Positions 1-34,894 of a stretch of 34,894 nucleotides of DNA are shown here, one piece after another (within the stretch, counting starts at the first letter, position 1; every line of letters begins with the position of its first letter). The notes under the pieces are model-generated. The model searched no databases, was not told the DNA's origin, and saw only the letters and a list, made by a program, of their open reading frames with translations. The translations under genes were made by a program, and so were the position numbers. The stretch is taken from positions 1 through 34,894 of the IMG/VR virus record IMGVR_UViG_3300028590_000060. The stretch is one strand, 5' to 3'. This stretch comes from a virus.

Positions 1-1
1 G

Positions 2-385
2 GACACCGTAACCGCCGCGTCCGATCTCGCGAACTCGTACCCGACTGGGTTGACCGTGACCGCTACGGATGCTGGGGCAAGCGCATCGATTTCGATCAGC
101 GCACACACGCGTGTCTATGGCGGCGGGACAAGCGTTCCGGTTAATGCTGGCAGCGTTACGGCACTCGCTTACGACACGTACTATTATATCTACTACGATG
201 ACCCAGCGAGGGCAGGCGGGGCCGTCACCTACGCCGCCACTATAGATGAAGCTACCGCAGCTCAGACCGGGGACCGGCACGTTGTAGGGGCGACGATGAC
301 GCCTACTGCGGGCCAGCCTGATAATTCCGGAACCCCGGTTCGTCCGCCTGGATCGGGCACCATCCAGCGCGAAGTAGAGCTATGA
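2..385 (+). CDS. Phage tail or baseplate protein, C-terminal part (5' end outside window)
   Basis: The frame is open from base 2 with no start in view, so only the last 127 residues are seen. The stretch is rich in Thr, Ala, Gly and Tyr, with a YDTYYYIYYDD segment and a Pro/Gly-rich end, as in receptor-proximal tail or baseplate proteins. It overlaps the next gene by four bases (ATGA), and it lies directly upstream of internal virion genes, which suggests the end of a tail module. No specific family is recognised. A TTG at base 50 could serve as a start, but the frame continues upstream without a break, so truncation by the window edge is more likely. Confidence 0.6.
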   Translation, partial: DTVTAASDLANSYPTGLTVTATDAGASASISISAHTRVYGGGTSVPVNAGSVTALAYDTYYYIYYDDPARAGGAVTYAATIDEATAAQTGDRHVVGATMTPTAGQPDNSGTPVRPPGSGTIQREVEL

Positions 386-801
386 TCAAGCGGGAGACTG
401 GGCCGGATTTGATCAATCTGGTCTCGAATATGCCGGGTGTGCGCGAGTTCATCTGCTACAAATCTGACGCGATGAATTGGGCACCGGCTTTCGAGGAGGG
501 GGACGACATCATCATTCTGTCGGATGGCGACGGAGCGTGCGGCGTTTTTGCGAGGACCGCACCTCGAACCTATCAGGTTCACACGATCTTCGGTCCCAAT
601 GTCAGGGGACGGCAAGCGATCGAAACGGCCTCCGGGATGCTCGATTTCATGCGTCCGTTTGCCAGCGTCATTTGGGGCGCGACGCCCGTCGAGAATTGCA
701 AGGCGCGTTGGTTCAACCGACAATTAGGGGCCATGCCCAAACGCCGGGAAATTTATGAGGCCGAAGGCGAGGTGGAGATTTTTGAACTGAGGCTTATCTG
801 A
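382..801 (+). CDS. Internal virion protein, T7 gp13-like (GNAT-like fold)
   Basis: This 139-residue protein matches the usual length of T7 gp13-type proteins (about 138 aa) and has the same position just before a gp14-like gene. The pattern is that of a reduced acetyltransferase-like fold: an N-terminal helix, a GDGACGVFAR strand region, a helix around residues 75-90 and a late WFNRQLGAMPKRREIYEAEGE segment typical of DUF2833-like phage proteins. In T7, gp13 is needed for virion assembly and has no known catalytic role. The start overlaps the upstream stop (ATGA) and the stop overlaps the next start, so translation is coupled. The gp13 assignment rests on length, position and pattern, not on an alignment. 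Confidence 0.55.
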   Translation: MIKRETGPDLINLVSNMPGVREFICYKSDAMNWAPAFEEGDDIIILSDGDGACGVFARTAPRTYQVHTIFGPNVRGRQAIETASGMLDFMRPFASVIWGATPVENCKARWFNRQLGAMPKRREIYEAEGEVEIFELRLI

Positions 802-1478
802 TGGCTTTACCGATTGGCGCCGCGATTGCTGGAGTAGGCTCGGTCATCGGCGGTATCACCGGTGGCAAGGGGCAGAAGAAGGCCGCCCAGATCCAGCAGC
901 AGTCCGGTCGCGAACAGATAGCGGCGATCGAGCGCAACCGCGATATGTTCCTGGGCCTTAACAGGGGCACCATCGATCGCGGGAACAAGGCGGGGGAACT
1001 ATTCGGCGGCTTCGTCGGCACCGGCGGAGCAGATGCGGCGCGGTCCGCGCTTGACACCTACCGGGGATCGACCGGCTATCAGGATCTTCTCGACACAGGT
1101 CTCGGCGCGGTAAATGCGAATGCCTATGCGCGCGGCATGGGCGACAGCGGTGCTACACTAAAGGCCCTCCAGCGTACGGGTTCAGCGATAGCAGACCAAA
1201 GTGCAGGAGACTGGCTCTCGCGCTTGGGCGTCCTCATGAACACCGGGCAACAGGCGATCGGGACGGCTGCTGGTGTCTCCACCAATGCCGTGAACAGCAT
1301 CAACGCTGCCAATCAGAATTCCGCGGACGCTGGTAGCAATGCCGCACTCGCTGGCTCTGCGACGTGGCAGCAGGCACTCAAGAACATCACCAACATCGGG
1401 ATGAATCTCGGAAGCAGTTACGGAGCCTATGATCCAACCCGCGGTGTGTACGGCGGTACTTTCGGAGGCATCTACTGA
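801..1478 (+). CDS. Internal virion / DNA transfer protein, gp14-like
   Basis: This 225-aa protein begins with a hydrophobic Gly/Ala segment (residues 3-22, PIGAAIAGVGSVIGGITGG) that could insert into a membrane. A Gln-rich helix (29-50) and a long Ala/Ser/Asn-rich body follow. This is the usual composition of podovirus ejection proteins such as T7 gp14 or P22 gp7, which leave the capsid first and help form the channel for DNA across the cell envelope. It lies between the gp13-like gene and the transglycosylase gene, as in T7-like genomes, and touches both neighbours through overlapping stop and start codons. Confidence 0.6.
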   Translation: MALPIGAAIAGVGSVIGGITGGKGQKKAAQIQQQSGREQIAAIERNRDMFLGLNRGTIDRGNKAGELFGGFVGTGGADAARSALDTYRGSTGYQDLLDTGLGAVNANAYARGMGDSGATLKALQRTGSAIADQSAGDWLSRLGVLMNTGQQAIGTAAGVSTNAVNSINAANQNSADAGSNAALAGSATWQQALKNITNIGMNLGSSYGAYDPTRGVYGGTFGGIY

Positions 1479-3142
1479 TGGCGGTAGATTGGCGCCTCGC
1501 AAATCCCGGTGGCGGGTTCGACTATCTCGAAAGCCTGATGTCGCTCGGAAACGTCGAGGCGCAGCGCCAGCAGAACGCTGCGCGAGCCTATCAGATGCAA
1601 GAGGCCCAGAGGGTCCAGCAGCAGCGGCCCACGATCGCGCAGAGGGCGCAAGGGGGCGATCTGCGTGGCGCTCAACAGGATGCGTTGGCAGGGGGCGATT
1701 TCGATTATGCCGAAGCCTTGGGGAAGTTGGACGAGTCCCAGCTGAAACGGGCAGGGGAGGAGGCTGGGATCATGGCGTCGGTGGCATCGAACCTGCGCAG
1801 GGTGCCGCAGACTGAGCGCGGGGCGCTACTGCAATCCTATCTTCCGGCCCTAAAGGCAACCGGGCATTTTTCGGACGAAGAGCTTAGCGCTGCTGCGGCG
1901 GACTTGTCTGATGGTCGCCTAGACGGCTTCATTGCCACTGGCACCTCTCTCAAGGATCGCATTGACCAGCAACTGCGAGAGCGGACGATTACCGAGACTG
2001 AGCGCCACAATCGCATTAACGAGACGCGCCCGATTTGGGATCCGTCATCGGGCACACTGATCTACCCGAGTGGGAGCGCACCCGGCGCTGTTACGCTGCC
2101 CACCCCCGTTGGCGACAGCGCATCGCCGTCGCTTCAACGCATGGTCGATATCACGCTCCAGAGCGAGAGCGGGAACCGGGACTATGCCCCGAACGGACAG
2201 CCGCTTACGTCGTCTGCTGGGGCTGTTGGGCGCATGCAGGTCATGCCCGGCACCAACACGGACCCCGGCTTCGGCGTTCGGCCGGCGCAGGACGCGTCGA
2301 TGGAAGAGCGCGCACGGGTTGGCCGGGACTATCTGGGCGCCATGCTCCAGAGATACGGAAATCCTTCGCAGGCTTGGGCCGCATATAATGCGGGTCCCGG
2401 TCGTGTGGATCAGGCTATCCGACAGGGCGGCGAGAATTGGCTGTCGCTGCTTCCCGCAGAAACGCAGGCCTATGTGCAGAAGAATGTTGCGCAGCTCGGT
2501 GGCGGGCAATCTCCGCAGGCTCCGGGCACGTTTCAGGTCCGTCCGCCGCGCAGGGAGGCGCCGCCGAGCGGATATCGTTGGAAAGCGGACGGCACACAGG
2601 AGCCGATCCCTGGCGGTCCGGCAGACCCCAAGGTGGCGGGTGGCCGCAATCCGAGTGCCAACCGCCGAGCAGAGTCCGATTTCCGCAAGGAGTTCAATGC
2701 GCTGCCTGAGGTGAAATCATTCAACAAGGCGCGGCCCCAGTTTCAGAATTTGCGCAATCTCGCCACCAAGGCGAACCCGAGCGCAGCGGACGATATCGCG
2801 TTGATCTTCGCCTATATGAAGACGCTCGATCCGGATTCCGTGGTGCGGGAGGGCGAGTTCGCGACTGCGCAGAATGCGGGCAGCGTGCCAGAACGCGTTT
2901 GGAACATTTATAACAGGGCAATCGAGGGAACACGGCTTAATCCAAGCCAACGGGTGGACATGGCAAAGGCCGCTCTCTCGCAGTACAGCGCGCTCCGAGA
3001 TGCCTATAACCAGCAGGCGGACCTCTATCGGGGCTATGCCGAGGACAACGGGGTGAGCCCCGATCGCGTGGCCCGCAAGTACGTCATCGCTCCGCGGGCC
3101 AAGAAGAATGACCGCCGCACGCAATTCCGGATCGTCCGATGA
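1478..3142 (+). CDS. Internal virion protein with lytic transglycosylase (SLT) domain
   Basis: This 554-aa protein has a Gln/Arg-rich helical N-terminus (about 1-180), then a soluble-lytic-transglycosylase domain at about 215-340. The likely catalytic Glu is E230 in LQSESGN. AVGRMQVMPGT (249-259) and AAYNAGPGRVD (301-311) are hallmark SLT motifs. The rest is a basic, helical tail. Such domains in T7 gp16-type ejection proteins cut peptidoglycan so that the phage DNA conduit can pass; they do not lyse the cell at the end of infection. The gene overlaps the next one by four bases. It is much shorter than T7 gp16 (over 1,300 aa), so gp15/gp16 functions appear divided over this and the next gene. 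Confidence 0.85.
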   Translation: MAVDWRLANPGGGFDYLESLMSLGNVEAQRQQNAARAYQMQEAQRVQQQRPTIAQRAQGGDLRGAQQDALAGGDFDYAEALGKLDESQLKRAGEEAGIMASVASNLRRVPQTERGALLQSYLPALKATGHFSDEELSAAAADLSDGRLDGFIATGTSLKDRIDQQLRERTITETERHNRINETRPIWDPSSGTLIYPSGSAPGAVTLPTPVGDSASPSLQRMVDITLQSESGNRDYAPNGQPLTSSAGAVGRMQVMPGTNTDPGFGVRPAQDASMEERARVGRDYLGAMLQRYGNPSQAWAAYNAGPGRVDQAIRQGGENWLSLLPAETQAYVQKNVAQLGGGQSPQAPGTFQVRPPRREAPPSGYRWKADGTQEPIPGGPADPKVAGGRNPSANRRAESDFRKEFNALPEVKSFNKARPQFQNLRNLATKANPSAADDIALIFAYMKTLDPDSVVREGEFATAQNAGSVPERVWNIYNRAIEGTRLNPSQRVDMAKAALSQYSALRDAYNQQADLYRGYAEDNGVSPDRVARKYVIAPRAKKNDRRTQFRIVR

Positions 3143-4800
3143 AACAGTATCAGGTCAAGATCGGTGATGGGCGAACCCTCACGGTTGAGGGTCCCGAAGA
3201 TGCGACCGATGACGAGCTGAACGCCGTCGTCATGGAGGAGCTTGGGCGAAGGTATCCGCGCGAGCAGTTCCAACATGTCATCGATCGAGGTCAACCATCT
3301 GCGCCCCCGCGCCGCGGTGAAATGACGCTTGCTGATCTGGTGGCAGGAAACGAGCCTCAGGACGACTCGGCTCTGGGCGGGTTCCTCGCAGGAGCGATAA
3401 AGCCGGTCGATAATCTGGCTGAGTGGCTGGACGCTACTCCGGTGGGCGCAGCGGTCGATGATCTCGGGCAGGTGCTCGGATTTCCATCGGTCGAAAGCGC
3501 AGTTGCCGAGAATGAGGCGTGGCGCGCAAACAACACCCGCACTGGCTTCCAGCTTGCGGGAAACATCGCCGGTACGCTTCCGCTGATCCGCCTGCCGGGA
3601 GGAGCACTTGCTCAGGGAGCCGCAGGGGGCGCCCTTCTGAGTGACGCAGATTCAGTCGGAGGGGTCGCCGCAGATGCTGCAATTGGCGGCATCGGGGGGA
3701 AGGTCGCGGATACCGCCCTTCGCGGCGCTGCGCGCCTTGTTGCGCCGCAGGTTTCTCAGGGGCTTCGTACGTTGATCGACGCAGGCGTCCGGGTAACTCC
3801 GGGGCAAGTCGGGCGCGCTATGGGCGGCCGCCTTGGCCGGGCAATCGGGCGCGCAGAAGATCGGGCAACATCGGCGCCGTTCCTCGGTGACACAGTTACC
3901 GAGGCGCGCAATGAATCGCTTGGCGACTTCGCCCGCGCCGCGGTGAACCGCGCGTTGCAGCCTATCGGGGCTAGTCTGCCAGCAGATGTTCCGGTTGGTC
4001 GTCAGGCGGTGAAGTGGGCAGGCGATAAGCTCAATCAGGGCTACAAGGAGATCGAGGGCCAGATCCGCGTTCAGGGCGATGAAGCGTTCCTTGACGACCT
4101 TGCCGAAATCCAACTTGCGATGCCGGACATGCTGCCGGAACGGGCGAGCCAGTTTGAGAACATCCTGAAGGGGCTTGGGCGATTCTGGGAAGATGGCGTG
4201 ACGCTATCGGGGAAGGCCTATAAGGACATTGAAACCCGACTCACGACCAGCATCAATCGCTATGCGAGAAGCCTAGATGCGGACCAGCAGCAGCTGGGAT
4301 CAATGCTCGAAAGTGTCCGGGACGCGCTTCAGGATTTGGCGGTGCGCCAGAACCCGGCAATTGGCGAGCGCCTGTCGCAACTCAATCAGGGCTGGAAATC
4401 GCTCACTCAGGTTGAACGGGCCAGCGGCAACAGCAAGGCTGCAATTTCGCCGTCCGGGTACAGCCAGGCGGTGAGGCAGTCGAGCGATACGGTACGCAGA
4501 CGCGGCTATTCGCGCGGCGAAGCGCTCAATCAGGATCTGTCCGACGCGGCTTCGGACATTCTTCCGAGCGAGATCGCAGATAGTGGAACCGCGGGGCGCC
4601 TCAATCAACAGTCACTCTGGGCCACAACGCTTGGTGCGGCGCAGTCACCACTCTATCTCGGCGCCCGACGCGTAGCGCCGTTGCTGACGCGCGACAGTTT
4701 TCTATCGCCGGAGATCGCCGCGCTTCTTCGTCAGGCGTCGCCGTATGCTGCTGTATCCGCGCCCACTGGCGTACATGCCCTTCTGCCATCGCAACCGTAG
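3139..4800 (+). CDS. Large internal virion / DNA ejection protein
   Basis: The 553-aa product begins with a short beta-rich segment (residues 1-25, ending EGPEDATDDEL) often seen at the N-terminus of podovirus ejection proteins. An Ala/Gly-rich part follows (about 130-195, weakly hydrophobic), then a long helical region (200-470). There is no enzymatic motif. It begins within the stop of the transglycosylase gene and is the last of the four-gene internal virion block. By position it corresponds to the large core protein delivered with the DNA. The role is inferred from context and composition. Confidence 0.6.
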   Translation: MKQYQVKIGDGRTLTVEGPEDATDDELNAVVMEELGRRYPREQFQHVIDRGQPSAPPRRGEMTLADLVAGNEPQDDSALGGFLAGAIKPVDNLAEWLDATPVGAAVDDLGQVLGFPSVESAVAENEAWRANNTRTGFQLAGNIAGTLPLIRLPGGALAQGAAGGALLSDADSVGGVAADAAIGGIGGKVADTALRGAARLVAPQVSQGLRTLIDAGVRVTPGQVGRAMGGRLGRAIGRAEDRATSAPFLGDTVTEARNESLGDFARAAVNRALQPIGASLPADVPVGRQAVKWAGDKLNQGYKEIEGQIRVQGDEAFLDDLAEIQLAMPDMLPERASQFENILKGLGRFWEDGVTLSGKAYKDIETRLTTSINRYARSLDADQQQLGSMLESVRDALQDLAVRQNPAIGERLSQLNQGWKSLTQVERASGNSKAAISPSGYSQAVRQSSDTVRRRGYSRGEALNQDLSDAASDILPSEIADSGTAGRLNQQSLWATTLGAAQSPLYLGARRVAPLLTRDSFLSPEIAALLRQASPYAAVSAPTGVHALLPSQP

Positions 4801-4934
4801 CCACGAATATACAGGTAGCCGATAGCGCTGTGTGGCCGCCCAAGAGGCAGCAATGGCCGCATTAATGGCGGGAACCAGCCATGATTCAGTCGTCACGCCG
4901 GATGCTATAGCACGAGCACGCATCCCCTAAAATA

Positions 4935-4958
4935 CCTGTCAGTCTATGCCTGAACAGG
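4935..4958 (+). promoter_or_regulatory. Late-region motif, site 1 (CTATGCCTGAA with imperfect inverted repeat)
   Basis: The intergenic stretch before the tailspike holds GTCTATGCCTGAA (4942-4954), inside an imperfect inverted repeat CCTGTCAG / CTGAACAGG. Near-identical 13-mers occur only before the portal gene and before the scaffold gene. The repeat ends just before the ribosome binding site AGGAA of the tailspike gene. It lacks a T-run, so it is not a classical terminator. It may be a phage-specific promoter, a late-activator site or an RNA processing hairpin. Confidence 0.5.
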
Positions 4959-4965
4959 AACCGCT

Positions 4966-6828
4966 ATGGGCGTCGTGCAGATCAAATTCCCGGGCAATCT
5001 CGCTCAGGTTGTAAGCGCGGATGATCTCCGCAACATCCCGTCAACCTTGATGGTTGATGGTGAGCTATACGTTGTCCAGGATCTCAACGGCCTTTTCGCC
5101 TATGATCCCGGAGAGGTCGCGCTTGATGACGGCGTGAATATCATCAAGCCGAATGACAAGACCTCACTGCAAGCCGGCAGGTGGGTCCGTGATAACGACG
5201 GTTTCGCGCCCGGCCCTCCCGGACCGGCGGAAAACACCTATACCACGCTCTCAGCGTTCAAAGCCCAGCCAATCACGAATAAGGCATCGCGCCTCGTAGG
5301 CGCATCCGGCATTACCGATGGCGACTTCTTCTGGACCATCGGCGACTTCACCGGTCGCGCTGATGACGAGAACATCATCAAGGCCGACAGCACCCCGCTC
5401 AGCACGGGTGCGTGGGTGCGTCAGCAGGCGGACTCGGTTTCGTACAGCCAGTTCGACGCGGCGCCGTTTCTGATGACCCTCGCCAACAAGGTCCGGGAAA
5501 CCCCCTCGATTACCGCTCTAGGAGCAGTCGGGGACAATAGTGGTAACCAGCTGACCAAGATCCAGGACACGATCAACGCCGCGATCGACGCAGGGGTTCC
5601 GTCGCTTCTGGTTCCTGAAGGCACGTTCCGTATTCTCGATCCGATTCAGCTGGAAGCGTCGAACATCGAGCTTGTCGGGATGGGCCGTGGTTCGGCAATC
5701 CATCTCGTCAATGAAGATCGCGCCGGGGCATTCATGGCAGCGGGCACTGAGCTGAGCCCGTTGATGAACCTGCGGCTCCGCAACTTCGCGATCTTCGGGG
5801 ATGCGACCTTCACCGGAGGAACTCCCAGCACGATCAATGGCGGTGGCGTGGATTTCCGCTTTGTCGACGACTGCGATCTCGATGGCCTGTGGATTTCCGG
5901 CTTCTCTGACGGCGGCATTGCCATTCAGAACGGGAACTATAACGAAATCCGCGGATGCAGGGTTCGCTTTACCGCTCAGGGCATCGCCTTCAACGCCAAT
6001 GCGATCGACTGCTACGGCAACATCGCGATCGGCAACCGGATCAGCGACACGGGATCGTATAACGGCCTTCATCTGGAAGGGTCGTTCGGCACGGGTCTTG
6101 GGGATGGAATGCTGATCGGCACTGTGCTTGCCGACAACATCATCCGCAATAGCCAGGAAGCCGGGATCAACATCGAACTGGCGCCGAACACCCGGTCTTC
6201 TGGCAATGTCGTGGCGGCTTCGGGTCTGGCCGATTCCACGATCAACATGGGCGTGAAGCTGTTCGGAAGCCCGAGAAGCTCAGTCAGCGACACGGTCACC
6301 GGGGGTCTGGGCTACGGCATTGTCGTCGGGGCCAACAGCGGCAACAGCGCGATCACGGGCTGCGTGACCGAAGGCAATGCCGATGGGTCGTGCTTCGTCA
6401 CGGACGCTGCATATCCCGGGGGCGCTCCGGTCGCGGCTACGAACGATGTTGTCGTAGAGGGCAATCGGTTTGTCGAAGGGCCGGTGGGTGCATCGGGCAA
6501 CGCGACGATCTCTCCGCCGATGCTTCGTTCGGTCGATGGCGAAGCGCAGATCATGCGTCCGCTCTCCGGGGCCAATAGCCGAACCACATGGATGAACTCC
6601 GGGGGCACCCGCATCTGGCGGGCTGGCCTGTTCGACCGCGGCGCAGGACCGGACTGGAGCGTCTATCGCGACGGCCTCGATATCTTCGCGATCGAAGCTT
6701 TTTCCAACGGCTTTGTGCGCGTGAACATGGTGGAGGCTGCTGACGATACCGCGGCGGCCGGTCTCGGTGTGTCGGTGGGGGCCTTCTACTACACCGCAGC
6801 CGGGGTCGTTCACAGGAGGCTGACCTGA
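4966..6828 (+). CDS. Tailspike protein with right-handed beta-helix (pectate-lyase-like)
   Basis: This 620-aa protein has a virion-binding-type N-terminus (1-85), a mini collagen-like PGPPGP linker (about 84-89), a second small domain (90-150) and a beta-helix from about residue 175. The helix region opens with ITALGAVGDNSGNQLTKIQ and LLVPEGTFRI, a standard pectate-lyase-3 entry. Repeating N-G-I/V turns continue to about 520. Such proteins trimerise and bind or cleave surface polysaccharide. The start is set by AGGAA six bases upstream. No catalytic residues can be named by eye. It is the last virion gene before lysis. The receptor is probably O-antigen or capsule, which fits the acyltransferase gene at 22259. 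Confidence 0.8.
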   Translation: MGVVQIKFPGNLAQVVSADDLRNIPSTLMVDGELYVVQDLNGLFAYDPGEVALDDGVNIIKPNDKTSLQAGRWVRDNDGFAPGPPGPAENTYTTLSAFKAQPITNKASRLVGASGITDGDFFWTIGDFTGRADDENIIKADSTPLSTGAWVRQQADSVSYSQFDAAPFLMTLANKVRETPSITALGAVGDNSGNQLTKIQDTINAAIDAGVPSLLVPEGTFRILDPIQLEASNIELVGMGRGSAIHLVNEDRAGAFMAAGTELSPLMNLRLRNFAIFGDATFTGGTPSTINGGGVDFRFVDDCDLDGLWISGFSDGGIAIQNGNYNEIRGCRVRFTAQGIAFNANAIDCYGNIAIGNRISDTGSYNGLHLEGSFGTGLGDGMLIGTVLADNIIRNSQEAGINIELAPNTRSSGNVVAASGLADSTINMGVKLFGSPRSSVSDTVTGGLGYGIVVGANSGNSAITGCVTEGNADGSCFVTDAAYPGGAPVAATNDVVVEGNRFVEGPVGASGNATISPPMLRSVDGEAQIMRPLSGANSRTTWMNSGGTRIWRAGLFDRGAGPDWSVYRDGLDIFAIEAFSNGFVRVNMVEAADDTAAAGLGVSVGAFYYTAAGVVHRRLT

Positions 6829-7004
6829 TGTTCGCGATCGAGAGCAAGGCGCTCAACTCGTTCAATGACGAGGACCGGGGAAAGGTTGAGCGGTGGGTGC
6901 GTCACGGGGGAGAGTATCCCAGCGCACCGGCAGCGCAGGCCAAGGCCGACAGCCTCAGTGCCAGATACGCCCATCGATACACCTATCGAGTGGTCGAAGC
7001 TTAA
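6828..7004 (+). CDS. Small hypothetical protein (58 aa)
   Basis: The ATG shares its A with the tailspike stop codon (TGATG), and AGGAGG lies 10 bases upstream. The product is a charged 58-residue soluble protein (MFAIESKALNSFNDEDRGKV...) ending in an aromatic/basic RYAHRYTYRVVEA. It has no membrane segment and no recognisable domain. Its tight coupling to the tailspike suggests either an accessory of the spike or the first gene of the lysis cassette. Confidence 0.6.
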   Translation: MFAIESKALNSFNDEDRGKVERWVRHGGEYPSAPAAQAKADSLSARYAHRYTYRVVEA

Positions 7005-7019
7005 CCGAGGAGAAGGAAG

Positions 7020-7130
7020 ATGATCGAGTATCTCAAGCCGGTGACGATGGATGGACAGAACGGGCCGCCGCCGTCCCCCAGCCCAACTCCCCCGCCGCCT
7101 GATCCGCCGCCGCAGTTTCCGACAGACTGA
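7020..7130 (+). CDS. Tiny proline-rich protein (36 aa)
   Basis: A strong ribosome site (GGAGAAGGAAG) precedes the ATG. The product is 36 residues, with a hydrophilic head followed by a tail in which Pro makes up more than half the residues (PPPSPSPTPPPPDPPP). Proline-rich tails of this kind occur in small phage proteins of lysis or tail modules. No function can be assigned. The good ribosome site and lack of overlap argue that it is translated. Confidence 0.5.
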   Translation: MIEYLKPVTMDGQNGPPPSPSPTPPPPDPPPQFPTD

Positions 7131-7140
7131 GGACTGAGCG

Positions 7141-7563
7141 ATGACGGCCGAATATATCTACTACGCCTTGGTGTTCGGACTCGCGGGCACGGCAGCGCCG
7201 TTCAACCGGGTTGCGCTGGTCGTGTTCGCGGTTTGGGTGTTTGGCCAGCTGGCGTGGTTGATCGGGCTGCCGATGACCGGAACCTATCTGGTCATGCACG
7301 TTGCTGCTTTTGCGGTGGCATGTGTGGTCTCCCGCAACCCGATCTGTGCCCTTGTCGCGGCGCTGTTCGTGCCCGTCATCGCGGTCGATATCGCTGAGAT
7401 ATCGCGGATGATGTCTCCGTATAATGCATGGTGGGAGCGCGTCTATCTCGGGACGGCTCAACTCTTTCTTCTTTGGCCGGCGGTCAAGTTCGACGCGCTG
7501 CTGCGTGCGTACAATCAGGCCCATGGCCAAGGATCAACGCACGTCGAGCGGGTGGCTGCGTGA
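7141..7563 (+). CDS. Multi-pass membrane protein of the lysis cassette (140 aa)
   Basis: Hydrophobic segments lie at about 5-22, 24-45, 48-85 (possibly two spans) and 100-115. The product is thus an integral membrane protein with four or so spans and a short hydrophilic tail. It sits between the tailspike and the endolysin, next to another membrane protein. A holin or holin-associated role is possible, but the two-span protein at 8498 is at least as good a candidate. The stop is followed directly by the next ATG. Confidence 0.55.
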   Translation: MTAEYIYYALVFGLAGTAAPFNRVALVVFAVWVFGQLAWLIGLPMTGTYLVMHVAAFAVACVVSRNPICALVAALFVPVIAVDIAEISRMMSPYNAWWERVYLGTAQLFLLWPAVKFDALLRAYNQAHGQGSTHVERVAA

Positions 7564-7914
7564 ATGGAGGGGGAGGCCGCATTGGACCTTGACTACACCG
7601 GCCCACAAGGCGGGTTGCTGGCGCTAGCATTTGCCGCGGGATGCGTGGCCTGCTTCGCCTTTTGCACGCTAATCGGGAAGTTCCTGTGGGGCGTTCTGGC
7701 GAAGGCCAAGGATGACGAGATCGCTCGTCTGAAGGAGTCCGCGGAGGAAGACCGCCAGCATTGCCGGGAAATGGAGGAGCGCTTGGTCGCCCGCATCCAA
7801 AACCTTGAAGGCGCGCTTGTCATGGGAGTGCCAGGACATTTGCGCGCACAGGTTCAGGCAGCGCTCTCCGAGCAACGGTACGACATCGACGCTATCAAGA
7901 GGGGGGAGCAATGA
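7564..7914 (+). CDS. Single-span membrane protein with coiled coil (116 aa)
   Basis: One transmembrane helix at about residues 17-42 is followed by a charged heptad-like region (45-85, DDEIARLKESAEEDRQ...MEERLVARIQNLEGAL). This is an inner-membrane protein with a coiled-coil tail. It begins right after the stop of the upstream membrane gene and overlaps the endolysin gene (ATGA). Phage lysis cassettes often hold such proteins, either as holin partners or as spanin-like factors. Here the true spanins are downstream, so its role is open. Confidence 0.55.
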   Translation: MEGEAALDLDYTGPQGGLLALAFAAGCVACFAFCTLIGKFLWGVLAKAKDDEIARLKESAEEDRQHCREMEERLVARIQNLEGALVMGVPGHLRAQVQAALSEQRYDIDAIKRGEQ

Positions 7915-8501
7915 CCTTCGACAAGGGAGCCTTCTACGAGACCGTTAGGAAGCGCCTCGGTCGCCTTTCCACGATGCAGGTGGAGGGCATCGAGGCGATC
8001 TTGGCCGCGATGGAGGGGGCTCCACTTGCCTACACGTCGTACGCTCTGGCCACAGCTTGGAAGGAAACGAACAAGACGATGCAGCCGGTGCACGAAGCAT
8101 ACTGGCTGAGCGAGAACTGGCGCCGCAACAACCTGCGTTACTATCCGCACTATGGTCGCGGGTTGGTCCAGATCACATGGCCTGAAAATTACGAGAAGGC
8201 CGACAAGGAGTTGGCTGACGCCGGTCTAATCAAGCGTGGCGAGCTTCTGGCCAACCTAGATCTTGCTATGCGTCCCGACATTGCCGCGTTCATCATGCGT
8301 AAGGGGATGGAAGAAGGCTGGTTCAGCGGCGACAAAAAGGGGCGTCACACCTTCGCCCGTCATCTGCCTGCCAAGGGCGTCGCGACCAAGGCGCAGTACA
8401 TCCAGGCACGGCGCATCATCAATCTGCTCGACGACGCGGAAGAGATCGAGGGATTCGCTCAGGTGTTTGAGCGTGGTTTGCGCGATGGAGGCTGGGAATG
8501 A
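7911..8501 (+). CDS. Endolysin, glycoside hydrolase family 19 (chitinase-like lysozyme)
   Basis: The 196-aa single-domain protein shows the GH19 endolysin pattern: an ALATAWKETNKT helix with E52, a second Glu at E62, then YYPHYGRGLVQITWPENYEKA at about 76-96. This phage family cleaves the glycan strand of peptidoglycan. There is no signal peptide or membrane anchor, so release should depend on a holin. The start overlaps the previous gene by four bases and the stop overlaps the probable holin gene by four bases, which places it in the centre of the lysis cassette. Confidence 0.85.
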   Translation: MTFDKGAFYETVRKRLGRLSTMQVEGIEAILAAMEGAPLAYTSYALATAWKETNKTMQPVHEAYWLSENWRRNNLRYYPHYGRGLVQITWPENYEKADKELADAGLIKRGELLANLDLAMRPDIAAFIMRKGMEEGWFSGDKKGRHTFARHLPAKGVATKAQYIQARRIINLLDDAEEIEGFAQVFERGLRDGGWE

Positions 8502-8722
8502 CCATCCACCTGTCCCGCGTCCAGTTGATCGCCTTTATGGCGCTGATCGTTTCGATTGTGGTGGTGACGCTTGCCCCTGTCATCGTCACAGGCATCATGG
8601 GCAAGACCGTACCTGACAGCCTGATCGCCGTTTCAGACAAGACCGTCACTGGACTGGTGGGGGTTCTCGGTACGCTGGTCGGTGTCATGTGGCAGCGCCA
8701 ACGCGAGGAGGCCAAGCTATGA
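8498..8722 (+). CDS. Probable holin (74 aa, two membrane spans)
   Basis: A 74-residue protein has two hydrophobic segments, at about 9-33 and 48-65, and a charged C-terminus (WQRQREEAKL). The size, two-span layout and cytoplasmic charged tail fit small phage holins, which form the timed membrane lesion. It lies between endolysin and i-spanin, with ATGA overlaps on both sides. No named holin family can be asserted. Confidence 0.6.
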   Translation: MTIHLSRVQLIAFMALIVSIVVVTLAPVIVTGIMGKTVPDSLIAVSDKTVTGLVGVLGTLVGVMWQRQREEAKL

Positions 8723-9261
8723 TCCCATCACTCGCCCTAGAGGCAGCAGGGTCGTTCATCTGGCGTCACTGGAAGCTGATCCTGGGCGCTGTGGCGGTTC
8801 TGGGCCTGTCCTTCGCCCTGATGCTCACACGGGCCTCTCTGGCGGACGCTAGGGCCGATCTGGCCAAGGAGAAGGCCGCCCACGCCGAGACCATCGCCAA
8901 CTACCGTCTCGCACAGGAAGTCGCGACCGTGAAAGCCGATCGCCAGCGCCGCGATATCGAGGAAAAATACCGGAGAAACGCAGATGAAGCCGAAGACCTC
9001 CACGCTGCGCAGCTGGCCAGCGCGAATGATGCTGCTGAGCGGTACATTGCTGCTAATCGGGTGCGGACCCAAGGCGCTCAGTGTGCGTCCAGCGGAGCCG
9101 CTCCCGCCGCCAACGATCAGCGTGCCGGCGTTCCTGAGGGAGTGCCCGCCGCGCCCGAGTTGGTCACAGTCACCCCCGACGACGTGCGCTCCTGTGGCGC
9201 CGCGGTAGCCTATGCCGATCGAGCGCACAGTTGGGCGATGACGCTCAATCAGGCGCGCTAG
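8719..9261 (+). CDS. Rz-like i-spanin
   Basis: The 180-aa protein has a short cytoplasmic head, one transmembrane helix (about 20-37) and a long helical periplasmic region with heptad-like charge pattern (about 40-110). A Pro/Ala-rich part and a Cys-containing tail follow (RSCGAAVAYADRAHSW). This is the standard i-spanin architecture. It joins outer and inner membranes together with the lipoprotein encoded in the +1 frame inside it. The start ATG overlaps the stop of the holin-like gene, which supports 8719 over an upstream start. Confidence 0.8.
   Translation: MIPSLALEAAGSFIWRHWKLILGAVAVLGLSFALMLTRASLADARADLAKEKAAHAETIANYRLAQEVATVKADRQRRDIEEKYRRNADEAEDLHAAQLASANDAAERYIAANRVRTQGAQCASSGAAPAANDQRAGVPEGVPAAPELVTVTPDDVRSCGAAVAYADRAHSWAMTLNQAR
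8984..9208 (+). CDS. Rz1-like o-spanin lipoprotein, nested inside the i-spanin gene
   Basis: This 74-aa frame lies entirely inside the i-spanin gene in a different reading frame, with its own GGAG ribosome site about 8 bases upstream of ATG. It has a basic head, a hydrophobic helix and a lipobox LLIGC with the lipidated Cys at residue 27. The mature part is short and proline-rich (PAEPLPPPTISVP). These are the defining traits of Rz1 outer-membrane spanins, and full nesting is known in the lambda Rz/Rz1 type. Confidence 0.8.
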   Translation: MKPKTSTLRSWPARMMLLSGTLLLIGCGPKALSVRPAEPLPPPTISVPAFLRECPPRPSWSQSPPTTCAPVAPR

Positions 9262-9302
9262 GCTCATCCGGCCGCTCAACGTCCGCGCCTTTCGCTTTCG
9301 AA

Positions 9303-9325
9303 TGACCGTCGCCTAAGACGGGTCA
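9303..9325. terminator. Weak hairpin between convergent lysis and early-left genes
   Basis: TGACCGTC (9303-9310) and GACGGGTCA (9317-9325) form a stem with one bulge. The site lies between the end of the spanin gene and the end of the minus-strand operon, where a two-way terminator would be expected. There is no T-run on either strand, and one arm covers the stop codon of the minus-strand gene. Confidence 0.3.
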
Positions 9326-9724
9326 CGGGTATCTCCAGGCGGTAGGCTGATCGCTCGTGTAGCAGTCGGCGTTCGACGCCCAGCACGACCCCTCGGACCA
9401 GCATTTCGGGTAATCATCGTTGACCGCTTGCCACTGGTCGCAGGGGACCTCGTCCTCGGTCATCGAACCGCAGGCGTTGAGCCGCAGCTCGGCCCGCTTG
9501 CCGTTGGCGTAGTCGGCGACCAGCGCTTTTAGTTCGCCGCTGTCATCGTCGAAGAACGCCACGGCATCGACAGGATCGCCCCAGGTTTCGGGGATCGAGT
9601 AGCGGCGCATGACGTCCGCGGCTTGTCCGTCTCCGCCAATGCTGATGCTGGTGGCCTCGAACCGCTTGGGAAGCGCGACGGGGCGATAGCCGCTCTGATA
9701 GAGGCCCTTGCGCTCACCCGACAT
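9323..9724 (-). CDS. Hypothetical protein (133 aa), last gene of the early-left operon
   Basis: The product starts MSGERKGLYQSGYRPVALP; the start codon lies just inside the end of the MazG-like gene (11-base overlap). The sequence is acidic, with a strand-rich middle (DAVAFFDDDSGELKALVADYANGKRAEL) and a C-terminal part containing four Cys (CDQW, CWSEGSCW, CYTS). Disulfides or metal binding are possible. The family is not recognised. It is the most distal gene of the operon and ends near the convergent lysis cassette. Confidence 0.6.
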   Translation of the reverse strand: MSGERKGLYQSGYRPVALPKRFEATSISIGGDGQAADVMRRYSIPETWGDPVDAVAFFDDDSGELKALVADYANGKRAELRLNACGSMTEDEVPCDQWQAVNDDYPKCWSEGSCWASNADCYTSDQPTAWRYP

Positions 9725-10382
9725 TGGGCGTCTCCTTGAGGGCGGCGCGGGCGACATACGGGGCGAGCGCATCGCGAACCGCATACATGCCCTTGATGTC
9801 CTGCACGTTAGGGCGAAAGCCGGATTTGCGCATCTCGCTGGCGGTGGACTTACTCCACCACGCGCCGACGATCATCGCGAGCATCTCAAGCAACTCGGCA
9901 TCAGTCGGCGGCCACGGCTTTGCAGCCAACGCCTCCCGCAGCCTATCCCTCTCTGCCTCTATGTCGGACGAGGGGGATTGTGTTGGCACATGCTGCGGTA
10001 GCGGCGAGTGCTTCGGCTTTGCAGCCTGCTTTGCGCGGATGGCATCGACCTTGCCCCAGATGCGGTCCAGCTCGACCCATCCCGCAGCGTGCATATCAGC
10101 GTCGTTCGCAAGGCACAGCGCGGCCAGCGTTACCATGACACCGCCGACTTCCTGATGGAGATCGCCCACCGGTCGGCCGTAGACATAATCTACGAGCTGG
10201 TGCGCCTCGTGCGCGGTGCAGCCGCAGGACTGAACCAGTTCAAGCGCCTCTTCAAGAAACCGGTGGTTGCGCTCCTCTCGGTCGCCCGCGATCATTTCGC
10301 CGAAGCAGGCAAGCAGCCAAGGCCGAACCTGCTCTTGAAAGGGCGTCACCGTTACCTGTTCATTGCTCATTGGGTTTGTCAT
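9714..10382 (-). CDS. MazG-like nucleotide pyrophosphohydrolase
   Basis: The 222-aa protein carries an all-alpha NTP pyrophosphatase domain at about 15-120. The metal-binding helix is RFLEEALELV (41-50), followed by DLHQEVGGVMVTLAALCLANDADM (74-97) and a conserved tail AGWVELDRIWGKVDAIRAKQAAKPKHSP. This form is common in phages of Proteobacteria. The family hydrolyses (d)NTPs to monophosphates; in phages it may clean the nucleotide pool or lower alarmone levels. The C-terminal half (150-222) is a separate helical extension of unknown role. ATG 10382 has GGAGA upstream and overlaps the previous stop. Confidence 0.85.
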   Translation of the reverse strand: MTNPMSNEQVTVTPFQEQVRPWLLACFGEMIAGDREERNHRFLEEALELVQSCGCTAHEAHQLVDYVYGRPVGDLHQEVGGVMVTLAALCLANDADMHAAGWVELDRIWGKVDAIRAKQAAKPKHSPLPQHVPTQSPSSDIEAERDRLREALAAKPWPPTDAELLEMLAMIVGAWWSKSTASEMRKSGFRPNVQDIKGMYAVRDALAPYVARAALKETPNVG

Positions 10383-10555
10383 GGTTTCGTCTCCATGCAG
10401 ACGACGCATTCCGTTCGGATGCGCCAGTATTCGCGGCGGCCGCCCTGCGGTGGGTTGCGGTAGAAAATGAGCCAGTCGCCTTCAGTGGCGAAAGCCTCTG
10501 CGGTGACTTCGCGCATGTCTTGGCCGTGCGTGACTTCGATGCGGTACGTGGGCAT
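10379..10555 (-). CDS. Small hypothetical protein (58 aa)
   Basis: The frame reads MPTYRIEVTHGQDMREVTAE and ends CVVCMETKP. It begins three bases after the ASCH gene stop and its stop overlaps the MazG-like start (ATGA). It is probably a small beta-rich protein (strand-like YRIEV, GDWLIFYRN, REYWRIRTECV). No family is recognised. Support comes from exact fit into the overlapping gene chain and from the absence of any other gene in the gap. Confidence 0.6.
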   Translation of the reverse strand: MPTYRIEVTHGQDMREVTAEAFATEGDWLIFYRNPPQGGRREYWRIRTECVVCMETKP

Positions 10556-10558
10556 CGC

Positions 10559-10996
10559 TCACCCCTCCCCAGAAGAGGAAAGGGATGCGCGGATTGCGGC
10601 AGCGACTGCGCGGTTGGTGTCCGCGTCGAGCTTGAAGAACCCGAGCGCGCCCTTGCAGGGGATCAGAGGTAGCGGGAACTTGTCGCCGATCACGAAGCCG
10701 TAGCGGCCAAAGAACCAGGGGCTGTCCATCTGCTGCACGCAATCGGTGATGCGGATCATCCCGACGACGCCACCACGCGGCATGGCGGCCTCCTTGGGAT
10801 CGTCCATGTCCAGTTCGGACTTCGACACGCCAGCATGGGCAATGACCCAGCCACGGCCCTTGGTCGGCCAATCCCGGTTCTCCACGTCCTTGCCGTCGTG
10901 GAAGATGTGGTGCGGGTACGGCTGCTTGATCGAGAGCGCCTTGACCTCGCCGCGCTCAACACGATCCGCCAGTGCCAGTATATCTGTCTTATCCAT
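10559..10996 (-). CDS. ASCH-domain protein
   Basis: The 145-aa product shows the ASCH pattern at about 20-120: VKALSIKQPYPHHIFHDGKDVENRDWPTKGRG in pieces, then WVIAHAGVSK and GVVGMIRITDC. ASCH domains have a PUA-like beta-barrel and are thought to bind RNA or modified nucleotides. In phages they are common in early operons, with no settled role. The start at 10996 (MDKTDILAL) overlaps the end of the upstream gene by eight bases. Confidence 0.75.
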   Translation of the reverse strand: MDKTDILALADRVERGEVKALSIKQPYPHHIFHDGKDVENRDWPTKGRGWVIAHAGVSKSELDMDDPKEAAMPRGGVVGMIRITDCVQQMDSPWFFGRYGFVIGDKFPLPLIPCKGALGFFKLDADTNRAVAAAIRASLSSSGEG

Positions 10997-11627
10997 TGTC
11001 TTCACCGGGGGTTGGAGATGGGGGAGGGGCTTTGGCGTCTGCCTGCGGCACCGCGCTTTCGTGCTGCGCACCGGACCCTTCGGTTCCGGCCCTGCGGGCT
11101 TCAATCGCTGACGCGAAGAGGCTGTGATAATGGGTCTGTCGGCTACTGCTGCGGATCAGATCGACCGCGTGGTCAAACGAAAGCGGCTTTGGGGTATCCA
11201 ACTCGCCCCAGCCAAGCGCTTCGATTTGCTCGAAGTTGCCGCGAGATTTGTACCAAGTTGCCCAGATCGCCGAAGGCTCGGCATCTTCGCCCCAAAGCTC
11301 CCACAAACGGGTGAGGCTCGCATGAGTATCTTGACCCAAGTAGAAGCGGTTGCAGACGCGGGATCCGTCGCGGATCAGCTCGCATAGGGCGTCCTCCACT
11401 GGACAACCCCAGCCGCCGCCCGCCACAAAGCGCCCCTCATTCGGGAAGGCGCATCGCCGCTCGCGTGGGCTATAATACTCTTCCAGCAACCCCGCCGCCT
11501 GACAGTATCGGCAGTTCAGCGCGCTATGGACGGATGCCCGCAGGGCGGAGACGCTATGCGGCTCCGTCGTCGAAGGCGATAGCACCCCGTCGGCATCAGC
11601 CGACGCGCCCTGTTCTTGCTCGTCCAT
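10989..11627 (-). CDS. Hypothetical protein (212 aa) with Cys pairs
   Basis: The start MDEQEQG has GGGGGAA upstream. After an acidic leader (1-20) comes a helical segment (ALRASVHSALNCRYCQAAGLLEEYY) and a block with Cys residues (CRYC, RRCAF, WGCPVEDALCEL), then WELWGEDAEPSAIWATWYKSRGNFEQIEAL. The last 40 residues are low-complexity and proline-rich. The Cys spacing could bind zinc, but no family is recognised. It fills its part of the operon with overlaps at the 3' side. Confidence 0.6.
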   Translation of the reverse strand: MDEQEQGASADADGVLSPSTTEPHSVSALRASVHSALNCRYCQAAGLLEEYYSPRERRCAFPNEGRFVAGGGWGCPVEDALCELIRDGSRVCNRFYLGQDTHASLTRLWELWGEDAEPSAIWATWYKSRGNFEQIEALGWGELDTPKPLSFDHAVDLIRSSSRQTHYHSLFASAIEARRAGTEGSGAQHESAVPQADAKAPPPSPTPGEDNG

Positions 11628-11628
11628 T

Positions 11629-11862
11629 CTATTCCCCCTCCTTGCTAGAGAGAAGGTGCTGAGCCTGCTTTCCAAGCTCGGTGGCGTTGACGAGCCAGCG
11701 TTCGGCTTCATCGTCACCGCTGATCGTGCAGTTCGCCAAACCGAGGTCTAGAAGCGACGTGAATTCGCGAGCGGGGTTGTTGCCACCGATCCTGGGGAGC
11801 GACGCAAGCGCTTGCTTCTCGCGCTCGCTCAAGCCCCGCACGATCTCTTCTACGTCACCCAT
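11629..11862 (-). CDS. Small helical protein (77 aa)
   Basis: It begins MGDVEEIVRGLSEREKQALASL, within the 3' end of the previous gene (8-base overlap), and ends one base before the start of the next gene. The first helix resembles short regulatory phage proteins with LSEREKQAL, as at the start of HTH domains, but a full HTH is not evident. The middle reads LLDLGLANCTISGDDEAERW. Function unknown. Confidence 0.6.
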   Translation of the reverse strand: MGDVEEIVRGLSEREKQALASLPRIGGNNPAREFTSLLDLGLANCTISGDDEAERWLVNATELGKQAQHLLSSKEGE

Positions 11863-12184
11863 GGTTTGAGTCCTTTGCGAGCTTCTTGATCGTCTGCGCG
11901 CGGCGGGCGAACGCTGGCGACACGATCTCACCATTGCTGGCGTGCCAGGTGAGGCTGTGGCGCTGGAAGAAATCCGCGGGCATCTCCATGATGCCGCCAT
12001 TCATGAACGGCTCCAGATCGCGCGGGTTCTCGGCAAGGTAGCCGATGATGCTGCCCGCTGTTTCCATAGCGCCGACGCCAGCCATCTGACCGAATGCGGC
12101 GGCTTCACGGGCGATGCGCTCAATCACCTCTTGCGCGTCGTACTGACCACGCCCCCGCACGATGCGTTCAACATCATCTTGCAT
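11855..12184 (-). CDS. Hypothetical protein (109 aa)
   Basis: The start (MQDDVERIVRGRGQYDAQEV) shares a base with the stop of the upstream gene at 12184. The product is mainly helical, with a Gly/Ala-rich core (AAAFGQMAGVGAMETAGSIIGYLAENP) and a basic C-terminus (FARRAQTIKKLAKDSNHG). No membrane segment is clear. Family not recognised. Confidence 0.6.
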   Translation of the reverse strand: MQDDVERIVRGRGQYDAQEVIERIAREAAAFGQMAGVGAMETAGSIIGYLAENPRDLEPFMNGGIMEMPADFFQRHSLTWHASNGEIVSPAFARRAQTIKKLAKDSNHG

Positions 12185-12381
12185 CAGGCCGCATCCTCGA
12201 TCTTGAGTGCTTCCAAGGCGCCCCACCCCGCGCGATTGAGCGGATGCCACCAGTGATCCGGCGACCAGCAAAGGCCGGCGGCATGAAGCACACGCGCATC
12301 CTCGACATTTCGCGGGATGACGTTGCCCAAGCTCGTCATGCGGCATCTGCGCAGGGCGCCCGCTACTATCGTGTCAGCCAT
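12184..12381 (-). CDS. Small hypothetical protein (65 aa)
   Basis: ATG at 12381 follows AAGGAAA and overlaps the stop of the zinc-finger-like gene (TGATG). The stop overlaps the next start. The product (MADTIVAGALRRCRMTSLGNVI...) has several Trp and His residues in the middle (LCWSPDHWWHPLNRAGW). Function unknown. Confidence 0.55.
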   Translation of the reverse strand: MADTIVAGALRRCRMTSLGNVIPRNVEDARVLHAAGLCWSPDHWWHPLNRAGWGALEALKIEDAA

Positions 12382-12530
12382 CAGGGATTTCCTTGGTGGG
12401 GGAGGGGGTTCATGCTGCGGTGCTGCGCGCAGAAATGTCCATCATCAGGCCTCCGTTCGCGGATGCACCTGCGACCAGAGCGTGTCGTCGCTTCGCAGCG
12501 GCCATGGTAGAAGCCATAGAACCCGCTCAT
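12381..12530 (-). CDS. Very small zinc-finger-like protein (49 aa)
   Basis: Its start shares bases with the stop of the upstream gene (ATGA) and its stop overlaps the next start (TGATG), so it is an exact link in the operon chain. The product reads MSGFYGFYHGRC, then ATTRSGRRCIRER, then GHFCAQHRS. Cys at 12, 22 and 34 with His at 37 form a C-x9-C-x11-C-x2-H set. The pattern RC-x-ATTRSG-x-x-C-x-R followed by FC-x-x-H is seen in small phage proteins thought to bind zinc. Role unknown; nucleic acid binding is plausible. Confidence 0.6.
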   Translation of the reverse strand: MSGFYGFYHGRCEATTRSGRRCIRERRPDDGHFCAQHRSMNPLPHQGNP

Positions 12531-13207
12531 GCTGCAGCTCGCTGGACGTTGGCTGTGCGCGCCATGCTCAGCAGCAGGTCGCGGAACGGCTCCGGGGTAC
12601 GGTTGCGGATGCGAACCTTGTCCTTGCCTCCGACCATCGCCAGCATGCCGATGCGGCGGGCCTTAGCGTATCCGTGCTTCTCAAGCGCCACCGGGTGCAG
12701 GCGCTGCTCGCCCTTCCCCCAGATCAGCTCGGGCAGGTCAGCCGGATCGACCCCGCAGACGTAAAGCCAGGTCAGCTTGTTGGCGAAGTGACCGTAGTGC
12801 CCCTGGTCAACGCAGCAGGTCCATCCGCCGACCATATCGGCCGGCACCCAGCCACCGGATCGCGGCGGCGCGTTGAGATTGAACAGTGCCCATGCCTTGC
12901 TGTCGCATGGATGTTCGATGACCCCGCCGTTCGCCCGTACCAGCCCCAGGGCGTGCTCGAAACACCCGCCATCATCGCCGAGCTTGTACTGGTGCGGCTT
13001 GCGTGTGCTGCCGTGCCAGAAGCGGCCGAAGCGCTTGCAGCTCGGATGGGCCACAACCGGAAGGCGACCGCGATACAGGCGCCCGTCGAGATGGACCGTC
13101 GTGGAGCCATCGGCATGATCCTCGCCATGGCCAACGACAACGACGCCAGGCAGATCGAAATAGCACCCGCCAGTTTCAACAAAGAGCGCGGCGACGGTAT
13201 CCGCCAT
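12527..13207 (-). CDS. Conserved phage protein of unknown function (about 226 aa)
   Basis: A beta-rich N-terminus (about 1-60) is followed by a conserved block: GGVIEHPCDSKAWALFNL, then GGWTCCVDQGHYGHFANKLTWLYVCGVD in pieces (about 95-155). It ends in a basic RNRTPEPFRDLLLSMARTA. The EHP...AW and QGHYGHxAxKxTWLY segments recur in uncharacterised phage proteins that often neighbour methyltransferase genes. It directly follows a SAM methyltransferase here. No catalytic role can be claimed. The start is 13207 or one codon upstream (13210), overlapping the methyltransferase stop. Confidence 0.6.
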   Translation of the reverse strand: MADTVAALFVETGGCYFDLPGVVVVGHGEDHADGSTTVHLDGRLYRGRLPVVAHPSCKRFGRFWHGSTRKPHQYKLGDDGGCFEHALGLVRANGGVIEHPCDSKAWALFNLNAPPRSGGWVPADMVGGWTCCVDQGHYGHFANKLTWLYVCGVDPADLPELIWGKGEQRLHPVALEKHGYAKARRIGMLAMVGGKDKVRIRNRTPEPFRDLLLSMARTANVQRAAA

Positions 13208-13714
13208 CACCGATCCCCCTCTGCTTCAGGGGTGGTCTTCATGAAGACGATCCAATGCGATTTGGCCGTCTTGCCGCAGCGGTTTCCGAACAGCGGCCGA
13301 GCGTCGGTGAGCGCGAGAACCTGTGACACCGGGATTTCATGCTCGTTCCATTTGAACACCAGCACGCCCTTCCGGGCGTAGGACGCGGAAGCACTCGGCA
13401 AACCCGCGCCGCAGGTCGTCGCGCCAGTCCGCGCCGAGCTTGCCGTACTTCTTCGCCAGCCAACCGCTCTTGCCGTTTCGGACGAGATGCGGCGGATCGA
13501 ACGCGACCAGCGCGAAGGTGTCATCTGCGAACGGAAGCGCGGTGAAGTCGGCAACGATGTCGGGATCGATCACCAGCGACCGGCTTCCGCCCTTGCTGCT
13601 CGCATCGGTCAGCTCGTGCCGTTCGGCGCGGTTGTCCACGAACACGGCGTCAGGGTGCCCACGGTCGAACCAAAACATGCGCGAGCCGCAGCAGGCGTCC
13701 AGCACACCCGCCAT
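13207..13714 (-). pseudogene. SAM-dependent methyltransferase, split by a one-base frameshift
   Basis: Frame one starts MAGVLDACCGSRMFWFDRG, with a SAM-binding motif I (LDACCGSRMFWFD) at residues 4-16 and the catalytic-type motif FDPPHLVRNGKSGWLAKKYG, up to FRVLRPEG. It then runs into a stop after a few wrong residues. The matching second half, VLVFKWNEHEIPVSQVLAL and GKTAKSHWIVFMK, continues in another frame to 13207. The break is at a GGG run (13367-13369); removing one G gives RPEGVLVFKWNE, a normal family sequence of about 168 aa. GGGAGA lies 7 bases before the ATG. It could be a true mutation, a read error or recoding. Confidence 0.8.
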
Positions 13715-14262
13715 CACCGCTCTCCCGCTTCAGGGGTGGGGAGAGGGGCGGAGTTTAGGCGCCCGATCTCGGCTTCGATCTCCGGGCAGCGCTCGAACCA
13801 TTCGCCGTGGAGACGATGCGCGGCGAATTGCCGGTGATATTCCCGCTCAACTTCGTGACAACCATCGGCAATAGCCAGCAAGCGGATCGGTATGGGGCTG
13901 CCGCACTGAAGTGTTTTCAGACGGGCGGCAGGATCGTGCGCGGCTCCTATTTTGATCGCCCCGATATCGCCGCCAATAAAATAGACTTTCGACGGCTCAC
14001 GGTATTCGGGATTGCGATAAGCACTGGAAATGGGGTTCGCGAGCGCGTGGCGATCCAGGAATGTCTTTGCGCTGGAAAGGTCGCGGCATCGCGTCGAGCG
14101 ATAGCGGACGAGCCGGCCCTCGGGCTGATACCACGCCACGACCCAAACGTCTGACGCCCCATCCCTGCGCTTAGTCAGCCAGTAAGCACCATTGCGATAG
14201 ACGGCAGCACCACCTCGCCGGGTGGACAGCCGATGGACAGCGGATGCTGCTTCGTTCTTCAT
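13714..14262 (-). CDS. GIY-YIG (T5orf172/MUG113-like) protein with integrase-type N-terminal domain
   Basis: The 182-aa protein has two parts. Residues 20-75 (AYWLTKRRDGASDVW ... YRSTRC...SAKTFL) match the N-terminal domain of the adjacent integrase (FWLDKRRDGMSPNIW ... YLSTKC...DAKAWL). Residues 92-170 carry a GIY-YIG-type domain: KVYFIGG, AIKIGAAHDPAARLKTLQCG, a likely catalytic Glu in EVEREYH (about 139) and HGEWF. The family is related to homing and repair endonucleases. The start overlaps the integrase stop (ATGA). Because attP lies inside the integrase gene, integration would separate this gene from the integrase promoter. Nuclease activity is inferred, not shown. Confidence 0.75.
   Translation of the reverse strand: MKNEAASAVHRLSTRRGGAAVYRNGAYWLTKRRDGASDVWVVAWYQPEGRLVRYRSTRCRDLSSAKTFLDRHALANPISSAYRNPEYREPSKVYFIGGDIGAIKIGAAHDPAARLKTLQCGSPIPIRLLAIADGCHEVEREYHRQFAAHRLHGEWFERCPEIEAEIGRLNSAPLPTPEAGER
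14223..14244 (+). repeat. attP arm repeat, left pair
   Basis: Two tandem 11-mers, TGGACAGCCGA and TGGACAGCGGA, lie 76 bp to the left of the tRNA-like core. The same pair recurs on the other side of the core at 14441, in the same orientation. Paired direct repeats on both sides of a core are the usual form of arm-type integrase sites. Confidence 0.6.
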
Positions 14263-15620
14263 TTTGCCTCGCCGTGTTCGCGTTCAAAGTCACGCAAAAC
14301 GACGGCTTTTCCGCGTTTCCCCGCATTCGTAATGCGGGGGTCACAGGTTCGAGTCCTGTAAGCGGCACCATCGTTTCGCCCTTGAATCTGCGCTTTTCCC
14401 GATTCTCGGTCAACCAAAATCGTGGCCGCATTCCCTGTTTTGGACAGCCGATGGACAGCGGAATACTGGTAGGCAGCGGCCATCACGCGCCGGAAAACCT
14501 TGGACAGCGCAGCCTTGGCTTCTGCCATGTGATTCGGATCGTACTTGGCGTAGCGCGCTGTGACCGATTTCACGGCCTCATGGCCCAACAGGCTCTCGAT
14601 CTGGATCGCCGGGACCGTTCCCATTTTCCGCAGTTCGGTCGCCACAGTGTACCGAATCGTCTTCGGAACTGCTTCGGGAGGGAGGTCGAGCACGCGCCGT
14701 ACCGTCCGCCAAGCTCGCTTGCGCGACTTTACCGGCTCTGACTTGTCCAACGCCCACTGACGCAGGAACGGGCGCACCTCGTCGATCGCGGGGACGATAG
14801 GATTGCGCTTTCTGGTCCTGGCCTTTCCCTGCGGGTGAAGGTCGATCAGGCCGTGCGCATCGTCATACTGTGTGCGCGCATCGAACGCCAACGCGGCCTC
14901 GGGGCGGCAAGCCGTCGCCAGTTGGAGGGCCAGCCACCGGAACATGCCAATGCCGTCCTTGTCAGTCGCGGACATCGCGGCAACGGCGATGATCGCGCCG
15001 AGCTGATCGACGGTGTAGAGATATTCCCGCGCCGTCGAGCGGTGCCGCTTGTCCACCTTGGCGAGCTTATTCGCCATCGGGATGCGGCCAAAGTCGATCT
15101 GGCGGTTGATCGCCGCGCCAATGCGGGCAAGGTCGGAATGAACGGTCTCACCGCGGACACCATCGCTGCGGTGCCGATAGGTCTTTCCAGCCCAATCAAC
15201 CTCGTAATTGTGCGGCTCCATGCGCCAGGTGATGAAGCGCGCAAACATCGATGTATCGGCGGCTGCGATCGTCACGCCTGCATTCCCATCCTCGATGAGG
15301 AAGCCAAAGAAATGGCGGATCGAGCAGGCGATGGAATCGGGGCGCTCAGCCTTGCGGCCATGCTCCTCCCAATAGGCCATGATCGCTGGCACGAGCCCCG
15401 CAACCTCGCTCGCCTGCGGCTGTTTGGATCTGATCCGATCAACGTGCGCGTGAAGCCATGCCTTGGCATCGTCTACGCCCTTGCACTTAGTGCTGAGATA
15501 TACGACCTGGCGACTTCCCTTCCGGTAGGTAGCGGCCTGCCAGATGTTGGGAGACATGCCGTCCCTGCGCTTGTCGAGCCAGAAGTCTCCGACGACATAG
15601 GGGCTATCTTGACGGGACAC
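14259..15620 (-). CDS. int: Tyrosine-recombinase integrase
   Basis: The 453-aa protein has an N-terminal arm-binding-type domain (8-60), a SAM-like core-binding domain (70-175) and a catalytic domain (200-378). The first catalytic Arg is R239 (ATACRPEAAL), the second R323 (PKTIRYT, with Lys in place of the usual His at 320), then H347 (SLLGHE) and the nucleophile Y357 (TARYAKYDP). The last 75 residues run over the arm repeats and the attP core. The start is a GTG at 15620 with GAGGAG upstream, and it overlaps the previous frame by about 150 bases. In a lysogen the C-terminal tail beyond residue 434 would be replaced by host-coded residues. Confidence 0.92.
   Translation of the reverse strand: MSRQDSPYVVGDFWLDKRRDGMSPNIWQAATYRKGSRQVVYLSTKCKGVDDAKAWLHAHVDRIRSKQPQASEVAGLVPAIMAYWEEHGRKAERPDSIACSIRHFFGFLIEDGNAGVTIAAADTSMFARFITWRMEPHNYEVDWAGKTYRHRSDGVRGETVHSDLARIGAAINRQIDFGRIPMANKLAKVDKRHRSTAREYLYTVDQLGAIIAVAAMSATDKDGIGMFRWLALQLATACRPEAALAFDARTQYDDAHGLIDLHPQGKARTRKRNPIVPAIDEVRPFLRQWALDKSEPVKSRKRAWRTVRRVLDLPPEAVPKTIRYTVATELRKMGTVPAIQIESLLGHEAVKSVTARYAKYDPNHMAEAKAALSKVFRRVMAAAYQYSAVHRLSKTGNAATILVDRESGKAQIQGRNDGAAYRTRTCDPRITNAGKRGKAVVLRDFEREHGEAK
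14321..14370 (+). other. attP core: 3' part of a tRNA-Thr(CGT) gene
   Basis: The 50 bases fold by standard tRNA rules from the anticodon stem to CCA. They comprise stem CCGCA/TGCGG, loop TTCGTAA with anticodon CGT, variable region GGGTC, T arm ACAGG-TTCGAGT-CCTGT, acceptor strand AAGCGGC, discriminator A and CCA. The 5' half (acceptor 5' strand and D arm) is absent, so this is not a working tRNA but the phage copy of the attachment core. It is read in antisense by the end of the integrase gene (residues 417-434, AAYRTRTCDPRITNAG), a typical signature of integrases next to tRNA sites. Confidence 0.9.
14441..14462 (+). repeat. attP arm repeat, right pair
   Basis: TGGACAGCCGA and TGGACAGCGGA occur in tandem, identical to the pair at 14223 and 70 bp to the right of the core. 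A further half copy, TGGACAGCGCA, lies at 14501-14511. They fall inside the integrase coding sequence (SAVHRLS). Confidence 0.6.
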
Positions 15621-15772
15621 CGGGCCTGTAACTCCTCGATTTTTCTCTGCGTGACGGTCTGGATTACACCAAGGCCGGCGAGCACCGCCATCTCTTCGGA
15701 CGACACGTTGAACCCGGTGCCGTTGCGAAGCGCGCGCTCCATCTTTTTGGCGAGGCTCAACACGTCGCCCAC
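15473..15772 (-). CDS. Small helical protein overlapping the integrase start (99 aa)
   Basis: A GTG start with GGAGG eight bases upstream gives MGDVLSLAKKMERALRNGTGFNVSSEEMAVLAGLGVIQ in pieces. This is a credible helical small protein for about 58 residues. The rest (PMSSETSGSTSAGTACL...) is read through the integrase start in another frame and looks like non-native sequence. Either a long natural overlap exists (about 148 bases) or an older stop near QARC was lost. Function unknown. Confidence 0.5.
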   Translation of the reverse strand: MGDVLSLAKKMERALRNGTGFNVSSEEMAVLAGLGVIQTVTQRKIEELQARCPVKIAPMSSETSGSTSAGTACLPTSGRPLPTGREVARSYISALSARA

Positions 15773-15812
15773 GGTTACCGCCTCCCCGGTATAGAGTAGG
15801 GATAAAGGGGGG

Positions 15813-15998
15813 TCATGGCTCCACAAGCTCCCCGTTGCGGTCCTTGACCAACTTCTCGCCATCGGCATAGACGGCGTAGCGGTCGCCAGCGAAATACGCG
15901 CCGTACCATGCCATAACTTGCGGCATGCTCGCTGTATCGCACCGGACAGTGGCCACCTTAGGCCTCGCGTCGCTGTTGACGAACCGAAGCTCGATCAT
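15813..15998 (-). CDS. Small hypothetical protein (61 aa)
   Basis: The product begins MIELRFVNSDARPKVATVRC and continues with an aromatic middle (MAWYGAYFAGDRYAVYADGEKLVKDRNGELVEP). The look is of a small beta-strand protein. GGGGGC and TTAGG precede the ATG. It lies one base past the stop of the previous gene. Family not recognised. Confidence 0.6.
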   Translation of the reverse strand: MIELRFVNSDARPKVATVRCDTASMPQVMAWYGAYFAGDRYAVYADGEKLVKDRNGELVEP

Positions 15999-15999
15999 C

Positions 16000-16167
16000 C
16001 TAAGCCCCCACCGCCTTACGCATGGTATCCACAGAGGGATATGCGAGCAGGCCGTGACGTGCTGCGTAGCCCGGCCGTGCCGCTGCTATTCGCGCGCGGA
16101 TCATCGCCAACTCGCGTTCGGCGCGTTCCTGTTGCTGGAATAGACGGGCCAGTTGGCTATCGGTCAT
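16000..16167 (-). CDS. Small helical protein (55 aa)
   Basis: MTDSQLARLFQQQERAERELAMIRARIAAARPGYAARHG suggests one long charged helix, probably a coiled coil. No good ribosome site is visible before this ATG, so the start is uncertain; in-frame ATG codons further upstream would run into the neighbouring gene. Function unknown. Confidence 0.5.
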   Translation of the reverse strand: MTDSQLARLFQQQERAERELAMIRARIAAARPGYAARHGLLAYPSVDTMRKAVGA

Positions 16168-16219
16168 CGAATTAGCGGGGCCGTTTATTGGACTGGCGCC
16201 CCGTCCCTGGGAGAAACTG

Positions 16220-16423
16220 TTACGCGAGCGGCTTGCCGCGGTTCTGGCGGAGGCCACCGGTCATCCGATCGACCTTGGCCTGCAAGGCGTCGCGCTCGGC
16301 AAGCACCTCTTTCAGCGCAGCGCCGTTCGTTTTGGCGGTGTTGCGCCACAGGTCGCGCGAGATACACGCCGCTTTCGCGAGCTTTGCGGTATTGTCGAAC
16401 GTGGATTTCAGTACGATCATCAT
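16220..16423 (-). CDS. Small coiled-coil protein (67 aa)
   Basis: AGGAGG stands just upstream of two consecutive ATG codons (16423 and 16420); the second has the better spacing. The product (MIVLKSTFDNTAKLAKAACISRD ... LKEVLAERDALQAKVDRM) is helical with a heptad pattern at the end. It follows ninB in the recombination part of the operon. Function unknown. Confidence 0.6.
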   Translation of the reverse strand: MMIVLKSTFDNTAKLAKAACISRDLWRNTAKTNGAALKEVLAERDALQAKVDRMTGGLRQNRGKPLA

Positions 16424-16429
16424 AGCCTC

Positions 16430-16828
16430 CTAGGCAGCGTGTTGATGGGGTTCGGACCAGCGAACATCGTGCCTGGCGCCGAATGCGTAGATCAACTCAA
16501 TCAGGGCAGCGAACTGCTCCACCGTGAGCGTCGATGACTTGAGGCCGACCGGGAACATGCCTTGCCCCTCAAGTGCGGGCAGGTATCGCATCTCGGTCCC
16601 GAGCGCGTTCATGAAGCGGTGCTTGATGTCCTCTGTCGAGAACACGTCGAATCCTGGCACTTGCTGCTGGATATCCTTGAGCATCGGCCAGAGCTTGCGG
16701 TTCTGCGCGTCGCGGCGGGTCTCGGCCCCGAGCTTCATGACGTAGCCATGATCCGCGCCGTCGATCAGGCGCTTGGCGTAGGCACGCTGGGTTTCACCGA
16801 TCAGGCGGACGGAGATAGGATTACTCAT
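16430..16828 (-). CDS. ninB: NinB-like recombination protein
   Basis: At 132 aa the product is close to lambda NinB (about 146 aa). It shows the family's features: an N-terminal RLIGETQRAYAKRLIDGA, KLWPMLKDIQQQV, the central EDIKHRFMNALGTEMRYLPALEGQGMFPVGLKSS (in pieces) and TVEQFAALIELIYAFGA. NinB (Orf) binds single-stranded DNA and helps phage recombination, partly replacing host RecFOR. It overlaps the nuclease gene by eight bases and lies three genes after the annealing protein, forming a recombination block. Confidence 0.85.
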   Translation of the reverse strand: MSNPISVRLIGETQRAYAKRLIDGADHGYVMKLGAETRRDAQNRKLWPMLKDIQQQVPGFDVFSTEDIKHRFMNALGTEMRYLPALEGQGMFPVGLKSSTLTVEQFAALIELIYAFGARHDVRWSEPHQHAA

Positions 16829-17168
16829 CGTTCTCAGCCTCCAGCCATTTGAAGCGGTGTGGCGAGCGCGCGGCGAACTCGGTGGCCAGCGCCTTCATGC
16901 TGATCCCGTACCGCGCCTCAAAAGGCGGTTCTCCGATGCGATGCTGCTCGGTGTGATGACCCCGACACAAGCTGATGACCCATTTGTCATGCGGTTTGTG
17001 CGCCATTCCCCCGCCAGTGCCGACGCGTACGTGGGAGGCCTCGATAGGCACGTCCTCACAGCCGGGGACGCAGCAGGCGTGCCCCCGCACCCAGGCCCGA
17101 TGCCCCGGAAACCGGTTGGCCTCTTTAACCTTCGTGCTGTTGTGCTTGCGGCGCCGGGGAATCGTCAT
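16821..17168 (-). CDS. HNH-type nuclease, DUF968/Ref-like
   Basis: The 115-aa protein has Cys pairs at CCVPGC (34-40) and a His-rich segment SHVRVGTGGGMAHKPHDKWVISLCRGHHTEQH, matching the HNH-like core of DUF968-type phage proteins (compare P1 Ref). These proteins can cut DNA during recombination. The start overlaps the stop of the upstream gene, the end overlaps ninB. The likely role is processing of recombination intermediates. No close family name beyond DUF968-like can be given. Confidence 0.7.
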   Translation of the reverse strand: MTIPRRRKHNSTKVKEANRFPGHRAWVRGHACCVPGCEDVPIEASHVRVGTGGGMAHKPHDKWVISLCRGHHTEQHRIGEPPFEARYGISMKALATEFAARSPHRFKWLEAENDE

Positions 17169-17386
17169 GCCCTGCTCTCCCGCCAGTAGCGCGTGCAGCG
17201 CTCTATCTCGCGCTGGCGATAATCGGGGTCGGTTGCATAGCGCTGGCGTCGATCCGCGTACTGGCGGACCCGCTTGCGGAACGTCGCCAGATCGCGGCGC
17301 TCCTCCTGCGTAAGTTCCCGATCGAGCGACAGCAGCTCGTTCAGCCTGTTCTCTGCGTAGCAGGGTGGGCGATTGGCGCGCAGCAT
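17165..17386 (-). CDS. Small basic protein (73 aa)
   Basis: The start shares bases with the stop of the annealing-protein gene (TGATG), and the stop overlaps the nuclease start (ATGA). The product is Arg-rich: LTQEERRDLATFRKRVRQYADRRQRYATDPDYRQREIERC. It is helical and may bind nucleic acid. No family is recognised. Its place between two recombination genes suggests an accessory role. Confidence 0.6.
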   Translation of the reverse strand: MLRANRPPCYAENRLNELLSLDRELTQEERRDLATFRKRVRQYADRRQRYATDPDYRQREIERCTRYWRESRA

Positions 17387-18048
17387 CACGCGGCTTTCTG
17401 CTGAGGGTTGGCGAGCCATTCCTTGACGGCATCGATATTGCCGTAGGTCAGGTCCTTGAGGCTGGTCACGCCAAGGAAACCACATAGGTCGATCGCGCTA
17501 AGCTGGCGTTCGGTCAGCTTGTCGGTGATCCAGTCGCGGGTCTTGTCGTTGATCTTCGCGTCAGGTGGCGGGGCGTTCGCGGCGCGCTCGACCTCGGCGT
17601 ACTCCGCCTTTGTCGCCGTGACGTACTTGTCGTCCTCAAACATTCCCATGTGGATGTCGCCGCCGACCCCGACGAACTTGAAGGCGTTATTGAGGGCGTC
17701 CGTGAATGCCTTCTTTGCGGCCTCGTCATCAACGAACAGTTTGCCGTCGTTGCGGCGGGTTACGGCTTTATCTCCGCCCACCCCCCACAGGACATTGTCC
17801 TTATTCCCATGCCAAGCCGAAACGGTGCAGTACACGAGAACTTCCCCGTCGCCGACATGCACGTACTCATGCTGCGGCTTTTCCATGCCCCAACCGACGC
17901 CACACGGGCCGAATTGTGCGGTAAGCTGGCGGATGATCCAGATCGGCTTGATCGCCGTGCCCTTGAAGCCTCCCGACCGGTTGAACGGCTTGGTGTGCCT
18001 CGGGTCCGTCTTCGACAGGGCGTTCCAAAGTTCGAGGTTGTCGCTCAT
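17386..18048 (-). CDS. Probable single-strand annealing protein (Rad52-superfamily-like)
   Basis: The 220-aa product starts LWNALSKTDPRHTKPF, then GTAIKPIWIIRQLTAQFGPCGVGWG, a strand-rich core with VLVYCTVSAWHGN, and DALNNAFKFVGVGGDIHMGMFEDDKYV (about 118-144). The alternating strand core followed by an ALxxAFxxxGxGxD helix resembles phage ERF/Sak-type annealing proteins. A flexible linker (ANAPPPDAK) and a small C-terminal domain (165-215) follow. Nearby ninB and DUF968-like genes support a recombination role. The family assignment is inference from pattern and context; no HMM was run. Confidence 0.5.
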   Translation of the reverse strand: MSDNLELWNALSKTDPRHTKPFNRSGGFKGTAIKPIWIIRQLTAQFGPCGVGWGMEKPQHEYVHVGDGEVLVYCTVSAWHGNKDNVLWGVGGDKAVTRRNDGKLFVDDEAAKKAFTDALNNAFKFVGVGGDIHMGMFEDDKYVTATKAEYAEVERAANAPPPDAKINDKTRDWITDKLTERQLSAIDLCGFLGVTSLKDLTYGNIDAVKEWLANPQQKAA

Positions 18049-18755
18049 GCTGCCCGCTTCCTTTCGTGGAACAGTACGCCGGGGACGGCACCGCGAGTGC
18101 CGCGCGCGTCCTCATCGGCGAGTTGCTGGAGCAAGGCCTCGAACCGGTCTGGCGAGCGCTTCAGGTAGAAGTTGATCGCGGCACGGCGGTCAGTGATCTC
18201 GGCTTCCCAATGGGTGCGCAGTCCGATTGAGCGCCCTCCCGTCGATATCAGCGGCTTGGCCTTGTCGGCACGTGCCGCCTCCTTTGTGAGCCTGTAAGCG
18301 GCCTTGATCGCTGCCTCAGCCTGTTCGGCGTCTTCAAGGCGTCCGGTGCCGTGCTGAGCCTGGGCAAGCTCCTGTGCGGCGATACGAGCGGCCTCAGCCT
18401 CTTGAGCGAGCCGCGCCGCTTCCGCCCGCTGCTCGGCATCGACCTTCACCTGCCATGCGCCGATGACTGTTTTTGCGACCGTCTCAAGTCGCTTGGCCTT
18501 CGCAAGCAGCGGGTTCCATTGATCCTGCACGGCCTGAGCGGCGGCATCATGCGGCTGCTTTTCGACCTTGCGTTGTTCGTCCGCCGCCTTCCACGCCTTG
18601 CGCACGCGGTCTAGGATCGTGCCTACAGCTTCGGCTTGACCCTGGGTCTCCACCGGCGCGCCATCGAGGAAGTGCTTTGCCTCGTCGTACAAGTCGCTGA
18701 TATCGACGTCATGCGCGACGAAGGGCGGCGGATTGTTATGGCCCACACCACTCAT
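18045..18755 (-). CDS. Alanine-rich coiled-coil protein, partner of the annealing gene (236 aa)
   Basis: It starts MSGVGHNNPPPF and is dominated by a long Ala/Glu/Gln helix (about 65-165, AEQRAEAARLAQEAEAARIAAQELAQ), with a C-terminal basic part (FYLKRSPDRFEALLQQLADEDARG). The start and stop each overlap neighbours by four bases. Similar proteins beginning MSGxGHNNPP lie upstream of annealing proteins in alphaproteobacterial phages. A role with the annealing protein is possible. No enzyme motif is visible. Confidence 0.6.
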   Translation of the reverse strand: MSGVGHNNPPPFVAHDVDISDLYDEAKHFLDGAPVETQGQAEAVGTILDRVRKAWKAADEQRKVEKQPHDAAAQAVQDQWNPLLAKAKRLETVAKTVIGAWQVKVDAEQRAEAARLAQEAEAARIAAQELAQAQHGTGRLEDAEQAEAAIKAAYRLTKEAARADKAKPLISTGGRSIGLRTHWEAEITDRRAAINFYLKRSPDRFEALLQQLADEDARGTRGAVPGVLFHERKRAA

Positions 18756-18961
18756 GCCGCCCGCTCCATGTGCCAGGCTACGGATGTCCGAAGCCGCTCG
18801 ACAGCATCCTGAGGGCTGTGCCGCGATGCACCACACGCCGGGCCGCGGTATCCTTCCGGCTCAGCGATCCACCAGCCCTTGCCGTCGTGATGCACGGTGA
18901 CAGGGTATTCCTTGCCCCATAGCGTGACGGTGGCGGGCTTGAGCTGCGTTACAGCGTTCAT
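18752..18961 (-). CDS. Small hypothetical protein (69 aa)
   Basis: MNAVTQLKPATVTLWGKEYPVTVHHDGKGWWIAEPEGYRG (in pieces) indicates a small beta-sheet domain. The C-terminus is helical (DAVERLRTSVAWHMERAA). Both ends overlap neighbours by four bases. Function unknown. Confidence 0.65.
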   Translation of the reverse strand: MNAVTQLKPATVTLWGKEYPVTVHHDGKGWWIAEPEGYRGPACGASRHSPQDAVERLRTSVAWHMERAA

Positions 18962-19824
18962 GCTTCAGCTCCGGGGTTGGATGGGGAGGAAGGTTGGGCG
19001 TCCCCGGCTGCGCCGGTCGCGCTGGCGGGCTTCGCCCCAAGCCCCTGCGGGTCTTGGCCTTCGGCGCTCATCGCTGACGTGGGTTCAGGGAAATATTCGA
19101 GCAGCCTAGCGCGCCAGTAATCGCGCGATGCCTGCCACTCCGGGCCGACGCTTTCGCGCATTACTGGGTCGGAACTTTCGCTCTCAAACTCGCGAAGACG
19201 CTCTGGCGTATAGACTGGCTTCAGCCGTACCTCGACCTGCTCATCATCCAGCAATCCCTTCTCGCGCATCTCAAAAAGAGTGACTTTGTAGCGCTCGAAT
19301 AGTTGGTCGTAGATACCGTGTTCAGCCTTGCGCCACCGATAGTGGTTGGTCTGCGAACGCAGCCCTTCCTCATATCGATTGAGGCGTTCAACGGCGCGGT
19401 CGATGGCTTGCGCATGTATCGCGACTTGAATTTGGTTGAGCAACGAGCGGCGGTCAGCGTCTTCGATGCCCGCGCCGCTGTAGCGCTCGGCCATGCAGTA
19501 TACGAAGCGTTCGCGGACGCTTTCATCTCGCCATAGACCTTCCGCCAGTTCGTCGGCGGGAACGCGGCGCAGGATCAGGTCAACGAAGTCCTCAACCGGG
19601 ATGCGCATTTCACCGTCGCTGAACGAAAGGTTCGGCATAGGGTTTTCGGACGCGCCCCACTTGTTGTACGTGCTAGCCACCTTGGCGGGTTCATCATGGT
19701 TGTCGGGAACAGTGATGGTGTAGCCACCGACTTTGAACAGGCGCTCGCCATTGACGATTGCATCTGGCTCTTTGGCGCTGGCGCGGTTGCCCCATGCGTC
19801 GTAAATTGGTGCTACGGCGCTCAT
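18958..19824 (-). CDS. Hypothetical early protein (288 aa)
   Basis: GGAG lies eleven bases before the ATG (MSAVAPIYDAWGNRASAKEPD). A beta-rich N-terminus (20-60, NGERLFKVGGYTITVPDNHDEPA) is followed by an acidic helical part (FSDGEMRIPVEDFVDLILRRVPADELAEGLW), a long helical region (120-240) and a low-complexity tail rich in Gly, Ala, Ser and Pro. It is the largest gene of the early-left operon after the integrase. No family recognised. Confidence 0.6.
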   Translation of the reverse strand: MSAVAPIYDAWGNRASAKEPDAIVNGERLFKVGGYTITVPDNHDEPAKVASTYNKWGASENPMPNLSFSDGEMRIPVEDFVDLILRRVPADELAEGLWRDESVRERFVYCMAERYSGAGIEDADRRSLLNQIQVAIHAQAIDRAVERLNRYEEGLRSQTNHYRWRKAEHGIYDQLFERYKVTLFEMREKGLLDDEQVEVRLKPVYTPERLREFESESSDPVMRESVGPEWQASRDYWRARLLEYFPEPTSAMSAEGQDPQGLGAKPASATGAAGDAQPSSPSNPGAEA

Positions 19825-19991
19825 GCGATATCTCCACGCGAGGGATTGAAGCCCGAAGGGGCGAGACGGGAACCGGCTCGATGGCGAAGCCACGAAAGCC
19901 CGTCCCGGAGGGCGCGCCAGATCAGTTCGATGCTGGCAACAGCAAAAGCCAAAGCCCCCATAGAGCCAACCAATAGAAGGAACTCACCCAC
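19821..19991 (-). CDS. Small membrane protein (56 aa)
   Basis: A GTG start with GAGGAG seven bases upstream gives MGEFLLLVGSMGALAFAVASIELIW, a single membrane span at the N-terminus, followed by a basic tail (RALRDGLSWLRHRAGSRL). The predicted orientation is tail in the cytoplasm. It overlaps both neighbours. Small early membrane proteins of this type often act in superinfection exclusion or host takeover, but there is no direct evidence here. Confidence 0.55.
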   Translation of the reverse strand: MGEFLLLVGSMGALAFAVASIELIWRALRDGLSWLRHRAGSRLAPSGFNPSRGDIA

Positions 19992-20163
19992 GACGGTTCT
20001 CCTCAATCATCAGGCGAGCGCGTTCAGCAGCTCCACCGTTCATGTCGCTCATCAGTTGAGCATGGGCTTTGACGAGGCTCTGGCGGTATGGCTCTAGAGC
20101 TACGCTTGCCATGAGACGGTCTAGGCGTTCATAGCCTCCGCGTGCCCGGGGGAGGTCGGTCAT
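19984..20163 (-). CDS. Small hypothetical protein (59 aa)
   Basis: MTDLPRARGGYERLDRLMAS, then a helical region (LEPYRQSLVKAHAQLMSDM) and an Arg-rich end. The start overlaps the stop of the upstream gene (ATGA), and its end contains the ribosome site of the next gene. Function unknown. Confidence 0.6.
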   Translation of the reverse strand: MTDLPRARGGYERLDRLMASVALEPYRQSLVKAHAQLMSDMNGGAAERARLMIEENRRG

Positions 20164-20528
20164 TCCCCGAACCCTCCCGGTTGACAACAGGTGTGACCGC
20201 CTCCCAACCCATTAGAGGCATCATCACCCTGAACTTTGGCGATTAGCGCGCGGTGGCTTTTGATGCGGGCCATCGCCGTGTCGCGCTCAATGGTCATCTG
20301 ACTAAGAGCGTCCAGCCAATCGAGGTCGCCTTCCAGCGCCTCAACCAGCACAGCCTTGTCAGCTTCGAGACGGGTGACTTCGGTCATCGCTGTGTGCCAG
20401 CGTCGGTACCAAAGTCCGCCCGCCTTGTTAGCGTTGGGCTCCTCCGGCAAAGCTGCGCATGGACCCTCATGCCCGCCAGCGCGCGTGCAGTACCATCCAG
20501 ATGGCGGAAGGTCGCAAACCTCAGCCAT
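20160..20528 (-). CDS. Hypothetical protein with Cys-rich N-terminal motif (122 aa)
   Basis: The N-terminus CDLPPSGWYCTRAGGHEGPCAALP (residues 5-28; C5, C14, H20, C24) is a recurrent small motif in phage proteins and could bind zinc. A helical segment with heptads follows (45-100, MTEVTRLEADKAVLVEALEGDLDWLDAL). The tail carries a second Cys pair (HTCCQPGG). The start overlaps the previous stop (TAATG). Confidence 0.6.
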   Translation of the reverse strand: MAEVCDLPPSGWYCTRAGGHEGPCAALPEEPNANKAGGLWYRRWHTAMTEVTRLEADKAVLVEALEGDLDWLDALSQMTIERDTAMARIKSHRALIAKVQGDDASNGLGGGHTCCQPGGFGE

Positions 20529-20692
20529 TATCCTTCCCCTTTTGTAATAGAGGGGGGAGGTGCTGCGCGCTTGGGCAGCCCGCGCCGCAACTCTTCCTGT
20601 AGGATGTGAATGTAGAAGCGTTCTCGATCCTCTTGCGTCATGGCCTCAATCCGCTTTTCAGCGCGGGCAATGGCTTTGGAAAGCGCGCTCAA
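20528..20692 (-). CDS. Small helical protein with TTG start (54 aa)
   Basis: The frame opens with TTG overlapping the stop of the upstream gene (TTGA) and closes with TAA overlapping the next ATG. The product reads MSALSKAIARAEKRIEAMTQ, then EDRERFYIHILQEELRRGLPK and a Pro-rich end. It is likely one or two helices. An internal ATG (codon 18) is an alternative start. The gap would otherwise be the only empty one in this part of the operon. Confidence 0.55.
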   Translation of the reverse strand: MSALSKAIARAEKRIEAMTQEDRERFYIHILQEELRRGLPKRAAPPPSITKGEG

Positions 20693-21009
20693 GACACGAC
20701 CCCCTTCGCAACCGGGGCAATGCTCATCATGAGCCGCCTCATTTCAGGGAAGTAGCCAGTGAAATACGGGTCGCTGTCCCCATCACAGGGCGTGTCGGGA
20801 AGGTTGCCCGCGATCACGTCGATCAGCGCCTGAAACCCTTCGCCCTGCGTCCAATCGTTCATGGCGCGCACGCAATCGATGCCCTCGTAGCTTTCGTAGA
20901 AGGAGCCATCCTGCATCTTGCGATCAGCAAGGCGAATGGCGCTCACCATCGCGTTCCAGCGCGCAAGCTCAACAGCTTGGCGGGGATCGATGCCTGCTGG
21001 CGCGTTCAT
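20689..21009 (-). CDS. Hypothetical protein (106 aa)
   Basis: MNAPAGIDPRQAVELARWNAMVSAIRLADRK begins a helical acidic protein, with GSFYESYEGIDCVRAMNDWTQGEGFQALIDVIAG in the middle and a tail DPYFTGYFPEMRRLM. The start overlaps the stop of the zinc-ribbon-like gene. Function unknown. Confidence 0.6.
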   Translation of the reverse strand: MNAPAGIDPRQAVELARWNAMVSAIRLADRKMQDGSFYESYEGIDCVRAMNDWTQGEGFQALIDVIAGNLPDTPCDGDSDPYFTGYFPEMRRLMMSIAPVAKGVVS

Positions 21010-21248
21010 GCCGGAAGCCTTTCGTATTTCGTACCGCAGAACGGGCAGAAGCTCGGGACCGCCAAGGCGGGACCGACGCGTTTCCGCGTTTCGAGCTTCT
21101 CGGTCGCGATGCGCGGGCGGGTGTAGGAAGGGCTGCCATCGCGCGGGAAGCCGAACGTCACGCTGATGCGAGTGTTGAACTCGGCCAGCTTGGCATCCAT
21201 CTCCTCGACGCATTTGCAGCGGGGATCGAGCGTGTCGAGCTTCGACAT
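21006..21248 (-). CDS. Small zinc-ribbon-like protein (80 aa)
   Basis: The product has two Cys pairs, RCKC near residue 12 and CPFCG near residue 69, the second in the usual end position of a short zinc ribbon (SFCPFCGTKYE). Between them is a strand-rich part (FNTRISVTFGFPRDG). The start ATG overlaps the previous stop (TGATG). Zinc binding and DNA or protein binding are inferred from the Cys pattern. Confidence 0.6.
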   Translation of the reverse strand: MSKLDTLDPRCKCVEEMDAKLAEFNTRISVTFGFPRDGSPSYTRPRIATEKLETRKRVGPALAVPSFCPFCGTKYERLPA

Positions 21249-21424
21249 CACTCGATCCCCCGAAGGGTCCGGTCCTGCTGCGGATCGCGCTCGAACTGCT
21301 TCTGCTGGAAATCGCCGCGGATAGTGACGCAGCGTCGATGCCGGCTCGCGCGACGCCCAAGCACAAAGGCGGAGCGCGGCCTGTCATGGCTCGTTACGAG
21401 TTTGGTGGTCCAGTCGATCGACAT
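21248..21424 (-). CDS. Small basic protein (58 aa)
   Basis: An AAGGAT ribosome site precedes the ATG. The product is Arg-rich: MSIDWTTKLVTSHDRPRSAF, VLGRRASRHRRCVTIRGDF, then a Gln/Asp/Arg tail. The stop overlaps the next start. It may be a small nucleic acid binding protein. It follows a strong hairpin at 21462-21493, which sits between this gene and the first gene of the operon. Confidence 0.5.
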   Translation of the reverse strand: MSIDWTTKLVTSHDRPRSAFVLGRRASRHRRCVTIRGDFQQKQFERDPQQDRTLRGIE

Positions 21425-21461
21425 TACGTGATCCTTTGGAGAAGACTGACTTCATCGTTCC

Positions 21462-21493
21462 CCCGCTGCCGGAGAGGGGATTACGGCAGCGGG
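21462..21493 (-). terminator. Strong hairpin between first and second gene of the left operon
   Basis: Perfect 10-base arms CCCGCTGCCG and CGGCAGCGGG with a 12-base loop lie just after the stop of the first gene. No T-run follows on the minus strand. It may act as a partial terminator, a mRNA stabiliser or a target of antitermination (tL1-like position). Confidence 0.45.
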
Positions 21494-21504
21494 AGTCGGG
21501 GAGA

Positions 21505-22104
21505 TCAGGCGGCCTCTTGCAGCGCCGCGGCGGGGTCGCTTTGGATGCGCGAAACCACGTCGTTGCTCAGGACGGTCAGGGAGGTTCCGGTGCCGACGAT
21601 GCTCTCGCGCATCGCCTCCGCCGCAGGCCAAATGCTGGCGACCTCGTTGAAGGTCTTGGCGCCGTAGATCAGAGCCTTAAAATCACTCAGGCGGCGGGCG
21701 CACTCGGCCTCGTGGGCTTTCTCCGCATCCTTGTAGGCATCGTAAGCCGCAAGTGCCTCACCTTTGAGAAGGAAGGCCGCGCGATTGCAGTTCGAGCCGG
21801 GGCGCAGCGGAATGCGCTTGTCATCATCGCGGAAGCAGAAGCGATCATAATTGTAATGACCGCTCGAAACGTAGATGCAAGCGTCCTTGCTGGCCGCATC
21901 GTAGCGCACCAAGACTGCCATATCCTTCTGCGGGTACTCGGCCACGACAGCGGCATGAACGGCCTGCGCGGCATGTTCGTAGGCATTGTCCAGCGCTGCT
22001 GCGTCGGCGGTCGCCTTAACCTGCTTGCGCGCTAGGCGGTACAGGTCGTCGCGATTGCCCTGCGAGAGGCGCTTGTTCTTCTGAACGGGGGCTTCGGTTG
22101 CCAT
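21505..22104 (-). CDS. First early-left protein, Nmad5-like (199 aa)
   Basis: The product starts MATEAPVQKNKRLSQGNRDDLYRLARK, with a helical N-terminus, a strand-rich middle (DMAVLVRYDAASKDACIYVSSGHYNYDRFCF) and a helical end with FNEVASIWPAAEAMRES. The order RLTxxxR helix ... WPEAxxL resembles the phage Nmad5 domain, named as nucleotide-modification associated; this match is tentative. It is the first gene behind the operator-controlled left promoter, the place of lambda N. ATG at 22113 (MGTMAT) is an alternative start. Three tandem 7-base repeats (GATGGGA) form the ribosome-binding region. Confidence 0.5.
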   Translation of the reverse strand: MATEAPVQKNKRLSQGNRDDLYRLARKQVKATADAAALDNAYEHAAQAVHAAVVAEYPQKDMAVLVRYDAASKDACIYVSSGHYNYDRFCFRDDDKRIPLRPGSNCNRAAFLLKGEALAAYDAYKDAEKAHEAECARRLSDFKALIYGAKTFNEVASIWPAAEAMRESIVGTGTSLTVLSNDVVSRIQSDPAAALQEAA

Positions 22105-22108
22105 CGTC

Positions 22109-22129
22109 CCCATCTCCCATCTCCCATCG
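22109..22129 (-). repeat. Three tandem 7-base repeats at the ribosome site of the first left gene
   Basis: On the minus strand the unit GATGGGA is present three times (last copy followed by GG). Each copy holds an SD-like GGGAG and an ATG, so copy number would change which start and SD are paired. Confidence 0.5.
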
Positions 22130-22158
22130 CCTGCTCCCAATGAGCAGCTGATGGGATG

Positions 22159-22187
22159 GATGTACAAAAGCTCTGTACGAGATGCAA
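22159..22187 (-). promoter_or_regulatory. Left early promoter with operator
   Basis: On the minus strand TTGCAT (-35) and TACATC (-10) are separated by 17 bases. The spacer and -10 hold the inverted repeat GTACA-N7-TGTAC (22162-22178). A 20-base block, CGTACAGRGCTTTTGTACAT, is shared with the cro promoter with a single difference. Transcription would begin near 22152, giving a leader of 40-50 bases before the first gene. Confidence 0.7.
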
Positions 22188-22258
22188 TAGAAAAATTGGA
22201 CGGCTCGATCAATTTTTCAGAGCCGTGTATCGGCCGCATCCAAGGGTGAGTTTTCTGT

Positions 22259-23287
22259 ATGCGGAATGAAGCGGACGTTGTACGCTTATCCTCAATGCGG
22301 CTGACGAACCTTCAATATCTGCGAGCGCTCGCAGCGGGGTTGGTCGCGCTGCTGCATGCCGCGATAGAGGCGGGATTGAGCTTCTCGATCGGCGAAATGG
22401 GGGTGGACATATTCTTCGTCCTAAGCGGTTTCCTGATGTGGACCATCACCGCAAACGAGACGCGCCCGCTCGCCTTTCTGCGTGACCGCGTCAGGCGGAT
22501 TATGCCGAGTTATTGGCTCGTGACGATTGCCGTATCCATAGCGATCGCCTCAGGGCTCTACAGGACGACCACGATATCATTCGACCAAGCCGTCATGTCG
22601 CTACTGTTTATCCCTCATTTCTCGACAGACGGGCTGCTCTATCCGGTCCTGAAGCAGGGATGGACGCTCAACTACGAGATGTTCTTCTACGCACTGTTCG
22701 CCGCGACGCTGCTTCTCCCGCGCCGATACCGTGCATGGGCTCTAATCGCCATGCTTGGCGCCCTGGTCGCGCTCGGGCTCCTATTCAGCCCTACCGATGC
22801 GATGGGGATTTTCTACACCGATCCTATCATGCTCGAATTTACGCTGGGCATAGGGCTAGGGATATTGTGGGAGCGGGGTTACAGCCGCGCCGGGTTCGGG
22901 GTTGTCGCCGCGATCTCCACGATCGGGTTGCTCCTATCAATGATCGTGGAAGAGCGCCTGTTCTTTTTCGGCATGCCCGCCCTGCTCATCGTGGCCCTTG
23001 CGCTCGCATTTGAGAAGGTGGGCAAGGTACCTCATTTACCTTTGGTAAAGCTTCTCGGCGACGCAAGTTATTCGATCTACCTGTGGCACACTATCGCGAT
23101 TTCTGCCTGCGTCCGGATCGTCAGTCATTTCGGTCTCGACCCGCTATTCGTCATGGTCGCCGGGCCTCCTGCCGGCATAGCCTTAGGGATGCTGGTCTAT
23201 TGGGCCGTGGAGGAACCACTGTTGAAGTTGATGCGAAAGAGCCCGGATCGCGCTATACCATCCGCTACAGGCATTTCAGCGAGCTAG
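22259..23287 (+). CDS. Acyltransferase family 3 membrane protein (O-antigen / polysaccharide acylation)
   Basis: The 342-aa protein has about ten membrane spans. It carries the family marks R22-x10-H33 (YLRALAAGLVALLHA) and MGVDIFFVLSGFLMW (47-61), then RRIMPSYW and, near the end, GDASYSIYLWHT. This family transfers acetyl or other acyl groups to O-antigen, capsule or glycans at the inner membrane; phage-borne copies cause serotype conversion. It lies in the immunity region, divergent from the left operon and convergent with the repressor, fitting expression in the lysogen. AAGGGTGAG precedes ATG 22259; ATG 22295 is an alternative. Confidence 0.85.
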   Translation: MRNEADVVRLSSMRLTNLQYLRALAAGLVALLHAAIEAGLSFSIGEMGVDIFFVLSGFLMWTITANETRPLAFLRDRVRRIMPSYWLVTIAVSIAIASGLYRTTTISFDQAVMSLLFIPHFSTDGLLYPVLKQGWTLNYEMFFYALFAATLLLPRRYRAWALIAMLGALVALGLLFSPTDAMGIFYTDPIMLEFTLGIGLGILWERGYSRAGFGVVAAISTIGLLLSMIVEERLFFFGMPALLIVALALAFEKVGKVPHLPLVKLLGDASYSIYLWHTIAISACVRIVSHFGLDPLFVMVAGPPAGIALGMLVYWAVEEPLLKLMRKSPDRAIPSATGISAS

Positions 23288-23290
23288 GAA

Positions 23291-23422
23291 ATGGAAACCA
23301 GACTGATCATAGCCTACGCGATCATAGCTATGATGATCATAGCGGGTGGCGCTGTCGGATGGCATGCGATCAAGAACCACCGCGAACGACATAACATGTA
23401 TCGCAAGCGCAAGCGGTACTAG
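23291..23422 (+). CDS. Tiny membrane protein (43 aa) behind the acyltransferase
   Basis: METRLIIAYAIIAMMIIAGG forms one membrane helix, followed by a strongly basic tail (KNHRERHNMYRKRKRY). It begins three bases after the acyltransferase stop region, with TAGGAA just upstream. It may assist the acyltransferase or act alone at the membrane. The DNA holds three copies of GATCATAGC, coding the Ile-rich helix. Confidence 0.5.
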   Translation: METRLIIAYAIIAMMIIAGGAVGWHAIKNHRERHNMYRKRKRY

Positions 23423-23669
23423 CTCTGTCCATCCCATGGGCATCCATAACTGTCTGAAAGCATAACCGTTTGCCCTTGATTAAGATCAAGCTGCGTACCG
23501 TTATCGACCGGCCTCGACTCTGGCGGCGATTCCTCACACAGGGCTTGCGATGTTGGATTCCGGCTGAGAGAACAAATCGGGTACAAGGGTGGGTTGATGC
23601 CTGATCGTATTACTGACGCCGGATGCACTGTTGGATGTATCGATTGCAAACTTCGGTGCGCAACGATCG
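23423..23669. other. Non-coding gap between convergent genes
   Basis: About 250 bases separate the tiny membrane gene from the end of the repressor gene. Open frames here have no ribosome sites and no protein-like composition. No clear terminator with a T-run was seen. The base composition is lower in GC than the surroundings. Confidence 0.5.
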
Positions 23670-24197
23670 TCATGAGTGTTGTCGAGTTGCGCCGCGACCG
23701 GGCGCGGTTGATTCGCGAACTTTCGCCCGGAGCGCGCGCGGATCTGTTGGATGAGTTGCGGCGAGTTGAAGAGCATTTGGCAACAGCCGAGCAAGCTTTC
23801 GCGCGCGCTCGTCCTGTTCCGGGTCGATACCCACCCCGTCCAACAACCCTGACAGTGCCTCTGTCAGCGCGTCTTCACTAGGGAAGGCGATGTTGAACGG
23901 CACGAGCTGAAAGGGCGGCGATGGGCCCCGTATTTGCAGCGCCTCCCGATCCTGCTCTTTCACGGTAAGTCCGGCCAACGCCAGAACCGCGCTCGCGTCG
24001 CCTCCAAGGCGCTCAAAAACCTCTGCGAACTCGCGCGCCTTATCGAGTGGCAGATGCGCCTTTTTGAACTGCTTGCTTTCGTAATAGCCGTAAGCGTTCG
24101 GCATCTCATAGCCCAGTTCGCGGGCGATCTCGCGCACGCCCGGCGACCCCGGAAGGGCCTCCCGTAGAGCTTTGAGTGATTCGGCTGCATTAGGCAT
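23670..24197 (-). CDS. Phage repressor (CI-like, without peptidase domain)
   Basis: The chosen start (24197) gives a 175-aa product. The N-terminal half has a helix-turn-helix-like region (LPGSPGVREIARELGYEMPNAYGYYESKQFKK). The helix DKAREFAEVFERLGGDASAVLALAGL follows, as in XRE-type repressors. The C-terminal half (90-175) has no Ser-Lys peptidase motif, so RecA-driven self-cleavage is not expected. The gene is divergent from a Cro-like gene with operators between them, the classical switch layout. Upstream ATG codons would extend across the cro promoter and are rejected. Confidence 0.7.
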   Translation of the reverse strand: MPNAAESLKALREALPGSPGVREIARELGYEMPNAYGYYESKQFKKAHLPLDKAREFAEVFERLGGDASAVLALAGLTVKEQDREALQIRGPSPPFQLVPFNIAFPSEDALTEALSGLLDGVGIDPEQDERARKLARLLPNALQLAATHPTDPRALRAKVRESTAPGRGATRQHS

Positions 24198-24216
24198 GCG
24201 GCCTATTTGCAGATTC

Positions 24217-24237
24217 TTTGGACAGCGAATGTCCAAA
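24217..24237. promoter_or_regulatory. 21-bp palindrome upstream of the repressor gene
   Basis: TTTGGACA and TGTCCAAA form a perfect inverted repeat with a five-base spacer, 20 bp from the repressor start. It differs from the GTACA-N7-TGTAC operators, so it may be the site of a second regulator or an autoregulatory site. Its TGGACAGCG core also resembles the attP arm repeats. Confidence 0.6.
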
Positions 24238-24244
24238 TCTACCG

Positions 24245-24273
24245 TTGCAATACGTACAGGGCTTTTGTACATA
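24245..24273 (+). promoter_or_regulatory. Right early promoter with operator (cro promoter)
   Basis: TTGCAA (-35, 24245-24250) and TACATA (-10, 24268-24273) are 17 bases apart, with operator GTACA-N7-TGTAC at 24254-24270 lying across spacer and -10. The start codon of the Cro-like gene is only eight bases after the -10, so transcription should begin at or next to the ATG, and no ribosome site exists. A leaderless mRNA is predicted. Confidence 0.75.
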
Positions 24274-24281
24274 CTTCTGCC

Positions 24282-24503
24282 ATGACTCAGATCGCAGAGG
24301 TTTTGTCCCGCTTCGGCACCGTCAGGCAGGCCGCCGAGAAGATCGGCCGCGCTCCATCGGTAATCCAATATTGGCGCACATCGGGCTCCATCCCTTCGAA
24401 AAACATGTCCGGCGTGCTGGATGCGGCGCGCCGTCATGGCATCAAGGTCTCGGCCAGTGACCTGATCCCCTGTGGGGGCACTGAGCATTCGAGGGCGGCA
24501 TGA
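24282..24503 (+). CDS. Cro-like HTH regulator (YdaS-type)
   Basis: The 73-aa protein MTQIAEVLSRFGTVRQAAEKIGRAPSVIQYW (in pieces) has the order of a Cro/YdaS HTH: helix, TVRQAAEKIG, turn, PSVIQYWRTSG as recognition helix, then IPSKNMSGVLDAARRHGI. It should bind the operators in the divergent region and turn off early promoters or the repressor. It has no ribosome site and appears to be read from a leaderless mRNA. It overlaps the next gene (ATGA). Confidence 0.8.
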   Translation: MTQIAEVLSRFGTVRQAAEKIGRAPSVIQYWRTSGSIPSKNMSGVLDAARRHGIKVSASDLIPCGGTEHSRAA

Positions 24504-24718
24504 GTGTTCGTGCGATCCTGCGTCGCTTGACGCACGACCCCGCGACCAACGCCGAACTCCAGGATTACGCTGTTGACCACAGCGGCGGCATCGCCCGCAC
24601 CTGCGCCAAGCTGATTGCGCGGGGCAAGGTTGAGCGGATCAACGGAGCAAGCGGCCGGGGCTCGCGGGCAGTTTATGCGCTGGTTCACACCCCTTCCACC
24701 GAACGGGGGCAGTCATGA
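24500..24718 (+). CDS. Small winged-helix-like protein (72 aa)
   Basis: MSVRAILRRLTHDPATNAELQDYAVDHSGGIARTCAKLIARGKVERINGASG (in pieces) has the form of a winged helix: helix, NAELQ, recognition-type helix GIARTCAKLIARG, then a short wing (VERINGASGRGSRAVYAL). Such proteins often act as early regulators. It overlaps both neighbours by four bases. The specific role is unknown. Confidence 0.6.
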   Translation: MSVRAILRRLTHDPATNAELQDYAVDHSGGIARTCAKLIARGKVERINGASGRGSRAVYALVHTPSTERGQS

Positions 24719-24918
24719 TCGATAGCATCTCCGCACCTGCCACATGGGCACGCTTCCTCGCTGAACGCGACGGAACGCCCTTCACCCCGCTCACCGAGCT
24801 TGAACTTGAGCAGCGTCTCAAAGGCAACGCGCCAGATCGCTGCACCGACAAGCTGCGGGGGCGGGGTGGGGAACTCGTTACTCATCACAACCGCGCTTCT
24901 GCGCAGCATCGGAGCTAA
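24715..24918 (+). CDS. Small hypothetical protein (67 aa)
   Basis: MIDSISAPATWARFLAERDGTPFTPLTELELEQRLKGNAPDRC begins a small helical protein with a basic end (TDKLRGRGGELVTHHNRASAQHRS). The start overlaps the previous stop (ATGA). Function unknown. Confidence 0.6.
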   Translation: MIDSISAPATWARFLAERDGTPFTPLTELELEQRLKGNAPDRCTDKLRGRGGELVTHHNRASAQHRS

Positions 24919-24923
24919 AGATC

Positions 24924-25355
24924 ATGGCTTCCAATGACGAGATCGTGCGTCAGCGCCAGTCGGTCATTCGCCGGGAGATGGATCGCCGCGGCATCGCGCT
25001 TAAGGCGGTGTCGTTCGACAGCAGCATTCCATACCCGACGCTGCTTACCTACTTCCCCCAGGAAGGCGGCTCAAGGCCGGTTATGATTCCGGTGTCGGCG
25101 TTGTACGCGCTGGCCGATGGCGAGACACCAGCGCTCCCGCTGGACCTGCTGTCGCTGCTGCTGCCCGGTGGCACGCATATCGTCCGCGCACCCGAGGCAA
25201 TCGACCACGATCAGGTCGAGGAAGCCTGTCGCGACTTCCTGGCGACCAAGGGCGCGTCGCACCATCCCGAGAGTGAGATGGGCCGCGAGATCGGCCCCAC
25301 TGAAAAGCAGAAGCTGGACGAAAAGGTCGTGCACCTTTCGGCGGTCGCGGCATGA
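24924..25355 (+). CDS. CII-like / Phage_CP76-type regulator (143 aa)
   Basis: The N-terminal half reads MASNDEIVRQRQSVIRREMDRRGIALKAVSFDSSIPYPTLLTYFP, a helix-turn-helix-like arrangement. It is followed by IPVSALYALADGETPALPLDLLSLLLP and a C-terminal EACRDFLATKGASHHPESEMGREIGP. This resembles early regulators in alphaproteobacterial phages placed after cro, similar to Phage_CP76 proteins. By position it could be the CII-type activator of repressor or integrase. The family match is tentative. Confidence 0.5.
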   Translation: MASNDEIVRQRQSVIRREMDRRGIALKAVSFDSSIPYPTLLTYFPQEGGSRPVMIPVSALYALADGETPALPLDLLSLLLPGGTHIVRAPEAIDHDQVEEACRDFLATKGASHHPESEMGREIGPTEKQKLDEKVVHLSAVAA

Positions 25356-25492
25356 CCGGCGACCTCTACACCCCCTGCATCATCCAGCGCAATTCGACGG
25401 GCAAGATCATCCGAATGGAGCCACTGCGCTTCATCGCGCTCAAGGACTTGTCCCTCAACTACCGAGGGAGGGCGCAGCAATGGAAGTCCTGA
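25352..25492 (+). CDS. Small hypothetical protein (46 aa)
   Basis: MTGDLYTPCIIQRNSTGKII and RMEPLRFIALKDLSLNYRGR form a small basic, strand-rich protein. The start overlaps the stop of the regulator gene (ATGA) and the end overlaps the next start by 13 bases. Function unknown. Confidence 0.5.
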   Translation: MTGDLYTPCIIQRNSTGKIIRMEPLRFIALKDLSLNYRGRAQQWKS

Positions 25493-25665
25493 ACCTCACC
25501 GCGGACATGATCGTCACGCCGGGTTGGCGCGTCATCGAACGCGAGCAGCGTCGTTACCTGTCTCACATCGCAGCATCCCGATCGCGCGCCAAGCAGTGTC
25601 GTGAAGCACGTATGCTTCTGCTCGGCAACGGGATCGCACGCCAGCGCCAGGAGAGCATGGGGTGA
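25480..25665 (+). CDS. Small hypothetical protein (61 aa)
   Basis: GGGAGG precedes the ATG by eight bases. The product MEVLNLTADMIVTPGWRVIE is followed by a basic helix (REQRRYLSHIAASRSRAKQCREARMLLLGNG). The stop overlaps the GTG start of the methyltransferase. It may be a small DNA-binding partner; nothing more can be said. Confidence 0.55.
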   Translation: MEVLNLTADMIVTPGWRVIEREQRRYLSHIAASRSRAKQCREARMLLLGNGIARQRQESMG

Positions 25666-26438
25666 GCTACCAGCGCAAAGAGATCATCGGCAACGCGACG
25701 CTGTATCTGGGTGATTGCATCGATGTTCTGCCGTCGCTCGAGCGTCCTGACGCGATTTTGAGCGACCCCCCATACGGGCAGGCCGTCAACACCAACGTAG
25801 TCAGCGCTGGCGGTAGTCGAAGGATGGCTGTCTATGACAAGCGTCGCGAAGGCGCCACACAGCGCTACGCTGGCGGTGGATTGCATTCTACCGGACTGGC
25901 GAGGCAATGGCCCAAAGGGATCAAGGGGGACGATAAACCCTTCGATCCCGCTCCCATCTTGAAGGCAGCCGACAAGTGGCTGTTGTGGGGCGCGCACAAG
26001 TTCGGCGATCGTCTCCCGCGCGGTCGCACCCTCGTTTGGGACAAGGTTCCGACCGGCAAGATCCGGGATCAAGGCGATGGTGAAACCGCCCTCTGCAGCG
26101 TCAATCCCGAGGCTGCGCTGCGCATCTATCGCCTTCTTTGGGATGGCGTCTGCGTAGGTTCAGCGGCTCGACACGAGGTGACGGCTGGGCAGCAGCGCGA
26201 ACATCCGACGCAGAAACCTGAGAGCCTTATGGCGTGGTGCCTGCAGTTCCTCGACCTGCAAGCGGATAGTCTCATCTGCGACCCGTACATGGGGGCAGGC
26301 AGCACCGGCATGGCATCTGTCAAGGCTGGCCATCGCTTCATCGGGATTGAGTTTGAGCCTCTGTATTTCGAGGCCGCGTGTCGGCGCATTGAAGACGCTC
26401 AGCGTCAAGGCGACCTCTTCCGGGAGGCCGCGGCATGA
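25662..26438 (+). CDS. DNA methyltransferase, beta-class (DPPY)
   Basis: The 258-aa enzyme has motif IV DPPYGQ at residues 35-40, a target-recognition region (50-180), HPTQKPESLM near 183 and the SAM-binding motif I DPYMGAGSTG at about 207-216, then FIGIE. The order IV before I defines the beta class of N6-adenine / N4-cytosine methyltransferases (as in CcrM and lambdoid enzymes). No restriction partner lies next to it, so it is an orphan that may protect phage DNA or regulate timing. The GTG start overlaps the upstream stop (GTGA). The recognition sequence cannot be read off. Confidence 0.9.
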   Translation: MSYQRKEIIGNATLYLGDCIDVLPSLERPDAILSDPPYGQAVNTNVVSAGGSRRMAVYDKRREGATQRYAGGGLHSTGLARQWPKGIKGDDKPFDPAPILKAADKWLLWGAHKFGDRLPRGRTLVWDKVPTGKIRDQGDGETALCSVNPEAALRIYRLLWDGVCVGSAARHEVTAGQQREHPTQKPESLMAWCLQFLDLQADSLICDPYMGAGSTGMASVKAGHRFIGIEFEPLYFEAACRRIEDAQRQGDLFREAAA

Positions 26439-26782
26439 TCGAGCTTCCGTTCCCATCATCCGACTTGAGCGGCAACCAGCGCAAGGACTGGTACAAGATC
26501 GCACCGATCATCAAGGCGCATCGCGAACTGGCGCGGGAGGCGGCTAAAGCGGCCGATCTGGGGACGTTTCCCGGCACTGGCGACATTCGCGTTGTCGCGA
26601 CGTTCTACCCGCCTGATCGCCGCAGCGATCGCGTCAACCTGCCCAATCGCATGAAACCCTATTGGGATGGCATCGCCGACGCGCTCAAGGTCAACGATCG
26701 CCGGTTCCTGCCCGCCTATTACTTCGCCGAGCCCGTCAAGAACGCTCGGGTCGTCATCTCTATCGAGGGGGCAAGCGTATAA
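26435..26782 (+). CDS. RusA-like Holliday junction resolvase
   Basis: The 115-aa product is close to RusA in length (about 120 aa) and has the family line ATFYPPDRRSDRVNLPNRMKPYWDGIADALKVNDRRFLP (in pieces). The usual RusA motif is RRRD-L-D-N; here the second Asp is replaced (RSD65-R-V67-N). D65, D78, D82 and D88 remain. The enzyme cuts four-way DNA junctions. It overlaps the methyltransferase stop and is followed directly by the DnaA-like gene (TAATG). Activity is likely but the missing Asp is a caution. Confidence 0.75.
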   Translation: MIELPFPSSDLSGNQRKDWYKIAPIIKAHRELAREAAKAADLGTFPGTGDIRVVATFYPPDRRSDRVNLPNRMKPYWDGIADALKVNDRRFLPAYYFAEPVKNARVVISIEGASV

Positions 26783-27099
26783 TGCCGCGCCGCAAGAACC
26801 TCATTCTATCCGCGGCTCAGGCTCGGCTCGCATACGAGCGTGTTGCCGAAGCTACCGGCGTCTCCGTCGATGACATGCTCGGCCGTCGGCAAACCTATGA
26901 GATCGCTCGCGCCCGATTCATCGTGATGCGCCTGCTCCGTAACCAGCACGCCAGTTATCTCCAGATTGGGCGTGCGATGGACCTAGATCACAGCACGGTC
27001 ATCAACGGCATCCAGCGGTTCGATTGGCTGCTCGATCAGTGCCCGTCCTTTGCCGCGCTGGCTGCCAAGGCCCAGGCCAACGGGTACGCGCGCAGATGA
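26782..27099 (+). CDS. Stand-alone DnaA domain IV protein (105 aa)
   Basis: The product carries the DNA-binding domain of DnaA alone: VSVDDMLGRRQTYEIARARFIVMRLLR (28-53), then SYLQIGRAMDLDHSTVINGIQRF (58-80). DHSTVI (69-74) is the DnaA-box signature. There is no AAA+ ATPase part. It lies directly upstream of the O-like initiator and overlaps it by four bases. It may bind DnaA boxes at the phage or host origin, to load phage replication or to compete with host DnaA; both are inferences. Confidence 0.85.
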   Translation: MPRRKNLILSAAQARLAYERVAEATGVSVDDMLGRRQTYEIARARFIVMRLLRNQHASYLQIGRAMDLDHSTVINGIQRFDWLLDQCPSFAALAAKAQANGYARR

Positions 27100-27962
27100 G
27101 CGGCTATGCACGCTTCCACCGCAGCCTGATCGGGCACCCGGCGTTCCGCAACGACGCCGAGGCTATGGCATTCGCCTACATGGTGCTCCGCGCCGCGTGG
27201 AAGCCCGTGCGCGTCCGCTACAAGGGTAAGGCGTTGAGTCTAGAGCGCGGACAACTGGCGATGTCGGTGCGCGACCTGGCGGACGCGATGGATCGCGACA
27301 AAGGATGGGTTGAGCGGCTTCTGAAACGTCTCAAAGCCGAGACCATGTGCGAGACACTTAGTGATACCGGAGTGCTGGTCATAACTATCTGTAACTATGA
27401 GAAATATCAGGCCGTTGGTGAAGCGCGTGAGACACTTGGCGAGACAGTGGACGAGACGCCCGCAAGACAGACGCAAGACACAGAACAAGAAGATAAAAAA
27501 CCTAAGAAGGAAGAAAAGAAGGAACCGCGCAAGCGCGAACGCACGCCCGATTTTGAAGTCCCTGATTGGATCCCCGCCGTGCCGTGGTCGGCGTTCTGCG
27601 CCATGCGCAAGAGCAAGGGGAAGCCTGTCGATAGCTACATCGCGGATCGCCTCTTCGGTAGGCTGGAGACGATCCGCGCCGATGGCTGGGATTTGGCGAA
27701 GGTTCTGGACAAGGCCACGGTCAATTTCTGGATCGACGTGTACAAGCCGACGCCGGGCCGGGACGACGACCTGCGCGCCAATGGTAGCGGCACCCCTGCC
27801 AAGCCGTTCGACCTGGAAGAATACCGCGCCAGGATGGCCCGACTGGAGGCTGGTGGCTTTACCCCCGACGCGCGCGTTGCCGAGCCTGAGCGCCGGAACA
27901 ACGGACCCCCGCGACCCATCGGCCAGCTCGTGGCCGGAATAGCGGGCAGCGTCCAACATTGA
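27096..27962 (+). CDS. O-like replication initiator with winged helix
   Basis: The 288-aa product begins MSGYARFHRSLIGHPAFRN, with a winged-helix part (LERGQLAMSVRDLADAMDRDKGWVERLLKRLK at about 49-80). A hinge rich in Lys and Glu (120-150) and a C-terminal domain (153-220, PDWIPAVPWSAFCAMRKSKGKPVDS) of the type that binds a helicase or helicase loader follow. This is the domain order of phage O or DnaT-like initiators. The coding sequence itself holds direct repeats and an A-rich stretch, as in lambda O and its origin. Confidence 0.7.
   Translation: MSGYARFHRSLIGHPAFRNDAEAMAFAYMVLRAAWKPVRVRYKGKALSLERGQLAMSVRDLADAMDRDKGWVERLLKRLKAETMCETLSDTGVLVITICNYEKYQAVGEARETLGETVDETPARQTQDTEQEDKKPKKEEKKEPRKRERTPDFEVPDWIPAVPWSAFCAMRKSKGKPVDSYIADRLFGRLETIRADGWDLAKVLDKATVNFWIDVYKPTPGRDDDLRANGSGTPAKPFDLEEYRARMARLEAGGFTPDARVAEPERRNNGPPRPIGQLVAGIAGSVQH
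27349..27530 (+). other. Candidate phage replication origin inside the O-like gene
   Basis: GCGAGACACTTAG (27349-27361) and GTGAGACACTTGG (27427-27439) are near-identical direct repeats. Weaker copies, GCGAGACAGTGG and ACGAGACGCC, follow directly (27439-27460). Right after comes an A-rich, one-sided purine stretch (about 27475-27530, AAGATAAAAAACC). Iterons next to an easily melted stretch in the initiator gene is the lambda-type origin layout. Confidence 0.5.
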
Positions 27963-27975
27963 CCGGAGACCGAGC

Positions 27976-28218
27976 ATGACCGACCTCATTGACCTCACCG
28001 CTGAGCGCAACAAGCGCGCTGCACCTGACCCTGAGTTCGTTCGCAGGGATGGCTTTGGTCGTCCGATGTACGTGTTCCTGCTCAGCTACGAGATGGGCGG
28101 ATCGAGTTGGTGCACTGAGGTCTGGGCATACGACATCGCTGACGCGGAGAATCGTGTGGCTGGCATGCGCGGCAGCCTGAAGGTTGACGGCCAACTCTTC
28201 GAGAGGGCGCCAGCATGA
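27976..28218 (+). CDS. Hypothetical early protein (80 aa)
   Basis: MTDLIDLTAERNKRAAPDPEFVRRDGFGRPMYVF begins a small protein whose second half is strand-rich (VFLLSYEMGGSSWCTEVWAYDIADAENRVAGMRG). It lies 13 bases after the initiator, and GGAG precedes the ATG. It overlaps the next gene by four bases. Function unknown. Confidence 0.65.
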   Translation: MTDLIDLTAERNKRAAPDPEFVRRDGFGRPMYVFLLSYEMGGSSWCTEVWAYDIADAENRVAGMRGSLKVDGQLFERAPA

Positions 28219-28655
28219 CAACCACAGAACTAACCGAAGATGGGCGGCCAGCTTTGGACACGATCCCTGGCTACAGCGATTTCCTGACCAAGTTGGCAGA
28301 CAGGCTCAAGGAGCTTCCGCCAGTACCGGTGTTCGCGCAGTCCGCGTTCTTCCCGAGCGATCACGCATGGAAATTCGAGCGTGCTGGTTACCAGTATTTC
28401 TGCGCCAACAAGGCTTTCTGGGAACAGGTTCCCGAGAGGGTCGAGCAGGTTGACAGCAATCCCTTCGTGCTTGGCGGGATCACCATCGTGGATATCGATG
28501 AGCCCGCCAACGCACGACGTCGCGCACAGGTGATGACCGCGATCACTGAGCATGTCCGCGATAGGGATGCCAGCTTGGCCGAAGACGCGAAGCGGCTGAG
28601 CCCCGAAGGGGTGGCAGCCCGGGCCGAAGGCATCGCCCAAGGAGAGGATGCATGA
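28215..28655 (+). CDS. Hypothetical early protein (146 aa)
   Basis: MTTTELTEDGRPALDTIPGYSDFLTKLADRLKEL, then an aromatic-rich middle (VFAQSAFFPSDHAWKFERAGYQYFCANKAFWEQ) and a helical C-terminus (ARRRAQVMTAITEHVRDRDASLAEDAKRL). The protein is soluble, without recognisable motif. The start overlaps the previous stop. Confidence 0.6.
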   Translation: MTTTELTEDGRPALDTIPGYSDFLTKLADRLKELPPVPVFAQSAFFPSDHAWKFERAGYQYFCANKAFWEQVPERVEQVDSNPFVLGGITIVDIDEPANARRRAQVMTAITEHVRDRDASLAEDAKRLSPEGVAARAEGIAQGEDA

Positions 28656-28711
28656 CCCTCCCCAAAGAAACAACCATGATCACCGCATCCCTGAACGAAG
28701 GAGAGGGGTGA
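28652..28711 (+). CDS. Possible leader peptide (19 aa)
   Basis: ATGA overlap with the previous gene opens a 19-codon frame (MTLPKETTMITASLNEGEG), with GGAGAGG upstream. Its end contains the ribosome site of the next gene. It may serve only to carry ribosomes on to the next start. Confidence 0.3.
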   Translation: MTLPKETTMITASLNEGEG

Positions 28712-28712
28712 G

Positions 28713-29006
28713 ATGCCCAAGCCCACGCTTCCGGTTCCTGACGACTTCGCCATGTACGCCAGCATCGAGGGCAACCTGAAGCTCCGCAAGCGGTTCAACG
28801 TCGGCGGCGCCACGATCGAGCGTTGGCGGGCCATCATCGGCGCAAGGTATAATCGCCAGGCTATGCCCAAACGGGTGCCTGTTGCGGTTAAGAGGCGCGT
28901 TCGGCGTCGCTGGATGGCGCAGGAGCAGATCGAGGAACTGGACGACTTCGGCATGGAAGACATCTGCGCCAGCATCGGCATCCGGTCATTCGAGAGGGAG
29001 TGGTGA
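28713..29006 (+). CDS. Basic HTH-like protein (97 aa), late-region regulator candidate
   Basis: MPKPTLPVPDDFAMYASIEGNLKLRKRFNVGGATIERWRAIIGA has an HTH-like part (GNLKLRKRFNVGGATIERWRA, a common phage motif for tooth-and-turn DNA binding). A strongly basic segment follows (KRVPVAVKRRVRRRWMAQEQ), then an acidic end. It is the last DNA-binding candidate before terminase, a place often held by a late-gene regulator. GGAGAGGGG precedes the ATG. Confidence 0.55.
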   Translation: MPKPTLPVPDDFAMYASIEGNLKLRKRFNVGGATIERWRAIIGARYNRQAMPKRVPVAVKRRVRRRWMAQEQIEELDDFGMEDICASIGIRSFEREW

Positions 29007-29173
29007 TGACCACCGAGGAGGAAATCGCCAGCCTCAAGGCCAAGCGCGCCGCATCCGAACGCATGGGCTCTGGTTACAAGGCTCGTATCGAAGCAATCGA
29101 CAAAAGGCTTGCTGAACTCGAACCGAAAGGGGGTGATCAAGCGGTTGCGAGTGAGGAGGGCGAAAGCCTGTAA
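29006..29173 (+). CDS. Small coiled-coil protein (55 aa)
   Basis: The ATG overlaps the previous stop (TGATG), with GAGAGGGAG upstream. MTTEEEIASLKAKRAASERM and SGYKARIEAIDKRLAELEP form one long charged helix, probably dimeric. It lies five bases before the small terminase gene. Role unknown. Confidence 0.6.
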   Translation: MTTEEEIASLKAKRAASERMGSGYKARIEAIDKRLAELEPKGGDQAVASEEGESL

Positions 29174-29178
29174 TTTGC

Positions 29179-29514
29179 ATGGCGACTAGAGGAAACCGAG
29201 CCAACCTGACGAATGCCGGCAAAGGTAGGCCGAAAGGTTCGCTGAACAAGGCAACGGCTGACATCAAAGCGCTTGCGCGTGTTCACGCGCCGGTCGCGAT
29301 GAAAGAGCTTGCTCGGCTAGCCGTCAGCTCGGAAAGCGACGCTGCGCGCGTTGCCGCGATCAAGGAGCTATTTGACCGCGGATTCGGCAAGGCAACTCAG
29401 CCGATCGCTGGTGACCCTGACATGCCGGCGTTGAACATCGGGGCGGCGCCTGATGCGGTTGTAGCGTGGCTAGCCGCCCAGACCTTTGGCGATGATGCTG
29501 AGACAGCCCACTAA
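29179..29514 (+). CDS. Probable small terminase subunit
   Basis: The 111-aa protein begins with a basic GKGRPKGSLNKATADIKALARV, followed by helices MKELARLAVSSESDAARVAAIKELFDRGFGKATQ and a tail ending AWLAAQTFGDDAETAH. The GRPKGSxNKxTADxK start and the AARVxAxKELxDRGxGK core are common in small terminase-type proteins of alphaproteobacterial phages. It would recognise the packaging site and recruit the large subunit, whose gene overlaps it by about 20 bases. Confidence 0.65.
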   Translation: MATRGNRANLTNAGKGRPKGSLNKATADIKALARVHAPVAMKELARLAVSSESDAARVAAIKELFDRGFGKATQPIAGDPDMPALNIGAAPDAVVAWLAAQTFGDDAETAH

Positions 29515-30904
29515 GGCGGACATCCTCGCCGCGCGTGCGGAATGGGCAAAGCGCCAGTTCTTCAAACGCCAGCGGGCGCCGTGGTCAGCCGAGTTCGATC
29601 AGCCCTCACGCTACAAGGGCGCTCACGGGGGGCGGGCAAGCGGAAAGAGCCATGACTTTGCCGAGCGCCTGATAGAGCGCTGTCTCAAATCGAAAACCCG
29701 AGCCGTTTGTATCCGCGAGGTGCAGATCAGCCTCAAGGAATCTGTCCGTCAGCTCATCATCGACAAAATCCAGGCATTCGGCCTTGGACAGTTGTTCGAG
29801 GTGCTGGAGGCCGAAATCCGTGGCCCGCACGGCTCGCTCATCATCTTCCGCGGCATGCAATCGTACAATGCGGAGACGATCAAGTCCCTTGAAGGCTACG
29901 ACATTGCATGGATCGAGGAGGCGCAGACGCTAAGCGCTACTTCGTTGAAGATGCTGCGGCCGACAATCCGAGCGCCAGGCTCCGAGATTTGGGCGACGTG
30001 GAACCCTCGCCACGACACTGACGCGATCGACGTCCTGCTGAGGGGCTCGCGACCTCCGCGAAACGCCATCGTCATTCAGGTCAACTATTGTGACAACCCG
30101 TGGCTCCCGGCTGAGATGCTGGAGGAAATGGAGGATGATCGCGCTCGCGATCCCGATCAGGCGGCCCATATCTGGGACGGCGCCTATGAGATCATCACTG
30201 AGGGGTCGTACTACGCGGCGCTGATTGCCACGGTGGAGAAGGAAGGCCGCATCGGCGACTTCCCCTATGATCCGGCGTTGTCTGTACTGACCGCTTGGGA
30301 CATCGGCATGGATGATTACACGGCCATCTGGTTCCTTCAGGAGAACGGCCAAGAGGTGAGGGCGATCGACTATTTCGAGACGAGCGGCGAAGGCGTCGAG
30401 GATATCATCAAGCAGGCGCTTTTCGAGCTTGTCCCCGCAGACCAGCGCATCCCGGAAATGCAAGTCGAGCGGCCAGTGCCGTTTCAGCGGTACGGGCGAA
30501 ATTACCTCCCGCATGACGTTCAGGTCAGAGAATGGGGCGCGGGCCGTTCGCGGTTGGCGACACTTCGTGAGCATGGCGTGAAAGACGTGAATGTTGGCAT
30601 CGCATGCGGCCCCGCAGAGCGGGTCAACGCAGGCCGTGCGCTATTGCCGTTCATGCGGTTCAACAAGGCAACCTGCGACCTCGGGATCAAGCGGCTGCGG
30701 AACTACTCGCGTAAGCTCAACAAGACTCTGGAGACGTATGGCGGCCCGCTCCACGATGAGAACAGCCACGGGGCTGACGCATTCGGGGAGTTTGCTGTAA
30801 ATTGCCACCTGACGAAGCAGAAGCCCAAGCCCAAGCCAGTCGACCCGCAGGACCGCTACCACAAGGGCAAGGACGGCCAACCGACCGCGAGTGTTTGGGG
30901 CTGA
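29492..30904 (+). CDS. Terminase large subunit
   Basis: The 470-aa protein has an N-terminal ATPase with Walker A GGRASGKS (46-53) and Walker B DIAWIEEAQ (137-145), a coupling motif near ATWNPRHDTD, and a nuclease domain from about 260 with AWDIGMDDYTAIWF. It ends with HDENSHGADAFGEFAVNCH, which holds the last acidic nuclease residues. The enzyme packages DNA into the procapsid and cuts it. Its form fits the PBSX/terminase-3 group. Starts are two adjacent ATGs (29492, 29495). Confidence 0.9.
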   Translation: MMLRQPTKADILAARAEWAKRQFFKRQRAPWSAEFDQPSRYKGAHGGRASGKSHDFAERLIERCLKSKTRAVCIREVQISLKESVRQLIIDKIQAFGLGQLFEVLEAEIRGPHGSLIIFRGMQSYNAETIKSLEGYDIAWIEEAQTLSATSLKMLRPTIRAPGSEIWATWNPRHDTDAIDVLLRGSRPPRNAIVIQVNYCDNPWLPAEMLEEMEDDRARDPDQAAHIWDGAYEIITEGSYYAALIATVEKEGRIGDFPYDPALSVLTAWDIGMDDYTAIWFLQENGQEVRAIDYFETSGEGVEDIIKQALFELVPADQRIPEMQVERPVPFQRYGRNYLPHDVQVREWGAGRSRLATLREHGVKDVNVGIACGPAERVNAGRALLPFMRFNKATCDLGIKRLRNYSRKLNKTLETYGGPLHDENSHGADAFGEFAVNCHLTKQKPKPKPVDPQDRYHKGKDGQPTASVWG

Positions 30905-30922
30905 GCGCTGAACGCGCGAAAA

Positions 30923-30943
30923 TCAGGCGAGCCTATGCCTGAA
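30923..30943 (+). promoter_or_regulatory. Late-region motif, site 2 (before portal)
   Basis: GCCTATGCCTGAA (30931-30943) lies in the 47-base gap between terminase and portal. TCAGGC and GCCTGA form a perfect inverted repeat with an eight-base spacer. The motif ends eight bases before the portal ATG. Same 13-mer as site 3; one base differs from site 1. Confidence 0.55.
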
Positions 30944-30951
30944 AGCGCACG

Positions 30952-32922
30952 ATGACAGAACTAGCCGCCGACAGTCCATTGCACATCCCGCATGCCGTAG
31001 TTCCGCACGGGCAGATGCGCGAGGATGGCGGTCACAGCGTGACGCCAGTAGGGCAGGGCGCTGACGATGATTTGGAGCCGCCGAACGAAGAGCGGCTTCG
31101 CAAGATGTTCGACGAGGCCCGGGACCTCACCGACCGAGCGCGGATGGAGCAGCAGAAGGATCAGGACTATTACGATGGTCCTGAGCAGCTCAACAGCGAG
31201 GTGCGCCAAATCCTGCGGTCTCGCGGGCAGCCTCCGATCTTCGACAATCGCATTGCCCCGGCAATCGATGGCATCCTAGGTCTGCTGGAACGATCAAAGG
31301 TCGATCCCCGTGGGTTCCCGCGCACGCCCAAGGACCAGCCAGCTGCGGACGTCTGTACGAAGACCCTGCGATACATCGCCGAACGCGCGACGTGGCAGCA
31401 AATCAAGCTCGATTGCGCAGAGGATTATCTCAAGCAGGGGCTGACGGCTGCAATCGTTGAATATGATGGCTCGAACGTCACCGTCGAGCAGATCCGCTGG
31501 GAAACCTTCTTCTACGATCCTCGAAGCCGGAAGAACGATTTCAGTGACGCTAAATATAAGGGCATTGCAAAATGGATGTACACCGACGAAGTCAAGGCGG
31601 CCTATCCCCGAGCGAGGGAATTGGGCGACCTCACATCGGTGCCGGATTGCACGTTCGATGCGACTTGGGAGGACCGTCCCGACGACCGAATTCGCTGGGT
31701 TGACCGCCAGCGCAACCGCATCCTTGTTGTTGAAATCTACTATCAGCACGGCGGCGAATGGCTTCGCTGCGTCTATTGCGGGGCCGGGTGGCTGGAATAT
31801 GGTCGCTCGCCCTACGTCGATGTGAGAACGGGACAGACGCGCTGCCCAATTGAGGCGCAGTCATTCAAGGTAGACCGCAAGAACAATCGATACGGCCCGA
31901 TCCGCAACATGCGCCCGATGCAGGACGAGGTGAACGCCCGCCGTTCGCGTGGGCTTCATCTGCTCAATTCCCGCCAAGTGCAGATGACCGATGCGAGCGC
32001 GCCTCCTGTTGATTCAGACGAGGTGCGCAAAGAGGCCGCGCGCGCCGATGGCGTTATTCCCATGGGCTGGCAGACCGTGCAGGCCACCGACATGGCTACC
32101 GGCAACCTGAACATGCTGGCAGAGGCCAAGGAAAGCCTTCAGCGCATGGTGCCTGTCGCCATCGCGCAGGACCTTCGGGAGGGTAGTGCGGCGTCCGGAA
32201 GGGCTCGTCAGGTCGCGCAGCAGGCGGGCTTGACCCAGTTCGGCCGCGGGTTCGGGCGGTTGGAGGATTTCGAGGAACGTATCTATCGCGCCATGTGGAT
32301 GACGGCGCAGCAGTTCTTCACGGCGCCGATGTACATTCGGATCACGGACAATCCGCGTGCGCCCGAGTTCCTGATGATCAATCAGCCGGTCATGGGTCCG
32401 GCGATCGTACCACAGCCGGTCATGGGCCCGGATGGCCAGCCAATTACTGATGAGACGGGGCAGCCCGTGATGCAATCGGCCATTGGCGAGCAGCAGATCG
32501 GCACGGAAAACGAACTCGCGCAGATGGATATGGACATCATCATCGCGTCCTCGCCGGATACGATCGCGCTGGAACAGGAAGTGTTCGACAGCCTGATGGA
32601 GTTGGTTCGCTCCGGCGTCGATCCATTCTCGCCGCAGTTTGAGTTGCTGCTTGAGCTTGCTCCGCTGCCCGACAAGACGGGCCTGATGGAGCGCATCGGC
32701 GCACTGAAGCAGCAGTTGCAGCAGCAGCAAGCCCAGCAGGCCGAAGAGGCTGCGCGACAAGCTCAGATCGCCCAGGAAGTGCAATTGGCGGGCGCGACAG
32801 CCGATATCGAGAACAAGCGCGCGGATACCGCGCTCACTCAGGCTAAGACCATGAGCGAGCAAGTCGATGCCGGTCGCGCCGCGCTTGAGGCTTTGTACCC
32901 TCGATCCCAGCCGAGCGCTTGA
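30952..32922 (+). CDS. Portal protein
   Basis: The 656-aa protein has the length and order of podovirus (P22-like) portals. These are an acidic N-terminus (30-60, EERLRKMFDEARDLTDRARMEQQKDQDYYDG), RGQPPIFDNRIAPAIDGILG, a core with AEDYLKQGLTAAIVEYDGSN and the stem region MVPVAIAQDLREGSAASGRARQVAQQAG. It then has INQPVMGPAIV with a repeated QPVMGP and a C-terminal Gln-rich helix (QQLQQQQAQQAEEAARQAQ). It forms the ring through which DNA enters and leaves. No good SD precedes the ATG, and the late motif is immediately upstream. Confidence 0.85.
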   Translation: MTELAADSPLHIPHAVVPHGQMREDGGHSVTPVGQGADDDLEPPNEERLRKMFDEARDLTDRARMEQQKDQDYYDGPEQLNSEVRQILRSRGQPPIFDNRIAPAIDGILGLLERSKVDPRGFPRTPKDQPAADVCTKTLRYIAERATWQQIKLDCAEDYLKQGLTAAIVEYDGSNVTVEQIRWETFFYDPRSRKNDFSDAKYKGIAKWMYTDEVKAAYPRARELGDLTSVPDCTFDATWEDRPDDRIRWVDRQRNRILVVEIYYQHGGEWLRCVYCGAGWLEYGRSPYVDVRTGQTRCPIEAQSFKVDRKNNRYGPIRNMRPMQDEVNARRSRGLHLLNSRQVQMTDASAPPVDSDEVRKEAARADGVIPMGWQTVQATDMATGNLNMLAEAKESLQRMVPVAIAQDLREGSAASGRARQVAQQAGLTQFGRGFGRLEDFEERIYRAMWMTAQQFFTAPMYIRITDNPRAPEFLMINQPVMGPAIVPQPVMGPDGQPITDETGQPVMQSAIGEQQIGTENELAQMDMDIIIASSPDTIALEQEVFDSLMELVRSGVDPFSPQFELLLELAPLPDKTGLMERIGALKQQLQQQQAQQAEEAARQAQIAQEVQLAGATADIENKRADTALTQAKTMSEQVDAGRAALEALYPRSQPSA

Positions 32923-32956
32923 CGCCCCTCTTCACTACTTCGGACAATATTCCAGC

Positions 32957-32973
32957 GCCTATGCCTGAATAGG
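32957..32973 (+). promoter_or_regulatory. Late-region motif, site 3 (before scaffold)
   Basis: GCCTATGCCTGAA (32957-32969) is identical to site 2. CCTAT and ATAGG (32958-32973) form an inverted repeat with GCCTGA between them. The motif lies 120 bases before the scaffold ATG in a 166-base gap that holds no frame of its own. Another small hairpin, CCGGT/ACCGG, is at about 33010-33028. Confidence 0.55.
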
Positions 32974-33088
32974 TCGCGCCGCCGCCGGGCCACGGGCGAA
33001 ACGGGATGCCGGTCCTGCGAAAACCGGATGGCCGCCGCATCGGGCGTGTCGTTGGTCGCTCACGATACGAGCGAGTGAGGGTAAGGGA

Positions 33089-33859
33089 ATGGAAGAAGCA
33101 CTCGACAGCGCGCTTTTCGATGTAGAACCGGAAGCTCCGGCCGAACCTGAAATGATCGCTGAAGAGCAGGCAGAGGATCTATCGCCGGAATCGGTGGAGG
33201 AGCCCGCGCCAGAGCTAACGCCAGAGCCGAAACCTGTTGCTGAGCCGCAGCGTCCTGAGCAGGGATATGTCCCCCTTAGCGCGATGATGGATGAGCGAGA
33301 CAGGCGCAAGCACGCTGAAGAGCGTGTGCGCCAGCTCGAACAGCAGCAGCCGAAGCAAGCCCCGAGCCCTTACGACGATCCCGAGGGTTTCGCTGCGCAC
33401 CAGCATGAGGTTGTGGAGCAGCGGCTTACGGAACAGCGTTTCGCTTTCAGCGATCGTTGGGCCCGTAAGGAGCATGGCGCAGAGGCCGTGGAGGGTGCGG
33501 TGATGTGGGCCCAGGACAGAGCCCATCGAGACCCCGCTTTCGCAATGGCATATATGCGCGAGGCTGACCCCATCGATTGGATCGTCCGACAGCACAAGCA
33601 GGATGCTCTTGTTGCGGAGATCGGGGACCGGTCAGTTGACGACTTCGTCAAGGACTATCTCACCAGGAACCCGCAGCTGTTGAGCCAGCCTGCGCCCGTA
33701 GCGGCCACGTCAGCACCTGCTGCCGTGGCTCAACCGAAACCGGCGGTTCCGCCTGTTCGGGTGCCGCGGAGCCTCGCGACGCAGGGTTCTGGACCTTCTG
33801 ACGTTCGCGATGTCGCCACCGGGCCCCTTGCAGCTGTGGATGCCGTCTTCCCCGCTTGA
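33089..33859 (+). CDS. Scaffolding protein
   Basis: The 256-aa protein has an acidic, Pro/Glu-rich N-terminus (10-60), a charged helix with Gln run (70-95, RRKHAEERVRQLEQQQPKQ), a helical core (100-190) and a Pro/Ala-rich tail with a basic end (PPVRVPRSLATQG). It lies between portal and major capsid genes, the normal place of the scaffold that guides capsid assembly. GGTAAGGGA precedes the ATG. Composition and position give the call. Confidence 0.75.
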   Translation: MEEALDSALFDVEPEAPAEPEMIAEEQAEDLSPESVEEPAPELTPEPKPVAEPQRPEQGYVPLSAMMDERDRRKHAEERVRQLEQQQPKQAPSPYDDPEGFAAHQHEVVEQRLTEQRFAFSDRWARKEHGAEAVEGAVMWAQDRAHRDPAFAMAYMREADPIDWIVRQHKQDALVAEIGDRSVDDFVKDYLTRNPQLLSQPAPVAATSAPAAVAQPKPAVPPVRVPRSLATQGSGPSDVRDVATGPLAAVDAVFPA

Positions 33860-33867
33860 GGTGAGAT

Positions 33868-34894
33868 ATGGCAGAGACTCAGCTTGCCAGCGTGAATGAA
33901 ATCACGGTTTGGCGCAAAAATTACCTTTCGTCCTACGTTCGTCAGTCCGGCTTTCTGCCCTATATGGGCCGCGCTAGTGAGGGCGGAAAGATCAACAACA
34001 TCATCGGCGTTTTCCGCGACCTTGAAGCCAAGGCCGGTTCGTCGGTCATCATCCCGCTGATCCTCGAACTTTCAGGTCGCGGCGTCGAGGGCGCCGAGGT
34101 TCTCGAAGGCAACGAGGAGGAGCTGCTCGATTTCGGCGATCAGATCCGGATCAACTGGCTGCGTAATGGCGTAGTGGTCCCGAAGTCCACCAGCTTCAAG
34201 ACCGAGATGGACCTGCTCGGCGCGGCTCGTGATCGTCTCCAGACGTGGAGCAAGACGAAGCTTCGTACGTCGCTGATCAACGCGTTCAAGTCGATCATCA
34301 TCCCTGGCGTCACGGACGCGGACGGCAACCCACTCGCAGATACCGCGGTTTCCTACGAGACTTCCTCTGCGGGTCAGCGGAACACGTTCCTGACCAACAA
34401 CGCCGATCGAATGCTGTTCGGTGCTGCGTATGCAAATTCGTCCTCGAACAACTGGGCGACATCGCTCGGCAACGTTGACGCCACCGACGACAAAATGAGC
34501 GCCAAGATCATTCAGATGGCGAAGGCTCTCGCGAAGCAGACGACCAACAACACCGCCGGCATGTCGATCAACCCCTATCAGTCGGATGCGACTGCTGGCC
34601 GGGAGTGGTTCGTCATGTTCATGGGATCTGACGACTTCAACAACGCATCCCGCGATCCCACCATCCTTGCGGCCGACAAGGACGCTCGCGAACGCGGCGT
34701 GGATACCAACCCGATCTTCCAGGGCGGCGACCGTATCTATGACGGTGTGATCTTGCGCGAGATTCCCGAGCTGACCCCGCTGACCGCTGCGGGCGCAGCA
34801 GGCGTCAACGTCGGCCGTTCGTTCCTCTGCGGTCTGGGCGCGCTCGGCGTCGCATGGGGTCAGGATCCCACGCCGCGTACCGATATGGACCGGG
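33868..34894 (+). CDS. Major capsid protein, N4-gp56 type (3' end outside window)
   Basis: The frame is open for 342 codons to the window edge. It begins MAETQLASVNEITVWRKNYLSSYVRQSGFLPYMGRASEGG. Characteristic parts are GSSVIIPLILELSGRGVEGAEVLEGNEEEL, RDRLQTWSKTKLRTSLINAF, FVMFMGSDDFNNASRDPTILAADKDARERG and IYDGVILREIPEL. This matches the N4-gp56/DUF4043 group of HK97-fold capsids. GTGAG precedes the ATG, which follows the scaffold stop by eight bases. The family is shared by N4-like and several temperate podoviruses, so it does not make the phage N4-like. Confidence 0.8.
   Translation, partial: MAETQLASVNEITVWRKNYLSSYVRQSGFLPYMGRASEGGKINNIIGVFRDLEAKAGSSVIIPLILELSGRGVEGAEVLEGNEEELLDFGDQIRINWLRNGVVVPKSTSFKTEMDLLGAARDRLQTWSKTKLRTSLINAFKSIIIPGVTDADGNPLADTAVSYETSSAGQRNTFLTNNADRMLFGAAYANSSSNNWATSLGNVDATDDKMSAKIIQMAKALAKQTTNNTAGMSINPYQSDATAGREWFVMFMGSDDFNNASRDPTILAADKDARERGVDTNPIFQGGDRIYDGVILREIPELTPLTAAGAAGVNVGRSFLCGLGALGVAWGQDPTPRTDMDR

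What the first reader, a model, noticed from the sequence alone, without database searches (positions are those of the whole stretch)
24245..24290. Predicted leaderless mRNA for the Cro-like gene
The -10 hexamer ends at 24273 and the ATG is at 24282, so the transcript should start within one or two bases of the start codon. No ribosome site exists. In lambda the leaderless message is cI from PRM; here it would be cro from the strong right promoter. The left promoter, with nearly the same sequence, has a leader and a ribosome site. This gives unequal translation from equal promoters.
Basis: inference. Interest (0 to 1): 0.5.

Follow-up and report, generated by a model that had tools for sequence, protein, structure and literature searches.

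The report
Leaderless message for phage Cro
In this phage, and in more than half of the related sequences examined, the messenger RNA of the lytic-switch protein Cro is predicted to begin almost exactly at the start codon with no ribosome-binding site, while a near-copy of the promoter on the left makes an ordinary message; a leaderless Cro message was already known from one phage, so this extends a known trick to a family.

Summary
TTGCAA (24245-24250), 17 nt, TACATA (24268-24273) and 8 nt lead to the cro ATG at 24282, so the transcript should start 0-3 nt before the AUG. The anti-SD duplex is +1.9 kcal/mol. The protein is a Cro by sequence and predicted fold. The layout is inherited: in 17 of 29 non-redundant relatives the best promoter ends 6-9 nt before the start (shuffles mean 1.75, maximum 7). 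Without weights, 17 of 29 have a TTG 35-37 nt before the start. Seven relatives, clustered on the tree, keep the promoter but have a 19-29 nt gap; four of them start with GTG. PL-like promoters in the window and three relatives lie 32-57 nt before SD-led starts. The scan also calls phage PY54 cro leaderless, where published RACE shows this. So leaderless cro is not new; the family-wide pattern and the PR/PL asymmetry did not appear in my literature listings. 'Strong' and 'equal' promoters and unequal translation are unproven: Caulobacter translates leaderless messages as well as others. No transcript was measured.

The parts
24245..24250 (+). -35 of the right promoter PR (TTGCAA)
   Evidence: best-scoring promoter in the 110 nt upstream
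24268..24273 (+). -10 of PR (TACATA); no T at -7, a base not conserved in Zymomonas and Caulobacter promoters
   Evidence: PMC7566282 passages
24279..24282 (+). predicted transcription start (0-3 nt leader)
   Evidence: inference from the -10 position and the discriminator lengths in PMC7566282
24282..24503 (+). cro-like gene, 73 aa, carph-isopro domain; no Shine-Dalgarno
24252..24272 (+). operator-like palindrome covering most of the PR spacer and -10
   Evidence: 6 of 7 arm pairs; near-copy at PL
24217..24237 (+). second palindrome TTTGGACA-N5-TGTCCAAA between PR and the repressor gene; like palindromes in L002 and L003
23670..24197 (-). divergent repressor-like gene (CI position), 175 aa
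   Evidence: 42% identity over 71 aa to the Psul1 'CI-like repressor'
24500..24718 (+). next gene downstream; its ATG overlaps the cro stop (ATGA); SD -6.1
22182..22187 (-). -35 of the left promoter PL (TTGCAT)
22159..22164 (-). -10 of PL (TACATC); operator copy 22159-22178
22105..22152 (-). predicted PL leader with hairpin (repeat arms 22122-22136 / 22142-22156) and SD
   Evidence: start inferred
21505..22104 (-). first gene after PL (start 22104), no Pfam match

Best explanation
24245-24290 is the right early promoter of a temperate phage immunity region, placed so that RNA polymerase starts at, or at most about 3 nt before, the cro AUG. Cro is thus made from a leaderless mRNA, by initiation on the 5'-terminal AUG without a Shine-Dalgarno contact. 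Promoter spacer and -10 are overlaid by an operator-like palindrome whose right half supplies most of the -10, and the AUG follows 9 nt after it. The next gene overlaps cro (ATGA) and has its own SD, so one repressible promoter would give one mRNA whose first gene is leaderless and whose later genes are SD-led. A near-copy of promoter and operator (PL) drives an ordinary leadered message leftward. The layout is inherited in this Cro family; a clustered set of relatives has a leader instead. Shown: the sequence features, their conservation and their non-random placement. Inferred: transcript start, leaderless translation, repression by binding, and any effect on Cro dose.
For: Geometry and no SD. 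Placement (counted at 5-9 nt): 16 of 23 loci, shuffles mean 1.39, max 4; 17 of 29, shuffles mean 1.75, max 7. TTG at 35-37 nt in 17 of 29; outside 33-38 no 3-nt bin of the grid 12-71 holds more than 5. Annotated genes with the same layout: 3 of 57 (Psul1, cro among them) and 2 of 69 (phi2LM21). SD of -3 or better: 0 of 16 leaderless cro loci, against 41 of 57 and 59 of 69 annotated genes. Leadered set of 7: gap 19-29 nt, SD -3.0 to -7.1, 4 of 7 GTG; the label needs 2 changes on the tree, shuffled mean 6.3, 0 of 500 as low. Positive control PY54: best promoter TGGACA-18-CATAAT, 6 nt before ATG, no SD; the paper names CATAAT and maps the transcript to the AUG. PL starts with SDs in four phages. 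Palindromes: 14 of 19 loci with 6 or more of 7 arm pairs, shuffles mean 3.53, max 7. Helix 1 of the model spans residues 3-9, which fits a start at 24282.
Against: No transcript was measured for any member of this family. The -10 is weak by sigma-70 consensus and the generic scan misses it. Five of 29 loci are unclear by the scan (L006, L009, L028, L030, L100), though L009 and L028 have a TTG at 35 nt. The scan does not recover PY54 cI, also reported leaderless, and is ambiguous for N15 cro. All 17 leaderless-scored loci start with ATG, but so do 46 of 57 and 60 of 69 annotated genes, so this is weak support. Start codons of relatives were set by hand from the protein alignment. The tree is of about 70 residues; one leaderless-scored row (L138) lies among the leadered ones and L095 is on a very long branch. 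The 8-nt gap in the window allows a 2-3 nt leader. L030 and L031 encode 450-aa proteins, L031 a riboflavin-enzyme fusion, not phage cro.
Confidence: 0.85

Rival explanations
1. cro is read from a longer transcript that starts upstream, perhaps as an N-extended protein from in-frame TTG 24207 (25 extra codons).
For: The frame is open from TTG 24207, and L003 has an in-frame ATG at the like place with a similar upstream peptide.
Against: That likeness can follow from conserved operators and promoter. In-frame stops lie upstream in L005, L093 and L102. The solved Cro 3bd1 aligns from residue 1. No SD precedes ATG 24282 whatever the transcript start.
Confidence: 0.05
2. Translation starts inside, at TTG 24303 (codon 8), with AGAGG just upstream as ribosome site.
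For: AGAGG ends 2 nt before TTG 24303.
Against: Two nt is a very short spacing. The start would remove helix 1 (residues 3-9). L002 has no TTG there and L003 no SD before it.
Confidence: 0.03
3. The cro message is leaderless but translated as well as any other, so the layout is only a by-product of tight packing of operator, promoter and gene. (This rivals the dosage inference, not leaderlessness itself.)
For: In C. crescentus leaderless, non-SD and SD mRNAs are translated with equal efficiency and 24.6% of starts have an SD (PMC4117421 passages). The best palindrome ends 8-12 nt before the start in 12 of 19 loci.
Against: Six of six downstream starts checked in the window, and most annotated genes of Psul1 and phi2LM21, have SDs. 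R. sphaeroides acuR, leaderless first gene of an operon, is translated far less than later genes (PMC3017554 passages). PL, with nearly the same operator, keeps a leader.
Confidence: 0.45

Closest known systems
Yersinia phage PY54 cro (telomere phage immunity region)
   Same: Divergent cI/cro; strong cro promoter with a -10 6 nt before ATG; no SD; 5' RACE start at the AUG (PMC4488713, section 3.6 read).
   Different: PY54 cI is also leaderless by RACE; its Cro hardly matches the present family profile (1.1 bits; N15 Cro 21.0); a Yersinia phage.
Lambda cI from PRM and CP-933P paaR2
   Same: Leaderless message of a phage switch gene (PMC8630535 passages).
   Different: There the repressor side is leaderless; here the Cro side.
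Rhodobacter sphaeroides acuR-acuI-dddL
   Same: Alphaproteobacterial regulator of its own operon, leaderless first gene by RACE (PMC3017554 passages).
   Different: TetR family, not phage; low translation was measured there, not here.
Paracoccus phage vB_PsuS_Psul1 CI/Cro region
   Same: Homologous Cro (35% identity) and repressor; leaderless geometry at PR and a leadered, SD-bearing PL.
   Different: Another operator sequence (TGTGCGC type). Its paper has no occurrence of 'promoter' or 'leaderless' in the main text (word search).

Membership tests
Cro family of phage lytic repressors | Cro-like HTH protein by sequence and fold | tested here: met
   NF046037 54.2 bits, cut-off 38; profile of 15 sequences finds 3bd1 Cro 8.7e-10, P22 Cro 0.0017, N15 Cro 0.0022; model pLDDT 83.7, best PDB matches Xfaso and N15 Cro, probability 1.00 but E-values 0.009-0.05. 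Pfam P22_Cro only 14.1 bits, cut-off 30.2.
Cro family of phage lytic repressors | Divergent from a repressor across shared operators | tested here: met
   84-nt gap to the minus-strand gene starting at 24197; homologous to the Psul1 CI-like repressor. The repressor itself has no Pfam, NCBIfam or PHROG match at E 0.1 and its model is poor (pLDDT 66.9; no PDB match with E below 0.7).
Cro family of phage lytic repressors | Binds the operators and represses the repressor gene | not testable with these tools
   needs binding and reporter assays
Leaderless mRNAs (leader of 5 nt or less) | -10 placed 6-9 nt before the start codon | tested here: met
   8 nt
Leaderless mRNAs (leader of 5 nt or less) | AUG start | tested here: met
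   ATG 24282; 17 of 17 loci scored leaderless
Leaderless mRNAs (leader of 5 nt or less) | No Shine-Dalgarno | tested here: met
   +1.9 kcal/mol
Leaderless mRNAs (leader of 5 nt or less) | Mapped 5' end at the start codon | not testable with these tools
   no transcript data for this virus at hand

The most novel reading that the evidence does not exclude
A conserved translational asymmetry in the lysis-lysogeny switch of alphaproteobacterial phages: one operator-promoter block is used twice, leaderless at PR (Cro) and with a folded leader and SD at PL. The share of leaderless-competent (70S, initiation-factor-poor) ribosomes would then tune Cro against the other early proteins and let host physiology bias the decision. 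A clustered set of relatives, including a Sinorhizobium phage, escaped this by a leader.
Probability: 0.2. Interest if true: 0.65.

Novelty: new member of a known kind. Interest (0 to 1): 0.42.

Why it matters
Leaderless phage messages are usually told as a lambda cI curiosity. Here the trait sits on the Cro side and is conserved in a family found in Paracoccus, Azospirillum and unassigned viral contigs. There is a natural comparison group (the same promoter with a leader) and a built-in control (PL). That makes the old question of what leaderless initiation does for a genetic switch directly testable in cultured phages such as Psul1.

Tried and rejected
Rejected: an N-extended start at TTG 24207 and an internal start at TTG 24303 (see rivals). 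Rejected: a leaderless repressor as a family rule; no constant geometry was seen on that side, though the window's best repressor-side candidate (score 5.1, weak) lies 8 nt before ATG 24197. The generic promoter scan is uninformative for this -10. Chromosomal family searches added little: 39 of the 42 places lie in open frames of 430 codons or more; 13 loci were looked at. DNA-level search of 22900-25400 in phages: no match. The first 80 nt of the cro mRNA fold no better than shuffles, and neither does the 93-nt PL stretch.

Rows dropped before the counts: redundant upstream regions L022, L026, L032, L033, L096; repeat fetches of the same contigs or records (L007, L008, L013-L019, L023, L025, L094); L027, L092, L103 (same as L005); L029 (same as L004); L034 and L107 (genome of L028); L035 (same as L031); L097 (as L096); L140-L150 (near L139); L012 (frame broken); L121 (no aligned start). 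L036-L091 and L108-L136 were otherwise not analysed for promoters; hits H17-H19 and H25 were not fetched. Start codons were set by hand to the aligned M1; for L138 the ATG 42 nt before the match and for L152 the ATG 18 nt before it were chosen. Of the 23 loci, 3 have an SD of -4 or better (L030, L095, L099), none of them leaderless-scored. The 19 loci are the 17 leaderless-scored ones plus L009 and L028. Hexamer weights and the anti-SD hexamer were recalled; position -7 was left out following PMC7566282.

Full report
What was checked. The window is a 34,894-base virus record. On the plus strand TTGCAA 24245-24250, 17 nt, TACATA 24268-24273 and 8 nt precede ATG 24282. The gene (73 aa) has a carph-isopro domain (54.2 bits, cut-off 38). 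A profile of 15 sequences, the window's included, finds solved Cro proteins (3bd1, P22 1rzs, N15 2hin), and the predicted fold is closest to Xfaso and N15 Cro, though the Foldseek E-values are modest (0.009-0.05). The divergent gene starting at 24197 resembles the annotated CI-like repressor of Paracoccus phage Psul1 (42% over 71 aa) but has no family match. So this is a Cro/repressor switch.

No ribosome site. The best duplex of CCUCCU with the 20 nt before ATG 24282 is +1.9 kcal/mol. Six of six downstream starts (24500, 24715, 24924, 25352, 25662, 26435) give -4.5 to -9.3; the repressor start gives -1.7. In annotated relatives, 41 of 57 (Psul1) and 59 of 69 (phi2LM21) genes reach -3 or better.

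Conservation. Searches of viral contigs, phages, plasmids and genomes gave 29 non-redundant upstream regions. Using recalled sigma-70 hexamer weights without position -7, the best promoter in 110 nt ends 6-8 nt before the start in 16 of 23 (200 shuffles, counted at 5-9 nt: mean 1.39, max 4). With six more loci it is 17 of 29, at 6-9 nt (mean 1.75, max 7). Without any weights, 17 of 29 have a TTG 35-37 nt before the start, where a -35 must sit for a start at the AUG; outside 33-38 nt no 3-nt bin of the grid holds more than 5. L009 and L028, unclear by the scan, are among these 17, while L101 and L138, called leaderless by the scan, are not. None of the 16 leaderless loci has an SD of -3 or better. 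The same layout is rare at annotated genes: 3 of 57 in Psul1, cro being one, and 2 of 69 in phi2LM21.

Contrast inside the family. Seven loci (L095, L099, L137, L139, L151-L153) keep the promoter but place it 19-29 nt before the start, with duplexes of -3.0 to -7.1; four of the seven start with GTG. On a protein tree the label needs 2 changes (shuffled mean 6.3, 0 of 500 as low; 5 unclear rows not counted). One row among them, L138, is scored leaderless (9 nt), and L095 sits on a very long branch. This is what one expects if a leader arose once or twice in one part of the family. ATG use alone says little: 17 of 17 leaderless-scored loci, but also 46 of 57 and 60 of 69 annotated genes.

Positive control. 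For PY54 the same scan picks TGGACA-18-CATAAT, 6 nt before the cro ATG, with no SD. The PY54 paper names CATAAT and reports by RACE a single leaderless mRNA species starting at the AUG, for cro and for cI (PMC4488713; section 3.6 and passages seen). The scan misses PY54 cI and is ambiguous for N15 cro.

Host background, from passages. Zymomonas promoters read TTGNNN-17-TANNNN, most often with a 6-nt discriminator and without T-7; 119 of 2,675 TSS-gene pairs are leaderless by a 5-nt limit (PMC7566282). Caulobacter has 375 leaderless mRNAs, translated as well as others (PMC4117421). S. meliloti has 171, all with AUG (PMC3616915). In R. sphaeroides leaderless acuR is translated far less than the later genes of its operon (PMC3017554). 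The window's host is unknown; an alphaproteobacterium is inferred from named relatives.

Operator and left promoter. In 14 of 19 loci (the 17 leaderless-scored ones plus L009 and L028) the 42 nt before the start hold a palindrome with 6 or more of 7 arm pairs (shuffles mean 3.53, max 7); its right edge is 8-12 nt before the start in 12 of 19. In the window it spans 24252-24272, over spacer and -10. A near-copy of the 20-bp core lies on the minus strand at 22159-22178 (2 mismatches; 0 of 100 shuffles with two matches) in TTGCAT-17-TACATC, 54 nt before ATG 22104 (SD -7.0). Like promoters lie left of the repressor in the L003 contig (53 nt, SD -9.5), in L002 (57 nt, -8.6; its -35 is not clear) and in Psul1 (32 nt, -5.7); with a start about 7 nt after the -10, leaders are about 25-50 nt. 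For the window's left gene the scan prefers another candidate, 79 nt before the start (6.94 against 5.07 for PL). A second palindrome, 24217-24237, occurs once in the window (6 of 100 shuffles hold such a match), with like palindromes beside the repressor gene in L002 and L003. By analogy with PY54, where Cro binds one site next to cI, it may be the Cro site; this is inference.

Limits. PR is not a strong promoter by sequence: the generic scan does not list it, and 20 of 69,788 positions in the window score as high. Whether Cro yield is low is open, and sources conflict. No transcript was measured.

Novelty. Leaderless cro is known from PY54. Listings for leaderless with cro and prophage (20 of 111 papers shown), leaderless mRNA with lysogeny and related terms (20 of 96), leaderless with 'cro gene' (2 of 2), and leaderless, lytic repressor, alphaproteobacter, phage (10 of 19) showed no title or abstract start on the family-wide pattern or the PR/PL asymmetry; papers not shown were not seen. 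'carph-isopro' returned no paper. I rate it a new member of a known kind, with a testable conserved pattern.

Noticed in passing
window 22105-22156 (-): The PL leader can form a 5' hairpin before a purine-rich SD; folded leaders before GGATGGAG occur in the L003 contig, L002 and Psul1 PL regions. Over the longer 93-nt stretch the fold is no better than shuffles. Possible antitermination, stability or translation element.
   Followed up: partly
L031 1501-2850 (L030 alike, not scanned): carph-isopro (Cro-like) domain fused to DHBP synthase and GTP cyclohydrolase II (riboflavin enzymes) in Ponticaulis, behind a palindrome-bearing promoter with leaderless geometry. Looks like a self-regulating enzyme.
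   Followed up: partly
L048 1444-2811 (L036 looks alike, not scanned): A Cro-like domain at the N-terminus of a mitofilin-like (Mic60) inner-membrane protein of an alphaproteobacterium.
   Followed up: partly
L137 and L153, just upstream of cro: In leadered relatives a tiny ORF (8 codons in L137, 3 in L153) ends at or next to the cro start codon; in L137 it begins where the transcript should start. Possibly a leader peptide coupled to cro.
   Followed up: no
window 22259-23287 (+): Acyltransferase 3 family gene on the opposite strand between repressor and PL; a candidate lysogenic-conversion gene.
   Followed up: no
L005 1501-1701: The cro gene of Azospirillum phage Cd is not among the annotated features of its GenBank record.
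   Followed up: yes
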